Assembly (NCBI RefSeq): GCF_017875325.1 | Contig: NZ_JAGGMN010000001.1 | Span: 1,756,140-1,820,139, forward strand | Length of the DNA: 64,000 nt | Reading direction: 5' to 3' | DNA from: Methanofollis sp. W23 | Lineage (GTDB): Archaea; Halobacteriota; Methanomicrobia; Methanomicrobiales; Methanofollaceae | Shown: piece by piece, positions 1-64,000 of the stretch | Layout: the number at the start of each line of letters is the position of its first letter | How positions within the stretch are numbered: position 1 is the first letter of the stretch | The notes under the pieces: model-generated | The model's database searches: none | Seen by the model: the letters and a program-made list of their open reading frames with translations, nothing else | What the model was told of the DNA's origin: nothing | Program-made: the position numbers and the translations under genes

Positions 1-213
1 GACCCCGCTGCCGGTCAGCGGTCCGGTGGCGATGACCAACGGGTTTTCAGGGCTGAGCGGGTCGGTCGAGGCGTCGATCATCTCGGCGAGGAGCCTCACC
101 CCCAGGCCCCGGCCACCCAGATAGTCGCGCTTCCATTCGTCTGGATAGGGGTGTGGTCTGCACCTCCCCGCGGTGAGGTCAACCTCGAGGAGACGGTCGG
201 CATATCCTTTCAT
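1..213 (-). CDS. aldehyde:ferredoxin oxidoreductase family protein, N-terminal part (runs off the window)
   Basis: The minus strand reads from an ATG at 211-213 to the window edge, giving 71 residues that start MKGYADRLLEVDLT and contain KRDYLGGRGLGVRLL and SPENPLVIATGPLTG. This is the standard N-terminal beta-barrel start of tungsten/molybdenum aldehyde:ferredoxin oxidoreductases, where the GGRGLG segment helps bind the pterin cofactor. Such enzymes oxidise aldehydes with ferredoxin as acceptor in the cytoplasm. A GAGGAGGGAAC ribosome binding site sits just before the ATG. Only about a tenth of a typical 600-residue protein is visible, so the substrate class (AOR, FOR, GOR, WOR) cannot be told. 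Confidence 0.85.
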   Translation of the reverse strand, partial: MKGYADRLLEVDLTAGRCRPHPYPDEWKRDYLGGRGLGVRLLAEMIDASTDPLSPENPLVIATGPLTGSGV

Positions 214-407
214 GTTCCCTCCTCTCTCCCCCTTGGGCGTCGTCGGCATGATAAAGGTAACCTGGCGACCATGTACGCGGGCAGGGCCGGGGATGCGCGG
301 CGATCTGGTCTCTATCCTGACCCTGTTGCCTGGATCTAAACTATTTAAGGGCCGCGCAAACAGATACTTATAGAAGTGTTGAGAGCACACGAAATGAGGA
401 GATAGTC
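214..407. promoter_or_regulatory. divergent intergenic region between the AOR gene and the Mrp gene
   Basis: The 194 bp hold the start signals of two diverging genes. For the plus-strand gene an AT-rich stretch (ACTATTTAAG near 341-350, and ATACTTATAG near 365-374) can act as a TATA box, and GAGGAG lies 7 nt before the ATG at 408. Confidence 0.45.
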
Positions 408-1289
408 ATGGCAGAGAATCAGTCTCAACAGGGATCAGAGTGTGACGGCAACTGCAACTCATGCCCGAGCGCTCAAAAGGACGAGAACGGGCAGGCCACC
501 TGCGGTCTCCCACCAAAGGTACAGATGAACGTGAAGCATGTGATCCTTGTCCTCTCAGGCAAGGGAGGGGTAGGCAAGACCACGGTCTCGGTCAACCTCG
601 CCTTCGCCCTCGCAAACCGCGGCAAGGACGTCGGTCTCCTTGACCTGGACATCCACGGCCCCAACGTCCCAAAGATGGTCGGGGTCGAAGGGGAACGCCT
701 GATGGTCGCGGGCAACAAGATCGAGCCAGTCCACGCGACCGGCAACCTCTCGGTGGTCTCGATGGAGTTCCTCCTGCCTGACGGCGAGACCCCGGTGATC
801 TGGCGCGGGCCGATGAAGATGACGGCGATCAAGCAGTTCCTGGAGGACGTCAACTGGGGCGACCTCGACTACCTGGTCGTCGACCTCCCGCCAGGCACCG
901 GCGACGAGGCCCTCTCCATCATCCAGCTCGCCCCGCAGATCGAGGGCGCGGTCATCGTCACCACCCCACAGGCCGTCTCGACAATGGACTCAAGCAAGGC
1001 GGTCCGCTTTGTCGAGAAACTCGACCTCAAGGTTCTCGGGATCGTCGAGAACATGAGCGGGCTCATCTGCCCGGACTGCGGCAAAGAGATCGACATCTTC
1101 GGCAAGGGCGGCGGCAAGACGGCGGCAGAGAAACTCGGCGTCCCGTACCTCGGGGCCATCCCGATCGACCCTGCGATGCGTGAGGCCGGCGACGAGGGCA
1201 GGCCGTTCATCAACATGCACAACGACTCGCCGTCCTGGAAGGCGATCGACGCCGTGATGGAGAACCTCGTCAAGAACGTCGAGGAGTAA
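408..1289 (+). CDS. Mrp/Nbp35/ApbC family P-loop ATPase, iron-sulfur cluster carrier
   Basis: A 293-residue cytoplasmic ATPase of the MinD/Mrp superfamily that is expected to hold and pass on [4Fe-4S] clusters to apoproteins. Visible marks are the deviant Walker A KGGVGKTT near residue 52, the switch region VDLPPGTGDE near residue 160, and the CPDC pair near residue 223 that bridges a cluster between two subunits. An extra N-terminal cysteine group (C12, C16, C19, C32) recalls the Nbp35 type, though the spacing differs from the classical motif. The start is fixed by GAGGAG 7 nt upstream. The next gene begins at the base after the stop codon, so the two are surely co-transcribed and probably translationally coupled. 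Confidence 0.93.
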   Translation: MAENQSQQGSECDGNCNSCPSAQKDENGQATCGLPPKVQMNVKHVILVLSGKGGVGKTTVSVNLAFALANRGKDVGLLDLDIHGPNVPKMVGVEGERLMVAGNKIEPVHATGNLSVVSMEFLLPDGETPVIWRGPMKMTAIKQFLEDVNWGDLDYLVVDLPPGTGDEALSIIQLAPQIEGAVIVTTPQAVSTMDSSKAVRFVEKLDLKVLGIVENMSGLICPDCGKEIDIFGKGGGKTAAEKLGVPYLGAIPIDPAMREAGDEGRPFINMHNDSPSWKAIDAVMENLVKNVEE

Positions 1290-1601
1290 ATGGACCAGTA
1301 TCTCCGGGTGCTCCAGGGGGCCGGCGAGCCCCTGGAGATCTATACCAGGATTGCTGCAGCCCTGGCAGACATCGCGACATTTGCCGACCGGGTTGAACCG
1401 ATCGCCGCCGCAGCCTCTGCCCTCCCTGACCCTGACCTCGAGCACCTCCGCTTTGCCCTGGTGCGCCTCCAGGTCTATGCCGACATCCACCGCTACGAGA
1501 ACATCGAACAGACGCAGTGGATGAAATACGTTGCCCAGGTCCTTGAGCGGGTCATCTATGGCTCGCTCATGCTGGAGTCAGAGAGTTCTTCAGGCGAATA
1601 G
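1290..1601 (+). CDS. hypothetical protein coupled to the Mrp ATPase
   Basis: This encodes 103 residues with an all-helical look: acidic, alanine/leucine-rich, with IHRYENIEQTQWMKYVAQVLERVIYGSL near the end. No known motif, signal peptide or membrane segment is seen, and I do not recognise the family. Its ATG follows the stop codon of the Fe-S carrier ATPase with no gap, so a role next to that protein (partner, regulator) is plausible but only inferred. Codon use (strong G/C in third position) matches real genes of the window. A T-rich stretch follows the stop. Confidence 0.7.
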   Translation: MDQYLRVLQGAGEPLEIYTRIAAALADIATFADRVEPIAAAASALPDPDLEHLRFALVRLQVYADIHRYENIEQTQWMKYVAQVLERVIYGSLMLESESSSGE

Positions 1602-1612
1602 AGTCTCCTGAT

Positions 1613-1630
1613 TCTTTCGTCTTTTTTCTT
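1613..1630 (+). terminator. T-rich terminator after the Mrp operon
   Basis: TCGTCTTTTTTCTT lies within 30 nt of the stop codon without an obvious hairpin, as is usual for archaeal termination. Confidence 0.5.
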
Positions 1631-2020
1631 AGAATCGATCACTCACTCGAAGACCCCAGGGTCTTCTCAAACTCGCTGAAGTGTGTACCTCGATACATTC
1701 TGTGGAGTGGTAGAACCAGGCATGAGCCCCTGGATCACGCACCCAGGATGAAAATTATTGGAGTTCTCTGGAGTGAATGGACCCCCGTTTCTCTTTCCAG
1801 GAAAGACGCCACAGGGGAACACTGCTCCATTGCCGCCCTCGCCTCTTCTCATCGCCGGAGGTCCATGGGGATGAAAACCCCAGGCAAGAGACGCCAGGAA
1901 AGGTTCTGCGATTGAAGACGCTACCCCCTCCCGCCACCGAGTACCATCAGGGAGATCTCTCCTGAGCAGGACTCCCGATTTTTCTGTGCAGAGAAAATAC
2001 TGTGCATTTTTTCTTCACCC
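1631..2020. repeat. decayed copy of the dispersed intergenic repeat family
   Basis: No gene seen. Bases around 1700-1790 (GGTAGAACCAGGCATGAGCC, then GGATGAAAATT) resemble, in reverse, the terminal segment of the long (type B) intergenic element seen intact near 19620-19664. The rest is too degraded to align by eye. Confidence 0.4.
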
Positions 2021-2198
2021 GGCCCTGTAGAAATCCTCTTGATGAGGCGCTCCGGCGGGGAGCGTGCCGCCCCCGCGACACAAGAGGTCGAGGAGGGCGG
2101 CACTCTCGTCACAGTTGTCCATGATACCTTCCCGCCCCTATCTTCCCCCCGGGGGTTCAGGGGCAGCGCCCCCGGCAAGTGAGGGTTTCTACAAAGCC
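2021..2198. mobile_element. MITE-like element, type A, short form (178 bp)
   Basis: The left end GGCCCTGTAGAAATCCTC and the right end GAGGGTTTCTACAAAGCC are inverted copies with few mismatches. The element is flanked by CTTCACCC and CTTCATCC, a 7/8 match that looks like an 8-bp target duplication. Inside are G/C blocks able to form hairpins (GGGGGTTCAGGGGCAGCGCC). No open frame of its own. Orientation is the same as the copies at 9675 and 53008. Confidence 0.75.
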
Positions 2199-2415
2199 CT
2201 TCATCCTGTACCCTGTACCCCTGATGCCCCCTCAGGTCGCCGCCACGGCGCGATGGGACAGGAAGACAGATGATCAGAGAGGGACCGTACCAGATGGACA
2301 AAAGATTCTCAAAGTCGTATCTTCCAGAGAGGCGCCTGATCTTCATCCCATACTCACGTCCCCATCCCTCTCCCCCCGAACTCCAATCCAGACCCCCCCC
2401 GGGGAAACGCAGGTA

Positions 2416-2429
2416 GGAAGTTTCCTTCC
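2416..2429. promoter_or_regulatory. GGAA-N6-TTCC site upstream of gdhA (candidate NrpR operator)
   Basis: The sequence GGAAGTTTCCTTCC fits the GGAA-N6-TTCC pattern bound by NrpR, the nitrogen repressor of methanogens. It lies about 75 bp upstream of the gdhA TATA box, farther out than a classical repressor site, so function here is uncertain. Confidence 0.45.
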
Positions 2430-2503
2430 TCCTTCGGCCGCCAGGAATTATCAATTGTATACCTCCCACAAATTCAGAATCGGGAGGCTCTTAAACAATA
2501 TCG

Positions 2504-2513
2504 TTAATATATT
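2504..2513 (+). promoter_or_regulatory. gdhA TATA box
   Basis: TTAATATATT in an AT-rich island places transcription start near 2535-2540, leaving a leader of about 45 nt that contains the ribosome binding site GGTGAATCC just before the ATG at 2584. Confidence 0.6.
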
Positions 2514-2583
2514 ATTATTCGGGCCATTCGGCACCTATAAGCCCGATTACAGTTAATCTCTAAAGGGTAACTGGTGAATCCAC

Positions 2584-3828
2584 ATGACCAATAAGAACCC
2601 CTTTGAAAACGTCAAGAAGCAGATCTGCTCGTGTACCGAATTCCTCGGCATACCCTCCAATGTCGAAGAGTTCCTCAAGACCCCGATGCGTGAGATCCAC
2701 GTCGCCCTCCCTGTACGGATGGACGACGGCACCGTCCGCGTCTTCCAGGGTTTCCGTGTCCAGTACAACTGTGCCCTTGGCCCTGCCAAGGGAGGGATCA
2801 GGTTCCATCCCCACGAGACCATCGACACCATCCGCTCGCTCGCGGCCCTGATGACCTGGAAATGTGCGCTCCTCGACCTCCCGCTCGGCGGCGGCAAGGG
2901 CGGCATCATCTGCAACCCCAAGGAACTCTCAGAGGGTGAACTCGAACGCCTGAGCCGTGCCTATATCAGGGCGATCTACAAGGACATCGGCCCCGAATGC
3001 GACGTCCCGGCCCCTGACGTCTACACCAACGCCCAGATCATGACCTGGATGATGGACGAGTACTCGACCCTTGTCGGCCACAATGCCTGCGGGGTCATCA
3101 CCGGCAAGCCGCTCCTCCTCGGAGGTTCGGCAGGCAGGGGCGACGCCACCGCCCGCGGCGGCTGGCATGTCCTCAGAGAGGCGGCAAAGGACCACGGGAT
3201 CGACCTTACCCAGGCAAAGATCGCGATCCAGGGCTTCGGGAACGCCGGGTCGCACGCCGCCACCCTTGGCAGAGAACTCGGGTGCACCATCGTCGCGGTC
3301 AGCGACAGCCACGGTGCGGTCTACAACGAGGAAGGGCTCGACCTCAAGAAACTCGCCGCCCACAAGGCAAAGACCGGCTCGGTCAAGGACTTCGAGGGCG
3401 CCGAGACCATCACCAACGACGACCTTCTTGCCCTGAAGGTCGACATCCTCATCCCGGCGGCACTTGAGAACGCCATCAACGAGACGAACGCCGACAAGGT
3501 CCAGGCGACGATCGTTGGGGAACTTGCAAACGGTCCGATCTCGCCTGAAGGCGACGCAATCCTCTTCAAGAAGGGCATCACCGTTATCCCCGACTTCCTC
3601 TGCAACTCAGGCGGGGTAACAGTCTCGTACTTCGAGATGGTCCAGAACTTCTCCCTCGACCGCTGGGAGGAGGCCGACGTCCAGGCCCGTCTCGGCAAAA
3701 AGATGACCCGCGCCTACCACGAGGTCGCCGAGATCACCAGGGAGCACGGCATCTCCATGCGCCAGGCCGCCTACACCCTCTCCATGAAGCGCGTCGTCGA
3801 CGCCATGAAGCTGCGTGGCTGGGTCTAA
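2584..3828 (+). CDS. gdhA: glutamate dehydrogenase
   Basis: A 414-residue hexameric-type Glu/Leu dehydrogenase that interconverts glutamate and 2-oxoglutarate plus ammonium with NAD(P). The dimerisation/substrate domain carries GPAKGGIRFHP and the catalytic lysine segment PLGGGKGGI (near residues 100-108); the Rossmann domain shows QGFGNAGSHAA (near 220). SDSHGAVYNEEGLD is the region that helps choose NAD or NADP. Length and order are normal for the family. The ATG is preceded by GGTGAATCC. The gene stands alone with its own promoter and a poly-T stop signal. Together with glnA, glutamate synthase and amt-glnK in this window it gives the cell both a low-affinity and a high-affinity way to fix ammonium. 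Confidence 0.96.
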   Translation: MTNKNPFENVKKQICSCTEFLGIPSNVEEFLKTPMREIHVALPVRMDDGTVRVFQGFRVQYNCALGPAKGGIRFHPHETIDTIRSLAALMTWKCALLDLPLGGGKGGIICNPKELSEGELERLSRAYIRAIYKDIGPECDVPAPDVYTNAQIMTWMMDEYSTLVGHNACGVITGKPLLLGGSAGRGDATARGGWHVLREAAKDHGIDLTQAKIAIQGFGNAGSHAATLGRELGCTIVAVSDSHGAVYNEEGLDLKKLAAHKAKTGSVKDFEGAETITNDDLLALKVDILIPAALENAINETNADKVQATIVGELANGPISPEGDAILFKKGITVIPDFLCNSGGVTVSYFEMVQNFSLDRWEEADVQARLGKKMTRAYHEVAEITREHGISMRQAAYTLSMKRVVDAMKLRGWV

Positions 3829-3859
3829 GTCGGTCTACCAGGCATACAATTCCACGCAC

Positions 3860-3868
3860 TCTTTTTTT
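3860..3868 (+). terminator. poly-T terminator after gdhA
   Basis: A run of seven T follows the stop codon by about 32 nt. Confidence 0.5.
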
Positions 3869-3945
3869 ACCTGGAAAATGAAGGATCTCTGCACTGATCT
3901 CCTCATCCTCAGAGATTCTCAATTCATCCCCCAGATTGGTCGAGG

Positions 3946-4135
3946 ATGACACAGACCAGGAGCATATCCCACCACTCTCCTGGGGTGAACGTCTCCTCCA
4001 CCAGGGGGCGTGCCGCCCTCGATCACCAGATCTTCACTGTCCTCTCGCGCCGGGGGATTGCGCCCCCCGGACCCCCCACGACGAGAATCGGTGGGGGCGG
4101 CGAATGGAACACGTCCTCCACCTTTCAACCAATAT
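3946..4135. repeat. intergenic repeat, type C/B body without clear ends
   Basis: AGCATATCCCACCACTCTC at the left resembles 59683 and 46259. The core GCGCCGGGGGATTGCGCCCC, followed by GGACCCCCCACGACGAGAAT and GGGGGCGGCGAATGGAACAC, is shared with the bodies at 19490-19560, 35720-35790 and 60175-60235. No gene seen. Confidence 0.6.
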
Positions 4136-4148
4136 TGAATAAAAAGCG

Positions 4149-4361
4149 GGCTCTGTAGAATTCTTCACTTCCTCTCGGTGCAAGGGTACCTCAATCGCCT
4201 TCCGACACAATCACGCCTCCAGGGCCACGATGGGGGCGGGAAGGCACTATCAATGATCATGAAGAGGGGATTGCTGTTCTCTGCCTATCCTCATGCGGGG
4301 GGTTCGGGGGGCGGCCAGCCCCCCGTCGAAGAGAACCATCAAGAGGGTTTCTCCAGAGTCC
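4149..4361. mobile_element. MITE-like element, type A (213 bp)
   Basis: Left end GGCTCTGTAGAATTCTTC, right end GAGGGTTTCTCCAGAGTC. The interior (TTCCTCTCGGTGCAAGGGT, then a GGGCGGGAAGGCA block and a GGGGGGCGGCCAGCCCCCC hairpin) matches the copies at 5203, 19029 and 35261 in the same orientation. No clear target duplication. Confidence 0.7.
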
Positions 4362-4439
4362 GACACCCCACTCTCATCCTCCTCTGATCGCAGGACTTTT
4401 TTGCCGGGGCGCGTCACATACCCCTGGTGAATCAGTCCA

Positions 4440-5183
4440 ATGGCGCGTCTTACCTGGGAGACAAGGCTCGGGATCTTTCTGGTCCTGGCAAGTGTTGCGA
4501 TCTACACGGCAAAATTCCTCGTCCTCGGCACCCCTGAGAACACCTACTACTACATCTTCAATGCCCTGGGGTTCCTCCCGATCAATGTCCTGCTCGTCAC
4601 GCTCATCTTAAACCAACTCCTCACCGTGCGGGCACGGCGGGACAAACTCCAGAAACTGAACATGGTCATCGGGACTTTCTTCTCAGAGGTCGGGACCAGC
4701 CTGCTGGTCAGGCTCTCAGACCGCGACGCCGGTCTTGAAACGATCCGCTGCGACCTCATGGTCAGGGACGACTGGTCCGCGAAGGAGTTCGAGGAGGTGC
4801 GGGCCTGTATGGCCGACCACCCCTACGAGGTGAGAGTGGACGCCGACGAGCTGGACGTGATCCGGAGACTCCTGATCCAGAAGCGCCCCTTCCTCCTGCG
4901 CCTCCTCGAAAACCCGGTACTCCTCGAACACGAACACTTCACCGAAGTGCTGCGGGCGGTCTTCCACCTTGCCGACGAACTCGAACGGCGCGACGACCTT
5001 GCGCACACCCCTGAGACCGACCTCGCCCACCTGAACATCGACGTCAACCGTGCCTACCGCCTCCTGGTCGTCCAGTGGCTCGACTACATGGCATATCTCA
5101 AGGAACACTACCCGTACCTCTTCTCCCTCGCGATGCGGACCAACCCCTTCGACGAGAATGCCTCGCCGGTGGTGCGGGGGTGA
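4440..5183 (+). CDS. membrane-anchored protein of unknown function
   Basis: This encodes 247 residues. Two hydrophobic segments near residues 10-28 (LGIFLVLASVAIYTAKFLVL) and 41-60 (LGFLPINVLLVTLILNQLL) anchor the N terminus; the remaining 185 residues are charged, helical and presumably cytoplasmic (ARRDKLQKLNMVIGTFFSEV onward). No catalytic motif is recognisable. A similar architecture, two membrane helices followed by a helical cytosolic part, occurs in uncharacterised archaeal proteins, but I cannot name a family. It is monocistronic, with repeats on both sides. GGTGAATCAG lies a few bases before the ATG, supporting the start. Confidence 0.8.
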   Translation: MARLTWETRLGIFLVLASVAIYTAKFLVLGTPENTYYYIFNALGFLPINVLLVTLILNQLLTVRARRDKLQKLNMVIGTFFSEVGTSLLVRLSDRDAGLETIRCDLMVRDDWSAKEFEEVRACMADHPYEVRVDADELDVIRRLLIQKRPFLLRLLENPVLLEHEHFTEVLRAVFHLADELERRDDLAHTPETDLAHLNIDVNRAYRLLVVQWLDYMAYLKEHYPYLFSLAMRTNPFDENASPVVRG

Positions 5184-5202
5184 GAAAAAAGTAGGAAAAA
5201 AG

Positions 5203-5435
5203 GGCTCTGTAGAAATCCTCACCAATTCTTGGTGCGAACGCGATTCAACCGCCTTCCTCCATCTTCTCGCCGGGGGCGCTGCCCCCGGACCCCCGGGATG
5301 AAGATAGGGGCGGGAAGGCACAATCAATGGCCATGAAGAGCGCACTGCCATCCCCCGCCTATCGCTCGCACGGGGGAACCGGGGGGCGGCACGCCCCCCG
5401 CCAGAGAGATCCATCCAGAGGATTTCTACAGAGCC
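5203..5435. mobile_element. MITE-like element, type A, intact (233 bp) with perfect ends and target duplication
   Basis: The left end GGCTCTGTAGAAATCCTC (5203-5220) and right end GAGGATTTCTACAGAGCC (5418-5435) are perfect 18-bp inverted repeats. The element is bracketed by GAAAAAAG on both sides (5195-5202 and 5436-5443), a perfect 8-bp direct repeat. The interior has two strong G/C palindromes (around 5271-5290 and 5382-5401) and no open frame of its own. It is the reference copy of the family in this window. Confidence 0.9.
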
Positions 5436-5443
5436 GAAAAAAG

Positions 5444-5956
5444 AGCAGACCTCTGAAAAATGGCCCTGAAGAAATCCTCTCTCCTGATCTTTGTGCGGGG
5501 AGGACCGGTCGCTCGAAGATGAGCGGTGTATGATAACCCCCTCTTCAGGCTCTTTCCCCTCCTCTTCGAGGGGTGGCGATTGAACCACAACTCCCTGATC
5601 TCCCCTCGCGATTGAGAAAAAGTCGCTCACACTCTGAAACGCTGTTCAGAACAAAGATCAATCGCGTATGTGCGGGGCCTGAGGTTTCTGTCTGCTTTTA
5701 CAGGATCCTTTCCACTTCATATTTTCGTCTCACCAGTCAGGAAGCAGCGCCCCATGTGCGGGTGGTGCGGGAGGGGAAGTGATCAGAACATTACTCTGAC
5801 AGATCTATGAAGGTCTCTTCATATCGCTGAATATCGAAGAATACACCTCTCACCTGCTCCTCACGCCTCTTGACCCGTCCCATCGCCGCACCGGGGGCCC
5901 GGGGGCGGCACGTCCCCAGGCAGAGGGACCGCCGTCCTGCTCCACCTCTGAAGTGA
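5444..5956. repeat. gene-free stretch with decayed repeat ends
   Basis: GGCCCTGAAGAAATCCTC at 5462-5479 is a degraded left end of the MITE family. The following 450 bp are more AT-rich in places and hold no supported gene; a G/C block near 5890-5915 (GGGGGCCCGGGGGCGGCACG) again resembles MITE interiors. Confidence 0.45.
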
Positions 5957-6106
5957 GTTCGGCGATCACCTCAAAGATTATCTGGAAAGAACGCAGATCC
6001 AGGCCCGGGGGACGTACCAATCGAGACCAACACCACCAGGCAACGAACACTCATTATCTCAAACAGACTCCCGTACCACATCCACCATGACGGCGAAAAA
6101 TACCGC

Positions 6107-8239
6107 GTGGAGCCAAGCATCGGCGGCCTTGCGACCGGACTTGCATCCTATTACCAGGAGCACAACTGCGCCTGGGTCGGGTGGCCAGGCCTCGACGCGG
6201 GAAGCCTCGGCGAGGAAGGGATGCGCACCGTCGCCGCTCTCCTTGAGGAACAGGCATGCCTCCCGGTCTTCCTCGACGCCGATGAGGTCGAGGGCTACTA
6301 TGACGGCTTCTGCAACTCCACCATCTGGCCGCTCTTCCATTATTTCCACACCAGCAGCACCTGGGACCGCGCCTCATGGGAGACCTATCTCAGGGTGAAC
6401 CAGGCTTTCTGCGAGGCGACCGTCAGGGAATACCGTCCCGGCGACATCATCTGGGTGCACGACTACCACCTCCTCCTCCTCCCTGCCATGCTCCGCAGGG
6501 CACTCCCAAAGGCCGCCATCGGGTTCTTCAACCACATCCCCTTCCCATCCTACGAGATCTTCAGGATCCTCCCCTGGCGCAGGGAGATCCTCGAAGGTCT
6601 CCTCGGCGCCGACCTCATCGGGTTCCACACCTTCGACTATGTCCGCCACTTCACCGACAGTGTCAGGCGGATCCTGGGGCACCAGCACACCTCAGGCGAG
6701 ATCCTGACCGGCAACCGCCTGGTGAAGGTGGACACCTTCCCGATGGGCATCGACTATACCAGGTACTCGAAGGCGGTCGAAGAACCAGGAGTCAGGGAAG
6801 AGGCCGCACGGCTGCGCCGAAAATACGGCGGCAGACGGGTCATCCTCTCCTTCGACCGCCTCGACTACACCAAGGGGATCCCGCAGCGCCTGCACGCCTT
6901 CGACCTCTTCCTCCAGCGCCACCCCGAGTACAGGGACGAAGTGGTCCTTATCGTCGTCGCGGTCCCGTCCCGCACCGCGGTCCACAAATACCAGACTCTC
7001 AAGCGGCAGGTGGACCGACTGGTCGGCGAGATCACCGGGCGGCACGGCACCATCGACTGGGCCCCGGTCAGATACCTCTACGACGTCCTCCCCTTCGAGA
7101 CACTCGTCGCCCTCTACCAGATCGCCGACGTCGCCTTCGTCACCTCTCTGCGGGACGGGATGAACCTGATGGCCAAGGAGTTCGTGGCCACCAAACACGA
7201 CGGACTCGGGGTTCTGGTCCTGAGCGAGATGGCCGGCGCCGCCGCCGAACTTGGCGAGGCGGTCATCGTCAACCCCTTCAACACCGAAGAGATGGTCGCC
7301 GCCCTCGAAGAGGCCCTCACCATGCCAGAAAACGAACAGGTGCGGCGGAACCGCTGGATGCAGGAACGGCTCAGGCGTTACCATGTGCTCCACTGGGCCA
7401 ACGACTTCATGCAACGCCTTGAGGCGACAAAGGTACGACAGAGAGAACTGGAAGCATCGCTCCTCTCGACCGAACAGAGAGAGACGATGGTCCAGAGGTA
7501 CCAGGAGGCAGGGCGGCGTCTCCTCCTCCTCGACTATGACGGCACCCTTGCCCCGTTTGTCTCCAGGCCCGAGCATGCCGTCCCCGACCCTCCCCTCCTC
7601 TCCCTGCTCGGGGGCCTGGCCACCGAGAAGGGGACCGAGGTGGTGATGATCAGCGGCCGGGACCGCCGGACCCTGGCCGAGTGGTTCGGCAGCCTTGCCG
7701 TCGGGCTCATCGCCGAGCACGGGGTCTGGGCCTGCCGCCCTGGCGGCGAGTGGCAGCGGACCGCCCCTCTCCAGCAGGAGTGGAAGGAGGAGATCAGGCC
7801 GGTCCTTGAACGCTATGTCGACCGGACCCCAGGCTCGTTCATCGAGGAGAAAGACTTCTCCCTGGTCTGGCACTACCGGATGGCCGACCCCGACCTGGCC
7901 TCAGCACGCGTGAAAGAGTTGAAGAGTATGCTCTTTGACCTGACCGCCCACCGCGACCTCGACATCATGGAAGGGAGCCGGGTGCTCGAGGTGAAGAACG
8001 CGGGTTATAACAAGGGACGGGCGGCGGCTGAATGGCTTGACGACGGGCCATGGGATTTTGTCCTCGGCGTGGGAGACGACTGGACCGACGAGTATCTCTT
8101 CGAGGCTCTCCCTGAAGGGGCGTGCTCGGTCAAGGTCGGGATGGGGCTTTCCAAGGCCAGGATGCATGTACGGTCGCTCAGGGAGGTGCGGGCCCTCCTC
8201 GAAGACTGCCTCAGCCCCGAGGGCGGGCAAGAGATATAA
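6107..8239 (+). CDS. trehalose-6-phosphate synthase/phosphatase fusion (OtsA-OtsB type); true start lies upstream and is unclear
   Basis: The protein joins a GT20 synthase (UDP- or ADP-glucose plus glucose-6-phosphate to trehalose-6-phosphate) to a HAD phosphatase that releases trehalose. Synthase marks: EPSIGGLATGL, HDYHLLLLP, FNHIPFPSYEIFR, DRLDYTKGIPQRL and SLRDGMNLMAKEFV. Phosphatase marks: LLLLDYDGTLAPF with nucleophile D476, ISGRDRRTL, and GDDWTDEYLF near the end. The GTG at 6107 is the first usual start codon, yet codons from about 6044 in the same frame read RTLIISNRLPYHIHHDGEKYR, the conserved OtsA N terminus. The frame is open from 5957 but has no ATG, GTG, TTG or CTG before 6107. 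A rare start codon, a frameshift, or a sequence error is implied. Confidence 0.9.
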   Translation: MEPSIGGLATGLASYYQEHNCAWVGWPGLDAGSLGEEGMRTVAALLEEQACLPVFLDADEVEGYYDGFCNSTIWPLFHYFHTSSTWDRASWETYLRVNQAFCEATVREYRPGDIIWVHDYHLLLLPAMLRRALPKAAIGFFNHIPFPSYEIFRILPWRREILEGLLGADLIGFHTFDYVRHFTDSVRRILGHQHTSGEILTGNRLVKVDTFPMGIDYTRYSKAVEEPGVREEAARLRRKYGGRRVILSFDRLDYTKGIPQRLHAFDLFLQRHPEYRDEVVLIVVAVPSRTAVHKYQTLKRQVDRLVGEITGRHGTIDWAPVRYLYDVLPFETLVALYQIADVAFVTSLRDGMNLMAKEFVATKHDGLGVLVLSEMAGAAAELGEAVIVNPFNTEEMVAALEEALTMPENEQVRRNRWMQERLRRYHVLHWANDFMQRLEATKVRQRELEASLLSTEQRETMVQRYQEAGRRLLLLDYDGTLAPFVSRPEHAVPDPPLLSLLGGLATEKGTEVVMISGRDRRTLAEWFGSLAVGLIAEHGVWACRPGGEWQRTAPLQQEWKEEIRPVLERYVDRTPGSFIEEKDFSLVWHYRMADPDLASARVKELKSMLFDLTAHRDLDIMEGSRVLEVKNAGYNKGRAAAEWLDDGPWDFVLGVGDDWTDEYLFEALPEGACSVKVGMGLSKARMHVRSLREVRALLEDCLSPEGGQEI

Positions 8240-8290
8240 GGGCGCGGGTGTCCCTGGGGATATAGGCGCGAGCGCCCTGGGGGAGACGGT

Positions 8291-9499
8291 ATGCGAAGCC
8301 TGGACGACTATCATGGGATCGTGAGCGACCGGCAGATCTACGAGATCTACCAGAAGGCCAGAGGCCTGACCGGCAAACATGTCCTCTGCATCAACTCGAC
8401 CTACCAGGGGGGAGGGGTGGCCGAACTCCTCTCCTCGATGGTCCCGCTCATGAACGACCTCGGCGTCGATATGGGGTGGCGGATCCTGCATGGCAACCCC
8501 GACTTCTTCACCATCACCAAGAAGTTCCACAATGCCCTGCAGGGTGCCGAGGTGAACCTCACCGAGATGAAGAAGAGCCTGTACGTCAGGGCAAGCGAGG
8601 ACTTCAAGGTCTATACCCATATCGACCACGACTGCGTCATCATCCACGACCCCCAGCCTCTCCCTCTTGTCAGGTGCTGCCGGAAATTGCAGCCCTGGAT
8701 CTGGCGCTGCCACCTCGACCTCACCAACCCGAACAAAGAACTCTGGGACTATCTCAAGCAGTACCTGCTGAGATATGACCTGATGCTCGTCTCCAACACG
8801 CGGTATCTCAGAGAGGACCTTCCTGTGGAGCAGCAGGTGATCCACCCGGCCCTCGACCCGCTTTCCCCAAAGAACATCGAGATCCCCCAGGACCTGGCCG
8901 AGCGCTACCTCGAAAAATTCGGCATCCCGACCGACAAACCTCTCATCACCCAGATCTCGCGGTTCGATACCTGGAAAGACCCCGAGGGCGTCCTGGAGGT
9001 CTATCAGGAGGTCGAGAAGGAGGTGGACTGCCGGCTTGTCCTCTGTGGGAGCATGGCGGCCGACGACCCGGAGGGGCAGGAGATCTTCGAGCGGGTGGAG
9101 CGCAAGGCGACGGAGCTCAGCACCAACGGCGACGTCATCGTCATCAACAGCGAGAACAACATCCTGGTCAACGCCCTCCAGCGGGCCTCGGACGTGGTGG
9201 TGCAGAAGTCGCTGCGCGAGGGGTTCGGGCTCACGGTCACCGAGGCGCTCTGGAAGGGGCGCCCGGTCGTCGCCTCGGCGGTAGGAGGCATCGGTCTCCA
9301 GATCACCGACGGCGAGAACGGGTTCCTGGTCGACCCTGAGGATATCTCGGGGTGCGCCGACCGCGTGGTCCAGGTGCTGCAGGACGAGGGTCTGGCCAAG
9401 CGTCTGGGGAAGAACGCGAGGAGGACGGTGAAGGAGAAGTTCCTGATCACGCGGCTGCTCGGCGACTGGCTTGATGTGCTGAATGATGTGATCTTGTGA
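8291..9499 (+). CDS. TreT-like trehalose glycosyltransferring synthase / GT4 glycosyltransferase
   Basis: A 402-residue cytoplasmic glycosyltransferase. INSTYQGGGVAELLSSMVPL near the start, WRILHGNPDFFTITKKFHNA, HDPQPLPLV and RCHLDLTNPN are the pattern of archaeal TreT (nucleotide-sugar plus glucose to trehalose). The C-terminal Rossmann half has the donor-binding EGFGLTVTEALWKGRPVVAS. It lies 51 nt after the trehalose-phosphate synthase/phosphatase gene, so the cell may have two routes to trehalose, or this enzyme may make or break a related disaccharide; acceptor choice cannot be read from sequence. GGGGGAGAC before the ATG supports the start. Confidence 0.85.
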   Translation: MRSLDDYHGIVSDRQIYEIYQKARGLTGKHVLCINSTYQGGGVAELLSSMVPLMNDLGVDMGWRILHGNPDFFTITKKFHNALQGAEVNLTEMKKSLYVRASEDFKVYTHIDHDCVIIHDPQPLPLVRCCRKLQPWIWRCHLDLTNPNKELWDYLKQYLLRYDLMLVSNTRYLREDLPVEQQVIHPALDPLSPKNIEIPQDLAERYLEKFGIPTDKPLITQISRFDTWKDPEGVLEVYQEVEKEVDCRLVLCGSMAADDPEGQEIFERVERKATELSTNGDVIVINSENNILVNALQRASDVVVQKSLREGFGLTVTEALWKGRPVVASAVGGIGLQITDGENGFLVDPEDISGCADRVVQVLQDEGLAKRLGKNARRTVKEKFLITRLLGDWLDVLNDVIL

Positions 9500-9504
9500 A
9501 GAGG

Positions 9505-9674
9505 GGCTCTGTAGAACTGCTCATGAAGCGGAAGCACACCTCAAGCATATGGGATGAAAATTTCTCGTCGCTTGCGCTCTCTCTTTTCAAGACTGAAGAG
9601 TCGATGAAGGCCTTGTTCCATCGCCGTCCCCGCCTATCCTCATCGTGGGGGGTCCGGGGGTGTTCTCGAAGATC
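9505..9674. mobile_element. left fragment of a type B intergenic element, interrupted by a MITE
   Basis: Begins 5 bp after the stop codon of the glycosyltransferase with GGCTCTGTAGAACTGCTC and contains GGGATGAAAATTTCTCGTCG, typical of the type B element in reverse orientation (compare 38440-38470). It stops at the left end of the complete type A copy at 9675. Confidence 0.65.
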
Positions 9675-9907
9675 GGCTCTGTAGAAATCCTCTTGATGAA
9701 TCTCTCTGGCGGGGGGCTTGGCCGCCCCCCGAACCCCCCGCGCCACGACAGGTCGAGGACGGCAGCACCCTCTTTATGGTCATCTATTCTGCCTTCCCGA
9801 CCCTATCGTGGTCCCAGGGGTCCGGGGGCAGAGCCCCCGGCCAAAGGGGTAGGAAGGTGGGTGGCACACGTCTCCCCCACACAAGAGGTGAGGGTTTCTA
9901 CAGAGCC
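9675..9907. mobile_element. MITE-like element, type A, complete (233 bp), nested in another copy
   Basis: Left end GGCTCTGTAGAAATCCTC (9675-9692), right end GAGGGTTTCTACAGAGCC (9890-9907). Flanks CGAAGATC and CAAAGATC agree in 7 of 8 bases, a target duplication. The length equals the copy at 5203 but the interior is inverted relative to it. It sits inside repeat-derived sequence, showing successive rounds of insertion. Confidence 0.88.
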
Positions 9908-10195
9908 CAAAGATCAAAGATCCACAGAAGATCGAAGATCTTCCTATCATCAGGAATCTTCGATTCTCTCTGTTCTCAAGCTCCTTCCAGTCGCATCCCC
10001 CGGATCCCCGGAATGAAGATAGGGCAGGGAAGGCAGAGAGTCTGATTGTTCAGAAGGCGGTTTTGTTCTCCGCATGTCAGGTATGAGAGAAATCTGTCTG
10101 TTCAAGTTCTCATCCATACCTCCAGAATTGAACGTCCGGATCATTTCCCATCCCGTATGCGTGAACCCAGGGTTCATGCTCGATTTTACAGATCC
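9908..10195. repeat. remnant of a type B element
   Basis: TTTCCCATCCCGTATGCGTG, then AACCCAGGGTTCATGCTCG and GATTTTACAGATCC at 10148-10195, is the right end of the type B element (compare 60290-60346). No gene seen in the 280 bp before it. Confidence 0.6.
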
Positions 10196-10216
10196 AAAAA
10201 AAGAAAAAAAAGAAAA
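10196..10216 (-). terminator. poly-T terminator of the exported-protein operon (minus strand)
   Basis: A-rich on the plus strand (AAAAAAAGAAAAAAAAGAAAA), so the minus-strand transcript ends in long U tracts just past the stop at 10217. Confidence 0.6.
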
Positions 10217-13200
10217 TTAGTGTTTCCTTGCCAGGAGGGCGGCGGCACCGGCCGCGACAAGGGCCGGCCAGAGCGGCAACGGGGCCTTCTGGGTCGGCGT
10301 CTGCGCCGGCGTGGCCGTCTCTTCTGGTTCGGTCACGGTGACGGTCTGGGTGACCGTCGGGGTGACGTTCTCCTCTGCCCCATGGGCGGCCGACGCGGTC
10401 GTGCCGACCGCGATGGCGAAGGTCGAGAAGCCGTCGGTCTCGGCGGAGAAGAGGGCCTGCCCGTATTCCTCGCCAAGTACGGTCGTCTTGAGCGTCTCCC
10501 AGGCGGTGCCGTCATACCTCAGCATGACAACGTCCTCTGCCGTGCACTCATGCTCCTTGAGCCATGAGGTCGGGACACCGAAGTGCATGGTGACGTCCTT
10601 CACACGCTCTGCAGGCACGTGACGGAGCGAGGCCTCCATACAGGCATAGACCTCGCCTTCATACTCCGCCGGCATCGAAGCCCTCTCGATGATGACCATC
10701 AGGTCGCCGACCGCCTCGTCGGCGGTCAGCGCCACCTCGGTGACCGGCATATTGCCGTTCATCGTGAGGGTGACATTCTCCCCTGCTTCGAGGGTGCCTG
10801 CGGTACCCACTGAGGTGCTGGACCGGCCGCCGCCTCCATTCGAGGAGGAGACAGGGGCTGAGGTCGGTTCAGGAGTCGTGGGCTCGGGAGTCGGTTCAGG
10901 AGTCGTGGGCTCGGGAGTCGGTTCAGGAGTCGTGGGCTCGGGAGTCGGTTCAGGAGTCGTAGGCTCAGGAGTCGGCGTGACCGGTATCGCAGAGACCGCC
11001 ACAAGCCCGAACTCGCAGAAACCCTCAGGCGAGACGGCGGCAAAGGTGGTCATGCCGCCTTCGGTCCCCTGGACATGCGTCTGGAGGAAGGCCGTAGTCC
11101 CATCGTCCCCATAGCGTACGATCGTGACATTCTCCGCACCGCCGTGCGCCTCCACCCATGCGGTCGGGGCGCGTATCAGCACCGTGGCGCTGGTGATCTC
11201 CTCCCCGTCGGTGAGTCCAGTGGTCTGGACCTGGAGGGCGGCGGCAAGGGCATCGATCGTCAACCCATTCTCTGCAGCCGCATCCTCGAAGCCCTTCATC
11301 GCGTCGCCGCTGGCCCTGATCCTCAGGGCCGTGGTGACCGCCGCGCCTTCTGGCATACTGTCGAGGTCTGCCATGACCGAGCCATGGACCTCGCCGGTCT
11401 CGTCTGACCTGACCGCAAGCGACCTGGTCTGGAGGAGGATGCTCTCAACAGTAGCGTTGATGACGCCGTCTTCCTCGGTCACCTCTCCTGCGGTCCCGAT
11501 GATCAGGTCAAAGGATCCCTGGTGAAGCGTGATACCCTTCCTGTCCTCAGAAATCTGGACATCTCCAGAGGCCTCGACCGAGACATTCTCACCATCGAAG
11601 GTGCATCCCGGCACGTCAAGGTTCACCTTCTCGACCTGCTCGGTCTCGCCGGCCGGAGTGACCTTGACACTGCTCGTGTTCGCCCTGGTGGTGACCAGGT
11701 CGCCGCCGTCGGCATCGATCTGCCGCACGGCGATCTGGAGATCTGAAGACCCACCGATGAGGGCTTTCACCCTCACCGTGCCGAGCACGACGTCCTCGTC
11801 GCCTGCACGGACAGCGTCCTCCAGGTCGACCGCCCGCATCATAAGACCGCCGTCGGTCTCGCGCGAGAGGTTGAGCGTCGCCCAGGCCGGGAAGGAAGCG
11901 CCGGTGACGGTGGCGATCTCAGGGTCGGCGACCGAGACGTCCATCTCATAGCCGGCAAGCCCCCATGGGGCGCGGCTCATCGTGATGGCAACCTCGGTCT
12001 CGTCGCCCGAATTCAGGGAGGCCTGGTCGGTGCTGAACGAGAGCTTCGGCTCCTCGTAGACCGTGTAGGCCTTCAGGCAGACATTGGTGTTGGGAGCGTT
12101 GACAGTGAGGTCTTCCCACTCAACCCCGTCAGCGCTGATATAACTCTCGCCTGCCGACGCCTCTGCGCCGGTCGAGAACCCTGCGATCGGTCGCTCGACC
12201 GCCAGGGGCTGGTAGTAGTTCGGCGTCGTGAGTTTCATGACCACCGAGAATGTCTGGCCAGGCACCAGGGGCACCGGCGTCGTGAGCGGGTGGGTGTGGT
12301 AGCCAGGCAGGACCTGGGTGCCTGAGATGGTCGTCACCGGACCGTCTGCCGAGATGGGGCCGTCGGTCGGGTCGACATAGACCGAGACCTCGTAGGCGGC
12401 GTTCGGCGCCGGGGTGAAGAACCCGACCGCCCCAAGGCTGTTGCCCGAGGTGGCGGTGAAGACGTTGGCGGCGTACGCCGTCTCGCTCCCAAGCCCGAGT
12501 GCCGAAGTCCATCCCAGCGGGTCGTGGTAGTAGACGTCGCGGTAGTTGTCGGTATCTTCTGCCGTGAAGACCGCCTTGCAGCCGCGGTCGGCGTCATAGT
12601 ACGACTGGTAGAAGTAGCCGTCGTCGCCCCAGTCAGCGTTCCATGAGTTCCTCACGATGAACGCACCGTCACCCGGTGGGGTGAAGGTGAAGTTGTCCTT
12701 GCTGTAGGTATCGTCCCAGCCCACGATCAGGACGGCGTGGCCGCCGCCGACGAGCCAGGGGTCATAGTAACTTGCATGCTCTTCGTCGTAGAACCCGTTC
12801 GACCAGTACATCGAGGAGTAGACCCCGCCGTGCTCCTTGACCGCCTGCTTGATCAGGGTGACATTGGCACGCTCGGTCCGCTTGGGGAGGAAGTCCACGT
12901 CCTGGACATGCTTCTGGACAGTGAGGCCGGTGGGGGAGACGCCCGAGGCCTCGCGGTAGGGATCGTCGGACTCGTTCACCGGGCCAGACCAGCGGGAGAA
13001 GTAGGCGGTGGCCATGTAGGCGTTCCCACCCTCTTTGTAGGTATAGTCCAGACCATGGGTGTTTTTCAGGTTGTTCTCAGAGAAGTCCCAGACCTCGCCT
13101 GGGAGGAGGGTGGACTCAAGGGAGCCCATGGCCGCAAACGACCAGCAACTCCCGCAGTGGCCCTGGTCCTTCACCGAACCGACGCGGCCTTCGTCGCGGA

Positions 13201-13540
13201 GGTCGTAACGGCTCTCCGAGGGGGCGGGATTGAAGGCCGAGGTGGTCTGCACCTCGCTCTCTTCAGGCCAGGCAACGGTCACCGGCGAGGGGATCTCGCC
13301 GCAGAGTGCGTCGGTGGGGTCGCCTTCTTCGATCGGGGCGGCGGCCGACATCATCATGCGTTCGGTCGGGGCCTCTTTCTCCTCAAGATATTGTACAAAC
13401 TCAGGGTTGAGCGGTGCCTCGGTCACCTCCAGTGCGGAGGCCGCCGGGGCCGCGACCCAGAGAAGGAGACAGGCGCAGAGGAATGCGCCTGCCAGACCTT
13501 TCAGTATGTTGAAATTCATGTCTCCAGCCACCTGTCTCAT
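10217..13540 (-). CDS. exported papain-family (C1A) cysteine peptidase with cohesin-like and PGF-pre-PGF domains
   Basis: A 1107-residue surface protein. After a signal peptide (to about residue 37) comes a papain domain with oxyanion Q126, catalytic C132 in GHCGSCWSF, H268 in GGGHAVLIVGW and N298 in VRNSWN. A beta-rich region follows, then a cohesin-like domain (about 500-620, starting KLSFSTDQASLNSGDETEVA). A proline linker of 9-residue TPEPTPEPT-type repeats (about 857-892) precedes a PGF-pre-PGF-like domain (about 920-1055) and a C-terminal hydrophobic helix with ARKH tail, the layout of proteins anchored by archaeosortase-type processing. The first ATG overlaps the stop of the upstream gene; M8 (13519), preceded by AGGTGG at good spacing, may be the true start. 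Confidence 0.9.
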   Translation of the reverse strand: MRQVAGDMNFNILKGLAGAFLCACLLLWVAAPAASALEVTEAPLNPEFVQYLEEKEAPTERMMMSAAAPIEEGDPTDALCGEIPSPVTVAWPEESEVQTTSAFNPAPSESRYDLRDEGRVGSVKDQGHCGSCWSFAAMGSLESTLLPGEVWDFSENNLKNTHGLDYTYKEGGNAYMATAYFSRWSGPVNESDDPYREASGVSPTGLTVQKHVQDVDFLPKRTERANVTLIKQAVKEHGGVYSSMYWSNGFYDEEHASYYDPWLVGGGHAVLIVGWDDTYSKDNFTFTPPGDGAFIVRNSWNADWGDDGYFYQSYYDADRGCKAVFTAEDTDNYRDVYYHDPLGWTSALGLGSETAYAANVFTATSGNSLGAVGFFTPAPNAAYEVSVYVDPTDGPISADGPVTTISGTQVLPGYHTHPLTTPVPLVPGQTFSVVMKLTTPNYYQPLAVERPIAGFSTGAEASAGESYISADGVEWEDLTVNAPNTNVCLKAYTVYEEPKLSFSTDQASLNSGDETEVAITMSRAPWGLAGYEMDVSVADPEIATVTGASFPAWATLNLSRETDGGLMMRAVDLEDAVRAGDEDVVLGTVRVKALIGGSSDLQIAVRQIDADGGDLVTTRANTSSVKVTPAGETEQVEKVNLDVPGCTFDGENVSVEASGDVQISEDRKGITLHQGSFDLIIGTAGEVTEEDGVINATVESILLQTRSLAVRSDETGEVHGSVMADLDSMPEGAAVTTALRIRASGDAMKGFEDAAAENGLTIDALAAALQVQTTGLTDGEEITSATVLIRAPTAWVEAHGGAENVTIVRYGDDGTTAFLQTHVQGTEGGMTTFAAVSPEGFCEFGLVAVSAIPVTPTPEPTTPEPTPEPTTPEPTPEPTTPEPTPEPTTPEPTSAPVSSSNGGGGRSSTSVGTAGTLEAGENVTLTMNGNMPVTEVALTADEAVGDLMVIIERASMPAEYEGEVYACMEASLRHVPAERVKDVTMHFGVPTSWLKEHECTAEDVVMLRYDGTAWETLKTTVLGEEYGQALFSAETDGFSTFAIAVGTTASAAHGAEENVTPTVTQTVTVTEPEETATPAQTPTQKAPLPLWPALVAAGAAALLARKH
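10866..10973 (-). repeat. 27-bp tandem repeat, 4 copies, in the peptidase linker
   Basis: GGTTCAGGAGTCGTGGGCTC recurs at 10866, 10893, 10920 and 10947, a period of 27 bp coding nine residues of Thr/Pro/Glu linker per unit. The first copies are almost identical, so the number is likely to vary between strains. Confidence 0.85.
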
Positions 13541-16500
13541 ATGGTGTCGGTCTCCATGGCGCGGTAGACCGTCACGACGTCGTCGAAGTCGGTCCGGCCG
13601 TTGCCATTGTAGTCAAAGACCCGCGGGTTCTTCTGCGAGAAGATGCTCTCGAAGTGTTCGAAGTAGACCCTGACATCGTCGGTGTCCAGGGTACCGTCGC
13701 CGTTCACGTCCTCGAAGAGGCCGTCGCCGTCACGGTCGCCAGGGTTGTAGGTGCACCCAGGGAAGGGCGAAAGTCCGACGACGTCGATGGCGCCCGGCTT
13801 ACAGACCACGGCGGTCTCTTCACCGGCGTCGGTATAGATGACGACCTCGCTGGCCTCTATCCCGCTCATACCGTCGGTGAGGCCCTTGACCTTCAGGGTG
13901 GCGAGGACGACGTTCTCCGCGCCCGCCTCGACGGTGTTGCCGTCGTCGGTCGCGTCGAAGGTGATGGTGGTGCCGGGCACGCCTGACCACCCGGATGCGC
14001 CCGCCAGGAAGGCAAAGTCAACGCCGGTGATCAGGGCGTTCGTGCCCTCAAGGCTGACCGTGAGGCTGACATTCTTCAGGCCGTCAGGGAGATGGTCGGC
14101 GACGATGGCGACCTCACGCTCGGTGCCGGCGGCGACCGTCGCCGTGGCCGGCGCAAACGAGATCACCGGGGCGATGTTGGTGAGGGTGACATTGTCGAGC
14201 CATCCGCAGTCCTCGCCCGCGGCATCGTCGTATGAACGCTTCTCGTACATCCACCGCAGGGTGTGCTCGCCCTTCGCCAGGGTGTACTTCGCGGGCTGCA
14301 GACCCTCGCCGGTGCCGGCGATCTCGTCCTGCACTTCGCCATCGATGGAGAAGGAAAGGGTGTCTGAAAACTTCATCGAGAAGCCCTCATAGGAAGAGAT
14401 CCCCCAGTCGAAGGTGAGGTTCTTGGGACCGGTGACCGTGGTCTCGATCCAGGTCTGCTGGTTGCGGTCGATCGCGCCGCTCTGTCCACCGCTCCCGCCG
14501 GTGAAGGATTTGTTCAGCTGGACAAACCATGGGGCGTCGCCGCCGGTCGTCCAGACGAGGTCTTCGGCGTCGAGGGCCTCTTCGAAGATCGGGGTGACGG
14601 TGATGTAGCCGTTCTTGACCTCGATCTGGCCTTCAGGGGCGGTGTCCTTCTGCACGATGAGGGTGACATTGTAGACGCCTGGCGTGGTGTAGGTGTGCGT
14701 CTGGTTCCTGCCGACCGCCGACTCCTTGTCGCCGAAGTCCCAGGCCCAGTGGGTCGGGTTCCCGGTCGAATATCCGGTGAAGTCCACGGTGAGCGGGACC
14801 TCGCCCCAGGTGACGTTGCCGACGAAGTCGGTGTCGTCGATCCTGGTGAAGGTGACATTGTCGACCCAGCCGCAGTCCTCCATCATACCCTCACCAGAAC
14901 CCTTCTCATACACCCACCTGACGGCGTGCGTGCCGAACCCCAGCCTGTACTCTTCCTCGGACCAGTTCTTGGGGAAACTGCAGATTTTCTTCTCCTCTTC
15001 ACCGTCAATGAGGAACCTCAGGTAGTCGTAACTGGGTTCAGAGGAGACATTCCAGGCAAAGGTGAGGTAGCCGGGCCCGGTGATGTTCGCCTGGAGCCAG
15101 GACTCCTGGTTGCTGCCGATGACACCGCTCCGTGCCGAGGTGGTGCCGGTGTGGACGCAGTCGACGTCGACGAACCATGGGGCGTTGCCGCCGGTGGTCC
15201 ACTCGAGGTCAGGGGCCTCGACGGCCTCTGGGAGGGTGGCGAAGGGGACAACCGCAATAGTCTGCGTCGTGCTGCTGGTGCCGGCGTCGTTGGTGACCGT
15301 CAGGCTGACCGGATACTCCCCGACCTCCTCGTAGGTGTGGGTCGGGTGCCGCTCGTCAGAGGTCGCACCGTCGCCGAAGTCCCAGGACCATGCGGTCGGG
15401 CACCCTGCAGAGGTGTCGTTGAACTGCACCGTCGCCGGGGCCATCGCCCGCGTCACATTGACCTCGAAGGCGGCCGTCGGCTTGATGGCGCCTTCGGTGT
15501 AGGTGACATTGTCGAGGTGACCGCAGTCGCCCTCTCCATACCGGTGTTCGTTGGTGTAGGTCCACCTGAGGGCGTGTTCGCCGGGCGGAACCTCGTAGTA
15601 GACGCCAGGCCAGTACTTGCCCTCCTGGGTCCCCTTGATATGAGACACATCGGTCCCGTCGGCCGAGAAATTCAGGAGTCCGCTGTAGATAAAGGCCGTG
15701 GCATTGATGTTCCAGTTGAAGGTGAGCACGCCAGGACCTTTGACCGTGGCCTCGATCCAGGTGGCGTTGTCTTCTGAAGAGATGACGCCGCTCCTCACGG
15801 AACTCCCGCCTGTCAGGGCGCAGTAGAGGTCGGTGAACCAGTCGGCGTCGCCGCCGGTCGTCCAGGTAAGGCCAGGGGCCTCGACGGCCTCGCCGAGCGA
15901 GATGGGCTCGACGACCTTCACCGTCTTTGTCACGGTGTCGGTGCCAAAGACGTCATTCCCGTCGGCATCTCTGCCAGCGATGTTGGTGACCGTCAGACTG
16001 ACCTGATACTCGCCGGTATTCTCATAGACATGGACCGGCCGCTCGGCCGCACTCGGCGCCGAACCGTCGCCAAAGTCCCACTCCCATTTTATTGGGTATC
16101 CAGTGGAGTTGTCGGCAAACTGCACGGCCAGGGGCGCCATGCCGCGGTACTCGGTCACATTGGTGACGAAGTCCGCGACCGGGTCGCCGCCGCCGTAGGT
16201 GTAGGTGACATTGTCGAGCCACCCGCCGTTCTCCTCGGACTCGGTCATGAACGTGGAGTAGGCCCAGGTGAGGGCGTGGGTGCCGTGGCCGATGTGGTAG
16301 GTCTCATGGCGCCAATCCCTGTCGTGCTGGATCTTCTCATAGAGGTCGTCGTACTGGTCGGCGTCGTCGACCACGAACTCCATCTTGCCCATCGGCATCC
16401 CGGAGACCCTGCCCGGGTTCACCTTCCAGTCAAAGGAAAGGATACAGGGACCGTCGACGCTGGTCCTGACCCAGGAGTTCTCACCATATTCCAGCGCACC

Positions 16501-18669
16501 GGCACTCTTGCCGGCGCAGGCACCGACATACTCGGGGCCCTTCACGACCGACCAGGTGGCATTGCCGCCGGTGGTCCACGCAAGGTCAGGGGCGTCGAGG
16601 GCCTCTGGAAGGGTGACCTCGCCGACCGAATGGATGTAATCGGTCTTTGTCTCGGTCTCCTCCACGCCGTCTCTGGTGACGGTCAGGGAGACGTCGTAGG
16701 TACCAGGCGCAAAGGTGTGAACTGGATTTTTCTCATCAGAGGTCGTGCCGTCGCCGAAGTCCCAGTGCCAGGCGGTGATCGCCCCGGTGCTCTGGTCGGT
16801 GAACTGCACGCTGAGCGGGGCTTCGCCGCCGGTGGTGTTGGCGGTGAAGGCAGTGGCGATATGCTGAGTGTAGGAGACGTTGTCGAGCCAGCCGCAGTCT
16901 TCGCCCTCAGGCTCATCAGTGAACCGGAAGTAACACCACTTGAAGGTGTGCGTGCCAGGGGCGATCTCAGCGGTACACTCCTCCCAGGCGTGGTCTGTGC
17001 CGTTGATGCTGGAAATGACATTCTTGTCTTCATCAATTGCGAAATAATAGTATTCCTCAGTGTTGGAGGAGACATTCCACCAGAAGGTGATGGTGCCCGG
17101 ACCGGTGACGCTGGTGAGGAGATCTGATTCCTGGCAACGGTATTCAAGCGGACCGCTCCGTGCGCACCCGCCGCCTTTCACGCCGTTCTCGGTGTCGATG
17201 GTCCACTCAGATGCACCGGCGGAGGCCCACTCAAGGTTCGGAGCGTCGAGGGCCTCTTTGAGGCTGGTGGGCGCGGACACGGTCTCCGGGGTGAAGACGA
17301 CATGGTCGAGCCATCCGCAGTCTTCGCCGGCACAATCACCGCTCATGTCGAGGTAGGTCCACCGCAGGGCGTGTTCGCCCTCGCCGATCGCAAAGGACTC
17401 ACTCGTCCAGGTGTAGTCCTCGCCGGCGATGTTCTTCTGAGTCTCGCCGTCGATGGTGAACCTGAGGAGGTCAGAAGAGTAGGGGTCGTTGAGGTCGTCG
17501 CTCTCGTCGTAGTATGACGAGACATTCCAGGCAAAGTTCAGGGTGCCAGGGCCGGTGACCGTGGTCTCGATCCAGGAGCCGTCAGAGCCGTAGAGGGCCT
17601 CGCCGCTCCTGGCGCAGCTGCCACCGACGCCGTTTCCTACCTCGACGACCCAATTGTCGTCGCCGCCGGTGGTCCATTCGAGTTCAGCGGCGTCGAGGGC
17701 CTCGCCCAGGGTGGGCTCTGGGGGCTCTGGCGGTTGTGTGGAGGCGAAGGTGACGTTGTCGAGCCATCCGCCATTCTCGGGTTTGTCGCTCATCTTGGCC
17801 GAGTAGGTCCACCGCAGGGTGTGCTCGCCCTCACCGAGGTCGAAAGACTCATGGGCCCAGTCGCTGGTCGCCTTGATGATCTTGTAGTCCTCGTCAGAAG
17901 AAGTGGCACCGTCGATGGAGAACTCCAGGCTGCCCTGTGAAGAGAAGATGTTCTGGATGTTCGCCTTCCAGTCGAAGGAGAGGGTGCCAGGCCCGGTGAC
18001 GCTGGTCTCGATCCAGGTGGACTTGGAACTGGAGAGTGCACCACTCCTGGCACTGTTCCCGTCGGTCACTCCGTCCTGAATATCCACGCTCCAGTTTGCG
18101 TCGCCGCCGGTGGTCCAGGTAAGTTCAGGAGCGTCGAGGGCGTCACCAAGGGGAGGTTTTTCAGGCGCTTCTCCGGGTGTGAAGGAGACGGCGTCGAGCC
18201 AGCCGCAGTTCTCGCCTGCTGAACCCATTTTATGGAAGTGCCACTTGAGCTCGTGCTCGCCTTCTGGAACAAAAACCGACTCCTCTTTCCAGGAGTTCTC
18301 TGTCCCGGCAATCGTCTTCAGATCTGCCCCATCAAGGGCAAAGCTCAGCGAACTGCTATCTGAGCAAGAAGCATCCCAGGAGAAGGAAAGAGTGCCAGGA
18401 CCAGTAATAGTGGTCTTGATCTCAGAGTCTCCAATGAACCCAGAAAGTTCACCACTCCGGGCAGAACTTCCGCCTTTCACGGCGTGTTCGGTATCGACCG
18501 TCCAATCGACATTGTTGCCGGTCGTCCATACAAGGTCAGGGGCGTCGACCGCCGCCCCGAGGCCCGTGTCCTCTGCAGCCGCGGGCATGACCATCACACA
18601 GAAGAGGAGGAGGATGGCCACGGCCATGGCGGCCGCGTGAGTATATGTGTCTTGTTGACTTCGGTACAT
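13537..18669 (-). CDS. giant exported repeat protein with PKD, cohesin and dockerin domains
   Basis: This encodes 1710 residues with a signal peptide ending near VMPAAAED (about 33). Eight copies of a jelly-roll-like module of about 140 residues follow, each with a WTTGG-like motif (W48, 185, 332, 481, 698, 936, 1157, 1373), then SARSG, VTGPGTLSF.W, GEHTLRW and DCGWLDNVT. Four PKD domains (WDFGDG motifs) stand after modules 4 to 7. A cohesin-like domain (about 1500-1625, from ISFAPATATVAAGTEREVAI) and a dockerin with two calcium loops (DRDGDGLFEDVNGDGTLDTD and DYNGNGRTDFDD) close the protein. No C-terminal anchor is seen, so attachment probably runs through the dockerin. Its stop overlaps the start of the peptidase gene by 4 bp. 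It is likely a cell-surface adhesin or scaffold; ligands are unknown. Confidence 0.9.
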   Translation of the reverse strand: MYRSQQDTYTHAAAMAVAILLLFCVMVMPAAAEDTGLGAAVDAPDLVWTTGNNVDWTVDTEHAVKGGSSARSGELSGFIGDSEIKTTITGPGTLSFSWDASCSDSSSLSFALDGADLKTIAGTENSWKEESVFVPEGEHELKWHFHKMGSAGENCGWLDAVSFTPGEAPEKPPLGDALDAPELTWTTGGDANWSVDIQDGVTDGNSARSGALSSSKSTWIETSVTGPGTLSFDWKANIQNIFSSQGSLEFSIDGATSSDEDYKIIKATSDWAHESFDLGEGEHTLRWTYSAKMSDKPENGGWLDNVTFASTQPPEPPEPTLGEALDAAELEWTTGGDDNWVVEVGNGVGGSCARSGEALYGSDGSWIETTVTGPGTLNFAWNVSSYYDESDDLNDPYSSDLLRFTIDGETQKNIAGEDYTWTSESFAIGEGEHALRWTYLDMSGDCAGEDCGWLDHVVFTPETVSAPTSLKEALDAPNLEWASAGASEWTIDTENGVKGGGCARSGPLEYRCQESDLLTSVTGPGTITFWWNVSSNTEEYYYFAIDEDKNVISSINGTDHAWEECTAEIAPGTHTFKWCYFRFTDEPEGEDCGWLDNVSYTQHIATAFTANTTGGEAPLSVQFTDQSTGAITAWHWDFGDGTTSDEKNPVHTFAPGTYDVSLTVTRDGVEETETKTDYIHSVGEVTLPEALDAPDLAWTTGGNATWSVVKGPEYVGACAGKSAGALEYGENSWVRTSVDGPCILSFDWKVNPGRVSGMPMGKMEFVVDDADQYDDLYEKIQHDRDWRHETYHIGHGTHALTWAYSTFMTESEENGGWLDNVTYTYGGGDPVADFVTNVTEYRGMAPLAVQFADNSTGYPIKWEWDFGDGSAPSAAERPVHVYENTGEYQVSLTVTNIAGRDADGNDVFGTDTVTKTVKVVEPISLGEAVEAPGLTWTTGGDADWFTDLYCALTGGSSVRSGVISSEDNATWIEATVKGPGVLTFNWNINATAFIYSGLLNFSADGTDVSHIKGTQEGKYWPGVYYEVPPGEHALRWTYTNEHRYGEGDCGHLDNVTYTEGAIKPTAAFEVNVTRAMAPATVQFNDTSAGCPTAWSWDFGDGATSDERHPTHTYEEVGEYPVSLTVTNDAGTSSTTQTIAVVPFATLPEAVEAPDLEWTTGGNAPWFVDVDCVHTGTTSARSGVIGSNQESWLQANITGPGYLTFAWNVSSEPSYDYLRFLIDGEEEKKICSFPKNWSEEEYRLGFGTHAVRWVYEKGSGEGMMEDCGWVDNVTFTRIDDTDFVGNVTWGEVPLTVDFTGYSTGNPTHWAWDFGDKESAVGRNQTHTYTTPGVYNVTLIVQKDTAPEGQIEVKNGYITVTPIFEEALDAEDLVWTTGGDAPWFVQLNKSFTGGSGGQSGAIDRNQQTWIETTVTGPKNLTFDWGISSYEGFSMKFSDTLSFSIDGEVQDEIAGTGEGLQPAKYTLAKGEHTLRWMYEKRSYDDAAGEDCGWLDNVTLTNIAPVISFAPATATVAAGTEREVAIVADHLPDGLKNVSLTVSLEGTNALITGVDFAFLAGASGWSGVPGTTITFDATDDGNTVEAGAENVVLATLKVKGLTDGMSGIEASEVVIYTDAGEETAVVCKPGAIDVVGLSPFPGCTYNPGDRDGDGLFEDVNGDGTLDTDDVRVYFEHFESIFSQKNPRVFDYNGNGRTDFDDVVTVYRAMETDTI

Positions 18670-18708
18670 GGTTTAACCTGTTTGATGAATTTGATTACAT
18701 GAGGTACC

Positions 18709-18721
18709 TCAGTATATAGTG
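18709..18721 (-). promoter_or_regulatory. TATA box of the exported-protein operon
   Basis: On the minus strand TTCACTATATACT lies about 45 bp before the ATG at 18669, placing transcription start about 20 nt upstream of the coding region. No strong ribosome binding site is seen before that ATG. Confidence 0.5.
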
Positions 18722-19028
18722 AAATAAGCTTCTAAACCGCCCCAAGTGACGAAAAAATCTATAATAGTGATTTGAATAATAGATGGGGATTTAACCGGGT
18801 TCACTTAACTCCGTCTACATGGCCCAAAAATCGATGAGATTCAACCACCAGACCACGGCCATCCAGGGAAGAATCATGGCATAAAAGGTCGAGGTCAGCC
18901 GAAGAGAAGGGGGAAATGCCAGGTCCATCTCCCGGCGGCCCAACTATCTACCGCCATGACGGAGACGGAGGGAAGAGCCACCGGTGAGAGGGGCGCAGTA
19001 CTCGATTGATAGGAAGATCAAAGATTTC
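18722..19028. other. gene-free stretch, nothing recognised
   Basis: About 300 bp, AT-rich at first (TTTGAATAATAGATGG), then GC-rich. I see no gene, RNA or intact repeat here. Confidence 0.4.
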
Positions 19029-19664
19029 GGCTTTGTAGAACCCCTCACTTCTTCTCGGTGCAAGGGTGACTCAATCGCCTTCCCACACAATCACACCGGG
19101 GGCGCGGCTCCCTCGGACCTCCAGGACCACGATGAGGTCAGGAAGGCACAAAAAATGACCATAAAGAGGGGATTGCCGTCCACGACCTATCGTGGCGCGG
19201 GGGGTGCGGGAGGCGGCGAGCCCCCCATCGAAGAGAACTATCAAGAGGGTTTACCATGAAAATGATCCTGACGATTATCTTTCCAGGTTTGCATGAGAAT
19301 TTGAACCAGCCATATCTCGTTGAAGATGATATGCAGATTACAGAGTCGTCTTCAGCATGATCGGCGTTCTGCCTTCCCACCTCTATCGCCATCCTGGGGG
19401 TTCCGGGGGCGCGGCGCCCGGCATGGCGGTGCGGGAAGGCACGTCGATCCGATGTGCCGCCCCCCATCGTCGAATCTTCACCGCCATCTCGCACCGGGGG
19501 GGCGTGCCGCTCCCCGGACCCCCCACGGACCGAAGAGTGGTGGGGGCGGCGATGGAATACGATCCCACCCCGATTCTCCTCTCTTAAAAAGAGAGAGAGC
19601 AGGTGACGAAAAATTTTCATCCCATATGCATGAGCCAGAGGGTCATGCCCGATTCTACAGAGCC
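19029..19664. mobile_element. compound MITE-like element, types A+B (636 bp)
   Basis: It starts with the left end GGCTTTGTAGAACCCCTC and ends with GATTCTACAGAGCC. The first 225 bp match type A, whose right end breaks off at GAGGGTTT and passes into ACCATGAAAATGATCCTGA, the start of the type B part (about 409 bp with two G/C palindromes and GAGCAGGTGACGAAAAATTT near the end). The compound copy at 35261-35896 has exactly the same length and order. No open frame of significance. Confidence 0.8.
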
Positions 19665-20178
19665 AAAATCCCACCATTCAATCCCGAGAAAACTCCACTT
19701 ATCTGTGGTGCGAGCGCGACTCGCCCACCTTCCCCAGACTTCACACCAGGGGCGTCGCCCCCGACCCAGGAGATGAAGATCGTGCCTGGAAGGGTATGAC
19801 CGATGGACATGAAGAGGGAGTTGCGCTACCTTGTCCTATCTTGACGCGGGGAGTCTGGGGGGGGCACGTCGATCTGATCCACCGCCCTATCATAGAGGTC
19901 ATCCCAAAATCTCCGGCCTCCCTCTCAGAGAAGATGGCGATGGATGATGGTTGAGAGGTCGTCGCCTCTTTGTTGCGCAGACCTACATCCGTACCCTTCC
20001 CCTACGCTCGCACCGGGGGCTCCGCCCCCAGACCCCCGGGATGGCGATTGGAACGGGAAGGCAGCGAGAGACCATGAAGAGAGGTTGCAATCCTCCGTCA
20101 ATCTTCATCGGCAGGAGGTTCGGGGGGCGGCGATGAAACCAGACCCTCCAGATGCCCGATCGCGAGGAAAAAGATCCC
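19665..20178. repeat. decayed type A bodies
   Basis: Two runs, about 19680-19870 and 19960-20140, carry the interior of type A (GGGCTCCGCCCCCAGACCCC, GGGATGGCGATTGG, GGGAAGGCA) but lack recognisable ends. No gene seen. Confidence 0.5.
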
Positions 20179-20231
20179 GCCCCTCACGCGAGAGGGGCCA
20201 TGCAGTAGATCTGGGCAAAAAAAGAGAAAAG
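20179..20231 (-). terminator. glnA terminator: poly-T and hairpin
   Basis: On the minus strand the glnA stop is followed by TTTTCTCTTTTTTTGCCC, then by a 7-bp stem (GCCCCTC at 20179-20185 pairing with GAGGGGC at 20192-20198, loop of 6). Confidence 0.55.
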
Positions 20232-20241
20232 ATCCTCGCGC

Positions 20242-21570
20242 TCAGTGCTGGTAGAAGTAGTGCTCCACTTCCCAGGGATGGACCATCGAACGGTAACTGT
20301 CCCACTCCATCTCGGTGAGTTTGGTGAGGTTCTCGACGACGTGATCCCCAAGGACCGAGCAGAGAAGGTCGTCCTCCAGCAGATACTGGTTCGCTTCCAT
20401 CGGGTTGTCGGGCAGGACATCGATCCCCGCGGCCGTCCGCTCCTCTGGCGAGAGCTCGAAGATGTTCTGGTCGGCACTTGCCGGCGGCTCGATGCGGTTG
20501 CGCACCCCGTCCATCCCCGCCGCCAGGATCACCGCAAAGGTGAGGTAGGGATTGCAGGTCGGGTCAGGACTGCGCAGTTCCATCCTGGTGGACTTGCCGC
20601 GTGGCGAGGGGACCCGGCAGAGGGCCGTCCTGTTCGAAGTGCTCCACGAGATATAGACCGGGGCCTCGTAGCCAGGGACCAGGCGCTTGTACGAGTTGAT
20701 GGTCGGGTTTGCAATCCTGGTGATCCCCCTGATATGCTTCAGCACCCCGCCGATGAAGTGCAGCGCCGTCTCAGAGAGCTGGAGGGGTGCGTCGGGGTCA
20801 AAGAAGGCGTTCTCCCCATCCTTGAAGAGCGAGCAGTTGGTGTGCATCCCGCTCCCATTGATCCCGTAGATCGGTTTGGCCATGAAGGTGGCATGGAGGT
20901 TGTTCATGAGGGCGATCGTCTTGGTGGCGAACTTGAAGGTGACCACATTGTCGGCCATCTGGAGGGCAGGACCGTACTTGAAGTCGATCTCGTGCTGGCT
21001 CTTGGCCACCTCATGGTGGGAGGCCTCGACCACAAACCCCATCTCGGTGAGGGCAAGGACGATGGCCCGCCTCACATTCTCGGCAAGGTCGGTGGGGGCG
21101 AGGTCGAAATATCCGCCATGGTCCTGGAACTCAAGAGACGGGCGCCCATCGATCATCTTGAAGAGGAAGAACTCCAGTTCAGGCCCGGTGTTGAATTCGT
21201 AACCGTCTTTTGCGGCGTCGGCCACGACCTTCTTGAGGATATGCCTGGGGTCGCCCTCGAACGCCCTCCCATCCGGGAACTTGACGTCGCAGATGAAACG
21301 GGCGACCGCTCCCTCATCTGTCCTCCAGGGGAGGAGGGTGTAGGTCGAGATGTCAGGCTTCAGCACCATGTCGGACTCTTCGATCCTGGCAAACCCCTCG
21401 ATCGATGAACCGTCAAATGAGATGCCGTCGGTCAGGGCTTTCTCCGCCTGGATGGGGGGGATCGCCACATTTTTCGGTTGTCCCTGGAGGTCGGAAAACT
21501 GCAGACGGATAAATTTTACGTTGTCTGCCTTGATCCTCTCCAGCAGTGCCGTAACCTCGTCGGATGGCAT
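20242..21570 (-). CDS. glnA: glutamine synthetase, type I
   Basis: A 442-residue GSI subunit that makes glutamine from glutamate, ammonium and ATP as a dodecamer. Seen are ISFDGSSIEGFARIEESDM in the beta-grasp domain, GPELEFFLF with metal-binding glutamates, HEVAKSQHEIDFKYG, GINGSGMHTNCSLF, and RLVPGYEAPVYISWSTSNR near the active site. Length is usual for the short (alpha) form. No adenylylation-type tyrosine segment of the long beta form is evident, so control is more likely through transcription and PII/GlnK proteins. The ATG is separated from a strong TATA box by a GGAA-N6-TTCC site, and the diverging neighbour is the glutamate synthase operon, the partner in the GS/GOGAT cycle. Confidence 0.96.
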   Translation of the reverse strand: MPSDEVTALLERIKADNVKFIRLQFSDLQGQPKNVAIPPIQAEKALTDGISFDGSSIEGFARIEESDMVLKPDISTYTLLPWRTDEGAVARFICDVKFPDGRAFEGDPRHILKKVVADAAKDGYEFNTGPELEFFLFKMIDGRPSLEFQDHGGYFDLAPTDLAENVRRAIVLALTEMGFVVEASHHEVAKSQHEIDFKYGPALQMADNVVTFKFATKTIALMNNLHATFMAKPIYGINGSGMHTNCSLFKDGENAFFDPDAPLQLSETALHFIGGVLKHIRGITRIANPTINSYKRLVPGYEAPVYISWSTSNRTALCRVPSPRGKSTRMELRSPDPTCNPYLTFAVILAAGMDGVRNRIEPPASADQNIFELSPEERTAAGIDVLPDNPMEANQYLLEDDLLCSVLGDHVVENLTKLTEMEWDSYRSMVHPWEVEHYFYQH

Positions 21571-21573
21571 AAT

Positions 21574-21587
21574 GGAAACATGGTTCC
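21574..21587. promoter_or_regulatory. GGAA-N6-TTCC operator between glnA and glutamate synthase (candidate NrpR site)
   Basis: GGAAACATGGTTCC is an exact match to the NrpR consensus GGAA-N6-TTCC. It lies between the shared TATA region (21592-21604) and the glnA start codon, where a bound repressor would cover the glnA transcription start; it is just upstream of the TATA for the diverging operon. Confidence 0.75.
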
Positions 21588-21591
21588 ACCC

Positions 21592-21604
21592 AATAATATA
21601 TATG
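21592..21604. promoter_or_regulatory. shared TATA region of divergent glnA and glutamate synthase promoters
   Basis: AATAATATATATG reads as a TATA box on both strands. For glnA it predicts a leaderless or nearly leaderless mRNA; for the plus-strand operon it predicts a start near 21628 and a leader of about 35 nt. Confidence 0.65.
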
Positions 21605-21631
21605 GCTACTGGAGCTATGAGTCGCGAGCAC

Positions 21632-21651
21632 CGCCACCCCGCGGGGTGGCG
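21632..21651 (+). promoter_or_regulatory. 20-bp perfect palindrome in the leader of the glutamate synthase operon
   Basis: CGCCACCCCGCGGGGTGGCG is its own reverse complement and lies just past the expected transcription start, 12 bp before the ATG. The GGAG ribosome binding site follows directly. It could be a protein-binding site or a stem that masks the start region. Confidence 0.6.
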
Positions 21652-21663
21652 TTGGAGCAGACT

Positions 21664-22712
21664 ATGTGTGGAATCATCAGCGTCGTCGACCGCTCAGGGG
21701 CGGCGATGAACGGCGCCCGTATCAAAGACGCTCTTGCAATGATGAACGAACGCGGCAGCGGGGAAGGCGCCGGGTACGCGGTATACGGCGCATACCCGGA
21801 GTATGCAGACTGCTACGCCCTCCACGTTTTCTTCGACAACATCATCGAGACCAAGTCCTCGCTGGACGCCCTCCTCGAAACCTGGGGGGAGATCGTTCAC
21901 GAGGAAGAGATCCCGACCTACGAACAACCCCACCTGAAGAAGGTCCACACCCCATGGCGCTACTTCTTCAGGCCCGACCCCTCGCTGATGACCGGCACCC
22001 CCTCGCCAGAGGAAGACATCGTCACCTACCTGGTGATGAAGGTGAACACCACGGTCCCTGGCGCCCTCATCTACTCGTCAGGCAAGAACATCGGGGTCTT
22101 CAAGGCGGCGGGATGGCCCGAGGAGGTCGCCGACTTTTACCGCATCCAGGACTACTCGGGCTACATCTGGCTCGCCCACAACCGCTATCCGACCAACACC
22201 CGCGGCTGGTGGGGCGGGGCCCATCCCTTCAACCTCCTGGACTGGAGCGTCGTCCACAACGGCGAGATCACCAGTTACGGCACCAACCGCCGGTACATCG
22301 AGAGTTTCGGCTACACGTGCACGATGTTCACCGACACCGAGGTGGTGGCCTATCTCGTCGACCTGCTGGCGCGGCGCCACGGCCTCGACGAGACCCTCAC
22401 AGTCCATGCACTTGCTCCTCCGTTCTGGGACGAGATCGACCGGATGCCCCCGCGCGAAGAACACCTCTACCGCGCCCTCCGCCTCACCTACGGCCCTGCG
22501 ATGATGAACGGGCCGTTCGCGATCGTGGTCGCCAACCGCGACGGGATCGTCGGGTTCACCGACCGGATCAAACTCAGGCCCCTCGTCGCCGCCGAGGAGG
22601 GGGACCGCCTCTACATCTCCAGCGAAGAGGCGGCGATCAGGAGGATGGCCCCTGACCTCGACCGGGTCTGGATGCCGCGTGCCGGCGAACCGGTGCTCGG
22701 GAGGGTGCGCTG

Positions 22713-22713
<1 letters not shown>
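21664..22713 (+). CDS. glutamate synthase, class II glutamine amidotransferase subunit (archaeal split type)
   Basis: This encodes 349 residues starting MCGIISVVDRSG, so that after removal of Met the catalytic Cys2 is the N terminus, as in all Ntn-type glutaminases. Further family marks are YIWLAHNRYPTNTRGWWGGA, HPFNLLDWSVVHNGEITSYG and TMFTDTEVVAYLVDLLARRH. It splits glutamine and sends ammonia to the synthase subunit encoded next. GGAGCAGACT precedes the ATG. Its stop overlaps the next start by one base. In bacteria this domain is the N terminus of the large GltB chain; in archaea of this group it is a separate gene. Confidence 0.92.
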
Positions 22714-24224
<1,511 letters not shown>

Positions 24225-24226
24225 AG

Positions 24227-24964
24227 ATGGTCATGAAAATCGACGCCGCAGGCCTCCACTACACTCCGCTCAACCGGCAGGTGCGCGAGGCGGTGGCCGC
24301 AGGCGAGGACGAGATCGTCCTCGAACATGTGCTGGGCCAGCGGTTCATCGCCGACGGCCTGGTCGGCGAGGTGACGCTCGTCGTGCACGGGGTGCCTGGC
24401 GGCGACCTCGGGATGTTTATGCGGGGGCCGACGGTGGTCGTCCACGGGAATGCCGACCACGCGCCAGGGAACACGATGGAGGCGGGACGGTTGGTCATCC
24501 ACGGGAGTGCGGGGGACGCCGTCGCCCACTCGATGCGGGGGGGGATGATCTTTGTCAGGGACGATATCGGCTACCGCGGCGGGATCCACATGAAGGCCTA
24601 CAATGCCCGCCACCCGTATCTCGTAATCGGCGGGGAGGCGCGGGCCTTCCTCGGCGAGTATATGGCCGGGGGGACGATCCTCCTCCTGAGACGGGGTTCA
24701 GAAGAACCCTTTGCCGAGCGGGGGCTTGCCAGCGGGATCCATGGCGGCGAGATCTTCGTGCGGGGCGAGGTCGACGACCGGTGTCTGGCCGTGGGGGCGG
24801 TGAAAAAATCCTTCGGCGAGGAGGAACGCGCCAGGGTCGGGGCGCTCATCAAGGACTACTGCCGGCACTTCGGGTGCGACGCCGCCGCCCTCCTTGCCGA
24901 CGACTACACGAGGATCGGGCCGGCGAGTGCCCGCCCGTTTGCCGGGAAATATACATGGGAGTGA
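24227..24964 (+). CDS. glutamate synthase GXGXG-domain subunit (GltB3/FwdC-like)
   Basis: This encodes 245 residues forming a right-handed beta-helix of GXGXG type, recognisable by repeats such as GEVTLVVHGVPGGDLGMFM, GPTVVVHGNADHAPGNTM, GRLVIHGSAGDAVAHSM and GGMIFVRDDIGYRGGIHMK. In one-piece glutamate synthases this is the C-terminal domain; similar domains occur in formylmethanofuran dehydrogenase subunit C. The position inside the glutamate synthase operon decides for the former. Two close ATGs (24227, 24233) are possible starts; the upstream stop ends 2 nt before. Confidence 0.88.
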   Translation: MVMKIDAAGLHYTPLNRQVREAVAAGEDEIVLEHVLGQRFIADGLVGEVTLVVHGVPGGDLGMFMRGPTVVVHGNADHAPGNTMEAGRLVIHGSAGDAVAHSMRGGMIFVRDDIGYRGGIHMKAYNARHPYLVIGGEARAFLGEYMAGGTILLLRRGSEEPFAERGLASGIHGGEIFVRGEVDDRCLAVGAVKKSFGEEERARVGALIKDYCRHFGCDAAALLADDYTRIGPASARPFAGKYTWE

Positions 24965-24969
24965 AGACG

Positions 24970-25983
24970 ATGGCTGAAAAAAATTACCGGGATCTGGAAC
25001 GCGAGGTCTGGGAGAAGGGGCTCTGCACCAGGTGCGGGGCCTGCACGGCGGTCTGCCCGGCCGACGCCTTCACCTTCCCGCCGGGGTCGCCAGCCCACCC
25101 TGAACCCCCAAGATATTGCAAGATGGAGGCCGACGAGGTGCCGTGCGGGTCGTGTTATCTGGCATGCCCGAAGGTCGGGGAGCAGGTGCGGCCCGCCGAT
25201 CTGCTCGGCGACTACCGTGCGGCGGTGACGGCGAAGGCGACTTTTGCGATCCCTGGAAGACAGAGCGGCGGGGCGGTGACCGCGCTCCTGGTTAATGCTC
25301 TCCAGAAGGGGTTGGTCGACGCCGTGGTCACGGTCGCCCAGGACCCCTGGACGAAGAAGCCGCAGTCGGTGGTGATCACGGAGACCGAGGCGCTCGTCGC
25401 CCAGGCAGGGAGCAGGTACAACTGGTGGGTGCCGCTGCTTGCGGCGCTCAAGGAGGCGGTGGTCGTCCGCAAGTACAGGCGGGTCGCGGTCGTCGCCCTG
25501 CCGTGTGCGGCGGCGGCCCTCGCACGGATCCGCACGAGCGGGCTCGACCTCCATGCCCCCTATGCCAGGGCGGTCCGCCTGGTGGTCGGGCTCTTCTGCA
25601 CCGAGACCTTCGACTACGAGCAGTTGATGGAGGGCAAGATCAGGGGCGAACTCGGGATCGAGCCCTGGGAGATCGAGAGGATGGACGTGCGGGGGAGCCT
25701 CAGGGTGACGGCCGGCGAGCAGACTTTCGAACTCCGGCTCGACGCACTCGAGGCCTGCATCCCTGAGGGGTGCCGGCACTGCACCGACTTTGCGGCATGG
25801 AGTGCCGACATTTCGGCGGGAGCGGTGGGAAGTCCCGAGGGCTATACCACCCTGCTCGTCAGGACCTCGGCGGGCCAGGGCTTCTTCGAGGGGGCGGTGA
25901 ACGCCGGGCTTATCGAGGTGGGCGGCAAGGTCGACCTCGCACGCGTGGAGGCGCTGGCGAAGAAGAAGATGGAGCGGGGGTAA
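24970..25983 (+). CDS. FrhB-family F420-binding flavoprotein, predicted electron input subunit of glutamate synthase
   Basis: This encodes 337 residues. The N terminus has a cluster motif CTRCGACTAVCPADAF and CGSCYLACPKVGEQ, and the rest matches the coenzyme F420 hydrogenase/dehydrogenase beta-subunit family (GRQSGGAVTALLVNALQKGL, AGSRYNWWVPLLAALKE, VAVVALPCAAAALARI, RLVVGLFCTETFDYEQL, GCRHCTDFAAWSADISAG). Members bind FAD and Fe-S clusters and move hydride between F420H2 and a partner enzyme. It starts 5 bp after the preceding stop (GGAGTGAAGACG before the ATG) in the glutamate synthase operon, so a role as F420H2-oxidising subunit of that enzyme is inferred. The classical NADPH-dependent GltD subunit is absent here. 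Confidence 0.88.
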   Translation: MAEKNYRDLEREVWEKGLCTRCGACTAVCPADAFTFPPGSPAHPEPPRYCKMEADEVPCGSCYLACPKVGEQVRPADLLGDYRAAVTAKATFAIPGRQSGGAVTALLVNALQKGLVDAVVTVAQDPWTKKPQSVVITETEALVAQAGSRYNWWVPLLAALKEAVVVRKYRRVAVVALPCAAAALARIRTSGLDLHAPYARAVRLVVGLFCTETFDYEQLMEGKIRGELGIEPWEIERMDVRGSLRVTAGEQTFELRLDALEACIPEGCRHCTDFAAWSADISAGAVGSPEGYTTLLVRTSAGQGFFEGAVNAGLIEVGGKVDLARVEALAKKKMERG

Positions 25984-26649
25984 GAGGACAGGGGACGGAA
26001 AAATCCCGCCAATCGTCGTCGCCGGGGTCAGGGGGCACTCGTCCTCCGGCGAATGAGGGGAGTACACTCGCCTGCATCATTCCATTGGTCTTCTCCTTGA
26101 TCACCACTCAACGGGGACCACGGGCCTTTCGGCCCTGTCCTCCCATCATGACGAGTGGAGTGGATGCACATCAGTCGACAGGACAGAACGGTGTAATCAC
26201 CTCGCAGGGTCCACCGTCAACGATCTCCTGCCAATCCCCGTCACAGGAGCCAGGGGGCGCAAAGCCCCAGCGAATAAGAAGCGTATATTCCTCCTGCACC
26301 ATCCTATTACTCTCCTCTTTGATCCCCTTGTTATGACCCCGAGGTCATCCCAAAACTCTCAAGGGTTGAGGATCTCCTCGAGTTGAAGTGCTTCCTTCCA
26401 GAAATTCTACACGCTCTCCTCGACCGGGGGGCGAGCGCCCCCCGAACCCCCCGCTGATGAAGATTGGCGGAGGATTGCGTCCCGTCTTCATGAACTTAAC
26501 TCTATCTTCCCGTCCTCATCGCTATCCCGGGAGTCCGGGGGCAGAGTCCCCGGCGGGGGCGGGGGCGAGGGGGGAGGCGACGAATGCATGGGTGCGCGAT
26601 GAATAAACTGGGATCTCTTCATTGTCATCCATCGCTCTTCACCGGTGAG
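25984..26649. repeat. gene-free stretch with decayed repeats of types C and D
   Basis: No gene seen. 26210-26290 (CGATCTCCTGCCAATCCCCG) resembles 26938 and 38325. 26350-26460 (GTTGAAGTGCTTCCTTCCAG, AAATTCTACACGCTCTCCTC, then a GGGGGGCGAGCGCCCCCC hairpin) matches 59720-59790. Confidence 0.5.
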
Positions 26650-26887
26650 GAGGAGGGCTGGAGAGTTTTGGATGACCTCATGGAGAGAATTTGTGTCATC
26701 CGCCTTCCTATGGTCTCTCGCCGGAGGCAGAGCCCCCAGACCCTCCCGGGACCACGATAGGACCGGGAAGGCAAAATCGATGACCATGACAAGGATGCTG
26801 CCGTCTTCGACCTCTCGTGACGCGTGGGGTTCAGGGGGCGGCACGCCTCTCGCCAGAGAGAGAGATCAAGAGGATTTCTACAGGACC
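26650..26887. mobile_element. MITE-like element, type A, left end degraded
   Basis: The right end GAGGATTTCTACAGGACC (26870-26887) is clear, and the interior follows the order of the 5203 copy (CGCCGGAGGCAGAGCCCCCA, GGGAAGGCAAAATCGATGAC, GGGGGCGGCACGCCTCTCGC). The left end near 26655 (GGAGAGTTTTGG) is hardly recognisable. Confidence 0.65.
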
Positions 26888-27044
26888 CTTTTTTTATAGA
26901 GATTCGCAAAGGACGGTGCAATCTTTTCCACTGGATCCACCCTTCAGCGATCCCCTGTCAATCACCGTCGCGGGAGAACAAAAGAGAGCGAGTTCGAGCA
27001 ATCTTCTAGACCAACCCATTATGCAGGTCTGCAAAGCCGCGGCG
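26888..27044. repeat. type D repeat fragment
   Basis: TCCACCCTTCAGCGATCCCC, then TGTCAATCACCGTCGCGGG and GAGAGCGAG (26935-26990), parallels 38310-38395. It lies downstream of the small membrane protein gene. Confidence 0.5.
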
Positions 27045-27344
27045 TTACCGCTCCGAGTACTTCTCCTCTTCTGAGGCGGGCTTGATCCTCCGTGCGACTT
27101 CGTCCATGCCCTCAAGCGAGGCTGAAAAGGCCTGGTACCTTTCTTCGGCCTCGGCACGCCTCCTCTCCCTGATCTGTTCCACCCCCACCCCGGCCCCGAC
27201 GAGGAGGAGGGCGAGCATGAACAGGAGCATGCAGTGACCGATATCAAGGCCGAAGACCAGGCGTATCACGATGATCACGAGTACGGCTTCGATGACGAGG
27301 ATAGGGGGCCATGTCGCCCATGAGAATGAGTGTGTCCTGTGCAT
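27045..27344 (-). CDS. small membrane protein of unknown function
   Basis: This encodes 99 residues. Two adjacent hydrophobic segments (PPILVIEAVLVIIVIRLVFG, about 13-32, and CMLLFMLALLLVGAGVGVEQ, about 38-57) are followed by a charged helical tail (REERRRAEAEERYQAF-like) that likely faces the cytoplasm. On the minus strand an AT-rich promoter (AATAATAATATATTGT) stands about 40-55 bp upstream and GGAGTCGGGAGC directly before the ATG, which makes this a real gene despite its size. It stands alone between repeat-filled regions. I do not recognise the family. Confidence 0.75.
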   Translation of the reverse strand: MHRTHSFSWATWPPILVIEAVLVIIVIRLVFGLDIGHCMLLFMLALLLVGAGVGVEQIRERRRAEAEERYQAFSASLEGMDEVARRIKPASEEEKYSER

Positions 27345-27369
27345 GCTCCCGACTCCAGACCTTGATAGT

Positions 27370-27405
27370 GAGAATACATTTTACAATATATTATTATTCT
27401 GATCT
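27370..27405 (-). promoter_or_regulatory. promoter of the small membrane protein gene
   Basis: The minus strand reads AATAATAATATATTGTAAAA, a strong TATA-type element upstream of the ATG at 27344. Confidence 0.55.
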
Positions 27406-28269
27406 GAGCCTCTAGAGAGGCATATGATGAGAAGAAAAGAAGGAGAGAGATTGGTCACCCAGAGATGTGGGCAATACGAGTCCGACGAGGAGACAGGAAC
27501 ATGGGTGGTCTGTGGCGTCTCTCTTGCGGGAGCCACCTCAGGAGTATTCTGTTATTACTCTGAATGCCGCCGTCCGCCGTCAATCTTCGTGATGAAGAGC
27601 GAAGAGGACTGAAGGCCCCGAAATATAACTCTATAGAAACTCTCACCTCTCGTGAGGAGAACATGCGTCCCCTGCCTTCCCATAGTCTCTCGCCAGAAGT
27701 TCTTCGAAAGCCATCGGCTTTCTCAAGTTCGCTGACGCTCCCAGCCACCGGATCCGGATCCTCCAGATGAAGATAGGGTCGAGAAGACATAATGGACAAA
27801 CATGACGAGGATGGTACCGTCCTCGACCAATTTCTTCATGGTGAGGGGGCCAGAGGCCAGAGGCCCATGGTCCCTGTCAAAGATCAGAGATCTTCTCGAA
27901 CTCACCGGCGTTTGATTCCACCTGACCCACGGCAGAGAGCAATTTGCGTGGGACCGCCGACCAGGGGATCAGAGAAGTGCTGTTGATTTCAATCAGGTGC
28001 ATGCCTCACATTTCAATCTTCATGACGAAGGCGAAGAGAGAACCTGGCTCTCATCATCTCGATTGCATGCCGTCGCCTGGCACCACGAGAATGATCCGAT
28101 CAAACTGACTGCGCCACGAGAGGTGAAGACGGCAATCTCTCTTCAGGGGTTTCGAATATGCCTTCCCGACCTATCTTGATCCCAACGCGTATGAGGGGGA
28201 GAAGGCGGGGGAGGCGCGCTCGCACCCAAAATAAGTGAAGATTTCTACAGAACCCGGAGAAAAAAAATC
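27406..28269. repeat. gene-free stretch with scattered MITE ends
   Basis: CTCTATAGAAACTCTCAC (27631-27648) is a degraded left end and GAAGATTTCTACAGAACC (28237-28254) a good right end, with decayed bodies between (for example 27660-27800). No gene seen. A run of eight A at 28258-28267 can end the minus-strand nrd operon. Confidence 0.5.
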
Positions 28270-29301
28270 TCAGAGCCCGCCCCGGCGCCGCCGCCAGACC
28301 TCGAGCAGCCCAAAGCACCCGGTGAGCATCATGTCCCCATAGGGCGCCGCCTGGTAGGCGTCAGGGAGAAGACGGGCGCGGTTCGGGCCGGTGACCGCGA
28401 CCGGGGTCTCGCCGATCGCTTCCCGCACCGCCGCCCCATGCCCGCCGTCCTCGAAGACCTCCTCGTTGGTGAGGGTGCCGTCCTGCAGTTTCCCGAGGAA
28501 ATGGGTGAGCCGTGCAGGATCGAGCGAGGAGGTGTGGTGCTCGAAGAGCCCCTGCACCTCGGTGCCCCGCAGGGTGAAGGCCAGGGTGTGGCCATTGCCG
28601 ACATTGACCAGGGTCACGCCGTCGGCGTTCGCCTGCGCCGCGACCCAGGGGTCGAGGAGGGCGCCGATCGCCGCCACTGCCCCGGTGTCGGTGACCAGTG
28701 CCTCAGGCGCCGCCGAGAGCACGGCCTGCATCCTGCTCATCGCCGGGTGCGGGGGATCGGGGACAAGGGAGAAGAGGTCCCAGTCTCCTTCTTCCAGGAG
28801 TTTCCGGAAGACCGAGAACCTGAAGACCCGGTTCGAGACCTCAGGCGAGAACCCGTGGTCCTGGACGGCGATCGCCACCCGCTCAGGGTATGAGACGCCG
28901 AAGAGCGCGAGGGCGGTCTGCAACTCGCGGGCCATATAGTCCCCGGTCCGCACCGTGACCGCACCCTCAGGCGCCTCGTCGGCGACCTCGACCCCGAGGG
29001 CCGCCACCCGTGCCGGGTTGTCATGGACCGTCAGGGCCGCCTCAGGCGTGGCCGTCACCTTCACACCGGCGGCCAGGGCCTCCTTCACCGCGAGCACGCT
29101 TCCGCCCCCGCCCATGCACGCCCCTTCCAGGTGGACCGAGCGGCCTGACCGGGCGGCCTCGCGCACGGCATTGCCGACGACGACCGTCGGGGACGGGAGG
29201 ACGAGTTTCACCGAGTTCTCGACTGGCGCCTCGGGGTCGTACAGGAGGACGTCCTGCGTCCCCCGCCCGACATCGATGGCAAGCACCCTCCTATCAACCA
29301 T
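28270..29301 (-). CDS. DUF1786 family protein, third gene of the nrd operon
   Basis: This encodes 343 residues. The start MVDRRVLAIDVGRGTQDVLL with a DxGxGTQD phosphate-loop pattern, followed by ENSVKLVLPSPTVVVGNAVR, marks the DUF1786 family, whose fold resembles the sugar-kinase/actin ATPase group; some databases label it as a putative pyruvate formate-lyase activating enzyme, without experimental proof known to me. VTLVNVGNGHTLAF is a second nucleotide-site-like segment. The ATG lies 3 bp after the nrdD stop codon. Since this NrdD shows no glycyl-radical motif, a link of this protein to reductase activation is a tempting but untested idea. Confidence 0.8.
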   Translation of the reverse strand: MVDRRVLAIDVGRGTQDVLLYDPEAPVENSVKLVLPSPTVVVGNAVREAARSGRSVHLEGACMGGGGSVLAVKEALAAGVKVTATPEAALTVHDNPARVAALGVEVADEAPEGAVTVRTGDYMARELQTALALFGVSYPERVAIAVQDHGFSPEVSNRVFRFSVFRKLLEEGDWDLFSLVPDPPHPAMSRMQAVLSAAPEALVTDTGAVAAIGALLDPWVAAQANADGVTLVNVGNGHTLAFTLRGTEVQGLFEHHTSSLDPARLTHFLGKLQDGTLTNEEVFEDGGHGAAVREAIGETPVAVTGPNRARLLPDAYQAAPYGDMMLTGCFGLLEVWRRRRGGL

Positions 29302-29304
29302 GGT

Positions 29305-32300
29305 TCACGCCTCCAGCTTTCCCCTGACCTTCGGGTCACCGCGGTATTCCTTGAACCGTTTCAGGGAAACCGTCAGGTCGCGAGTGAAGGCGAAATAACC
29401 GATCTGCGTCTTCTTGCAGAGGTTCATCGCCATATCGTACAGCCCTCTCGGGTCTGGCCGCGCCTCGCCGAGCCAGATATGGAAGATGTTGCCGCCGTCG
29501 ACGATCGGGAAGAAGACATGCTCCACCTCCATCCGCTTGGTGAGCGGGACATCGGCCCCTGGCGAGACATGGGTGCCGTTGGTGTAATAGACCGGAAGGT
29601 CCCGCGTCGTCCCGCAGTCCGCGACCGCCGCCTCGGGGTCGCCCTGCATCACGCCGAGCGCCGCCTCCCTGAACTCGTCGTCGAGCATATCCGCGACCGC
29701 AAACCGCTGGCCGGTCGTCTCGGCCGGCGTCCGCGCCAGGGCGATGGTCATGCCGTTCTTCTCAGAGAGCGTCTTTGCATAGAGTTCCATCTCGGTCATC
29801 GCCCGCACCGCCATCTTGAAGGCGTCCTTCGACTCGTGGAGCTGGTGGCCGGTATGGTACTGGACCATCTCGTTCACCCCCACGACCCCGATGGTGTAGA
29901 CCAGGCTCTCGAGGTCGACGGCCACCGCACCCCGCTCGCCGGTCTGCGGATCTTTCGGCCGCTGCATCGCAAACGGCATCCGGCCGTTCGTGCGGATCGT
30001 CTCCATCCACCGACGCTTCACCTTGAAGACCTCGACGGCCACGTCCATCAGGGCGCGGAGTTCGGCGAAGAGCCGTTCGTCGTCGCCCTCCGCCTTGTAG
30101 GCGGCCCGCGGGCAGTTGACCGAGACGACCTCCCATGAACCCATCGAGAAGTGCGACCCGTCCTTGAAGTAGAGTTTCTCCTCAAAGTGGTCGTCCTTCT
30201 CGAAGGTGGAGGAGAATTGATAGGCGCAACACTGGTAGCACGAGATCCCCTTCCCTGCGCCGCGGTACGGCGGGAGCTGGTTGTCGTAATAGGGCGTCCC
30301 GAACTTGGAGGCCAGTTCAAAGGTGAGGAGATAGAGGTCCTGGTAGGACGGGAGGTCGGGGTGGGTGCGGTTGAACTCCTCGTCCTCTTCCATGAAGTCG
30401 GGCTCGATGGAGATCTCGGGCTTGGGGAAGGAGAAGGGTTTGCCCCAGTAGTCGCCCTCGAGCATCACCTCCATCATCGCCTTGAAGAGGAGACGGACCT
30501 CGCGCTCGAACTCGCCGTAGGTCCGGAGCGGCGCCTGCCGCCCGTCCCAGACCTTGCCCTTGTAGACGCAGGGCTTGTCCCGCCAGAGGGTCGGGACGCC
30601 AGGCGAGAGCTGGACCGAGGAGAAGACGAGCTGTCCGCCGCGGGCGACCATCATCTGGGTCATCTCGTAGACGAACATCTGCATCAACTGCTTCATCTCG
30701 CCATAGTCCATCCCCTCGAAGTACGGGGAGAGGAAGGTGAGGAAGTTGTAGTAGCCCTGCCCGCCTGCGAAGTTGGTCTGGGCGCTCCCGAGGGCCTTGA
30801 CCGCATGGAGGACCGCGACTTCGGCGCGTCTGGCCGGGCCGGCGACCGAGGCCTTCGTGCCGTTGCCGTCAGGCATCAGCCCGTAGTAGAAGAAATAGCG
30901 GAGGTCCCAGTCCTGGCAGTTGTGAATGAGCAGACCATCTGAGGCATAGAAGGTGTGGCTCTCCTCTGAGCCGTCGCCCTCCAGGAAGAGGTCATAGACA
31001 TACTCCCCCGAGGGGACGGCCGCAGTCGAGGAGACGACTTCCTCGCGAGAGAAAGCCCCGGCCTCGTGCACCGCCGCACCGCCGGCCTCGAACTGCTCCT
31101 GCTTCTCGTCGAGGAACCTGACCCACGTCGCAAAGGTCCTGAGATCCCCGGCCCTGTCAAGCCTGAGACTGAAGGGCGAGGAGGTCCCGACGACCTGCGG
31201 GTGCATGCCAAGTGCCGAGAGGAGGAGGGAGAGGTCCTGCCTGGTGGTGGCCGAGGGGGTGGTGTAGGTGACGGCGCCGCCAGAGACGGTGCCGCCGGCG
31301 GTGAAGAGGGCCGAGAGGAACTCCCTGAGGTGGGCGTCGTCGAGGTGCCAGACAAGCCAGGGGAGATGCTTCTTCTCTGCTTCCTCAGGGACGGCAAAGA
31401 CGTACCTGAAGAGGAGCCACTCCAGTTTCCCACCGAAACGGACCCGCATCGCCTCGGTCTGCCTTGCGAGGGCGGCCCTCTCGTCAGAGAGAGCGCCCCT
31501 GACATCGGCAAGGACCGCATCAGACCGACCGGTTTCCGTGACGACCAGGCCGTACGAACTTCCTGGGACGACCTCGTAGCCCCCGCCCGCGACAAAGCCA
31601 CCGAGAAGACGGCAGAGGGCCGGAGTGACCGGCAGGACCGCCGGGAGGTCGCGCTCGCTGCCCGCGACCCCGATCCTGAGGTCGCCGTAGTCGGTGATCT
31701 CGTAATACTCGCAGAGGGCGCTGAAGACCACGAGCGGCATGGTCCCGCGGGTGAACCATTCCTTGTGGTGCTCGATGCCGAGGGCCCGCGAGACGGCGGT
31801 GAAACTCCCCTCGATCGCGGAGAGCCGCTCGAAGATCGGGCGAGCCCCCCGCACCACCACATTCTCCAGGTACGCAAGCGGGACCGAGAGAAAGAGTTCT
31901 TTGACCAGGTCGATCGTGTCCACCGGCGTGCCGCGGAGTGCAGGGGTTGTGCTGAGCCCGTAGAGGAGGGCGCCCTCCCTGACCTCACCGGCCTTCGTGA
32001 TCTGCATGCCTCCCTCGGCCTGGACAGGGACCCGGTGTTCACGGGTGGCAAGGAGACTCTTCCCGGTCGCCGTGGAGATCTGGAGCAACTCGCCCTCTTC
32101 GACCTGGCGCCTGGTGACCTTCTGCACCGTCCGGTAGCCCTGCGGGGTGAGGACGGCCAGGTCGTCAGGGAGATATTCGTCGCCGTCGAAGGGCACCTCG
32201 TCGAGTCGCATCGTCTGGTGCCGTCCGGCCGCGCGGAACGGCACGACCGTGCTCCCGTCAAGACAGAACGGACGCGTCCCGAAATATTCCAGGTCATGGA

Positions 32301-32817
32301 CATGGAGGTCGCCGGCCAGGTGGCGGTCGGCGAGTTCAGGCGGGAGCTGGAGGAGGTACTGCTCCTTGGAGATCTTGTCGGCCTTCTTCTTGTGCGAAGT
32401 CTCGGCGTTCTCCTGGAGGTTGGCGTTGTCATGGGCCTCGAACCCCCGGCCGACGTCGATGAGATGGGCGTCGTAGACCGGGGTGCCGACCCTGGTGCAG
32501 ACGTTCCTGTACTCGACCATCCCCTTCTCCAGGAAGACCATGTTGACGATCTCGCGGATCAGCGCCCCGGAGAGGAAGTGCAGACCAAGGTTCCTGATCC
32601 GCTCCTCGACGACCCGTGCGATCTCCTCGGCCTGCTCCTTCGTCGCCGGCGCATACCCGTAGAAGTGCTCGACAAGTCTGGTCTCGTTCTCGATCTGGGC
32701 GACGATCTTGGCGCGGTCCCATTCGAAGATGTGCCCCTCGGTGGAGCGGACCTTGGGCAGGGGCGGGACGAAGACACCGTCAAGCGTCGCCTGTTTGCTC
32801 TGCCGGTCCACCGTCAC
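29305..32817 (-). CDS. nrdD: anaerobic (class III-like) ribonucleoside-triphosphate reductase with intein; no visible glycyl-radical domain
   Basis: The 1170-residue precursor comprises a 721-residue reductase and a 449-residue intein (residues 185-633). An N-terminal ATP cone (KVRSTEGHIFEWDRAKIVAQ) controls activity. The reductase core shows CQDWDLRYFFYYGL just after the intein, GISCYQCCAYQFSSTFEKDD, and near the end DGGNIFHIWLGE and KKTQIGYFAFTRDLTV. In usual NrdD proteins that last motif is followed by a four-cysteine zinc site and the RVxGY-type glycyl-radical motif; here only SLKRFKEYRGDPKVRGKLEA follows before the stop. The gene overlaps the upstream nrdH-like gene by 4 bp and is followed by a DUF1786 gene after 3 bp. 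No nrdG activase gene is in the window. Confidence 0.9.
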   Translation of the reverse strand: MTVDRQSKQATLDGVFVPPLPKVRSTEGHIFEWDRAKIVAQIENETRLVEHFYGYAPATKEQAEEIARVVEERIRNLGLHFLSGALIREIVNMVFLEKGMVEYRNVCTRVGTPVYDAHLIDVGRGFEAHDNANLQENAETSHKKKADKISKEQYLLQLPPELADRHLAGDLHVHDLEYFGTRPFCLDGSTVVPFRAAGRHQTMRLDEVPFDGDEYLPDDLAVLTPQGYRTVQKVTRRQVEEGELLQISTATGKSLLATREHRVPVQAEGGMQITKAGEVREGALLYGLSTTPALRGTPVDTIDLVKELFLSVPLAYLENVVVRGARPIFERLSAIEGSFTAVSRALGIEHHKEWFTRGTMPLVVFSALCEYYEITDYGDLRIGVAGSERDLPAVLPVTPALCRLLGGFVAGGGYEVVPGSSYGLVVTETGRSDAVLADVRGALSDERAALARQTEAMRVRFGGKLEWLLFRYVFAVPEEAEKKHLPWLVWHLDDAHLREFLSALFTAGGTVSGGAVTYTTPSATTRQDLSLLLSALGMHPQVVGTSSPFSLRLDRAGDLRTFATWVRFLDEKQEQFEAGGAAVHEAGAFSREEVVSSTAAVPSGEYVYDLFLEGDGSEESHTFYASDGLLIHNCQDWDLRYFFYYGLMPDGNGTKASVAGPARRAEVAVLHAVKALGSAQTNFAGGQGYYNFLTFLSPYFEGMDYGEMKQLMQMFVYEMTQMMVARGGQLVFSSVQLSPGVPTLWRDKPCVYKGKVWDGRQAPLRTYGEFEREVRLLFKAMMEVMLEGDYWGKPFSFPKPEISIEPDFMEEDEEFNRTHPDLPSYQDLYLLTFELASKFGTPYYDNQLPPYRGAGKGISCYQCCAYQFSSTFEKDDHFEEKLYFKDGSHFSMGSWEVVSVNCPRAAYKAEGDDERLFAELRALMDVAVEVFKVKRRWMETIRTNGRMPFAMQRPKDPQTGERGAVAVDLESLVYTIGVVGVNEMVQYHTGHQLHESKDAFKMAVRAMTEMELYAKTLSEKNGMTIALARTPAETTGQRFAVADMLDDEFREAALGVMQGDPEAAVADCGTTRDLPVYYTNGTHVSPGADVPLTKRMEVEHVFFPIVDGGNIFHIWLGEARPDPRGLYDMAMNLCKKTQIGYFAFTRDLTVSLKRFKEYRGDPKVRGKLEA
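30919..32265 (-). other. intein in NrdD (449 residues), homing endonuclease motifs degenerate
   Basis: The intein begins at Cys (codon 32263-32265) after GTRPF and ends LLIHN (codon 30919-30921) before Cys+1 of CQDWDLR. N-terminal splicing block: CLDGSTVVPF; block B: LLATREHRVPV with TxxH-like residues; C-terminal blocks: SGEYVYDLFLEG and SHTFYASDGLLIHN. All residues needed for standard splicing are present. The middle part has two LAGLIDADG-like helices, LGGFVAGGG and LSALFTAGG, but in both the catalytic Asp (eighth position) is Gly. It therefore looks able to splice but not to cut DNA. Base composition matches the host gene, suggesting long residence. Confidence 0.9.
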
Positions 32818-33083
32818 TCACCCGAGGCAAGACCGTCGACGAGCTCGCCGCGTACATGTCCGTCCTCGAAGAGGTCTGAGGAGGTGTAAAAGTCGTCCCC
32901 GAGTCTGAGCACCGGGGCTTCGTTGACAAAGACGCCGTTCACCCGCATCTCGGTGAGGGCTTCGGCAGATGACATGTCCTCTTCCTCATAGGGATACCCT
33001 TTCTCGGTCAGGTATGCCTTGAGGAGGTCGCAGTTCGGACAGAATTCAAGGGTATAAACAGTAAATTGTGGACGTTCAGCCAT
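32814..33083 (-). CDS. glutaredoxin/NrdH-like redox protein
   Basis: This encodes 89 residues with a thioredoxin fold: TVYTLEFCPNCDLLKAYLTE holds the CPNC redox pair (residues 15-18), and VNEAPVLRL and YTSSDLF supply the cis-Pro loop region and C-terminal helix. Its stop overlaps the nrdD start (ATGA). Methanogen class III reductases of the type that do not use formate are known to draw electrons from NrdH-like proteins, so it is the likely reductant of the neighbouring NrdD. GGGAGAG lies a few bases before the ATG. Confidence 0.88.
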   Translation of the reverse strand: MAERPQFTVYTLEFCPNCDLLKAYLTEKGYPYEEEDMSSAEALTEMRVNGVFVNEAPVLRLGDDFYTSSDLFEDGHVRGELVDGLASGE

Positions 33084-33132
33084 GGAAAATACTCTCCCAC
33101 GATCCTCGGAAGTGATCAGTTCAGCCCGTATA

Positions 33133-33147
33133 GTATCGGGACGATAC
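33133..33147. promoter_or_regulatory. inverted repeat upstream of the nrd operon
   Basis: GTATCG-GGA-CGATAC is a perfect 6-bp inverted repeat 50-64 bp before the nrdH ATG, overlapping a possible TATA (GATACTATACG on the minus strand). It is a candidate operator; the regulator is unknown. Confidence 0.4.
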
Positions 33148-33253
33148 CATATGGATTGTTCCCATCAGGATGCAAGACCATCGATGGGAGAAGGAATGAA
33201 GGTTGTGATCTCGTGCGATGGTGCTTTGTAGAATGGTGGCATATCATGCTGGT

Positions 33254-33802
33254 ATGGTCCGGGCCTTTGTCGCAATAGAACTCACAGATGAGGTGAAAAA
33301 TGGGTTGCGAGACGCACAGGAGCGTCTTGGAGAATGCCGCGCACGGCTGAAGATGGTGGACCCGGCGCTGGCACATATCACCCTGAAGTTCCTGGGTGAA
33401 GTCGCACCCGAGCAGATCGAGGCGGTGGAGGAGGCGCTGCGCACGGTGCGCGGGGCGCCCTTCACGTTGACGGTCGGCGGGGTCGAGGGGAACAACCGGC
33501 GCCGACCGCGGGTCGTCTGGTGCACGGTCTCGGACGGCGGCGAGACGGCACGTCTGGCGGCGGCGGTGGAGAAGGCCCTTGAGCCGCTCGGGTTCGAGCG
33601 CGAGAAACGGGGGTTCACCCCACATATCACCCTGGCACGGGTGCGCGAGTTCGATCCTTCGCTCCTCGAGGCGATCGAGGATCTTGGCGGGGCCGAACCG
33701 GGAGCGTGCGAGGTGCGGGCGGTCGCCCTCAAGAAGAGCACCCTGACCAGGACCGGCCCGGTCTACGAGACCCTGATGGAGGTGGCTCTGGGTGAGGACT
33801 GA
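33254..33802 (+). CDS. thpR: RNA 2',3'-cyclic phosphodiesterase (2'-5' RNA ligase family)
   Basis: A 182-residue member of the 2H phosphoesterase family with both catalytic HxTL motifs visible, HITLKFLGEV near residue 42 and HITLARVREF near residue 128. It opens 2',3'-cyclic phosphates on RNA and in vitro can join 2'-5' links. The start MVRAFVAIELTDEV is typical of the family, so the ATG at 33254 is chosen over one 36 bp upstream. Its end overlaps the CCA enzyme gene by 11 bp, placing it in a tRNA-processing pair. Confidence 0.93.
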   Translation: MVRAFVAIELTDEVKNGLRDAQERLGECRARLKMVDPALAHITLKFLGEVAPEQIEAVEEALRTVRGAPFTLTVGGVEGNNRRRPRVVWCTVSDGGETARLAAAVEKALEPLGFEREKRGFTPHITLARVREFDPSLLEAIEDLGGAEPGACEVRAVALKKSTLTRTGPVYETLMEVALGED

Positions 33803-35162
33803 GGTCGAGGAGGCGGTGCTCGCCCAGATCAAGCCGCGCCCGCGTGAGCAACAGGAGGTGCTCGGAGTGGCCGAGGAGATCATCAACGCGGTGAACCTCT
33901 CAGGCCGGGCCGAGGCGATGCTGGTCGGGTCGGTGGCGCGGGGCACCTGGGTGCGGGGCGACCGCGACCTGGACATCTTCATGCTCTATGACCCGTCGCT
34001 CCCCCGCGAGGTCCTGGAGGAGCACGGACTCGGGCTTGCAAGGGACGTCGCCAAGCGGTTCGGGACCGACTGGCGCGAGAAGTACGCCGAGCACCCCTAT
34101 ATCAACGCCACGATCCATGGGATGGACGTCGACCTGGTCCCCTGTTATGGGGTGACGAGCGGGGCCGAGATCAAGAGCGCGGTCGACAGGACGCCGTTCC
34201 ATACCAGGTATATCAGGGAGCGGATCGCCCCCTATGTCGAGGACGTGCTGCTCCTCAAACAGTTTACCAAGGCCGGCGGGGTGTATGGGTCTGACCAGAT
34301 GACCGAGGGATTTGCCGGGTACCTCTGCGAACTCCTGGTCCTTCATTATGGGGGGTTCACGTCGCTGGTCGAGGCGGCGTCCCGCTGGCGCCCAGGGCTC
34401 TTCATCGATATCGAGGAGCATGCGGCCAAGTCGTTCGACGACCCGATGGTGGTCATCGATCCCGTGGACCCGAGGAGGAATGTGGCGGCGTCGGTCTCGG
34501 TCTCCCAGATGTTTACCTTTGTCGAGCTCTGCCGGGGCTACCTGACGGCGCCGTCCAATGCCTTTTTCTTCCCGCCGGCGATGACGCCCTTCACCCTGGA
34601 GGAGTTCGGGGTCGAGGCGGCCCGGCGCAGGACGCATCTTTTTGCGGTCGCGTTCGAGACGCCGCCGTTCATCCCCGACGTCGTGGTCCCGCAGCTCCGT
34701 CGGAGCCTGGAGGGGATGCGGGCCCTCCTTGAGCGGTCCGGGTTTGTGGTGAACCGTGCCGAGGAGGCGATGGGCGAGGAGCGATGTCTGATCCTCTTCG
34801 AACTCTTCAACGAGGAGGTGCCGGCGGTGGTGCGGCATTTCGGCCCGCCGGTCTGGAGCCGCTCGAATGCCGAGAAATTCGCGGGCAAGTGGCGGAAGTG
34901 TGAGCGGTTCGCCGGGCCGTACATCGAGGACGGCCGGTATATCGTCGAGGTGGAGCGCACGTACACCCATGCCGCCGACCTCCTGGGCTCGCCCGAGGTG
35001 CTCGGGGTGGGCCTGGGCAAGCATGTGAAGAAGGCGATGGAGAAGGAATGGGTGGTGCTGGAGGGCCAGGAGTGCTGGAGTCCTGAGTTCGCCGGGTTCC
35101 TTACGTCTTTCCTGAAGAAGGAGACGGCCCTGACAAAGGTGCTGCGGGCGCAGGGGGAGTAG
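33792..35162 (+). CDS. cca: CCA tRNA nucleotidyltransferase, archaeal class I
   Basis: A 456-residue enzyme that adds or repairs the 3'-CCA of tRNA using CTP and ATP without a template. The nucleotidyltransferase motif is LVGSVARGTWVRGDRDLDIF (near residues 44-63) with metal-binding D58 and D60; a third acid lies in MDVDLVPCYG. LKQFTKAGGVYGSDQMTEGFAGYLCELLV continues the central domain, followed by tail and body domains. It starts with GTG inside the end of the thpR gene. The coding need is clear here, since the tRNA-Gly gene in this window does not encode CCA. Confidence 0.95.
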   Translation: MRTEVEEAVLAQIKPRPREQQEVLGVAEEIINAVNLSGRAEAMLVGSVARGTWVRGDRDLDIFMLYDPSLPREVLEEHGLGLARDVAKRFGTDWREKYAEHPYINATIHGMDVDLVPCYGVTSGAEIKSAVDRTPFHTRYIRERIAPYVEDVLLLKQFTKAGGVYGSDQMTEGFAGYLCELLVLHYGGFTSLVEAASRWRPGLFIDIEEHAAKSFDDPMVVIDPVDPRRNVAASVSVSQMFTFVELCRGYLTAPSNAFFFPPAMTPFTLEEFGVEAARRRTHLFAVAFETPPFIPDVVVPQLRRSLEGMRALLERSGFVVNRAEEAMGEERCLILFELFNEEVPAVVRHFGPPVWSRSNAEKFAGKWRKCERFAGPYIEDGRYIVEVERTYTHAADLLGSPEVLGVGLGKHVKKAMEKEWVVLEGQECWSPEFAGFLTSFLKKETALTKVLRAQGE

Positions 35163-35260
35163 GCACTCATGCGGGGTGTACGCCCCCGCCCCTCTTTGAG
35201 GATTGAGAAGGGGGGAGAGCAGCGACGACGGGATGTTCACCCCAGAAGACCTGCGGCAAG
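35163..35260. other. short gene-free stretch after cca
   Basis: About 100 bp, GC-rich; nothing recognised. Confidence 0.3.
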
Positions 35261-35896
35261 GGCTCTGTAGAAATCCTCCCTTTCTTCTGGTTCGAGTATG
35301 ATTCACCCGCCTTCACCTATGAACACGCCGGGGGCGAGTGTCCCCGGACCCCCGGGGACCACGATTGGGTCGGGAAGGCAGAATAGATACATGATAAAGG
35401 GGCTGCCGTCCTCGACCTATCGTGTGGCAGGGGGACCAGGGGGCGGCACGCCCCCCATCAGAGATGGCCATCCCAGGCATTTACCATGAAAATGATCCTG
35501 ATGTTCGGCTCTCCATATTTGCATGAGGGCCTGATCTCACCAGGCCCCCTTATGACTGATTCCCAGAGGACAGATACACTCACTCTCAGAACGATTCGTC
35601 CTCTGCCTTCCCCGCACAATCGCAATCCCGGGGGTCCGGGCGGCAATCGCCCCCGGCCGAGGGTGTGGGAAGGCACGTCGATCTGATCGGCCGCCCTCAG
35701 TCATAGAATCTTCACCGCCGTCTCACGCCGGGGGGTTTCACCCCCCGGACCCCCCACGGACCGAAGATAGCCGAGGGGCGGCGAAGTGAACACGATCCCC
35801 CCCGATTCTCCTATCTTGAAAAAAGAGAGAGCACGTGATGAGAAATTTTCATCCTGTATGCTTGAGCCTCGGGTTCATGCCGAATTCTCCAGAGCT
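35261..35896. mobile_element. compound MITE-like element, types A+B (636 bp)
   Basis: Left end GGCTCTGTAGAAATCCTC (35261-35278), right end GAATTCTCCAGAGCTC. The order and length are the same as the copy at 19029-19664, including the A-to-B junction TTTACCATGAAAATGATCCT near 35480. G/C palindromes lie at about 35331-35350, 35441-35460, 35630-35660 and 35725-35755. No gene seen. Confidence 0.8.
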
Positions 35897-35986
35897 CAAT
35901 ATTCAAGACCCAACCTCTGGAGGTCCAGACCGGGGGCAGACGAGAAAGACCGCGAGGACCATGCCCCCCCTTCCCCGCCGTGACCT

Positions 35987-36256
35987 TCACATCCTCCAGC
36001 GTTTGAGCATCGGCAGAAATGAATCCATCAGGTTTTTTGCTTCCTGATAGGAGATGATCTCCATCTCCGCCATCGCTTTTGCACAGAACTCGGCCATCTC
36101 CTCCATTGTGATCGAAGGGTCGACAAATGACCCCTGCTGGTAGCAGTAGGTGCAGTAGTCGGCGGAGGGCGTCCCGTCCGCTTCAGTCCCATGAACGTCG
36201 GGACTCTTCATCGGCATTCCGCAGCTCTGGCAGAATGGACCATTGTATGCTTCCAT
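35987..36256 (-). CDS. small zinc-ribbon protein
   Basis: This encodes about 89 residues. CQSCGMPMKSPDVHGTEADG and ADYCTYCYQQG supply four cysteines (two CxxC pairs) of a zinc ribbon of the putative zinc-ribbon domain found in many short bacterial and archaeal proteins; the C-terminal half is helical (EEMAEFCAKAMAEMEIISYQ). Function of the family is not established. GAGGT precedes a pair of ATG codons; the second (36256) has the better spacing. The gene diverges from amt. Confidence 0.8.
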   Translation of the reverse strand: MEAYNGPFCQSCGMPMKSPDVHGTEADGTPSADYCTYCYQQGSFVDPSITMEEMAEFCAKAMAEMEIISYQEAKNLMDSFLPMLKRWRM

Positions 36257-36462
36257 CATCAGACCTCGTGACGTGACCCGGTGACGATTCATCACGGGCC
36301 CGCACCGATCGGTTATCCATGTTCTTTTATATGTCTGGCGATATGCGTTTGCGGGCAGAGTGGGTGCCAGGGGTCGCGCCGCGGCCCGCGGATATCTCCC
36401 TGGAGAATCCGGAAAGGAATTGAGATATCAGATCAGGCATACTCCACTCCCATGCTTCACAA

Positions 36463-36474
36463 AAATTTATATTT
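36463..36474 (+). promoter_or_regulatory. amt promoter TATA box
   Basis: AAAATTTATATT places transcription start near 36495, with GGAGGAGGG of the ribosome binding region before the ATG at 36526. Confidence 0.6.
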
Positions 36475-36481
36475 GATAGGT

Positions 36482-36495
36482 GGAAACTTCCTTCT
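36482..36495. promoter_or_regulatory. NrpR-like operator at the amt promoter (one mismatch)
   Basis: GGAAACTTCCTTCT fits GGAA-N6-TTCC with one mismatch at the last base and lies between the TATA box and the expected start, the classical repressor position. It shares its core with the site before gdhA. Confidence 0.55.
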
Positions 36496-36525
36496 ATCTC
36501 CTCGCGGAGGAGGGAGCAACATACC

Positions 36526-38222
<1,697 letters not shown>

Positions 38223-38236
38223 CCCGCACCGTCCTC

Positions 38237-38243
38237 TTTTTTT
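38237..38243 (+). terminator. poly-T terminator after glnK
   Basis: Seven T 15 nt after the stop. Confidence 0.5.
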
Positions 38244-38309
38244 CCTGGAGAAGGAGAACGTTTTGTACTTTATTTGTGGAGTTACTGGAGGTGAGACCTG
38301 CGACCCGTT

Positions 38310-38400
38310 ATCTGGTCCATCCTTCAGCAATCCCCTGCCAATCGCCCTCCGCGGGGAGTCCGGTGGCTGTGAGCGAGAGCGAGCGAGAGAAGTTCTACAA
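38310..38400. repeat. type D repeat fragment
   Basis: CCATCCTTCAGCAATCCCCT, GCCAATCGCCCTCCGCGGGG and GAGAGAAGTTCTACAAAACC resemble 26930-26995 and 46810-46870. Confidence 0.5.
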
Positions 38401-38401
38401 A

Positions 38402-38870
38402 ACCCGCTCTTTAGAATCTGGCATGAACCTCTGGCTCACGCATACGGGATGAAAATTTCTCGTCACCTGCTCTCTCTCTTTTTAAGAGAGGAGAATCGGG
38501 GTGGGATCGTATTCCATCGCCGCCCCCGCCTCTCTTCGGTCCGTGGGGGGTCCGGGGGGTGCAACCCCCCCGGTGCGAGATGGCGGTGAAGATTCGGCGG
38601 ATAGGGGCGGGAAGGCGTCTCTTTCATCTGCATATTATTTTCAACGAGATATAACTGGTTCAAATTCTCATGCAAACCTGGAGAGATAATCGTCAGGATC
38701 ATTTTCATGGTAAACCCTTACCGATTGTGTGGGGGGACGTGTGCCACCCGCCTCCCTATCTCTTTGGCCGGGGGCGAGTGCCGCCCGGACCCCGGGATCC
38801 CGATTGTTCGATGGAAGTCCCCCGGCGAGGGGGATGGCGGTACACCTCTCAAGACGGTCGATGCACAACA
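38402..38870. mobile_element. compound MITE-like element B+A, reverse orientation, truncated
   Basis: Read in reverse this is the 19029/35261 compound: CGCTCTTTAGAATCTGGCAT at 38404, GGGATGAAAATTTCTCGTCA at 38448, the G/C palindrome near 38555-38575, AGATAATCGTCAGGATCATT at 38684, and the junction TTTCATGGTAAACCCTT at 38703. The type A part then continues to about 38870 but its outer end is missing. No gene seen up to 38968. Confidence 0.65.
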
Positions 38871-38968
38871 CCAACACCCAAAGAATCAATCCGGTCCCTC
38901 AACCAGATCACCGCTCACCATCCCCGCCACTCGTCACGACAGGGATCCAGGCACACCCCGCACGACCC

Positions 38969-40405
38969 CTAAAACCCGCACTTCACCACCGCCCCGATCC
39001 GCCAGGGATAGAGTTGCCTCAACCGCTCCTCCTCTCCATTGTTCTCCCCGGCCCCCACCGGTCTGAGGGTGGCATCGGTGCTGACCGCCAGGAAATGGAC
39101 CGGGACCGACCGCGCCCTGTTATGGATCTCGTTGAAGGTGTTGATCTCAAGGAGCAGATCATAGAGTGCATGCTCGACCCGCGCCGCCCCCACCGAGGTC
39201 TCGTCGATCTCGGCCAGGTCATAGATCCGGTCGGCCTTCGTGACCACGAACCCATAGACCCGGTCGCGGCCGAGGGTCTCCATCACCCGCGAGTACTGCC
39301 CGAAGAGCCGGGTCAGCGCCCGGCGCCCCTCCTGGTGGAAGTCCACGATATGATCGCCGTCGATGAGGAAAAGCACCTTCCCGGCCCGCTCCAGGTGGCG
39401 GTGGACGCAGGCAGGGACAAAGGCGTCCATCACCCCGGCAACCTCCCCCCCATACTGCTCCCTGAACTGCTTCAGGTACTCGAACCTCCCAATCCAGTCC
39501 CCGACCTGGCGCGGCTCGACCTTCACCGCCGCGGCCACCTGCTTCACCGCACCCGCATACTCAGACCGCGAGAGCGGGGGCGCATACCGCCCGGCATAAT
39601 CAAGGAACGTGAACTCGACCGGAGCGACCTGGAACCGCCGCCCAGAGAGACGGTACACCCCGAGGTCGGCCGCACCGGTCGGCGACGGGAGGAGCCCATC
39701 CTCGAGATCAGAGAGGAGACGCTCGATCCGCATCTTCTCCTCCTCCTCCCCCTCTCCGGCCGCAAAGATCACCTCCTCCCTCTGCCCTGAAAACTCCCTG
39801 ACCATATGGGTATACATCGCAAGGAAGAGGAGCGTCTTCCCTGACCCGGCCGGTCCAAGAAGAAACGTCTCAGATCCCCTGACCGGACGTATCGCCCAGA
39901 GCGTCAGCCCGGCTGCAAGGACAAAGAACCCCGCCGTCCAGGCCAGGGAAGAGGTCGGCGCCCGGACCAGAGGGACGGCGACCAGGACGAGCACCGCCGC
40001 CGCTCCCAGGAGGACTTCCAGGCTGACCGCCTGCGAGAGCCGGTCGGCACGGTTCTCCCAGAAGGTCCAGAAGACGAGCGCCGCCCCCGCACCAAGCCCG
40101 CCGAGAAAAAAGGGGGAGACCGGAGGGGCCCACGCAGTCGCCGACGACGCAATGAGCGGGAGGACAAAAGCGACGACCGCCGCCCCGCCCGGCCTCGTCC
40201 GCTCCTCGACCAGCAACCCAAGCGCTCCAGGGACCAGCAGTCCCCACGCACACGCCGCCGCCCCTTCGACCCAGGGGGAGAGAGGCGGCATTGCCGGACC
40301 GACCAGGGCCCCAGGGGCGACCCAGACCCGCGCCACCCCCAGGACAAAGACCAGGACGACGACCGCCGCCTCCTTCGCCACCCACTCCCGGTTGCGCACC
40401 CTCAT
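38969..40405 (-). CDS. membrane-bound P-loop GTPase of the tubulin-like module
   Basis: This encodes 478 residues. About six hydrophobic segments fill residues 12-171 (such as EAAVVVLVFVLGVARVWV and LAWTAGFFVLAAGLTLWAI). A cytoplasmic NTPase domain follows: P-loop LGPAGSGKTLLF near 181-192, a switch II-like FLDYAGRYAPP near 265, LFLIDGDHIVDFH near 345, and VVTKADRIYD near 386, which equals the guanine-specifying N/TKxD box. This order fits a GTPase of the translation-factor-related class fused to a membrane anchor. It overlaps the tubulin-like gene by 4 bp and is the last gene of a three-gene operon. I do not recognise a characterised relative. Confidence 0.85.
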   Translation of the reverse strand: MRVRNREWVAKEAAVVVLVFVLGVARVWVAPGALVGPAMPPLSPWVEGAAACAWGLLVPGALGLLVEERTRPGGAAVVAFVLPLIASSATAWAPPVSPFFLGGLGAGAALVFWTFWENRADRLSQAVSLEVLLGAAAVLVLVAVPLVRAPTSSLAWTAGFFVLAAGLTLWAIRPVRGSETFLLGPAGSGKTLLFLAMYTHMVREFSGQREEVIFAAGEGEEEEKMRIERLLSDLEDGLLPSPTGAADLGVYRLSGRRFQVAPVEFTFLDYAGRYAPPLSRSEYAGAVKQVAAAVKVEPRQVGDWIGRFEYLKQFREQYGGEVAGVMDAFVPACVHRHLERAGKVLFLIDGDHIVDFHQEGRRALTRLFGQYSRVMETLGRDRVYGFVVTKADRIYDLAEIDETSVGAARVEHALYDLLLEINTFNEIHNRARSVPVHFLAVSTDATLRPVGAGENNGEEERLRQLYPWRIGAVVKCGF

Positions 40406-43400
40406 CTGGGCAGTGCCTCCCTGATCCCCTTCACCGTATAGAGCCCCCGCACCTCGTCGGAGACGTTCGTCCCGTCCTTCTCCAGGTTCGAAAGTTTCCC
40501 GGCCTCTTTCAGGTTGAGCAACCGCTCCCTCGTGATATACTTCCCCTCATGCATCATGAGGACATGATGGAGAATATTGTCCCGGTTCCTCTCATAGATC
40601 TCCCAGTAGCCCCCGCCTGCAATGAGCGGCGAGATATTGTCCAGGAACGAGGCCGAGGCGACGAAGGTGAGGGCGATCTCCCAGGGCCTCGTATGACTGT
40701 GCGTGACCAGGCGGGAGTCGTTGATGTTCCTGAGGGCCAGCGTCTCGTTGACCTCGCGGTTCATCTGGTCGCCCACCCGGGCGCTCGCGATCGTCCGGCC
40801 GATATAGTCGGAGGGCGAGGCCACGACCAGCCCCACCTTCCCGAAGTTCCACCGCTCGGTGGCGCTGATCGGGACCATCAGGTTGTGGATCCCGAGTTTG
40901 TAGTTGTCGATGAGGTGCTTGTAACTCCCGGTGATCTCGGCCACCAGTTTGTCCAGTTCCTTGCGGCCGTTCTCCTCCCAGTCCAGGTCCCACAGTGAGG
41001 AATTCTCGTGGATGAGCGAGAGGATCCTGGGATTGATCTCCCCGAAGTTCGTGAGGTACAGCCCCTTCCTCGTGTGCTTCCCATAGGTCTTCTCCTCGTT
41101 GATCCTGACAAGGGTCTCTGAGAAGGTCCGGTAGTGGCGGTTGAGTTCACGCCGATACGGGAAGGTCTGATCGGCCACCTCCTCGGTCGCTTCGAGGGCG
41201 CGGACCGCCGCCTCCTTCTCCTCCACCTGCGCATGCAGCGCCGCGTACTCGGCCTCGTACGCCGCATGCCGCTCGGTGAACCCCTCCTGGTGCAGGGCCG
41301 TGGCGGTGAGACGGTCCCTGAGCGCCGCCCTGATCGTCCCGCGCTCGCCTGCCTCGAAGAGGGCCGCCACCCCCTCGGGGTCGTCGAGCGGGAGGCGGGC
41401 ATAGAGGGTCTCGGTGATCTTTCTCCTCAACTCCTCGGCCCGCCGCACAAGTCCTGCGACGATGAAGTCCTCAGGGAACCTGAGGGCAAAGGAGGGGGCG
41501 ATGTCAAGGCCCCAGTATTTCGCGTTCGCCTTGATGAACTCCTCCTTCTCCCTCCTGAGCGCCTCGAACTTTTTCCGTTCCCGCGCCGGTTTCTTGTTGA
41601 TGTACCCGACGACCTTGCTCCCAAACCCGCCGGCGTCGATCCGTGCGACCCGCATCTCATAATAATGATAGAGGGCGATCGCCTCGACCAGGTCAGAGAG
41701 GGCGTCGAGGGGTTCACCGCTCTCGTGGGAGAGGGCCGTGACCTCCTGCTGGACCTCAGGGACCCCGGCGGCCCTGAGCCACCCCTCTTTGTCCGCGGCC
41801 TTCACCGTCTTCTCCTGAAGGGCCTCGATGCTGCGGTTGACCATCTCCTGCAACCCCTTTTCTGGCCCCTCGATCACCCGGATCTTCTCCTTCAGGGTGA
41901 CGAACTGGTCGAGCATGAGGTCCACGTCAGAGAGGGTCTGCTCGACCCCCCGCCCGATCTCCTCGCGATGGACCTCCATGCCGTCGAGGTCGGCCTTCTT
42001 CTCGGCCAGGGACGCCTGGAGGAGGTGGACCTCGTCCAGGACCTCCTTGCGCCTCGCGACCACCTCCCGCACAAACGGCGCCATCTCCTCGCGGCCCTTG
42101 AGGGTCTCCATCAGGGCGGCATGCACCGCCTCCTCGTCGACGGCCGCCACCCGCCTGAAGAGTCGTGCCGTGGTCTCGAGGGTATGGAACGACTCGGGCA
42201 GACTCCTGAAGAGTTTGCGGTCGAGGTCGTCTTTGAGTTCGTCCTCCTTCACCGCCTGGGCAAAGGTCCTGACCCGTGCAAGGAAGTCGACCAGGTCGTC
42301 GTAGGTCCTGACCATGTCGGGCCTGAGTTCTGGCGGGACATTGTTCTCGATGAAGAACTCGACGGCGCTGCCGGTCTGGTAGTCGAGGAGCCTGCCGATC
42401 TCGTTTCGCCAGACTTTCTCGATGGTCCCGAACTCCTTTTTGATATAGTCGAAGTCGCTCCGGGTCGGCGGCACGACTGCGGTCAGTCCGGCCTCGTCCA
42501 GGAGGTCGCCGACCGCCTGGTTGAGATGTTTTTTGCTCGCGGTGATCTCCTCCTGCTCCTCGATGACCACCCCGTACTCCTCCTTGAGGCGCCGCAGTTC
42601 TTCGACCGGGTACGAGATGACATGGGCGTCGGCGATGATGAACGAGGCGTAGGGTTTCTTGGCGTCCCCGATGTTGATGTCGCCCTTCTCAAGATGGAGG
42701 AAGTTGCTGAAGATGTACGGGAAGACGGCGTCGAACTCGTGCACCTCCTCCCGCGCCTCCTCGCCCTTCTTGTAGCCGGTCGGGCCGAGCGGGGTGAGCA
42801 CGATGTAGTTGAAGAGGCGTTCGTTCTGGTTGAGGTATTCCAGTTCGGTGAGGGCAACGGCGGCGTTGAGCTGCTCTTTCTCACCTTCCATGGTGGTGGG
42901 GAGGACGATGTACAGCCAGATCTGGGCGGTCTCTCCCCGTTGCCCCCTGATATACCTGGCAAGGTCGATGAACATCCCTGACCCGGTCCCGCCGCCGAGC
43001 CCGACGACGAGGGCGGTCGTGCCCATCGTCGAGAACATGGGGAACCCGCTGGCCTGGCCTTCGTTGATCACCTTGTACAGGATCGCCTTGGAGATCGCCC
43101 GTCGCCGGTGCACCCCGCCGCCGAAGTCGTCGGTGACGAAGGGGTCGATGGTCCTGAGTTCGTCGAAGTGCAGGCCGTCTTCGTCGGGGTCGTTGAGCCA
43201 CCAGACGGCGGTGCGGGGTTCAGACTTGGTCCCTTTGATCTTCTCGGCGATGTCGAGCCCGGCGAGGTCTGAGACCTGGCTGATGTTGGCGAGGTTGGGG
43301 AGATAGAGGGCGTCGTACTCGATGTTGCCCCTCCCGCCAAGGGCGTCGACGGTCTCGAGGACGCGCTCGCGCATGGCGTCGTCCTGGAAGCGTTCGTTGG

Positions 43401-43575
43401 CGTCGGTGTCCATGGTATAGATGCTCAGGTGCCGACCGGTCCTCGAATAGTAGGTGAGGAACCATTCCTGACGGCAGATCTCGCCGACCAATTTCTTTCC
43501 GCACCCGCCAAGCCCGCAGAGGGTCAGGTCGGTCGGGAGCTGGAGGGCGGCGCCGGCATCTCGCTCACGTTTCAT
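40402..43575 (-). CDS. large tubulin/FtsZ-like GTPase with coiled-coil C-terminal half
   Basis: This encodes 1057 residues. The N terminus DLTLCGLGGCGKKLVGEI corresponds to the first glycine loop of FtsZ/tubulin and VVGLGGGTGSGMFIDLARYI (near residues 190-209) to the tubulin signature GGGTG[ST]G that wraps the phosphates; LSIYTMDTDANERF is the strand after the first helix with a D-x-D pattern. From about residue 400 the chain is long, charged and helical (ALMETLKGREEMAPFVREVV, EEKEAAVRALEATEEVADQT), suggesting coiled coil. Length far exceeds FtsZ (about 370). It fits the family of FtsZ-like proteins predicted to work in membrane remodelling together with a dedicated GTPase. The genes on both sides overlap it by 4 bp. 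Confidence 0.85.
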   Translation of the reverse strand: MKRERDAGAALQLPTDLTLCGLGGCGKKLVGEICRQEWFLTYYSRTGRHLSIYTMDTDANERFQDDAMRERVLETVDALGGRGNIEYDALYLPNLANISQVSDLAGLDIAEKIKGTKSEPRTAVWWLNDPDEDGLHFDELRTIDPFVTDDFGGGVHRRRAISKAILYKVINEGQASGFPMFSTMGTTALVVGLGGGTGSGMFIDLARYIRGQRGETAQIWLYIVLPTTMEGEKEQLNAAVALTELEYLNQNERLFNYIVLTPLGPTGYKKGEEAREEVHEFDAVFPYIFSNFLHLEKGDINIGDAKKPYASFIIADAHVISYPVEELRRLKEEYGVVIEEQEEITASKKHLNQAVGDLLDEAGLTAVVPPTRSDFDYIKKEFGTIEKVWRNEIGRLLDYQTGSAVEFFIENNVPPELRPDMVRTYDDLVDFLARVRTFAQAVKEDELKDDLDRKLFRSLPESFHTLETTARLFRRVAAVDEEAVHAALMETLKGREEMAPFVREVVARRKEVLDEVHLLQASLAEKKADLDGMEVHREEIGRGVEQTLSDVDLMLDQFVTLKEKIRVIEGPEKGLQEMVNRSIEALQEKTVKAADKEGWLRAAGVPEVQQEVTALSHESGEPLDALSDLVEAIALYHYYEMRVARIDAGGFGSKVVGYINKKPARERKKFEALRREKEEFIKANAKYWGLDIAPSFALRFPEDFIVAGLVRRAEELRRKITETLYARLPLDDPEGVAALFEAGERGTIRAALRDRLTATALHQEGFTERHAAYEAEYAALHAQVEEKEAAVRALEATEEVADQTFPYRRELNRHYRTFSETLVRINEEKTYGKHTRKGLYLTNFGEINPRILSLIHENSSLWDLDWEENGRKELDKLVAEITGSYKHLIDNYKLGIHNLMVPISATERWNFGKVGLVVASPSDYIGRTIASARVGDQMNREVNETLALRNINDSRLVTHSHTRPWEIALTFVASASFLDNISPLIAGGGYWEIYERNRDNILHHVLMMHEGKYITRERLLNLKEAGKLSNLEKDGTNVSDEVRGLYTVKGIREALPR

Positions 43576-44339
43576 TCTTCTTCACCTCCTGGTTCTCGTC
43601 CGCCGATCCAGATCCCGAGGACCAGAGCGACGACGGCGGCAACGATGATCCCGCCGACGGTCCAGAGGACCGGGACGACCGACTCTTGCGAGCGTTCGTG
43701 GTCGGCAAGGGTGTTCGCCTCCCTGACCAGTCCTTTGTCAAAGAGGTCCTGGAGGTAGGTGTCCATGAAGGGGTCTGAGATGGCGTTCAGTTTCTCGTTG
43801 AACTCCTCGATAGCCGCCACGGTGAGACTGAAGACTCGGGTGTCGCTCTCGGCCAGGCGGTTGCCGTCGTCGTCGGTGAACCTGACGCGGTAGTAGGCGT
43901 AACCGCTCAGCCTGGGGTCATAGGTGACAAGGGTGACGGCGCCGCACTGCTGCACCTGGGCGGCGGTGGGGGCCTGGCCGGCGACGGCGATGGTCACCGG
44001 GGTGGTGGCGGCCGGGAGCGGGACGGTGAAGGGCGTGCTGTTGGTAACGTTCCCGGTCCCTTCAAGGGAGAAGAGGGGGGTGCCTTCCACCGGGACGAGG
44101 TCGGTCTCAAGGACGAGGGCGTCGGCCGCAGGTGGGAGGCCGGCGATGGTAAGGGTGAAGTTCACCTCTTCTCCTTCGGCGACGTCACCGGTGAGGTCTC
44201 CGTCTGCGATGCCGACCTGGAGCCCGGCGGTGCATGCCGGGAGGGCGAGGGCGAGCACGATGAGCAGGCACCACCCGATGAGAGGGGTGCGGTGCGATCT
44301 GGGAGGGGTCGTTGGGCCGACCCCTGGGATCTGGGACAT
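43572..44339 (-). CDS. exported, membrane-anchored sensor-like protein of the tubulin-like module
   Basis: This encodes 255 residues from the ATG at 44339. A hydrophobic signal segment (LIGWCLLIVLALALPACTAG) ends in an LPAC lipobox-like site, so the mature N terminus may be lipid-linked. An outside region of about 170 residues is beta-rich (VNFTLTIAGLPPAADALVLE, GAVTLVTYDPRLSGYAYYRV), followed by a helical stretch (EEFNEKLNAISDPFMDTYLQ), a C-terminal membrane helix (VLWTVGGIIVAAVVALVLGI) and a short acidic tail inside. It is the first gene of the operon; TATA at 44374-44382 and AGGA before the ATG fix the start. No family recognised; the topology suits passing an outside signal to the two cytoplasmic GTPases. 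Confidence 0.8.
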   Translation of the reverse strand: MSQIPGVGPTTPPRSHRTPLIGWCLLIVLALALPACTAGLQVGIADGDLTGDVAEGEEVNFTLTIAGLPPAADALVLETDLVPVEGTPLFSLEGTGNVTNSTPFTVPLPAATTPVTIAVAGQAPTAAQVQQCGAVTLVTYDPRLSGYAYYRVRFTDDDGNRLAESDTRVFSLTVAAIEEFNEKLNAISDPFMDTYLQDLFDKGLVREANTLADHERSQESVVPVLWTVGGIIVAAVVALVLGIWIGGREPGGEEE

Positions 44340-44373
44340 AGTCCTGGGATAGCATCCTAAGATTAAATAAGTT

Positions 44374-44382
44374 CTATATAAT
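44374..44382 (-). promoter_or_regulatory. TATA box of the tubulin-like operon
   Basis: The minus strand reads TTATATAGA about 40 bp before the ATG at 44339. Confidence 0.5.
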
Positions 44383-44399
44383 CGACCCCATAGTTGCAA

Positions 44400-44680
44400 A
44401 TGAATACCTCCATGGGACCTGGACCTCAGGGAGGTTCAGGCGATCAGATCGTTTCTTTCAGGTGGACTCTCGCGGGTGCTCCACTTCAGGCGGTTTTTAG
44501 ATTTCTCAGGCAACGAAGTGGGCAACCAGACCTGTCCCGCCCTCAGGCGGGGTGCGAGATGGAGCCCAGGTCGTGCGGGGGTGCCGGCGACCAGCGGGGC
44601 CTCCGGGTCTGGCAGGAAAGAAGGTTCTTTCTGGGGATGATACGGCGCACCCAGGGGATGGCGATAGAGGAGCGGGAAGG
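44400..44680. other. gene-free stretch, nothing certain
   Basis: GC-rich sequence with weak likeness to repeat bodies (GGGATGGCGATAGAGGAGCG, GGGAAGGCAGAACACTGATC at about 44654). No gene supported. Confidence 0.35.
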
Positions 44681-44689
44681 CAGAACACT

Positions 44690-44952
44690 GATCATGCTGA
44701 AGGCGTCCCTCTCATCTGCGTCTCATCTTCAACGAGATCTGGTTGGTTCAAATTCTCATAAAAACCCGGAGAGATAATCGTCAGGATCATGTTCATGGTA
44801 ACTCCTCACTCATTCATTTCTGGTATAGGCGTGACTCACTCGCCTCCTCCCCCGGTCCCCCGCGCGATTCGAGAGGCGGTGGACGGCATTACGCGCGTCG
44901 TGGCGAGTGAGTCGCCCTTGCACCGAGAGGAAGTGAGGGTCTCTACAGGGCC
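44690..44952. mobile_element. compound MITE-like element B+A, reverse orientation, left side truncated
   Basis: It contains AGATAATCGTCAGGATCATG and the junction TTCATGGTAACTCCTCAC (44793-44810), then a type A body ending in GAGGGTCTCTACAGGGCC (44935-44952). It is the same B-A junction as at 38703. Confidence 0.65.
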
Positions 44953-45143
44953 TTCATTTCAGGAATTCTGAACGTATTTCTTTCGCCAGGGGGGTGCACC
45001 CCGTAGACCTCCTACGACGAGGAGAGGCAGGGGCGGCAATGGAACACGGCCTCCACCAAATAAGATATGGGTGAGACGTGATCTCGCCTCACGACGAATT
45101 CTACAGAGCGATCATACCTGGCCTGAAAAAGGTGAGGAGATAA

Positions 45144-45175
45144 AAAGGCGCACCCCGGGAACAGAAATTCCCGGG
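45144..45175 (-). terminator. hairpin terminator of the 64-residue protein gene
   Basis: CCCGGGAA (45154-45161) pairs with TTCCCGGG (45168-45175), and on the minus strand the stem is followed by TTTTTATC. Confidence 0.7.
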
Positions 45176-45190
45176 TTCAGTCGCGGGGCC

Positions 45191-45385
45191 TTACTGCTCG
45201 TAGGCGACGAGGATCTTGCCGAGTTTCTTCTCTTCTTCCTGAACCTTCTTGACCTCGTCCTTAGAGAGGTCGGCAAATGCCGGGACCTTCTCGTAGGCCA
45301 CGAGGATAGTCCCGAACTCGTCCTCAAATTTTTTGAGGGTCTTCAATTTCTCGTCAGAGAGATGGGCATAGGCCGTGCATTGCAT
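45191..45385 (-). CDS. 64-residue protein made of two similar helical repeats
   Basis: The small acidic protein consists of LSDEKLKTLKKFEDEFGTIL plus VAYEK, and LSKDEVKKVQEEEKKLGKIL plus VAYEQ: an internal duplication of about 28 residues each. It has no cysteine pair or membrane segment. Strong signals support it: on the minus strand TTTATAAAAGGTATATATC as promoter, GGTGACGACAG before the ATG, and a perfect hairpin with a T run after the stop. The tight promoter-to-terminator unit suggests high expression. Family and function are unknown to me. Confidence 0.85.
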   Translation of the reverse strand: MQCTAYAHLSDEKLKTLKKFEDEFGTILVAYEKVPAFADLSKDEVKKVQEEEKKLGKILVAYEQ

Positions 45386-45414
45386 CTGTCGTCACCATCC
45401 CCCTCTCTGCGCCC

Positions 45415-45440
45415 ATAAGATATATACCTTTTATAAATCA
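45415..45440 (-). promoter_or_regulatory. promoter of the 64-residue protein gene
   Basis: AT-rich block; on the minus strand TTTATAAAAGGTATATATCT, 35-55 bp before the ATG. Confidence 0.6.
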
Positions 45441-45443
45441 TGA

Positions 45444-46211
45444 TTGATATATCCCAACGACACTGGCGGGCGGGCTGAGGCAAGGCCGCCAGGTGGTGGG
45501 GGTGGAGACCTGGATCCCGGAGAGGTGCCCTTCTTCAGAACGCCCTGGCTTGACCTGTGGTTCTCGGTGCAGTGCCACTTTCCTGAACCGCCCGGGCAGT
45601 ATACTCTTACCTGCACCCTCTATGACCTTGCCGGCGCCGTGAAAAAGACCTTCAACGATGAGGGGGTGCCTTCCTGCCCCTATGGCCGGCGGGCCCTGAC
45701 ATTCGGAACAAGAGTCAGGGCGACCCCTGACCCCTGCACCGTCGAGTACCTCATCACCCCCCGCAGGAAGTACGCCCTCCACGACCTCGCCACCGACCGG
45801 CAGGCGCTCGTGGCGACAAACCAGATCTTTGCCTCGCGTGCCGGGGTGCCGGTCAGGCCCATGCCGCTCGCCTGCGTCGGGTACGACGACGCCGGCACCC
45901 CGGTGGGCCGCCTCAGTTTCGGGCCGCTCTCGGTGCGCTACCAGATGCGCGACCGGGTGCGGTCTGGCATCGACGACCTCTTCTTCGACAAATTCTGTTT
46001 TCACGAGACCGTCTTTGAGACCGTCTCACGGTTCAGGGACGGGCGGCTCTCGGCGTACGCCGCCGCCTGGGTGGAGAGGGTGGAGGCGGTCATCGAGGAC
46101 GAACTGGCCGCCGGCGGGTGCGACCGCCGGACGATCGAGCGGCAGGCCAGGGCGGTGGACGACTTTCTCCGTGGGGTCTCAAGGCGGTATCAGATGCCGC
46201 GGGGGTGGTGA
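45444..46211 (+). CDS. hypothetical protein, N terminus uncertain (possible frameshift)
   Basis: From about 45525 (VPFFRTPWLDLWFSVQCHF) to the stop the frame has the high third-position G/C of real genes: a beta-rich first half (GQYTLTCTLYDLAGAVKKTF) and a helical second half (AYAAAWVERVEAVIEDELAA). Before 45525 this frame looks non-coding and offers only a TTG at 45444. Instead the third frame between about 45450 and 45520 has coding-like codons (LAGGLRQGRQVVGVETWIPE), and ATG at 45440 opens a third short frame. A damaged 5' end is likely, or a start at GTG 45525. No known family. Confidence 0.55.
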   Translation: MIYPNDTGGRAEARPPGGGGGDLDPGEVPFFRTPWLDLWFSVQCHFPEPPGQYTLTCTLYDLAGAVKKTFNDEGVPSCPYGRRALTFGTRVRATPDPCTVEYLITPRRKYALHDLATDRQALVATNQIFASRAGVPVRPMPLACVGYDDAGTPVGRLSFGPLSVRYQMRDRVRSGIDDLFFDKFCFHETVFETVSRFRDGRLSAYAAAWVERVEAVIEDELAAGGCDRRTIERQARAVDDFLRGVSRRYQMPRGW

Positions 46212-46943
46212 ATCCCTCTCATCATAATGAGTGGTGAGGAATGTCAGACGACCACACCAAGAGCATATCCCAAAAGTATCCCACGTTCGATCAATCATCT
46301 GGATCAAGACTCTTTTCGGCCGTTCGTCTGCCTTCCCTGCTTCAATTGCTATCCAGGGGTTTCCAGAGGCAACGCCTCGCGTGTGAGTGACGGAGGAAGG
46401 CAGACCGATCAGAGGTGCCGCCCACAGAGAGCATAAAGAATGGTTCCTTGCTCCCTCCCGCCGGGGGGAGACCCCCCTGACCCCCCCACGACGAAGATAG
46501 GGACGGGGCGGCAACAATCTCTTGAACAACACCGTGCTTCAGAAACTTCTTCTTCTCACCGATCAAGGCCAGAGAAGTTTTGGGATGACCTCCAAGGAAA
46601 AATGATCTTCACCTGATCCACTGACCGCCATCCCAGGTAGAGAAGAGGAGGGCTCTCGCCTTGCACCCTCTCGACGATGTCCTTTCACGGTCGTCTGGCG
46701 ATAGGGCTCATGGGCCTTCGGCCCCCTTGTCTCTCGTCATGAAGATGGGTGGTGAACGTCAGGCACCCGTTCAAAAAAGGGTGAGCCTCGTCAGGATCCC
46801 CTGCTCTGCACTCCCCTCCCTCTCGCCATCGCGGGGAGCGAGCAAGAGCGAGTGTGAGAAATTCTCCGATTTTCGAGGTCAGGGGGTGCACCCCCCGGCG
46901 AAGACGGGGGGACACCATTCATGAAGATCCGAAGGGCCGACCC
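46212..46943. repeat. gene-free stretch filled with decayed repeats
   Basis: 46320-46510 has a type B-like body (CTGCCTTCCCTGCTTCAATT, GCCGGGGGGAGACCCCCCTG, CCCCCACGACGAAGATAGGG). 46795-46870 has a type D piece (CTCTCGCCATCGCGGGGAGC, GAGTGTGAGAAATTCTCC). No terminal repeats are intact and no gene is seen. Confidence 0.5.
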
Positions 46944-49163
46944 TTACCGCTCTTCTTCCAGTGCCCCGGCCCAGACGCACTGCCCGAAACTGATGCACCC
47001 GTCGCCGAGGGGATAGTCGCGGCTGACAAGAAGGTCCAGGCCCTCGGCCTCGACGACCGAGCGGACCGTCTCCCTGATCATATGGTTGTAGGCCACCCCG
47101 CCAGAGAGGGCGACCCGCGGGATCCCGCGCTCGTGCGCCGCATGCACCGCGAGGGCCGCGACCCCGCGGGCGAGGGTGCACTGGACCGAGGCGGCGATAT
47201 CGGCGACCTTTGCCCCGGCATCATAGGCGTCGAAGGCCCTCGTGAGAAGGGCAGAGGTCTTGAGCACCTCGCACCCGTCGCCGTCACGCTCGAAGGAGAG
47301 GTCCCAGGTCTCAGGGGTGCCCCCGGCCGCCACGGCCTCGAACTTCATCGCCGGTTCTCCGTCATAGGTCCGCTCCCGGCAGATCCCGAGAAGGGCCGAG
47401 GCGGCGTCGAGCACCCGGCCCGTGCTGCTGGTCTGCGCCACATTGAACCCTCGCTCGACCTGGCGGGCCAGCACCCCGAGTTCGGTCTCGCCCCAGCCGC
47501 GGCTGGCCAGGAGGGCGAGGGTCCGCTCGTGGGGGAGGATCCCGTAGAGCATCCGCTCAGGGAACCGCGTCGCAAGGTCGCCGCCAGGCATCCCGACCGT
47601 CTCCAGATGGCCCACCCGCTCGAGGTCCGGCACCGCCCCGGCAAAGACCTCGCCGCCCCAGATGGTGCCGTCGTCGCCGTAACCTACGCCGTCGATGGCG
47701 ATCCCGACGCACTCCTCCCGTGTCGTCGCCGCGATATGGGCGCGGTGGTGCTGGACCGGCACCAGTGCCGCCCCCGTCTCCTCGGCAAGCCTCTGGGCAT
47801 ACCGCGTCGAGAGGAACTGCGGGTGGAGATCGTGGGCGATCACCTCGAACCCCGCACCCAGGAGCCCGCCGATCGTCTCCACCGTCTCCTGCAGGTAGGC
47901 GAGGGTCTGGGGGTTTCTCACATTCCCGACATGCGGGGAGGTGACCGCGAACCCGTGCTGGTAGACCGTCGTGGTGGCGTTGAGTTCAGGCCCCACCCCG
48001 AGGATGCATCGCTCGCCGAGATCGATCTTCGCCCGCTTCGGGGCGATGCCCCGCGAGAGCCTGATGATATGCCCGTCCCGCACCACCGAGTCGTCGCACC
48101 GGTTCACGATCTGGCGGTCATGGACCAGGAACCCGTCGGCCGTCCCGTTGAGATGGGCAAGGGCGTCATCAGTGGCGGTGATCATCGGCGTCCCAGGCAC
48201 ATTGGCGCTGGTCATCACCAGGAGGTCGTGGTCGAGACGGGCGAAGAGGAGGTGGTGGAGCCCGGTGTACGGGAGCATCACCCCCAGGGTGTGAAGGGAC
48301 GAGAGCCCCGCGTGGGCCGTTGCGTCCTTCTTCTTCATCACGACGATCGGGCGGACGCGGCTCGTGAGCGCCTCGCGGTCCCATGCCGTCGGCTCGACAT
48401 AGCGCTCGACCGCCTCCCTGGTCATCATCACCGCCAGGGGTTGCTCGGGCCTGTTCAACCTGGCCTTGAGCGTGCCTGCCGCCTCCTCGGTGCAGGCAAG
48501 ATGGAACCCCCCGACCCCCAGGATTGCAAGGACCGCCCCGGCGTCGAGCATCGCCGCCGCCGCCCCGACCGGGTCCTCGCTTCCCACCGACTCGCCGTCA
48601 GGCCCGAGGAGGGCGAGGCCTGGGCCGCACCCCCCGCAGGCGATCGTCTGGGCATGATGCCGCCGGCACCCTGGATCGGTGTACTCGGCCTCGCACGCCC
48701 CGCACATCGGAAACTCCTCCATCGCCGTCCGCTCCCGGTCGTACGGAAGACTCCTGATGATGCTGTAGCGTGGGCCGCAGTTGACGCACGAAGTCGCCCA
48801 GTAGCCCTCGTAGCGTCCCCCAGGCGTGAAGATGTCCCTGATACACTCATCGCAGACGGCGACATCAGGCGGGATCAACCCGTCCAGCGCCCCGGTACCG
48901 CTCGGCAGGATCATAAACCCCGTTTCGACCTCTTCATCGAGAGGCAGCACCTCGACCGAGTCGATGACCGAGAGAGGCGTTCCACCTGCCACTGCCTGGC
49001 AGAACTCCGAAAAGCGCGCACCGGACGCAGTGATCTCCACCCTGCTCCCGAGGTTCTTGACCCACCCTGATATGCCGTATTTCTCGGCGAGACCATAGAC
49101 AAACGGACGAAATCCGACGCCCTGCACGATCCCGCGGATGATGATTTTTCCTCTGTTTTGCAT
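46944..49163 (-). CDS. hypF: carbamoyltransferase HypF, [NiFe]-hydrogenase maturation
   Basis: A 739-residue protein that turns carbamoyl phosphate into the thiocarbamate on HypE from which the cyanide ligands of the hydrogenase iron derive. Domains in order: acylphosphatase (GIVQGVGFRPFVYGLAEKYG, to about 90), two zinc fingers (CDECIRDIF..CVNC and CGACEAEY..CGGC), a YrdC-type nucleotide domain (to about 370), and a Kae1-like C-terminal domain (VPVQHHRAHIAATTREECVG, GIAIDGVGYGDDGTIWGGEV, RVALSGGVAYNHMI). Length is standard. The promoter TATA at 49198-49210 is shared with the diverging winged-helix gene. No other hyp gene is in the window. Confidence 0.96.
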   Translation of the reverse strand: MQNRGKIIIRGIVQGVGFRPFVYGLAEKYGISGWVKNLGSRVEITASGARFSEFCQAVAGGTPLSVIDSVEVLPLDEEVETGFMILPSGTGALDGLIPPDVAVCDECIRDIFTPGGRYEGYWATSCVNCGPRYSIIRSLPYDRERTAMEEFPMCGACEAEYTDPGCRRHHAQTIACGGCGPGLALLGPDGESVGSEDPVGAAAAMLDAGAVLAILGVGGFHLACTEEAAGTLKARLNRPEQPLAVMMTREAVERYVEPTAWDREALTSRVRPIVVMKKKDATAHAGLSSLHTLGVMLPYTGLHHLLFARLDHDLLVMTSANVPGTPMITATDDALAHLNGTADGFLVHDRQIVNRCDDSVVRDGHIIRLSRGIAPKRAKIDLGERCILGVGPELNATTTVYQHGFAVTSPHVGNVRNPQTLAYLQETVETIGGLLGAGFEVIAHDLHPQFLSTRYAQRLAEETGAALVPVQHHRAHIAATTREECVGIAIDGVGYGDDGTIWGGEVFAGAVPDLERVGHLETVGMPGGDLATRFPERMLYGILPHERTLALLASRGWGETELGVLARQVERGFNVAQTSSTGRVLDAASALLGICRERTYDGEPAMKFEAVAAGGTPETWDLSFERDGDGCEVLKTSALLTRAFDAYDAGAKVADIAASVQCTLARGVAALAVHAAHERGIPRVALSGGVAYNHMIRETVRSVVEAEGLDLLVSRDYPLGDGCISFGQCVWAGALEEER

Positions 49164-49197
49164 TGCGCGACCTGCAAAGGTTTATTGGCTTACAGTG

Positions 49198-49210
49198 CGA
49201 TATATAAATA
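49198..49210. promoter_or_regulatory. shared divergent TATA region, hypF and winged-helix gene
   Basis: CGATATATAAATA works on both strands. For the plus strand it predicts a start near 49229, which speaks for the GTG at 49241 rather than the one at 49220 as start codon. Confidence 0.55.
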
Positions 49211-49240
49211 GGGTTTTGCGTGACAGGTCATATCAGGATA

Positions 49241-49732
49241 GTGAATGATCCAGTTGAGATCGTGCCTCTCTTGTTGACTTTCAATAATCCGAAATTCAAA
49301 GAGATCTACGGACTCTTAAACAAGAAATGGATGACTGAGCAAGAGCTCTGTGAAGAGTGTGACAGCACGTGTGTCGGCCCATGTCTCTCAATTCTGAAGA
49401 AAGGTAATCTCATCGAGGAGCAGTGGCGGATGCCTGAACCAGGCAAGAAGCCAAGTAAAGAATTCCGGACAACGTATGGCGGATTCAGGGCAAACTTCCA
49501 GTGCACCATGACCGACCTGGCCGACCTCATCTATCTGGCGCTCTCGACCGACGAGCACCTCAGGACGATGGTCACCTGCGTCGAGGACGAACTGGAGATC
49601 GGGAACACTTCTATCGCCGACATCGCCAGGAAATACGGGGTATCTCCCCTCTATGTCAAGGGCCTTACCAAACGGATCCCGAACCTTGACGTAAAGGGCC
49701 AGGGGCTGATGTATGTCGAAGACACCAGGTGA
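49241..49732 (+). CDS. winged-helix (ArsR-like) regulator
   Basis: This encodes about 163 residues. The N terminus has a winged-helix pattern (FKEIYGLLNKKWMTEQELCE, SILKKGNLIEEQWRM) with three cysteines (CEECDSTCVGPC) that could bind metal or a cluster. ALSTDEHLRTMVTCVEDELE and a second helix-turn-helix-like segment (NTSIADIARKYGVSPLYVKG) follow. The GTG at 49241 is favoured by the promoter position; a GTG at 49220 would add seven residues. Its end overlaps the next gene by 20 bp. It is probably a DNA-binding protein sensing redox or metal, inferred from the cysteines only. Confidence 0.75.
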   Translation: MNDPVEIVPLLLTFNNPKFKEIYGLLNKKWMTEQELCEECDSTCVGPCLSILKKGNLIEEQWRMPEPGKKPSKEFRTTYGGFRANFQCTMTDLADLIYLALSTDEHLRTMVTCVEDELEIGNTSIADIARKYGVSPLYVKGLTKRIPNLDVKGQGLMYVEDTR

Positions 49733-50525
49733 AGACCCGGTGGCAACCCTGCTTCGAAGCAAGCGGGAGATCACCAGGTTCCAGATCCTGGTCGAGGTCG
49801 CCGAGCACCAACCGGCGGTCAGGCAACAGGAGATCGCCGAGAAGATGGGGGTGACCCCCCAGGCGGTCTCCGAGTACATCAGGGAACTCTCCGACGACGG
49901 GTTTGTCTCGGCCTACGGCAGAGGGCGCTACGAGGTCACCAAGGAAGGGATCGAGTGGGTGCTTGCCAATGCCGAGGTGCTGGAGAACTATGCCCGCCAT
50001 GTCACCCGCGACGTGATCCAGAAGGTCCGGGTCTGGCCGGCGGTCGCCGCCGAGCCCCTCAAGGAGGGGGACGCCGTCGGGGTCTTCATGAAAGACGGCT
50101 GGCTCTATGCCTCGAAGACCGAACAGACGGCGATGGGTACGGTGATCGCCGACGCCGAGGCCGGGCAGGACGTCGGGGTTGCACGGCTCGCCGGACTCAT
50201 CGACCATACCGAGGGGACGGTGCATGTCCTCAAGGTCCCGCGGATCGAGCGGGGCGGCTCCAGGAAGATGGACCTGGCCGGAGTGCGGGGGGTCCTGGCA
50301 GGGGTCCAGGTGGTCGGGATCGCCGGGCTCGAGGCGTCGGTCGTGATGAAAAGTATCGGACGAACACCGGATATCTCTTTTGGCTCACGGGAAGGCGTGA
50401 TCGAAGCCGCCTTCCACGGGGTGGAGTGTGCCATCCTCATCGTCGATGAGGAGTTCACTGATTTCCTCAAGAGGCTCGAGAATGCCGGCCTCAGTTACGT
50501 GATCCACGACCTGATCCTGCCATGA
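49713..50525 (+). CDS. MarR/winged-helix regulator with C-terminal ligand domain
   Basis: This encodes 270 residues. Residues about 18-80 form a clear winged helix (EITRFQILVEVAEHQPAVRQ, QEIAEKMGVTPQAVSEYIRE, GFVSAYGRGRYEVTKEGIEW). The remaining 190 residues are a compact alpha/beta part with GDAVGVFMKDGWLYASKTEQ and IGRTPDISFGSREGVIEAAF, of a type seen in euryarchaeal regulators without known ligand. Overlaps on both sides (20 bp and 4 bp) tie it to the preceding regulator and the following helicase in one operon. Confidence 0.85.
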   Translation: MSKTPGEDPVATLLRSKREITRFQILVEVAEHQPAVRQQEIAEKMGVTPQAVSEYIRELSDDGFVSAYGRGRYEVTKEGIEWVLANAEVLENYARHVTRDVIQKVRVWPAVAAEPLKEGDAVGVFMKDGWLYASKTEQTAMGTVIADAEAGQDVGVARLAGLIDHTEGTVHVLKVPRIERGGSRKMDLAGVRGVLAGVQVVGIAGLEASVVMKSIGRTPDISFGSREGVIEAAFHGVECAILIVDEEFTDFLKRLENAGLSYVIHDLILP

Positions 50526-52540
50526 CGGTCATCATCGTCCCCCAGCGAGGGTCATATCGGCTGATCATCTATAATGGGAAGAAAGTCCTGAACACCGGAG
50601 TCTTCGGGCTTTCTTCCACGGCAAAAGGGTACAGGCCGGTCAATTTCAAGACGAGAAAACCGGGGCGGAGAAATTACAGGAATATCCCGACCAAGCAGCT
50701 CGTCGACCTGGTCCGCACCTCGAAGATCTGGATCACGAGGCCTGAACCGGCGCTGATGGCCTTCCTCGGCGACTTCCAGGTCTCGTCGAAGGTGGCCCCG
50801 CTCTGCCGGACCTGTCTGCTCGAGGACAGGGTCTCGGTGCTCAACAAGAAGAACGCGGTGCGCTACGGGCGCGAGCGGATCTGTATGGACTGCGCCGAGC
50901 GGGAACTGCGCCGCGAGATGGGCTACCTGGGGCAGTTCGGGCAGCGGTCATTCCAATATATCAGGGCGCTGCTGGAGACCTATAAGGACATCGACCGGGT
51001 GCTCGGGCTGCTCCAGCCCGAACAGCGCGATCCCTCCCAGACGCTCTTCGACCGGATGGAGGCGGTCAAGCCGGTCAAGACCCACCATATCACGCAGGTG
51101 CCGGTGCCGAAGGCGTTTGCAAAGGCGTCAGGGGTGGAGTACCTCACGCCGGTCCAGCAGCTCGCGGTGAACGGCGGGCTGCTGGAGGGCAAGGACCTCC
51201 TGGTGGTCTCGGCGACAGCGAGCGGGAAGACGTTCGTCGGCGAGATGGCCGGGATGAAGAACCTGCTCGAAGGACGGGGGCGTCTGCTCTTCCTGGTGCC
51301 GCTCGTCGCCCTTGCAAACCAGAAATACTTCAGGTTCAGGGAGCGTTACAAAGACCTGGCGTCGGTCGCCCTCCAGACCGGAACGAGTCGGCTCAACCTG
51401 CCCGAGACAAGGCCGGTGGGCGAGCGGAACACCCGGGCGCAGGTCATCGTCGGGACCTATGAGGGGCTTGACACGATCTTTCGGAATGGTCGGCGGCTCA
51501 AGGATATCGGGACGGTGGTCATCGACGAGGTCCAGAACCTGGAGGAGCCCGAGCGCGGCCACCGTCTGGACGGGCTGATCGCAAGGATCAAAAAGACCTC
51601 GCCGAATGCCCAGTTCCTCTACCTGTCGGCGACGATCGGGTCGCCGAATGTGCTGGCCGGGAAGCTGGAGGCGAAGCTGGTCAGGTACGACAGCCGCCCG
51701 GTGCCGCTGGACCGCCACCTCATCTTCTGCGAGAAGAAGAAGAAGGTCCAGTTCATCAAGTCGATGGTGCGTGAGGAGTTTGCCAGGCGGTCCTCGAAGG
51801 GCTACCGTGGGCAGACGATCGTCTTCACGAACTCGCGGGCGCGGTGCCATACGCTGGCCAAGGCGATGGGCTCGAATACGGCGAGGCCCTATCATTCCGG
51901 ACTGACCTCGAAGGAACGCCGGCATGTCGAGGAACTCTTCGGGTCGCAGAAGATCGCCTGCGTGGTGACCACCGCGGCCCTGGCGGCAGGGGTGGACTTC
52001 CCGGCGTCGCAGGTGGTCTTTGATGCGCTGGCGATGGGGATCAAGTGGCTCACGGTCCAGGAGTTCAACCAGATGCTGGGGCGTGCGGGGCGGCCCGACT
52101 TCCATGACCAGGGGCGGGTCGTCATCCTTGCCGAACCTGGGGCGACGTATTCGCGGACCTCCAAGGTGACCGAGGAGGAGATGGCGATCGCGTTGCTCAA
52201 GGGCGAGATGGAGGAGGTGGCCCCGGTCTATGGGCTTGAAGGGAGTTCTGAGGAGTTCGCCGCGAACGCGATCGTCTGCAAGGGCGACGAGGCCGAGATC
52301 CAGTGGATGGAACGCAAGATGGTCGGGACCAACGAACCGGTCCTCGAGACGCTCCAGAAGCACCGGTTGGTCAGGCGCAAGAAGGGGCATATCGAGCTCT
52401 CTGACCTTGCCGGGGTGATGGCCAGGCACTTCATCGGGGTCGAGCGGTTGCTGCTCGTCAGGAAACTGGTCAGTTCGAAGAAGGATCCGCTGGATATTGT
52501 CGCGGAGATCAACTGCACCGAGGTCAGGGAAGAGGCCTGA
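50522..52540 (+). CDS. Ski2-like DEAD/DEAH-box helicase with inserted zinc finger (archaeal DUF5814 type)
   Basis: A 672-residue superfamily 2 helicase. An N-terminal extension (1-190) includes a zinc finger CRTCLLEDR..CMDC (C94, C97, C121, C124). The RecA-like domains show Walker A VVSATASGKTFVGEM near 228, LFLVPLVALANQKYF, GTYEGLDTIFRNGRRL, motif II VVIDEVQNLEE near 333 (DEVQ instead of DEVH), LYLSATIGSPNVLAGKLEA, IVFTNSRARCHTLAKAMG and QMLGRAGRPDFHDQG (motif VI). A winged-helix part ends the chain. The family is widespread in euryarchaea next to such regulators; a role in RNA or DNA repair transactions is inferred from the fold. It is followed by a T-rich terminator. Confidence 0.9.
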   Translation: MTVIIVPQRGSYRLIIYNGKKVLNTGVFGLSSTAKGYRPVNFKTRKPGRRNYRNIPTKQLVDLVRTSKIWITRPEPALMAFLGDFQVSSKVAPLCRTCLLEDRVSVLNKKNAVRYGRERICMDCAERELRREMGYLGQFGQRSFQYIRALLETYKDIDRVLGLLQPEQRDPSQTLFDRMEAVKPVKTHHITQVPVPKAFAKASGVEYLTPVQQLAVNGGLLEGKDLLVVSATASGKTFVGEMAGMKNLLEGRGRLLFLVPLVALANQKYFRFRERYKDLASVALQTGTSRLNLPETRPVGERNTRAQVIVGTYEGLDTIFRNGRRLKDIGTVVIDEVQNLEEPERGHRLDGLIARIKKTSPNAQFLYLSATIGSPNVLAGKLEAKLVRYDSRPVPLDRHLIFCEKKKKVQFIKSMVREEFARRSSKGYRGQTIVFTNSRARCHTLAKAMGSNTARPYHSGLTSKERRHVEELFGSQKIACVVTTAALAAGVDFPASQVVFDALAMGIKWLTVQEFNQMLGRAGRPDFHDQGRVVILAEPGATYSRTSKVTEEEMAIALLKGEMEEVAPVYGLEGSSEEFAANAIVCKGDEAEIQWMERKMVGTNEPVLETLQKHRLVRRKKGHIELSDLAGVMARHFIGVERLLLVRKLVSSKKDPLDIVAEINCTEVREEA

Positions 52541-52555
52541 GCAGTCGGGTCTCGC

Positions 52556-52578
52556 GGATATTTTCTTTTCTTTTTTTC
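52556..52578 (+). terminator. T-rich terminator after the helicase gene
   Basis: ATATTTTCTTTTCTTTTTTT starts 16 nt after the stop codon. Confidence 0.55.
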
Positions 52579-52899
52579 GGCTCTGGAGAAATCCTCTTGA
52601 TGAATCTCTCTTGTGGGGAGTTGGCCGCCTCTCCCAAACCCCCCGCCCTACCACACGATAATAGGTCGAGGACGCCCTCCTTCTTCATCGTCATCCCAGG
52701 AGGGGCCCGGGGGAGCCTCGCCCCCGGCACAGGGGGTGGGAACGCATGCATGCACCTGCAACGAAAAGAAGGGGCAGGGGCGGCGAAGTGAACACGGCCC
52801 CCACCAATTTTCCTGTCTTCATATGGGGGATCACGCCACGAAATCTTTTCATCTGCATGGGTGAGACGCGATCTCGCGTCATGCCGAATTCTACAGAAC
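52579..52899. mobile_element. MITE-like element, A+B with internal deletion (about 321 bp)
   Basis: Left end GGCTCTGGAGAAATCCTC, then a type A interior (CTTGATGAATCTCTCTTGTG), then the end of type B (GGGATCACGCCACGAAATCT, GTCATGCCGAATTCTACAGA). It inserted into or beside the T-rich helicase terminator. Confidence 0.65.
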
Positions 52900-53007
52900 T
52901 TTTACCAGGATCATTTTGGTCTTTTCTCTGGCCGGTGCCGGTTCGTATCACTCTTTGAAAAGAGGACACCCTGATGGCGCGATGGTGATGGAAGAAAGGG
53001 ATTTTTT

Positions 53008-53238
53008 GGCTTTGTAGAAAACCTCTTGTTGAACATCTCTGCGGGGGGCTCGCCGCCCCCCGGTCCCCCCGTGCGAAGAGAGGCGAGGGACGGCATTACA
53101 CTCTTCATGGCGATTGATTTTGCCTTCCCGACCCTATCTTCATCCCGGGGGTCCGGGGGCAGAGTCCCCGGCGAGAAGATGAGGGAAGGCGGTTGAATCA
53201 CGCTCGCACCAAGAATAGGTGAGGGTTTCTACAGGGCC
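53008..53238. mobile_element. MITE-like element, type A, complete (231 bp) with perfect target duplication
   Basis: Left end GGCTTTGTAGAAAACCTC (53008-53025), right end GAGGGTTTCTACAGGGCC (53221-53238). GATTTTTT stands on both sides (53000-53007 and 53239-53246), a perfect 8-bp direct repeat. The interior is the reverse complement of the 5203 copy with about 80 percent or more visible identity. Confidence 0.9.
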
Positions 53239-53246
53239 GATTTTTT

Positions 53247-53583
53247 CCCCTTGCCACAACCAGACCCCACAGTCCCCGCCACGCCTGTGCCTGCACACCA
53301 GACAGGACCCCCTGACCTGCGGCATCTCCCTTCCCCTACGAGGAGCGATGAGATGAACCGTCTGCATTCCCCCTCTCACCGCACCAGAGGAGGAGGACAG
53401 GACCTCCCGCCCCTCCCCCCCACAGGGTGTGAGGGGGGCATGAGGGCGGAGGATACGGAGTGCGACCTCAAGGCTTTGATGTCAAAATAGATTGGGATTA
53501 GATATTCCAAATAATTCCTCGCAGATTAAATAATACATTCAGAATCGGATCATTCATATACCATAAAATGCGTATATTTTCTC
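53247..53583. other. gene-free stretch ending in an AT-rich promoter
   Basis: 53250-53485 is GC-rich without a supported gene. 53490-53583 is strongly AT-rich (GATTAAATAATACATTC, CATATACCATAAAATGCG) and holds the promoter of the next small gene. Confidence 0.45.
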
Positions 53584-53790
53584 ATGACCGAGGAATCGGT
53601 ACCCCCCCAGGAGCAGGGAGAAGAGATGTCGTGGTCATTTACCAGAGAAATCAGGGGAGACGGACTTGACTGTGGAAAAATCGTTCAGGGCGAAGAAGAC
53701 GTGCGGACCTTCATTGAAAAGCACGCAGACGCACTTCCGCCCGCCGAGATGATGATCGACCGGCTACAAAAATTCGATCCTCTCGCCTGA
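53584..53790 (+). CDS. small hypothetical protein (68 residues)
   Basis: An acidic small protein (EEMSWSFTREIRGDGLDCGK, FIEKHADALPPAEMMIDRLQ). The ATG lies about 27 bp after a CATTCATATACC TATA-like element, so the mRNA may be leaderless; M15 is another possible start. Its coding region is clean and the stop is 25 bp from the end of the converging methyltransferase gene. No family recognised. Confidence 0.65.
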   Translation: MTEESVPPQEQGEEMSWSFTREIRGDGLDCGKIVQGEEDVRTFIEKHADALPPAEMMIDRLQKFDPLA

Positions 53791-53815
53791 ACATTTTCCC
53801 CCCTCATCGACCCTC

Positions 53816-54655
53816 TTACTCTCTTCTTGCCACGCAGACCCAGCGGTCATAGATCGGGTCCCGCGAATTTTCCCAGACCTCAGGCACCCTCCCGGCGGCG
53901 CGACACCACCCGGCCACCATGCGGGCCTCGTCCTCGGTGGCGACCGTGACCAGCGTCTCGTCAGAAAGATCCAGGAGTTCAAAGGTGATCGCCTCCCACA
54001 GCCCGGCATCAAAGGAGCGGATCGTCCCCATCATGAAGACCGCACCATACGGCACCGGCGTGAAATACGCCGTCGCCGCCGTCGCATCGATGCACGCCGT
54101 CTCACCGGGCAGAAGCCTTCCTTCCTCGAACCCACGGGCAAGCAAGGTCGCATCGTGGTCGTAGGCCAACGGACACAACCCCATCTCCCTGAGTGCGGCC
54201 GCTCCCACCCCTGACCCACAACAACAGTCCAGACAGCGGACGCCGTCGATATTTTCGCCCCAGACCTCCCCCAGGAGACTCGTGATCTTCTCCTGCCGGT
54301 CAGGCGGAATATCCTCCATCGCCGGACTCACCGTCTGGACGATATCGGCGCTATAATACTCGCGCACCGCCGCCGCAAAGACCTCCCTGGTCTCCTGGTA
54401 GATCCCGACCTCGACCTCATCAAAGAGATCGAGCACCTCGGGATCAGGCGGGTGGAAGAGATAGTTCGCCCCGACCCAGCCCTCGTCGGTCCTGAACGCG
54501 ACCGCCAGCAGGTCCTCGTCCTCGTCGATCAGGACCTTTCCCTCAAGAGGCCGGCATGCAAGGACCACCTCGGCCGACGCAGGGTCTGCAAGGTCCGCGA
54601 AATACTCTTCAACAAATTTCAGGCTGTCCAGTTCCAGGATCGTGTGTAGTTTCAT
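53816..54655 (-). CDS. SAM-dependent methyltransferase-like protein
   Basis: This encodes 279 residues from MKLHTILELDSLKFVEEYFA. The middle has a Rossmann motif I, GVRCLDCCCGSGVGAAALRE, followed by CPLAYDHDATLLARGFEEG, in which the acid after the second strand could bind the ribose of SAM. The first 100 residues are a separate domain that includes VLIDEDEDLLAVAFRTDEGW. The substrate is unknown. The start lies 47 bp inside the end of the upstream beta-helix gene, so the two are co-transcribed and probably coupled. The longer open frame upstream is not used, judging by composition. Confidence 0.8.
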   Translation of the reverse strand: MKLHTILELDSLKFVEEYFADLADPASAEVVLACRPLEGKVLIDEDEDLLAVAFRTDEGWVGANYLFHPPDPEVLDLFDEVEVGIYQETREVFAAAVREYYSADIVQTVSPAMEDIPPDRQEKITSLLGEVWGENIDGVRCLDCCCGSGVGAAALREMGLCPLAYDHDATLLARGFEEGRLLPGETACIDATAATAYFTPVPYGAVFMMGTIRSFDAGLWEAITFELLDLSDETLVTVATEDEARMVAGWCRAAGRVPEVWENSRDPIYDRWVCVARRE

Positions 54656-55517
54656 CGCTGACCTTCTCCCCATTTCTGGTGATCCTGACCCCCTGCGGGG
54701 CCCGGATCGTACCGTCGACATGCGCATTCTCATGGAGGACCAGGGACGAGGCGACGACATCGCCAAGGATACGGACTCGCTCGGCGACGCTCACCGTCTC
54801 TCTCCCCTCGACCTTCCCGTGCACCATCGTCTGGCGCCCGATATCGATGGCGCCCTGTGCCCGCAGACTCCCAAAGATCGTGGTGTCGGTCCCCACCTCG
54901 ACCGAGTCGGCCCTGATATTCCCGTGAAGCCTGCACCCGTTCCCGATGCTCATCGGCGCCTGGACCGCGAAGACCTTCATGTTGAGGGACGAGTTCGGCG
55001 GGATGAGCAGGGGCATCTCATCTTCGCCGCACTCCTCCTCGTCCTCCCCGAAGAGTTCTGCAAGGGCCTTCTCGATATCCCCGTTCTCCTCGATCTTGAG
55101 GAGCGTCATCACATAGACGAGCAGGTACACGATCACCGGCATCGGGTTCCTGATCGAGATCCAGCCCTTCGCCTCGAACCCGCGGTCGATGAGCACATTG
55201 TCCCCGATATCGAGGTCGCCCTGCACGACCAGTCGCCCGTGGATCTTTACCCCTTCCCCAAGATACGCGTCCTCGGCCACGATGACATCGCCGTTGACCT
55301 CGCACCAGTTGTCGATCCGCACATCTCCGTCTGCGATCACGCTCCCATTGAGCGTGCAAAATTCGCATACAATGATGTCGTTCCCTTTCAGCCCGTAATC
55401 GATGGTGCACCTATCCCCGACGATGACATTTCTCTCGGTCTTCAGGGTGTGCTCCTGGAGTTCGGTGCTGTCAGGGAGCGAGCACTGGTGGAGCCAGTCC
55501 TGAACTCCGTTCTCCAT
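54609..55517 (-). CDS. polymer-forming, left-handed beta-helix (bactofilin/hexapeptide-like) membrane protein
   Basis: This encodes 302 residues of short beta-helix turns (VIVGDRCTIDYGLKGNDIIV, TLNGSVIADGDVRIDNWCEV, IHGRLVVQGDLDIGDNVLID). The helix is interrupted by a hydrophobic segment (MPVIVYLLVYVMTLLKIEEN) and an acidic stretch (GEDEEECGEDEMPLL), then resumes (GNGCRLHGNIRADSVEVGTD). The pattern suits the polymer-forming cytoskeletal family of archaea and bacteria, perhaps attached to the membrane through the insertion. The end overlaps the methyltransferase gene by 47 bp. A trimeric acyltransferase is less likely, since no catalytic histidine site stands out. Confidence 0.8.
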   Translation of the reverse strand: MENGVQDWLHQCSLPDSTELQEHTLKTERNVIVGDRCTIDYGLKGNDIIVCEFCTLNGSVIADGDVRIDNWCEVNGDVIVAEDAYLGEGVKIHGRLVVQGDLDIGDNVLIDRGFEAKGWISIRNPMPVIVYLLVYVMTLLKIEENGDIEKALAELFGEDEEECGEDEMPLLIPPNSSLNMKVFAVQAPMSIGNGCRLHGNIRADSVEVGTDTTIFGSLRAQGAIDIGRQTMVHGKVEGRETVSVAERVRILGDVVASSLVLHENAHVDGTIRAPQGVRITRNGEKVSDETTHDPGTGQPEIC

Positions 55518-55627
55518 GAAACTGTATAGTTCTCATCTCCAGGCCTTATGAGGGTTTTCAATCTGTCCGATGAATAGAGCAGGTAATATGAAACCTGATC
55601 ATACCTCACGGCCCGGCCAGGAGCCTG

Positions 55628-55634
55628 AAAAAAA
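55628..55634 (-). terminator. poly-T terminator after rps3ae (minus strand)
   Basis: AAAAAAA on the plus strand just past the stop of rps3ae. Confidence 0.45.
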
Positions 55635-55639
55635 GGGGT

Positions 55640-56239
55640 TCAGGCCGTGATCGAGACCGGAGTCTCGACCTTGCTCTTGATGACCTCGACCCGGCGGACC
55701 GGGAAGATGGTCTTGATGGCCTTGAACGTCTCTTTGGCAAGTTCACCAGAGACGATCATCTTGGTGAACTCGTCGAAGGTGGCTTCTGCCGCCATCTCGG
55801 TGAGTGTCTTGGAGATCATCGCCCTGATTGCATGCGTCTGGCTGCTCTCAGCCCGGTTGATAGTGAAGCAGGTGATGGTGACCCGCACATTCTTCCCGTC
55901 CTTGGTGGTGACCAGGACGATGGAGCTGATCCGTGAGGTCTTTCTCTTCACCAGCCCGCGCATATAGTCGCGGGTGATCTCGTGCCCGACAAACTCGGTA
56001 TATGCCGCGTCGCCGGCCACATTCTTTACCTTGAAGCGCATCTTGATGTGCTGCTTCCCGTAGTCCTGCGTGATCTCGCCGAGCGTGGTCTGCAGCACGC
56101 GCCCGGACACGTTCGCCGGGTCGGCGGAGATGACGTCGCCGATATAGGCCTTGCCAAAGGCTTCAGGACCATAGACCTTGTACCAGGACTTGGCCTTCCA
56201 GCCCTCGACCCGCTTTCCAACCTGTTTTCTCTTTGCCAT
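55640..56239 (-). CDS. rps3ae: 30S ribosomal protein S3Ae (eS1)
   Basis: A 199-residue archaeal/eukaryotic ribosomal protein of the small-subunit platform. MAKRKQVGKRVEGWKAKSWY, GHEITRDYMRGLVKRKTSRI and MISKTLTEMAAEATFDEFTK are typical, as is the length. It closes the cluster rps15-DHH-pcc1-rps3ae, an arrangement kept in many euryarchaea. An AT-rich stretch upstream (TTCATATAATTTGG on the minus strand) gives it its own promoter in addition. Confidence 0.97.
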   Translation of the reverse strand: MAKRKQVGKRVEGWKAKSWYKVYGPEAFGKAYIGDVISADPANVSGRVLQTTLGEITQDYGKQHIKMRFKVKNVAGDAAYTEFVGHEITRDYMRGLVKRKTSRISSIVLVTTKDGKNVRVTITCFTINRAESSQTHAIRAMISKTLTEMAAEATFDEFTKMIVSGELAKETFKAIKTIFPVRRVEVIKSKVETPVSITA

Positions 56240-56303
56240 GAAATCACCAAATTATATGAATGTACTATCCTGCGTGTGTTCTTCTCCCTGATATGCCATG
56301 TAT

Positions 56304-56540
56304 TCAGACCGTCTTGCGGCCCACGACAGAGGCGCAGATCTCCTCGGCGATGGCGAGGTTCATGAGATAATCGTCCACCGAGGCGATCACCGACCGCAGG
56401 TGGGTGCCGCGGACCGCGGTCACGACTCGCCCGTCCTCTGCCCTGGTCTCCATCCCGGTGAGGTTGTCAGGGGCGAGCGAAGGCCCGACGCACGCACTCT
56501 GTGCGCTCTCGGTGGTGATCGTGCCCGTGACCTCGATCAT
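56304..56540 (-). CDS. pcc1: KEOPS complex subunit Pcc1
   Basis: This encodes 78 residues, MIEVTGTITTESAQSACVGP to EICASVVGRKTV, the size and pattern of Pcc1, the dimerisation subunit of KEOPS, which makes the t6A base of tRNA. Its start overlaps the end of the DHH gene (ATGA), so the two are translationally coupled. Confidence 0.9.
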   Translation of the reverse strand: MIEVTGTITTESAQSACVGPSLAPDNLTGMETRAEDGRVVTAVRGTHLRSVIASVDDYLMNLAIAEEICASVVGRKTV

Positions 56541-57763
56541 AGGGCCACCGCCTTCACAAACCCGTCCCTGAACTCTTCGATCCGGTCGGCCGGGACCGAG
56601 GCCCCGCTCCGGTCCCGGTGCCCGCCGCCGGTCCCGCCGAGGGCGCCTGCAAGGTCGCGCAGGACCGCCTCAAGGTCGACCTCCACGCCCGGTGGGGCGC
56701 GGGCCGAGACATGCCATTCGTCGCCGCCGCACGGGGCCATGACCGCGACAGGGGTGTCCCGCCGCAGGTCGAAGGCCAGGCAGTCGGCGACGCCGCTGGC
56801 GACAGTGGCGTCGGTGACGGCGTAGAGCACCGCCCCGTCGTCGACCGGCCGTGCGTCTGCCACGCCGGCAAGGACGCGCCGCCGGTAGCCTTCGGCCACG
56901 CGGAAGCCCTCCTCGACGGCGTCGGGCGACCTGAGACAGATTGAGGCGGCAAGCCCGCCCCGGCCTTCCTGACCGCACCCTTCGACAAGGGCGGTCAGGG
57001 TGCGGGCGTCTTCGACGACTTCGCGTTCCAGGCGGTAGCGCGTCCCGTAGAGGCGTGAGAAGACCGAGGGTGCAACGTCGGCACCGGCGTCGAGCACGAG
57101 CAGGGAGAGGAGAAGGTCGTCGTCGACCTCGTCTTCCCCTTCGCCGACAGCGTGCTCCAGGATCTTCGTCACGGTCTCGGGGTCTCCGCTCACCCCATGG
57201 ATATAGGGGTCGATGGCGGTCTCAAGGGCCTCGCGCACCCCGCGCCCGGGGAGGAGGAGTCCGGTGTCAGGAGAGATGTAGCCGTTGGCGATCCCTTCGT
57301 TGAGGATCTCGCGGTTTGTCCCGACAAACTCCTGCCTGTCCCCGAGGACGCCGAGGAGCGCAAGCCCGACCAGGTCGCGGTGGTCGCCGAGCGCCTGCGC
57401 CACGAGGTATGCCGTCCCTGACGCCGAGAGTTCGCGTTCCCCGTCGATCCCCGCAAGGTGCGGGTTGACGTGGTAGGCCCCCTCGAAATGGGGGACATGG
57501 TGGTCGACGACCATCACGCGCTCAGGCAGGTCGGCAAGACCGGCGCCGAGGTCGCAGAGGAGCGTCGATTCAGGGTGGATGATGTCCTCTGCCCTGATGC
57601 TCTGGCGCACCCGCAACCTGAACCGTCCGCCGGCCCTGAGGATCGCCTGGCAGAGGATCGCCCCTGCGGCGATCCCGTCGGCGTCGTGATGGGCGTAGAC
57701 TTCGATGAAGTCGGCGGCGCGGATCTGGTCTGCGACCTCTTCGGCGACGGCCTGGATTGTCAT
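56537..57763 (-). CDS. DHH-family phosphoesterase / RecJ-like nuclease
   Basis: This encodes 408 residues. Metal motifs are HHDADGIAAGAI near residue 25, LLCDLGAG near 69 and MVVDHHVPH (the DHH triplet) near 86; GDRQEFVGTN follows. The C-terminal DHHA1-type domain includes the glycine-rich GGTGGGHRDRSGASVPADRI that binds substrate. In euryarchaea such genes beside rps15 encode RecJ-like proteins linked to replication or RNA turnover. It begins 3 bp after the rps15 stop codon. Confidence 0.9.
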   Translation of the reverse strand: MTIQAVAEEVADQIRAADFIEVYAHHDADGIAAGAILCQAILRAGGRFRLRVRQSIRAEDIIHPESTLLCDLGAGLADLPERVMVVDHHVPHFEGAYHVNPHLAGIDGERELSASGTAYLVAQALGDHRDLVGLALLGVLGDRQEFVGTNREILNEGIANGYISPDTGLLLPGRGVREALETAIDPYIHGVSGDPETVTKILEHAVGEGEDEVDDDLLLSLLVLDAGADVAPSVFSRLYGTRYRLEREVVEDARTLTALVEGCGQEGRGGLAASICLRSPDAVEEGFRVAEGYRRRVLAGVADARPVDDGAVLYAVTDATVASGVADCLAFDLRRDTPVAVMAPCGGDEWHVSARAPPGVEVDLEAVLRDLAGALGGTGGGHRDRSGASVPADRIEEFRDGFVKAVAL

Positions 57764-57766
57764 GAC

Positions 57767-58225
57767 TTATCTGGAGAGGAGAATTTCAGCAGTCTCAGGT
57801 TTGTATGTCCAGTCCGCGGCGAGTTTTCCACTCGACCGGTAGTATTTCACAAGGCGGCGCACCTTGGACTCGGTGAGCTGGAGCTGCCGCTTGTTGTGGA
57901 CGTCGCGCTTGTTTTCGGCAAGGTGCTTGCGCATGGCAAGTGCCTTCAGAATGAGATTCCTGAGGTCCTCAGGGATCTCGGTGGCAAGATCGTGCTCTTC
58001 GAGGATCTCGCCGATCTTCTTGCCGGCCACGAGTTTGATGTCAGGAATACCGTACTTGTCTCTGAGGATAAATCCGATCTCGCTGCTGGATTTGCCCATC
58101 TTGCGAAGATCAACGACGATCTTCACGGCCTCATCTGCAGAGACCCCGCACCACTCTGGTGCCTCGGTGCGGTATGGTGCGACCGATCCGGATTTGCCCC
58201 TCCGCCGTGCATGCATTCGTGCCAT
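57767..58225 (-). CDS. rps15: 30S ribosomal protein S15 (archaeal, uS15)
   Basis: A 152-residue protein with the archaeal N-terminal extension ([20 protein letters not shown]) and the conserved helical S15 core ([40 protein letters not shown]). It is the first gene of its cluster; a TATA box at 58358-58370 predicts a leader of about 110 nt. Confidence 0.97.
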
Positions 58226-58340
58226 ATTCTACCTCACATTGACCAGAGTAAGTCCAGAAAAGAGCAGTATTGCTACTGACCTCTCTGTAATCCCGAGCCA
58301 CTTTGGGCCGTGTCATGGGACACGTCGGACTTACGTCAGC

Positions 58341-58370
58341 CAGCACCGTTCAGTGCTGTATATAAAATGC
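58341..58370 (-). promoter_or_regulatory. rps15 promoter with hairpin at the transcript start
   Basis: The minus strand reads GCATTTTATATACAGCAC: a TATA box followed at once by CAGCAC-TGAACG-GTGCTG, a 6-bp stem (58341-58358). The remaining leader to the ATG has no other gene and might serve autogenous control. Confidence 0.5.
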
Positions 58371-58434
58371 CGCCCCTGAGACTTAAGGGTGTCGCCGGGT
58401 CTGCCGGGCGAGGGGAGCGAGGGTGGAGAAAGAA

Positions 58435-58445
58435 CCTTTATAATC
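58435..58445 (+). promoter_or_regulatory. tRNA-Gly TATA box
   Basis: CTTTATAATCC ends 26 bp before the first base of the tRNA. Confidence 0.6.
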
Positions 58446-58471
58446 CGTGAACGCCAATCTGATATGGTCAG

Positions 58472-58542
58472 GCGATAGTAGTCTAGTGGTAGGACAGTGG
58501 CTTCCCAAGCCACTAACTCGGGTTCGAATCCCGGCTATCGCA
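58472..58542 (+). tRNA. tRNA-Gly (anticodon CCC)
   Basis: 71 nt. Acceptor stem GCGATAG pairs with CTATCGC, discriminator A. Anticodon stem GTGGC/GCCAC with loop TTCCCAA gives anticodon CCC. The T arm is CTCGGGTTCGAATCCCGG. CCA is not encoded. No intron is seen. Confidence 0.96.
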
Positions 58543-58860
58543 TACCTGTTTTCAGAGCGCGGTTCTTTCTCAAGTCGTAAGATCGAAAGTTCTCTCGCGA
58601 CTGGGGGTCGCGCCCACAGGAAAAACGATCTCTGGCGCTGAGGAGTGTCTCACGACAGATCGAACGGAGGTGACAGCCTTTTCTTCGCATGTTTTCCAAC
58701 CAGATCCTCCTCTTCATCCTGGAATCAGGCCGTCTTTCCATGATGGGACGGGGGGGATGGCTGTCTCGATCAGTAGCATCTCACGTTGGCAGGGATTGAC
58801 CACCCGCCCCTCAAGATCGCCTACAAAGAGAAGCAGTGGATTTGCACCTCTCTTTTCATG
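58543..58860. other. gene-free stretch after tRNA-Gly, nothing certain
   Basis: About 320 bp with no supported gene; no tRNA 3'-end duplication indicating an integrated element was noticed. Confidence 0.4.
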
Positions 58861-59092
58861 GGCTCTGTAGAGAGCCTCACTTGTTGTGGGGGGATGTGTG
58901 TCATCCGCCTTTCCATAGTCCCTTGCGGGAGTTGCGGCCCCCCCAGATCCATTTTGAGCAATGATGAGACAGAGAAGGCTGAATAGACGACTATGAAGAG
59001 GGGAACTTCTTTCCTTCCTCTAAATTATGTGGTGAGGGGTTCGGGGAGCGGTCAGCCCCACAGTCAAGGATTTTTGAATGTCCTCTGCAGGA
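58861..59092. mobile_element. MITE-like element, type A, right end degraded (about 232 bp)
   Basis: Left end GGCTCTGTAGAGAGCCTC (58861-58878). The interior follows the 5203 orientation. The expected right end near 59080-59092 (GTCCTCTGCAGGAG) is barely recognisable, so this is an older copy. Confidence 0.6.
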
Positions 59093-59154
59093 GAAGAAAT
59101 AGAATGTCGGCCTTGGTATGGGGGATACGGTGGGGACACGAGATTAAAAGCAAA

Positions 59155-59168
59155 TGGATATATTAATC
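59155..59168 (+). promoter_or_regulatory. promoter of the AT-rich nuclease-like gene
   Basis: ATGGATATATTAAT acts as TATA; transcription would begin near 59190, so the ATG at 59196 rather than the one at 59154 is the start. Confidence 0.55.
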
Positions 59169-59195
59169 CTACCCAATGTATTTTTTGTAGATAAT

Positions 59196-59669
59196 ATGGA
59201 TCATAAAGATATTAAAAGGAAACTCTGCTATGCATTGCTAAAATTTGCAGAGAATGATGCAGAACTCATAGACCTCGAAGTAAGTGAATGGGCAGTAACT
59301 CACCAGATCGCTTGCTATCTCAAAGAACCGTTTTCTGATTGGGATGTCGATTGCGAATACAACCGTAAGAAATTAGATGTCAAGAAGGATAAGTCGGATC
59401 GGAATAAAAGACCAGACATTGTTGTGCATCATAGAAACACGAATCACAATCTGCTCATAATTGAAGTAAAAAAGAGCGGAGAGAATACTGAAGATGATGA
59501 TAAAGAATTAAAAGAATTCACTGATAAATCCGGAAACTATGGATATGATTTTGGGATTCAATTGATTATACCGAGAAAAAACAAACCAGACCCAGACACA
59601 ATGAACCTCAGTTTGAGATGGTATGAAAACGGGGACCATAATGCTAAGAGAGACATTCTGCGGATTTAA
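59196..59669 (+). CDS. PD-(D/E)XK nuclease-like protein, AT-rich, probably acquired
   Basis: This encodes 157 residues with many Lys, Asn and Ile codons ending in A/T, unlike all neighbours. KRPDIVVHHRNTNHNLLIIE followed by VKK holds D74, E90 and K92 in the spacing of a PD-(D/E)XK catalytic core, as in restriction enzymes and related nucleases. EWAVTHQIACYLKEPFSDWD precedes it. No methyltransferase, toxin partner or integrase gene lies nearby. It may be an orphan of a defence or mobile element, or a stand-alone protein of a restriction-endonuclease-like DUF family. Flanking repeats on both sides support insertion history. Confidence 0.75.
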   Translation: MDHKDIKRKLCYALLKFAENDAELIDLEVSEWAVTHQIACYLKEPFSDWDVDCEYNRKKLDVKKDKSDRNKRPDIVVHHRNTNHNLLIIEVKKSGENTEDDDKELKEFTDKSGNYGYDFGIQLIIPRKNKPDPDTMNLSLRWYENGDHNAKRDILRI

Positions 59670-59682
59670 AATCATACCCCAG

Positions 59683-59938
59683 GGGCATATCCCAGAACTC
59701 TCATGGGGTGAAGATCCCCTCGAACCGAAGTGCTTCCTTTCAGAAATTCTATACCCTCTCTTCCACCCGCCAGGGGGCGTGGCGCACCCCAAAACCCCCC
59801 ACGACGAGGAGAGGGGAGGGGCGGCAAAGCGAACACGGTCGCCGCCGATTCTTCTGTCGTGATATGAGACAGCAAGTGACAATAAATTTTCATCCAGTAT
59901 GCGTGAGATGTGCTCTCGCCTCATGAGCAATTACTACG
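59683..59938. repeat. intergenic repeat, type C
   Basis: GGGGCATATCCCAGAACTCT, CGAAGTGCTTCCTTTCAGAA, a GGGGGCGTGGCGCACCCC palindrome, and ATTTTCATCCAGTATGCGTG near the end. The right end stops at CAATTACTAC and passes straight into the type B element. Confidence 0.6.
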
Positions 59939-60346
59939 AATGAAAATGATCCTGAAGATCCTCTCTTTCGGTTTGCACGAAAATTTAAACTCGCCATATC
60001 CTGTTGAAGTTGATATGCGGAGAATAGAAATTTCTGCAGAGCGATCGGCCCTCTGCCTTCCTGGTCCTATCTTCATCCCGGGGGTTCGGGCGGCACTCGC
60101 CCCCGGCGCAAGTGTGCGGGAAGGCATGTCGATCAGAAAAGCCGCGCCCCCAATTGTAGAATCTTCCCTGCCTTCTCGCGCCGGGGGGTTGCACCCCCCG
60201 GACCCCCTACGGGCCGAAGATAGGTGGAGGTGACGATTGCGCGAGGTGCCCATCGATTCTTCGGTCTTGAAAATCAGTGATCAAGCAACGAGAAATTTTC
60301 ATCACGTATGCTTGAACCCAGGGTTCATGAGCAATTCAACAGAGCC
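59939..60346. mobile_element. type B element (408 bp)
   Basis: It begins AATGAAAATGATCCTGAAGA and ends GCAATTCAACAGAGCC. Its length and order agree with the B parts at 19256-19664 and 35483-35896, including the palindromes near 60078-60105 and 60180-60200. Confidence 0.7.
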
Positions 60347-60526
60347 GTTCTTTCCCACGTCGCAAGATCAAGAGTGCTCTCCCGGCCCCGACAGAGAGGG
60401 TCACACTCGCATCGGCCACTCCCCTGCCCCCGGACCCCATCAAGAGGGATCACTACACGGTCTCCCTCTCTTCTTCTCCTGGACCAGACCATGTGATATA
60501 ATTCTATAGAGCACAGAACCCTCTCC
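60347..60526. other. short gene-free stretch
   Basis: 180 bp; a TATA-like ATGTGATATAATTC near 60489-60502 likely serves the CGGC gene. Confidence 0.4.
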
Positions 60527-60856
60527 ATGAAAGTCGGGATTATCAGGTGCATGATGACCGAAGACGTCTGTCCAGGGACGATGGACTTCATCGTGACACG
60601 GGAGGGGAAAGGTGCGTTTCAGGAGACCGGGCCGGTCGAGATCGTCGGGTTCGTGACCTGCGGGGGGTGTCCTGGAAAGCGGGCCATCCCGCGCGCGAAG
60701 ATGCTTGTCGAACGGGGGGCGGAGGCGATCGTGCTGGCGTCCTGCATCAGCAAGGGGAACCCGATCGGGTATCCATGCCCGCATTTCGCCAATCTCAGGG
60801 ACGCCGTGATGAAGGCCGTCGGACCCGAGGTCCCGGTCATCGAGTGGACGCACTGA
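60527..60856 (+). CDS. CGGC domain protein
   Basis: This encodes 109 residues of the putative metal-binding CGGC family: CMMTEDVCPG near the start, FVTCGGCPGKRAIPRAKMLV in the middle and LASCISKGNPIGYPCPHFAN toward the end place six or more cysteines for a metal or cluster site. The biochemical role is not established. The gene stands alone with its own TATA; the start MKVGIIRCM is typical of the family. Confidence 0.88.
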   Translation: MKVGIIRCMMTEDVCPGTMDFIVTREGKGAFQETGPVEIVGFVTCGGCPGKRAIPRAKMLVERGAEAIVLASCISKGNPIGYPCPHFANLRDAVMKAVGPEVPVIEWTH

Positions 60857-61050
60857 GAGCTCTTTTCTGGTGGGGCCGCCGCCCCCCAGGATAGACGAGG
60901 GCGACCATCCGGTGGTTCCCCCATGGTGTCGTGCTCCAAAGAAAAAACACAGATCAGTGCACGATTCAAAGACCCATGATCAGATTCATCGCGTATTCCT
61001 GAGCCCACGGTTCATGCCAGATTCTACAAACCTCGAGCAGAGATATCTTG
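60857..61050. repeat. gene-free stretch with a type B right end
   Basis: CATCGCGTATTCCTGAGCCC and ACGGTTCATGCCAGATTCTA (60987-61031) equal the terminal segment of type B elements. Confidence 0.5.
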
Positions 61051-61130
61051 GCTTTGTAGAATTTCTCCGGGCGGCATCTGCATATGAATTCGTACTAGAC
61101 CTCTGGAGGATGAAGCAAATCTACAGAGCC
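61051..61130. mobile_element. internally deleted MITE (80 bp)
   Basis: GGCTTTGTAGAATTTCTCC at the left and AAGCAAATCTACAGAGCC at the right enclose only about 45 bp of other sequence. Confidence 0.6.
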
Positions 61131-61546
61131 CTCCTGGTGTCAAGTCAAGAACCAAAAGTCGTCACCGTGATGCAATAGATCGAGAGATTTCTCTCCCCGC
61201 CTGAAGAGAGGTCGCGCCACTATCCTCTTCATGGTCTCGTCCCGCTCTTCATCCTTGGGGTCCGGGGGCGACCCCCCGTGGAGATAGGGGTGGGCGGCGA
61301 CGAAGCGGCGATCCCGCTCCCCGCCCACTCGTGAAGAGGGTGATCCGCGGCACCCAGGTCGGACATGTGAGTGATGACACGACAATAGGAGTCTTTTTGA
61401 TCAACACCAGATCAAGAACGATCGAAATATTCAACATCTTGTATATCCCCTGATGAATTGCCATGTGGCGGCGCATGATGATGCGTCTTCCCATCCCCCT
61501 TCTTGAGGAGAGGGACAAGCCATATGAGCATCGGAGAGAGGTATGA
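61131..61546. other. gene-free stretch before the lipoprotein gene
   Basis: Holds a G/C-rich repeat body near 61255-61325 and, closer to the gene, an AT-rich segment (ATATTCAACATCTTGTATAT) that may be the promoter. No gene seen. Confidence 0.4.
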
Positions 61547-62107
61547 ATGGCCCGAAAAAATGCTGGAGGGGAGCGTGCCCATTCTAGAATCATCCTGATC
61601 TCTGGAGTTATAGTTCTTCTCTTCGCCTCGGCGTCGGCAGGGTGCCTCCACGCCAGGAGCGAAGCCCCTGACCTGAACCTTACTCCAGAGGACGCCGCCT
61701 ACCTGGAGGCATGCAAAGACCTCCCGATGGGAAAGTGGGACGCGACCAATGGCGCAGAGATCTTTGGACATTACCAGGAGATGTACCAGATCGCCCTGGC
61801 CCAGAAGGAGGTCTATGAGAAGAGGATGGAGGCGCTCGCCTCGATGCCGGTCTCAGAGGACCTGGAGGAGATCAAGGAGGAGTACCGCCTGGCAGACGAG
61901 TACGGTCTGCTCGCCTGCGACTACGAGATGCAGCGTGCCAGGGCCCTGACGGAGGGGAACACGACCAGGGAAGAAGAGATCTGGGGACTGGAGGACCGTG
62001 CCATGGACGAGTCTCTGTGGCACCTGGCTCTGGCAAAAAAATTGTATCGTGAGCACTACGGGTCTGGCGGGTTCCTCGACGGGATCATCTCAGGGATCGT
62101 CTCCTGA
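61547..62107 (+). CDS. lipoprotein of unknown function
   Basis: This encodes 186 residues. IILISGVIVLLFASASAGCL is a signal peptide with lipobox ASAGC, so the mature protein is probably lipid-anchored outside the cell. The mature part is helical, rich in Glu, Tyr and Ala (EAIFGHYQEMYQIALAQKEV-like; MEALASMPVSEDLEEIKEEY), which suggests a helical bundle. AGAGAGGT precedes the ATG. Its end faces the aldo-keto reductase gene, 8 bp away. No family recognised. Confidence 0.8.
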   Translation: MARKNAGGERAHSRIILISGVIVLLFASASAGCLHARSEAPDLNLTPEDAAYLEACKDLPMGKWDATNGAEIFGHYQEMYQIALAQKEVYEKRMEALASMPVSEDLEEIKEEYRLADEYGLLACDYEMQRARALTEGNTTREEEIWGLEDRAMDESLWHLALAKKLYREHYGSGGFLDGIISGIVS

Positions 62108-62115
62108 TCCCCCCC

Positions 62116-63315
62116 TCACTCTTTCTGCCGCTTCGTCATCACCATCTTCACCAGCGGGATCATCAATTTTGTAGAAAGCCCGTCGAGGTCATGGGCGACC
62201 TTCTCGAGTTCGTCGGGGATCGCGATCCCCTGCGGACATGCCTCCAGGCATTTCCCGCAGTGCCTGCAGCGCGAGGCATTGGCAGGGTCGCCCTCGAACC
62301 CGATCACCTGCCCAATGTAAAACCCGCGGGTGAGGAGGCGGGTGCCGCCCATGTGATACTGGTTGTAGAAGTGGAAGCACTGCGGGATGTCGACGCCGAA
62401 GGGGCAGGGCATGCAGTAGGCGCACCCGGTGCAGTCGATTCTGATCTGTCGTCGGTAGGCCGCCTTCACCTCGTCGACGACGGCATGCTCGGCGGCGGTC
62501 ATCGACCCTGGCAGGGCGTCCTCGCAGGTCTGGAGGTTCTCCTGGATGTGGCGCTCGTCGTTCATGCCAGAGAGGACGGTCGTCACCCCTGGGTGATCGA
62601 GGACCCAGCGCAGCGCCCAGTCTGCGGGATTGCGGGCGAGTCCAGAGCGGTCGTAGGCCGCCTGCGCCCCGGCCGGCAGGTCGCGGGCAAGCATCCCGCC
62701 CCGCAGAGGTTCCATCACCATCACGGCGATCCCCTGGGACGCCGCATAGTCCAGCCCCTCCCGTCCGGCCTGGAGGTCCTCGTCGAGGAGGTTGTACTGG
62801 ACCTGGCACATGGTCCAGTCATAGGCGTCGATGATCGCCCTGAAGGTCTTGCGGTCGCCGTGAAAGGAGAACCCGATGTTGGTGATCGTCCCTGCCTCCC
62901 GGGCCGCCTCCAGGAATGCGAAGACGTCGAGGTCGACGAGTTTCTTCCACGAGCGTGCGTCGAGCATGTGGAGGAGGTAGTAGTCGATGTGATCGGTCTG
63001 GAGCCGTTTGAGCTGCACCGCCAGCATCGTCTCCATCTCGGCCCGCGAGGCGACGAGCCAGGGGGTGAGTTTGTCGGCGATCTTCACCTGCTCCCGGTAG
63101 CCGTCCCTGAGGGCCCGGCCCAGGACTCGTTCGCTCTCGCCGCCATGATAGGGGTAGGCGGTGTCGACATAGTTGACCCCGCCCTCGATGGCGCTCCTGA
63201 TCTGGCGGATTGCCCGGCCCTCGTCGACCCGGCCCATCCGGGTGGGGAGGCGCATGGCGCCATACCCGAGTGCGGAGAGTCTGTCGCCGTTTTTTGGTAC
63301 GGTCCTGTAGTGCAT
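62116..63315 (-). CDS. aldo/keto reductase with C-terminal 4Fe-4S ferredoxin domain
   Basis: This encodes 399 residues from MHYRTVPKNGDRLSALGYGA. The TIM barrel has the family pattern: NYVDTAYPYHGGESERVLG with catalytic Asp and Tyr, KIADKLTPW with Lys, HIDYYLLHMLD with His, and IGFSFHGDR. Two cluster motifs follow, CTGCAYCMPCPFGVDIPQCF and CRHCGKCLEACPQGIAIP. Such fusions are common in anaerobes and are thought to couple carbonyl reduction to Fe-S electron carriers; substrate unknown. The open frame runs further upstream but that part is repeat-derived; the ATG at 63315 begins the conserved region. Confidence 0.92.
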   Translation of the reverse strand: MHYRTVPKNGDRLSALGYGAMRLPTRMGRVDEGRAIRQIRSAIEGGVNYVDTAYPYHGGESERVLGRALRDGYREQVKIADKLTPWLVASRAEMETMLAVQLKRLQTDHIDYYLLHMLDARSWKKLVDLDVFAFLEAAREAGTITNIGFSFHGDRKTFRAIIDAYDWTMCQVQYNLLDEDLQAGREGLDYAASQGIAVMVMEPLRGGMLARDLPAGAQAAYDRSGLARNPADWALRWVLDHPGVTTVLSGMNDERHIQENLQTCEDALPGSMTAAEHAVVDEVKAAYRRQIRIDCTGCAYCMPCPFGVDIPQCFHFYNQYHMGGTRLLTRGFYIGQVIGFEGDPANASRCRHCGKCLEACPQGIAIPDELEKVAHDLDGLSTKLMIPLVKMVMTKRQKE

Positions 63316-63733
63316 GGGTCTCCACGTCGGTGGGTCAGGAGAGGGGAAAAGGGCTCTGGATCTCTCAGGGTGCAGGGAGGCGATCGCAGAAGACGGTATA
63401 CCCCGGCCTCTCATGATGAAGATCGGTCGAGGGCGGCACGCCTGATCATCACGCCTTCCCTCATGTTCGCGCCGGGGACGAGTGGGGGGCGAGGGCCGCC
63501 CCGCACCCCAGGGATGGCGATGGGGACAGGAGGGTAGAGTTAAGATCATGAAGACGGGACGCAATCCTCTGCCAATCTTCATCGCCGGGGGGTCCGGGGG
63601 CAAGTGCCCCCGGCCAAAGGGGGAGGAAGGTGGGTGACACATGTCTCCCCCACACAAGAGGTGAGGGTTTCTACAGAGCCAAATATACACAAAAATCAGG
63701 GGGAGGAGGGCACCTGACGCCCTCCCGCCGCGT
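63316..63733. mobile_element. MITE-like element with degraded left end, and gene-free stretch
   Basis: The right end GAGGGTTTCTACAGAGCC (63663-63680) is perfect; the body (TCGCCGGGGGGTCCGGGGGC, AAGGTGGGTGACACATGTCT, CCCCCACACAAGAGGTGAGG) is almost the same as 9780-9907. A left end may be GGCTCTGGATCTCTC near 63352. No gene seen. Confidence 0.7.
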
Positions 63734-64000
63734 TCAGTCTTCTTCTGGAGCGGCCGCCGCAAGCCCGAGGGCCGCAAAGACCTCGTCCTGCCCGAGACGG
63801 TCGAGCATCTGGCCGAGACGCTCGCCCTCCTGGGTGTGCTCGGCGAAGTAGTCGATGACCCTCTCGACGAGGGCGGCGGCCTCCGCTTCAGGGACGAGCC
63901 CGGCGACGCGGGTGCCGGCCCGCACCCGCCGCCCGGCCTGACCGCCGAGGAAGAGGGTGAGCCCCTGGTCGCGGACCGCGATGGCGTCTTTGGGGCAGAG
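63734..64000 (-). CDS. nitrite/sulfite reductase-like 4Fe-4S protein, C-terminal part (runs off the window)
   Basis: The visible 88 residues read LCPKDAIAVRDQGLTLFLGG, then QAGRRVRAGTRVAGLVPEAE and IDYFAEHTQEGERLGQMLDR, ending AAAPEED. The GGxxGRxxRxGxR pattern and the ERLG segment are the C-terminal end of siroheme-type nitrite/sulfite reductases, here probably one of the small dissimilatory-sulfite-reductase-like proteins common in methanogens. Whether it reduces sulfite, nitrite or something else cannot be told from this end. Confidence 0.82.
   Translation of the reverse strand, partial: LCPKDAIAVRDQGLTLFLGGQAGRRVRAGTRVAGLVPEAEAAALVERVIDYFAEHTQEGERLGQMLDRLGQDEVFAALGLAAAAPEED

Follow-up and report, generated by a model that had tools for sequence, protein, structure and literature searches.

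What are the short repeats that recur throughout the genome of the methanogen Methanofollis sp. W23, and which transposase could have dispersed them? The question is raised by a 64,000-nucleotide stretch of this genome (the window, to which coordinates without a prefix refer), in which an initial annotation had recognized non-autonomous MITEs and proposed that they derive from IS6 elements. The copies, and the modules associated with them, are placed in the window as follows.

2021-2198, - strand: shorter MITE copy, 178 bp; duplication CTTCACCC/CTTCATCC
4149-4360, + strand: MITE copy, 212 bp, with paired ends; no 8-bp duplication (5/8 mismatched)
5195-5202, no strand: left 8-bp target duplication of the 5203 copy, GAAAAAAG
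5203-5435, + strand: reference MITE copy, 233 bp; both 18-bp ends identical to GGCTCTGTAGAAATCCTC, perfect inverted ends
5436-5443, no strand: right 8-bp target duplication of the 5203 copy, GAAAAAAG
9675-9907, - strand: MITE copy, 233 bp; duplication CGAAGATC/CAAAGATC
19029-19664, + strand: 636-bp mosaic of a MITE with a truncated right end and a ~410-bp module; no duplication
26692-26887, + strand: MITE-related copy in which one end is recognisable; over 193 bp it is ~81% identical to 9675-9907
35261-35896, + strand: second 636-bp mosaic, 73% identical to 19029-19664; no duplication
53008-53238, - strand: MITE copy, 231 bp, in the opposite orientation to the 5203 copy; duplication GATTTTTT/GATTTTTT
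59940-60346, + strand: the ~410-bp module alone, without the MITE half

The window also contains features of a different kind. A 1710-aa, secreted-looking protein with four PKD domains is encoded at 13537-18669, and its C-terminus shows a weak dockerin match that falls below the Pfam cut-off. An S15-Methanomicrobia ribosomal protein leader (Rfam RF03137) lies on the minus strand at 58287-58357. Directly after tRNA-Gly(CCC), ~1.9 kb (58543-60471) occupies a place that measures 54 bp in the sister genome G001 and ~60 bp in G004 and G005; this segment contains repeats and an A/T-rich 171-aa ORF (59154-59669) that has no Pfam match.

A large family of short inverted-repeat elements

The four copies named in the initial annotation (5203-5435, 53008-53238, 9675-9907 and 2021-2198) are present at those positions with the flanks it gave. 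Its description of the 18-bp ends as perfect holds for the 5203 copy and has to be relaxed for the other three, in which each end has 0-2 mismatches to GGCTCTGTAGAAATCCTC, and its figure of at least fifteen ends proves conservative, as 23 matches to GGCTCTGTAGAAATCCTC were counted in the window (≤3 mismatches, both strands) when 0.02 are expected from shuffles. Ten of these 23 ends form five pairs with a spacing of 178-233 bp; the remainder stand singly, form the ends of longer mosaics, or come from truncated copies.

The same end is abundant in the host genome (G000; 2,907,262 bases in 2 contigs, 99.7% complete), where it has 391 matches (184 forward and 207 reverse, ≤2 mismatches) and where the reversed pattern, used as a control, has 0 in either direction. 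A genome-wide search with the 233-bp 5203 copy returned at least 57 BLAST matches, a lower bound for which 40 of 639 candidates were scored; all copy counts from BLAST searches with this sequence are likewise lower bounds, part of the candidates being scored. Because the copies measure ~230 bp, they have no room for a transposase ORF. This short dispersed repeat, with its many copies and terminal inverted repeats, is a real and large MITE family, of which no description was found in open-licence papers.

Duplicated and unoccupied targets

Target duplication was analyzed in the available host sequences for 37 distinct pairs of ends with a spacing of 120-300 bp. At a length of 8 bp, the two flanks were identical in 14 of the 37 pairs and differed by one mismatch in another 8, so that 22/37 agreed at 7-8 positions, as against 15/1328 when the left flank of one element was combined with the right flank of another. 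Mean flank agreement was 0.71 at length 8 compared with 0.24-0.40 at lengths 4-7 and 9-13, and the duplication is therefore of fixed length, exactly 8 bp, in agreement with the value first read from the four named copies. The remaining 15 end pairs lack a duplication, as would be anticipated where ends are old, have recombined or were paired wrongly. The interior of the 22 duplicated targets is rich in A and T, and their outer positions are often G or C, with a rough consensus of GAWWWWTC.

A comparison of empty sites, which the initial annotation had also suggested, was made by joining the flanks of 24 duplication-bearing elements (≤1 mismatch) with a single 8-bp copy between them and searching the available host and relative sequences. 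An uninterrupted counterpart carrying the 8 bp once was found for 3 of the 24. The first, L129:9326-9556 (duplication GAAATTTT), lies within a repeat module, intact copies of which in G004 and G010 carry GAAATTTT once; when the orthologous site of G004 and G005 is compared, alignment of the right flank resumes at the first or second base past the element. For the second, at locus L007 (GGAAGATC), an unoccupied relative with GGAAGATC once was found at about 9917-9964 of the window, with 6 of 48 bases different. The third, L027:2277-2400 (GATCCAGC), has several intact relatives of its target. Single 8-bp targets thus came to light in these three cases, but no base-exact empty site was obtained in sister species for eight others, namely the window copies at 4149, 5203, 9675 and 53008 and the elements at L129:2676, L129:12602, L128:8561 and L128:12843, because their flanks had diverged or been rearranged. 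In orthologous intergenic regions, G004 has ~12, 330 and 32 bp where the host has ~519, 792 and 699 bp, mostly repeats.

The same repeats could also be read as sequences kept for a function of their own, such as a structured RNA, a terminator or a DNA hairpin, with mobility being secondary. In this regard, the 5203 copy folds better than its shuffles (z -6.9 as RNA and -6.4 as DNA), and conservation is higher in the 18-bp ends (0.91/0.94) than in the interior (0.84). However, the fold of the 5203 copy is owed largely to the inverted ends themselves and to G/C-rich palindromes, a consensus fold of 28 copies shows negligible covariation (a term of -0.29 kcal/mol, with a double change in 3 of 19 pairs), no Rfam match falls within the repeats, and many of the MITE insertions are absent from sister genomes. 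A conserved RNA structure is therefore unsupported, and retention for such a function is very unlikely to explain the family.

Full-length relatives with an IS5-family transposase

Candidates for the element that moved these MITEs were sought with the 18-bp end in 61 genomes (the host and 60 relatives), 36 of which contain a match. In G044 (L038/L062), the ends GGCTCTGTTGAATTCCTC and GGCTCTGTTGAAACCCTC delimit an element of 1010 bp that is bordered on both sides by the duplication CAAGCATC and contains a minus-strand ORF of 288 aa. The protein scores 231 bits against NF033579 'IS5 family transposase', above the curated cut-off of 140, and 78 bits against PF01609. When it was aligned with the homologous proteins of G003 (79% identical) and G005 (71% identical), D117, D190 and E246, as well as Y239-R242-E246-K253, were invariant in all three; we take these residues to be the IS4/IS5 DDE and Y-(2)-R-(3)-E-(6)-K signatures.

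A match to the G044 protein at E≤1e-5 was found in 21 of the 61 genomes. Named genomes that carry the transposase include Methanomicrobiaceae, Methanogenium and Methanoculleus, and these, together with the S15-Methanomicrobia leader in the window, place the host in this group of methanogens. Further elements whose ends match and whose 8-bp duplications are perfect occur in G003 (two, GTGCATAT and CATCGAAC), G005 (GAACAATC), G020 (two, GATTAACC and GGTATTCT), G032 (GAAATTAT) and the Methanomicrobiaceae MAG JAHKLN010000059.1 (GCAATTTC), and a perfect duplication, TAATTCCA, borders an end pairing of 1121 bp in G018. Several other full-length transposase loci have the ends without a duplication, matching ends were not found at L153 and L160, and L063, at a contig end, was left out of this check. 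Relatives in the host's genus and order thus carry an autonomous partner, and none was found in the host genome itself.

Most full-length elements measure 978-1014 bp and encode one ~288-aa DDE transposase. These lengths and the 8-bp duplication agree with the IS5/ISH1 row of PMC6352166 (900-1150 bp, 8-bp duplication), so the parent group is provisionally placed, by length and duplication alone, in the ISH1 subgroup of IS5; like IS5/ISH1, it has a transposase above the NF033579 cut-off, and unlike IS5/ISH1, the window elements carry no transposase.

Beyond these genomes, all plasmid matches to the transposase are below 60% identity. They include WP_015313961.1, an IS5 family transposase on plasmid pMETHO01 of Methanomethylovorans hollandica (NC_019972.1), which is 54.8% identical and lies between ends GGCTCTGTAGAAAACCTA / GGCTTTGTAGAAATGCTC that are 1001 bp apart; unlike the present family, this copy lacks a target duplication (flanks AAAATTCG / GTAAATTC). 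Haloarchaeal plasmid IS5 matches are only ~29-34% identical, and no relatives were found in viral contigs or phages.

Probable assignment of the MITEs to IS5 rather than IS6

The initial annotation was borne out in describing non-autonomous elements with terminal inverted repeats and 8-bp duplications that depend on a transposase encoded elsewhere; it is the derivation from IS6 that fails. In the excerpt of PMC6807381 used here, IS6/IS26 elements have GG at positions 1-2 and G at position 7 of their ends, with 8-bp duplications where recorded, and the present MITEs share both properties. In contrast, PF13610 has 0 matches in the host genome, although it matched 5 of the 14 known genomes used as a control, and the transposases found between matching ends, some of them bordered by the 8-bp duplications described above, are IS5 by profile. 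An NCBIfam scan of the transposase (E≤0.1) likewise returned models for IS5, IS1182, IS4, ISNCY and IS982 and none for IS6. The full-length elements, at ~1 kb with 288-aa proteins, also differ from archaeal IS6 elements, for which the same excerpt gives 696-778 bp and 211-231 aa (PMC6807381). The missing profile, the IS5 identity of the transposase and the mismatch in size rule against an IS6 origin, so movement of these MITEs by an IS6-family transposase is extremely improbable, and the IS6 label, being largely refuted, should be dropped. The IS6-like ends and the 8-bp duplication are real, but they are shared with the present IS5 group and are non-diagnostic.

The MITEs and their putative partners were also compared directly by aligning seven window elements with 15 full-length or nearly full-length IS elements (BLASTN). 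Among the matches listed (all of those for the 5203 copy and most of those for 9675), similarity was convincing only over the terminal 17-19 bp, rarely over 20-25. Because only these ~17-19 bp are shared, the link between MITE and IS5 elements is drawn from the ends, the duplication length and the co-occurrence of the two in the order. It could therefore be argued that the mover was a different DDE transposase that makes 8-bp duplications (such as ISL3, IS1595 or IS256) and that the resemblance to IS5 ends is coincidental, as the host genome has no IS5 parent and MITE and IS5 have the ends alone in common. This is unlikely, given that IS5 elements from the order, some of them from the genus itself, are identical to the MITEs at 17-18 of 18 end bases and in duplication length.

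Comparison of these sequences makes it highly probable that an IS5-family (ISH1-like) DDE transposase moved the ~230-bp MITEs in trans through shared ends, with duplication of 8 bp. Such an enzyme would recognize the ~18-bp ends GGCTCTGTAGAAAYCCTC in trans, mobilize non-autonomous pieces of ~230 bp, and insert them at short A/T-rich targets (rough consensus G-A-W-W-W-W-T-C), 8 bp of which would be copied. By this account the mover was presumably the IS5-type transposase itself and not another enzyme that acts on the same ends.

Apparent loss of the parent and age of the family

Searches of the host genome found no match to the NF033579 profile and none to the IS5-type transposase protein at E≤1e-5. 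PF01609 has one match, C1:20983-21840 (L031), which lies outside the window and is broken by one TGA; as a source of the MITEs it was rejected, since matching ends are absent from the locus. The window and two host stretches of 20 kb yielded no transposase-bearing copy, and together with the absence of PF13610 these searches are consistent with the earlier statement that the window contains no transposase gene. Where ends stand 700-1700 bp apart, a single large ORF lies between them, 4440-5183. This too was rejected as a transposase: it has no Pfam match, and its DNA is conserved in sister genomes that have no MITEs there, which marks it as a host gene.

The sister genome G001 has 566 end matches, and the transposase is absent from it both by protein and by NF033579, an absence that may reflect a gap in the assembly (81% complete, 360 contigs). 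The same-genus genomes G003 and G005 have full-length open transposase copies, yet only 6 and 77 end matches, and transposase fragments are found in G004, G008 and G009. Among 28 aligned host copies, the closest pair is 92% identical, mean identity is 77% and mean divergence from the consensus is 15%; a closest pair at 92% in this sample makes a recent burst less likely. From this 28-copy sample, and from the lack of a detectable transposase in the two end-richest genomes, the family looks old and orphaned in the host. The parent appears to have been lost from the host lineage, in which the MITEs are probably now inactive.

Two window loci bear on the age of individual insertions. The 5203 insertion is common to the host and G001, in an aligned 3.2 kb that is 90% identical, and so predates the split between them. 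The MITE at 4149-4360 has a counterpart in G001 (L123) that occupies roughly the same intergenic position but is oriented the other way, and the right flanks of the two differ, as would be seen at a hot spot or after an inversion.

The 233-bp interior has a narrower distribution than the ends. It was found in 11 of the 12 genomes of the genus (all but G006), with a marginal match in G043 (8.3e-4) and none in the others among the 61, indicating that the ends are widespread in the order and that the interior belongs to the genus.

Mosaic copies

In the mosaics at 19029-19664 and 35261-35896, a MITE that lacks its outer ~10 bp is joined to the ~410-bp module, which has GGCTCTGTAGAATYSGGC or a variant of this sequence as its outer end. 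In the first of these, the MITE passes into the module at ...AAGAGGGTTTACCATGAAAATGATCC, and the module's outer end is GGCTCTGTAGAATCGGGC. The junction of TTTTCATGGT to AAACCC occurs at 8 places in the host sequences examined (≤2 mismatches; loci not de-duplicated) and also in G010, G047 and G005, in the last of which (L065:1336-1410) it stands at the end of an element whose IS5 transposase is intact. Both 636-bp mosaics lack a duplication. At L003:1456-1721, a module end and a MITE end are bordered by a perfect 8-bp duplication, GATTTTTG, which indicates that this chimera of the two ends moved.

It is conceivable, if somewhat doubtful, that this is a modular family evolving by end swapping, in which the module repeatedly replaced the outer ~10 bp of a MITE or IS end at a fixed junction and the mosaics remained mobile. 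If so, the fixed junction would be a recurrent, perhaps transposase-made, point of end exchange and not the trace of one inherited event.

Relationship to other archaeal elements and implications

Archaeal MITEs often share with an autonomous IS the inverted repeats alone (<20 nt), as described in part of Kamoun et al. (2013, PMC3852290). The present family resembles those elements in being short and ORF-less, with ends of less than ~20 nt shared with an IS and an unrelated interior, and the same text pairs several archaeal MITEs with IS5 elements in methanogens. It differs from them in having no partner in the host, and in its duplication of 8 bp, a length given for none of the IS5 entries in the table passage of that paper. 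Mosaic non-autonomous elements are also known among the Tn3-derived TIMEs treated in the excerpt of PMC4133298; unlike these members of the Tn3 family, the present mosaics have IS5-type ends. To a moderate degree, the family is set apart by its high copy number, its orphan status, and mosaic copies in which one end is replaced by a second module.

With this analysis, one of the main dispersed repeats of the host is assigned to an IS family, and a wrong label is removed. The 391 ends in the 2.9-Mb host and the 566 in its sister G001 are far above the 2-34 copies per family in the archaeal MITE table passage of PMC3852290. Since the host and its sister species differ mostly by repeats in the orthologous intergenic regions compared, the family has reshaped these regions. 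In addition, because the two end-richest genomes have no matching transposase, they offer a natural case in which to ask how MITE bursts arise and how they stop after the parent is lost.

Follow-up and report, generated by a model that had tools for sequence, protein, structure and literature searches.

Methanofollis sp. W23 very probably has a working class III ribonucleotide reductase of the NrdD3 type that consists of two polypeptides, as judged from sequence comparisons: an NrdD body encoded in the 64-kb stretch of DNA analysed here (the window) and a 120-amino-acid radical-bearing subunit encoded elsewhere in the genome and activated by NrdG2. The partnership of body and domain is argued for by their co-occurrence across genomes, by their joint loss in one genus, by viral gene clusters that hold both, and by the small protein carrying the only such domain found in the genome.

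The nrdD gene of the window (29305..32817, minus strand) is an open frame coding for a 1170-aa precursor that contains an intein. Its product has the class III barrel and scores well within the curated family, with a TIGR02487 match of 454.7 bits against a cut-off of 326. The initial annotation held that the chain ends after YFAFTRDLTV and lacks a radical domain, and the profile matches bear this out: the PF13597 match (429 bits) spans profile positions 1-510 of 562, with nothing past 510, and the TIGR02487 match ends at position 529 of 581. The C-terminal zinc/glycyl-radical domain was found not in the same chain but as a separate protein. The extein aligned uninterrupted with the fused NrdD proteins of relatives as far as YFAFTRDLTV, and the C-terminus then reads YFAFTRDLTV-SLKRFKEYRGDPKVRGKLEA-stop, the motif and its 20-residue variable tail (29305..29397, minus strand) lying where the fused enzymes run on into the zinc/glycyl-radical domain. 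The same truncation was seen in 30/30 relatives inspected, with the body ending ~25 to 31 residues past YFAFTRD(L/I)TV. A regular expression for glycyl-radical-like motifs matched nothing in any of the six reading frames across the full 64 kb of the window, and a PF13597 search of the genome gave three matches, namely the two nrdD parts flanking the intein and a distant small ORF. Since PF13597 matches only nrdD and that one ORF, a motif hidden in another frame after 29305, or a frameshift or sequencing error concealing the standard C-terminus, is ruled out.

The chain retains NAETSHKKKAD and CQDWDLRY along with the finger loop GISCYQCCAYQF, and the protein is 89% identical to its nearest relative. 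The finger loop carries QCCAYQ (30217..30234, minus strand), and a QCCR/A finger loop is the double-cysteine motif that defines subtype NrdD3 in section 9 of PMC9669993. NrdD3 enzymes are further marked by the lack of an active-site glutamate. By the finger-loop criterion the window protein would be an NrdD3. Upstream, a gene for an NrdH-like glutaredoxin with a CPNC motif (32814..33083, minus strand) shares 4 bases with nrdD, its stop overlapping the nrdD start; its product is presumed to be the electron donor of NrdD, and such a gene lies within 1.5 kb of nrdD at 29/30 split loci and 21/30 fused ones. Downstream, as first reported, the next gene (28270..29301, minus strand) begins three bases past the nrdD stop. 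It encodes a DUF1786 protein (PF08735, 262.9 bits), which Pfam's name suggests to be a putative activating enzyme, and it lies within 1.5 kb of nrdD at 10 of 30 split loci and at none of 30 fused loci.

Searching the genome for the remaining pieces of such a system returned a stand-alone radical domain, an NrdG2 activase and a class II NrdJ, and the genome-wide PF13597 search found no second full-length NrdD. The stand-alone gene (C1:2637166-2637525, minus strand; loci L002/L044) lies 848 kb from nrdD and codes for 120 amino acids with its own Met. Within it, the PF13597 match (C1:2637175-2637330) covers profile positions 506-562 only, i.e., the last 57. The protein contains a C..C/C..C pair forming a complete four-cysteine site, a CPLDHTHC segment, and then CPLCGAPVCPECG and ISRVTGYLQDVSGWNAGKQQELKDRVRY, with RVTGY present. 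A Pfam scan returned NRDD (60 bits), a weak double zinc ribbon (DZR) and nothing else, and the protein does not reach the curated score that the NrdD body passes. No match to the PFL-type glycyl-radical domain PF01228 was found in the genome, so that the small protein lacks the domain that marks the GrcA/YfiD family, and it is the sole glycyl-radical protein found by the PF13597 and PF01228 searches. In its structure model (pLDDT 84.5) the radical loop sits between two strands and is followed by a helix; a structure search with this model gave no significant fold match. The dedicated radical-SAM activase of class III systems is also there, in a single NrdG2 above the curated cut-off (C1:1210300-1210860, 155 bits against 131).

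The small gene has a conserved setting of its own. In a named collection (80 loci kept of 271 confirmed stretches) it occurs in Methanofollis, Methanoculleus, Methanoregula, Methanolinea, Methanospirillum, Methanogenium and Methanomicrobium, the closest being 99% identical and from a Methanofollis genome. A pyrF-type gene lies upstream at 77/80 loci (within 300 bases at 59) and cbiZ downstream at 78/80 (within 300 bases at 66), with an OB-fold, RPA-like gene beyond at 70/80, all on the same strand as the small gene.

We determined how widely the two parts occur together in 150 genomes of the order Methanomicrobiales. Both were found in 117, the body only in three (G038, G085 and G138, which are 71, 93 and 84% complete), the domain only in five (G056, G098, G130, G144 and G147, 62 to 85% complete), and neither in 25, all of which belong to genus g16 when the PF13597 and small-protein listings are combined. 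Behind these numbers are PF13597 matches in 125 genomes, five of them with domain-sized matches only, which leaves 120 with a body, and matches to the small protein in 132 genomes, from which 10 weak ones in genus g16 (E 4e-6 to 1e-3) were left uncounted to give 122. Long ORFs of 1142-1177 aa hold most of the weak matches, with a further one in a 259-aa ORF of one genome, and those in the long ORFs are likely caused by a weak similarity of the profile to the zinc regions of DNA polymerase D. NrdG2 was found at E 1e-25 in 122 genomes; the 28 others are G061, G089, G109 and the 25 of g16, a tally taken from the listing and by arithmetic, with eight of the 28 not individually named. Body, radical subunit and NrdG2 are absent together in genus g16. 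We read the three body-only drafts and the three domain-bearing drafts without NrdG2 as probable assembly gaps.

The split arrangement is thus order-wide, holding for most of the Methanomicrobiales. The PF13597 matches of the NrdD bodies listed for the order end at profile positions 510-516, the exceptions being one match that reaches 524, some earlier-ending fragments, and G001, which has a full-length gene in addition, with its own NrdG near transposase-like genes (named by eye); this is the only extra fused NrdD seen within the order. Where a host genome has both split genes on one contig they are far apart, the closest noticed being ~17 kb (G068). The suggestion in the initial annotation that radical generation might work differently is not needed, given that NrdG2 is present and, bar three drafts, is missing only along with body and domain.

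The strongest evidence that body and small subunit are partners comes from viruses, since there the truncated nrdD clusters with the domain gene and the fused nrdD does not. Scanning viral contigs with NrdD bodies gave 22 loci, of which four are truncated, 17 have a built-in domain and one is cut by a contig end; all four truncated genes have the small gene in their cluster, and none of the 17 fused ones has a separate domain in its flanks. The four clusters (L206, L208, L209 and L216) run from the small gene through an NrdH-like glutaredoxin gene to the truncated nrdD with short gaps or overlaps. In two of them, genes for NrdG2 (151.7 and 137.3 bits, both above the cut-off) and for a B-family DNA polymerase lie downstream, and a third adjoins baseplate and tail-fibre genes. 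A structure model of a viral truncated body (pLDDT 87.5, with the last 13 residues below 50) matches solved class III structures at E values down to 5e-27. A separate scan with an alignment of the small subunit gave 23 viral loci, comprising 20 stand-alone forms in frames of 109-157 aa, two fused NrdD genes (L224 and L225) and a broken one (L226). Viral contigs thus carry either most of the set or the small subunit only. Annotated phages (36 records) and plasmids (25) were matched as well, none of the matches covering 80% of the small subunit, and where features are annotated at the listed matches they are mostly NrdD genes. NrdD is named as an auxiliary gene of ANME-1 viruses in PMC9894754. 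Of the readings offered in the initial annotation, that of a radical domain residing in a small protein of its own has therefore held up, in the same genome, in co-occurrence throughout the order and in four viral clusters; the lineage-wide and virus-borne arrangement itself lay beyond its view.

Stand-alone forms also occur outside the order. Among 392 scanned genomes of the phylum, in which stand-alone counts are lower bounds, at least 11 genomes of other families have one, in frames of 88-194 aa (G393, G431, G323, G198, G186, G178, G235, G315, G249, G272 and G421), and G203 has one that looks degenerate. All 12 of these carriers also have an NrdD that matches the whole profile (in G431 as two pieces), and a stand-alone protein beside a fused NrdD resembles a spare part. 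An 85-aa frame at a contig start in G313 (L123) was rejected as a stand-alone form, its sequence being that of a cut fused NrdD.

The coexistence of the stand-alone domain with fused NrdD in some genomes of other families, together with the many viral contigs that have the domain and no detected body (most of them fragments), could be taken to mean that the small protein is a YfiD-like repair part and that the truncated NrdD uses another radical source, or that the two are not partners. We consider this improbable: the PF13597 and PF01228 searches of the Methanofollis sp. W23 genome gave no glycyl-radical domain for the truncated body besides that of the small protein, an extra fused NrdD was seen within the order only in G001, and body and domain are lost together and held together in viral clusters. 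It is less likely still that nrdD is a decaying pseudogene, the truncated non-functional copy considered in the initial annotation, with class II NrdJ supplying all deoxynucleotides. The genome does have a class II NrdJ_Z gene, which itself carries an intein and could make the class III system dispensable, and NrdD is absent from one genus of the order. Against decay stand the open frame with its intact active-site motifs, the 89% identity noted above, the overlap with nrdH and the order-wide retention of both genes. Moreover, the small gene is under purifying selection, with a median dN/dS of 0.13 (30 sequences compared pairwise, dS being usable in 209 pairs).

There is equally little chance that the pieces are joined post-translationally by a split intein into a one-chain enzyme, for although this NrdD does have an intein, it lies inside the body and not at its end, the small protein has its own Met, ~60 extra residues and no intein match in the Pfam scan, and intein-free bodies of relatives stop at the same place. 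The intein (30919..32265, minus strand; precursor residues 185-633) sits directly before the cysteine of CQDWDLRY. It scores 23.8 bits for LAGLIDADG_3 (above the cut-off) and 20.3 bits for Intein_splicing (below the cut-off), and resembles an intein found in a different archaeal protein (NF045703, E 4e-22).

Among known systems, the one closest to the two-polypeptide enzyme is the fused class III reductase of NrdD3 type in related archaea (Methanosarcina barkeri type). It has the same barrel, the QCCA finger loop and an adjacent nrdH, and it aligns unbroken up to YFAFT(R/K)D(L/M)TV, but its zinc site and glycyl loop are on the same chain, with the first zinc cysteine directly at the split point (...DMTVC...), followed by CxxC and SRVTGY. 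A compact C-x2-C-x(3-5)-C-x(0-2)-C site was instead found in 142/142 recognised stand-alone rows (30 + 80 + 12 + 20, from sets that overlap in species) and in 0/41 recognised fused ends, with seven other NrdD loci and three viral loci left out as unrecognised; in the stand-alone rows it is nearly always C-x2-C-x4-C-x2-C. Such a self-contained cysteine site is what a domain would require once severed from its barrel.

In a tree of 64 NrdD bodies, the 31 split bodies from hosts group together (SH-aLRT 95), and this group joins the four viral split bodies (SH-aLRT 93). L103, a fused gene in two pieces from assembly G431, is not among the 31. This single clade of host and viral split bodies suggests that the split arose once, its exact place in the tree being unsure owing to long viral branches. 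In a domain-only tree of 42 columns the stand-alone forms are not one clade in the free tree, but a one-clade constraint is not rejected (p-AU 0.36), so that a single origin of the small subunit is compatible with this tree.

Another ribonucleotide reductase encoded in two pieces is reportedly the split class II enzyme of Pseudomonas aeruginosa, which is of another class and uses another cofactor than the NrdD described here. Class III reductases are described in PMC9531940 and PMC9669993 as bearing the radical in their own C-terminal domain. Our searches of the open-licence literature gave no report of a class III enzyme whose radical resides on a subunit of its own, and none is mentioned in the sections considered of PMC9531940, PMC9669993, PMC8683613, PMC3019208, PMC11528403, PMC4493059 and PMC9894754; an earlier mention elsewhere is possible. 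E. coli YfiD (GrcA) and phage T4 Y06I are likewise small stand-alone proteins with a glycyl-radical loop, one cellular and one viral, and, according to the authors of PMC8683613, they are the only two validated spare-part proteins, both for pyruvate formate-lyase; the same authors speculate that other glycyl radical enzymes have spare parts as well. The small subunit differs in that it would serve a reductase and not PFL, and has no PF01228 match. Furthermore, it is the only copy of the domain in Methanomicrobiales, whereas YfiD and Y06I replace a damaged one, robust activation of YfiD being reported in PMC8683613 only with the damaged partner present.

In the proposed enzyme, the window NrdD would be the catalytic body and the small protein a dissociable, radical-bearing subunit. 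NrdG2, with S-adenosylmethionine, would generate the radical in the RVTGY loop, at Gly95, either on the free subunit or on one already docked. This loop would enter the mouth of the NrdD barrel and pass the radical to a cysteine of the QCCA finger loop, and the resulting thiyl radical would lead to reduction of the substrate, after which the NrdH-like redoxin would re-reduce the active-site cysteines. Subunit binding, the Gly95 radical, its transfer to the cysteine and electron supply by NrdH are all predicted by analogy.

More tentatively, and with somewhat less than even confidence, we propose that the radical domain is an exchangeable cartridge that can be renewed without remaking the large chain, as radical loss or oxygen cleavage would ruin just the 120-aa subunit. 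Viruses with the small subunit alone may then reactivate or take over the host reductase. On the same tentative footing, the domain may have begun as a spare part, of the kind still present next to fused NrdD in families elsewhere in the phylum, with the built-in domain subsequently lost in the ancestor of the Methanomicrobiales enzymes and the viral split enzymes.

These findings mean that the radical domain is separated from the class III reductase in most of a methanogen order, in which the label “anaerobic ribonucleoside-triphosphate reductase” hides a missing subunit because the body passes the curated score and the small protein does not. The small-subunit family is a direct spare-part candidate for ribonucleotide reductase, and a few genes would make it possible to test the passage of a radical from one protein to another, the way an activase recognises a small substrate that is free, and repair following contact with oxygen.

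Searches of 150 Methanomicrobiales genomes with PF13597, with the small radical protein and for NrdG2 revealed that one genus of this order, g16, lacks the split enzyme as a unit: the NrdD body, the radical subunit and the radical-SAM activase NrdG2 were absent together from all 25 of the genomes sampled (e.g., G024, G030 and G042). Genome G001 carries a full-length second NrdD (locus L074, 4228-6386) besides its split enzyme. This copy is accompanied by its own NrdG, and transposase-like genes flank the stretch that holds the two.

A DUF1786 gene was found within 1.5-kb flanks of nrdD at 10 of 30 split loci versus none of 30 fused loci. In the window, such a gene (28270-29301) directly follows nrdD, and the name attached to DUF1786 is “putative pyruvate formate-lyase activating enzyme”. 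Elsewhere, a stand-alone radical domain (L114 of G421, 5709-5975) adjoins a 939-aa ORF, which was judged by eye to be possibly primase-like or part of a mobile element. At L116 (4834-5163) the stand-alone domain is degenerate, with an altered end, and the 799-aa ORF downstream of it looks, again by eye, like a class II reductase.

Among viruses, the fused NrdD frames of L227 (G479) and L228 (G480) are interrupted once or twice by TAG, which may be a reassigned stop codon there. Two short phage families in PHROGs named as anaerobic reductase large subunit, phrog_29160 (158 positions) and phrog_4218 (333 positions), may be pieces of NrdD that is split elsewhere than in the enzyme described here.

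NrdD frames of 1670-2008 aa were found with PF13597 in G004, G010, G040, G067, G087 and other genomes of the order. Their profile match is interrupted at positions ~53 and ~263, which suggests two inteins within a single nrdD gene. The class II reductase NrdJ of Methanofollis sp. W23 (L077, 3626-6904) contains an intein, as does its NrdD, and thus both reductases of this organism have been invaded by inteins.

Follow-up and report, generated by a model that had tools for sequence, protein, structure and literature searches.

A family of FtsZ-like proteins named FtsZl1 and the operon predicted around it, known from diverse bacteria and archaea, were described in 2010 with Huta_2051 as archetype (Makarova & Koonin 2010, PMC2875224); the family corresponds to Pfam Tubulin_2 (PF13809). 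In FtsZl1 proteins the similarity to FtsZ ends at H5 and T6-H7 is unrecognisable (PMC2875224), hence they may not form FtsZ-like filaments. A vWA-domain protein is linked to the FtsZl1 gene in the majority of these operons and OmpA-type proteins in several genomes (PMC2875224), a linkage that is frequent in the family and not obligatory. The 2010 description already covered archaeal operons that include a membrane GTPase, and it implied membrane association of this GTPase partner in archaea. The second group of relevance here is the DO-GTPases, whose Walker-B glutamate is conserved, a subset of which carry membrane segments at the N-terminus, and which bacterial systems join with coiled-coil-fused tubulins and vWA proteins (Kaur et al. 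2020, PMC7159879). No experimental or functional study of any FtsZl1 (Tubulin_2) protein was found in the literature searched.

We analyzed a 64,000-nucleotide stretch of Methanofollis sp. W23 (contig NZ_JAGGMN010000001.1), referred to below as the window. A preliminary description made from the letters alone had pointed to three minus-strand genes joined by two ATGA overlaps under one TATA box. Their coordinates, strands and starts were confirmed. The genes, called A, B and C here, overlap at A/B and at B/C, and the TATA-like element lies ~25-45 nt upstream of A. The features are as follows (window positions).

44362..44382, minus strand: TATA-like promoter element, ATTATATAGAACTTATTTAAT, 5' of A
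43572..44339, minus strand: gene A, exported type I membrane protein of 255 aa (signal peptide, ectodomain, C-terminal helix)
40402..43575, minus strand: gene B, FtsZl1-type tubulin-like protein of 1057 aa (Pfam Tubulin_2, hhalign, Foldseek)
43495..43518, minus strand: T1 loop of B, CGLGGCGK, residues 20-27 (alignment of 24 homologues)
42976..43002, minus strand: T4 signature loop of B, GLGGGTGSG, residues 192-200 (alignment of 24 homologues)
41815..42081, minus strand: long coiled-coil helices of B, residues 499-587 (predicted helices, pLDDT 75-82)
38969..40405, minus strand: gene C, DO-GTPase-like membrane GTPase of 478 aa (weak DO-GTPase2 matches, motifs, adjacency to B)
39890..40369, minus strand: hydrophobic region of C, residues 13-172, with 5-6 predicted membrane helices (hydropathy scan; helices in a low-confidence model)
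39833..39856, minus strand: P-loop of C, GPAGSGKT, residues 184-191 (G[PS]xxxGK[ST] in all intact homologues)
39587..39601, minus strand: Walker B of C, DYAGR, residues 269-273, with Arg in place of the usual Glu
39230..39241, minus strand: guanine-specificity motif of C, TKAD, residues 389-392 (T389 invariant; K390 and D392 nearly invariant)

Gene B encodes a tubulin-superfamily protein, an archaeal member of the FtsZl1 branch. The Pfam Tubulin_2 search gave 47 bits against a cut-off of 27 (E = 2.9e-12), upholding the earlier proposal that B belongs to the FtsZ-like family found with a distinct GTPase; C as the associated membrane GTPase is supported as well. The tubulin glycine loops noticed earlier were found mostly invariant in the 24 archaeal homologues (G23, G24 and G26 of T1, with K27 nearly so; G194, G195, G196, G198 and G200 of T4). 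The coiled coil also seen at that stage is borne out by predicted helices that continue from 499-587 to residue 820 of the 1057-residue chain, the remaining C-terminal part being modelled at low confidence; this region has weak SMC and tropomyosin-like matches. Like the described FtsZl1 proteins, B combines an N-terminal FtsZ-like domain carrying GGGTGSG with a length of ~1050 aa, a coiled coil and a helical C-terminus. The likeness extends to the point at which FtsZ similarity is lost: hhalign against 12 archaeal FtsZ proteins gave E = 6.6e-6 across T4 to H5, and the profile alignment covers only residues 169-246, stopping at H5 with no identifiable T6-H7. With FtsZ, CetZ and TubZ, B shares the T1 and T4 nucleotide loops, the S5-H5 region and a Rossmann-type core, but it differs from them in the missing T6-H7 and in having a coiled-coil half, a C-terminal domain and a membrane GTPase partner. 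B had no match to FtsZ_C in the Pfam search, and two ordinary FtsZ genes with this domain are present elsewhere in the genome, making it unlikely that B is the division FtsZ. Neither a membrane helix nor a signal peptide was found in B. Its closest relative in the named collection is that of Methanofollis sp. STE_20 (97% identity).

Structure prediction, proposed as a check in the preliminary description, was of use mainly for B. The AlphaFold model of B is weak (mean pLDDT 50, from a four-sequence alignment), and its top Foldseek match in the PDB was TubZ; TubZ, CetZ, FtsZ and tubulins recur among the matches with probabilities of 0.9-1.0 and E-values of only 0.004-0.15. The model of C (pLDDT 47.8, likewise from four sequences) gave no meaningful Foldseek match, and C was therefore classified by motifs and Pfam. 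Sequence searches of the PDB with B alone and with C alone returned nothing useful.

By these motifs and matches, C is classed as a divergent protein related to the DO-GTPases and as the constant membrane GTPase partner of B. The GPAGSGKT and TKAD motifs reported earlier are present; as to the approximately six helices, the hydrophobic segments number five strong ones in the window protein and about six in its relatives. Matches to DO-GTPase2 were found in 20 of the 24 C-family proteins (best E 1.1e-5), with the window protein itself scoring 16.1 bits against PF19993, below the curated cut-off of 27. The resemblance to DO-GTPase (GAP1-N2) systems comprises a P-loop GTPase weakly similar to DO-GTPase2, membrane helices at its N-terminus and a tubulin-like coiled-coil neighbor, whereas the differences are the subthreshold Pfam score, the lack of a detected GAP1 or FNIII partner, and the hallmark Walker-B glutamate, which is absent in the window C and present in its relatives.

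Gene A starts with the ATG at 44339 and encodes a type I membrane protein that accompanies B and C in methanogens. Its signal peptide (approximately residues 20-38) is followed by an ectodomain, a membrane helix (228-246) and a short acidic tail, and the juxtamembrane motif YLQDLFDKGLVxEANxLAD is conserved. A had been presented as an exported protein with a lipobox-like site and a C-terminal helix. The signal peptide and the helix stand, but the cysteine of the “lipobox” is variable (PAC in the window versus PAG or PSA in relatives), making a lipoprotein unlikely. A Pfam search of A for GAP1 gave no match.

To place the module, 37 non-redundant archaeal loci encoding a long B (~1040-1190 aa, except one ended by a contig edge) were compared. 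Every one of the 37 has C next to B, and an A homologue precedes B in 31, in agreement with the expectation that the genes would be found together in related genomes. Two haloarchaeal loci (L093:10573-11991 and L094:10706-12079) have a degenerate, weakly matched C homologue without P-loop and Walker B beside a divergent B, an independent case of membrane GTPase degeneration. The order and strand of A-B-C are preserved across the Methanomicrobiales and beyond, and dN/dS in close pairs is 0.09-0.34 for the three genes, so the arrangement is not a chance one. Within the subclade of the window the values are 0.22-0.34 for A, 0.09-0.12 for B and 0.25-0.27 for C, ratios indicative of purifying selection on all three and of a module that is not simply decaying. 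The evolutionary distances of A, B and C are correlated as well (r 0.89-0.94), but without an unlinked control, and this was not counted as evidence of interaction.

What lies 3' of C varies with the lineage. In other Methanomicrobiales the order is A-B-C-D-E, where D has a cytosolic domain, one helix and an ectodomain and adjoins C in most related loci, and E combines a signal peptide with PEGA repeats. Methanosarcina-type genomes have A-B-C-D, and haloarchaeal loci have B-C with a protein of D's topology that is probably homologous to D (hhalign 4.4e-7). In L100 a kinase gene also lies beside B. The Methanofollis genomes have A-B-C, some with a further gene, f11, and the window and one other locus (L001) have A-B-C only. 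The closest outgroup, L003, has A-B-C-D-f11, its D being supported by a model built without L003 (5.7e-52). The f11 genes (L036:8938-9459; L035:8612-9154; L002:14568-15083; L003:7747-8316) form a small exported family of 170-190 aa with no Pfam match, located 3' of C, or of D in L003, and absent from the window species. We considered f11 as a remnant of D and found no similarity between them; D as a GAP1 protein was likewise rejected, with no match among 19 D proteins. A tblastn search 3' of C in the window for remnants of D, E or f11 gave nothing significant.

The window departs from the described FtsZl1 operons in having no adjoining vWA, OmpA or kinase gene, in the presence of A, in the absence of D and in the replaced Walker-B glutamate of C. 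The preliminary description had read the locus as a minimal archaeal version in which A takes the place of the vWA and OmpA parts. Minimal it is, through the loss of D; the replacement part had to be abandoned. A is the standard partner in methanogens and coexists with D and E, and scanning the window operon and a set of archaeal neighbors turned up neither a vWA nor an OmpA domain.

In the order, 41 of the 232 genomes have a match to B, 8 of these being weak, short matches, mostly to FtsZ-sized proteins. Within Methanofollis, A-B-C is retained in 9 of 12 genomes and B is absent from the other three. In the B tree, the Methanofollis type groups with L003, and the sister of this group is the Methanosarcina type (100/99), not the A-B-C-D-E type; G087 contains both the Methanofollis-type and the five-gene locus. 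With this placement and these locus types, the simplest account is a loss of D in the Methanofollis branch. An alignment-based search of the genus for D, with the D of the G087 five-gene locus as positive control (missed by a single-sequence search), found only that locus and one weak C-terminal match in G085. The window thus owes its minimal state to the disappearance of D and, in this species, of f11 as well. G087 has three FtsZl1 genes in all, the third being an additional, highly divergent B that comes immediately after E and has no C of its own (L051:13071-16361 and L038 are G087 loci).

Three further Methanofollis genomes (L034, L035 and L038) keep the ATTATATAGAACTTATTTAAT-type TATA element 5' of their A orthologues, and the ATGA overlaps are conserved as well. 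The module is surrounded by housekeeping genes, and its flanking genes are conserved within Methanofollis; no recognized defence system was found beside it, only generic helicase and winged-helix matches. Just 5' of A, a gene for a PAP2-family membrane phosphatase is present in most genomes of the genus (L036:2482-3483, and likewise in L034, L035, L037, L038 and L002) and missing from the window. A 302 aa protein with bactofilin (polymer-forming cytoskeletal) and hexapeptide-repeat matches is encoded 11 kb from the module (54612-55517, minus strand). That the window copy came from a virus or a mobile element was rejected, given the housekeeping neighbors, the absence of relatives in viral contigs (short patterns only) and plasmid matches that were only distant and partial. 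A haloarchaeal-type B-C pair, with an archaellin-like gene upstream, is found on a plasmid in one Methanosarcinales genome (L090, corresponding to NC_014254.1, the 163,915 bp plasmid of Methanohalobium evestigatum).

The Walker B motif of C is DY[AGSP]GE in every intact homologue outside Methanofollis. In Methanofollis it is DYAGR, DYAGK or DYAGS in 7/7 proteins (7 genomes). By its position after DxxG, we take the replaced residue to be the equivalent of Gln61 of Ras, which suggests altered hydrolysis in the Methanofollis protein. Both losses, that of D and that of the glutamate, fall on a single branch, and the link between the two events is therefore a correlation of one.

The reading that we prefer, with about even confidence, takes the window module as the archaeal FtsZl1 system in a chromosomal copy that was reduced in this lineage. 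B would be a scaffold that C anchors and switches and that A couples to the cell surface. The predicted topology places B in the cytosol, the GTPase domain of C at the inner face of the membrane and the domain of A (elsewhere also those of D and E) outside. B would form a GTP-dependent, coiled-coil-linked scaffold beneath the membrane, and C would be its membrane receptor, the nucleotide state of C setting whether B is held or assembled there; the preliminary description had also proposed that one GTPase regulates the assembly of the other. The ectodomains of A, and elsewhere of D and E, may couple this scaffold to the cell surface, either as a structural attachment or by sensing the state of the envelope. 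In Methanofollis the control layer (D and the glutamate) would have been stripped, leaving a nucleotide-binding anchor, and C probably hydrolyzes GTP poorly or differently.

Bacterial DO-GTPase systems are predicted to act in conflict or immunity (Kaur et al. 2020, PMC7159879), and the module could work in the same way, with A, D and E sensing an invader or rival cell, the DO-GTPase setting a threshold and the tubulin-like protein being the assembling effector. The relationship of C to DO-GTPases, the coiled-coil-fused tubulins and vWA proteins of the bacterial systems, the patchy distribution and the relatives on archaeal plasmids are all in keeping with this, yet GAP1, FNIII, vWA and known effector domains were absent from the neighbors scanned, no viral relative was found, and the conserved flanks and housekeeping surroundings, free of any recognized defence system, argue mildly against a mobile defence island; we regard a conflict role as unlikely. 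We are equally doubtful of membrane remodelling or vesicle formation, the 2010 proposal for FtsZl1 (PMC2875224), in which B polymers anchored by C would bend or constrict the membrane. It has the original prediction behind it, as well as the tubulin superfamily and membrane partners of B, but the scanned methanogen loci yielded neither the vWA nor the OmpA proteins on which it was based, experimental support was not found in the literature searched, and the prominent ectodomains (A, D and the PEGA repeats of E) suggest surface coupling instead. That the module is what is left of a once larger system, now decaying and of little use to the cell, would fit the losses of D, of the Walker-B glutamate and, in the window species, of f11, and the complete absence of B from 3/12 genomes of the genus. 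This is very improbable with the three genes kept in the other nine, the low dN/dS of B and C in close pairs, and the conserved promoter element and overlaps.

The new findings are the reduced form of the module in Methanofollis and the loss, coincident with it, of the glutamate of C; the module is a trimmed lineage variant, not a new system. The widespread D partner is also new, unless D (or A) is among the associated families A1/A2 in the supplement of PMC2875224. The comparison defines an archaeal core of B and C, joined by A in methanogens and by D at most loci, and sets it apart from the bacterial vWA/OmpA version. Methanosarcina acetivorans has established genetics. Its genome encodes a Tubulin_2 protein above the cut-off, and tests in a living archaeon therefore look possible. 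Tying the loss of D to that of the signature glutamate of C yields a specific, testable partner relationship. One form of it, which we put forward tentatively and think improbable as it stands, is that the Methanofollis C, once its cognate regulator D was lost, came to anchor the tubulin-like scaffold in a permanently “on” state, still binding nucleotide but impaired in hydrolysis. If true, Methanofollis would be a natural experiment showing that, in archaeal FtsZl1 systems, C has in D its GTPase-activating or switching partner.
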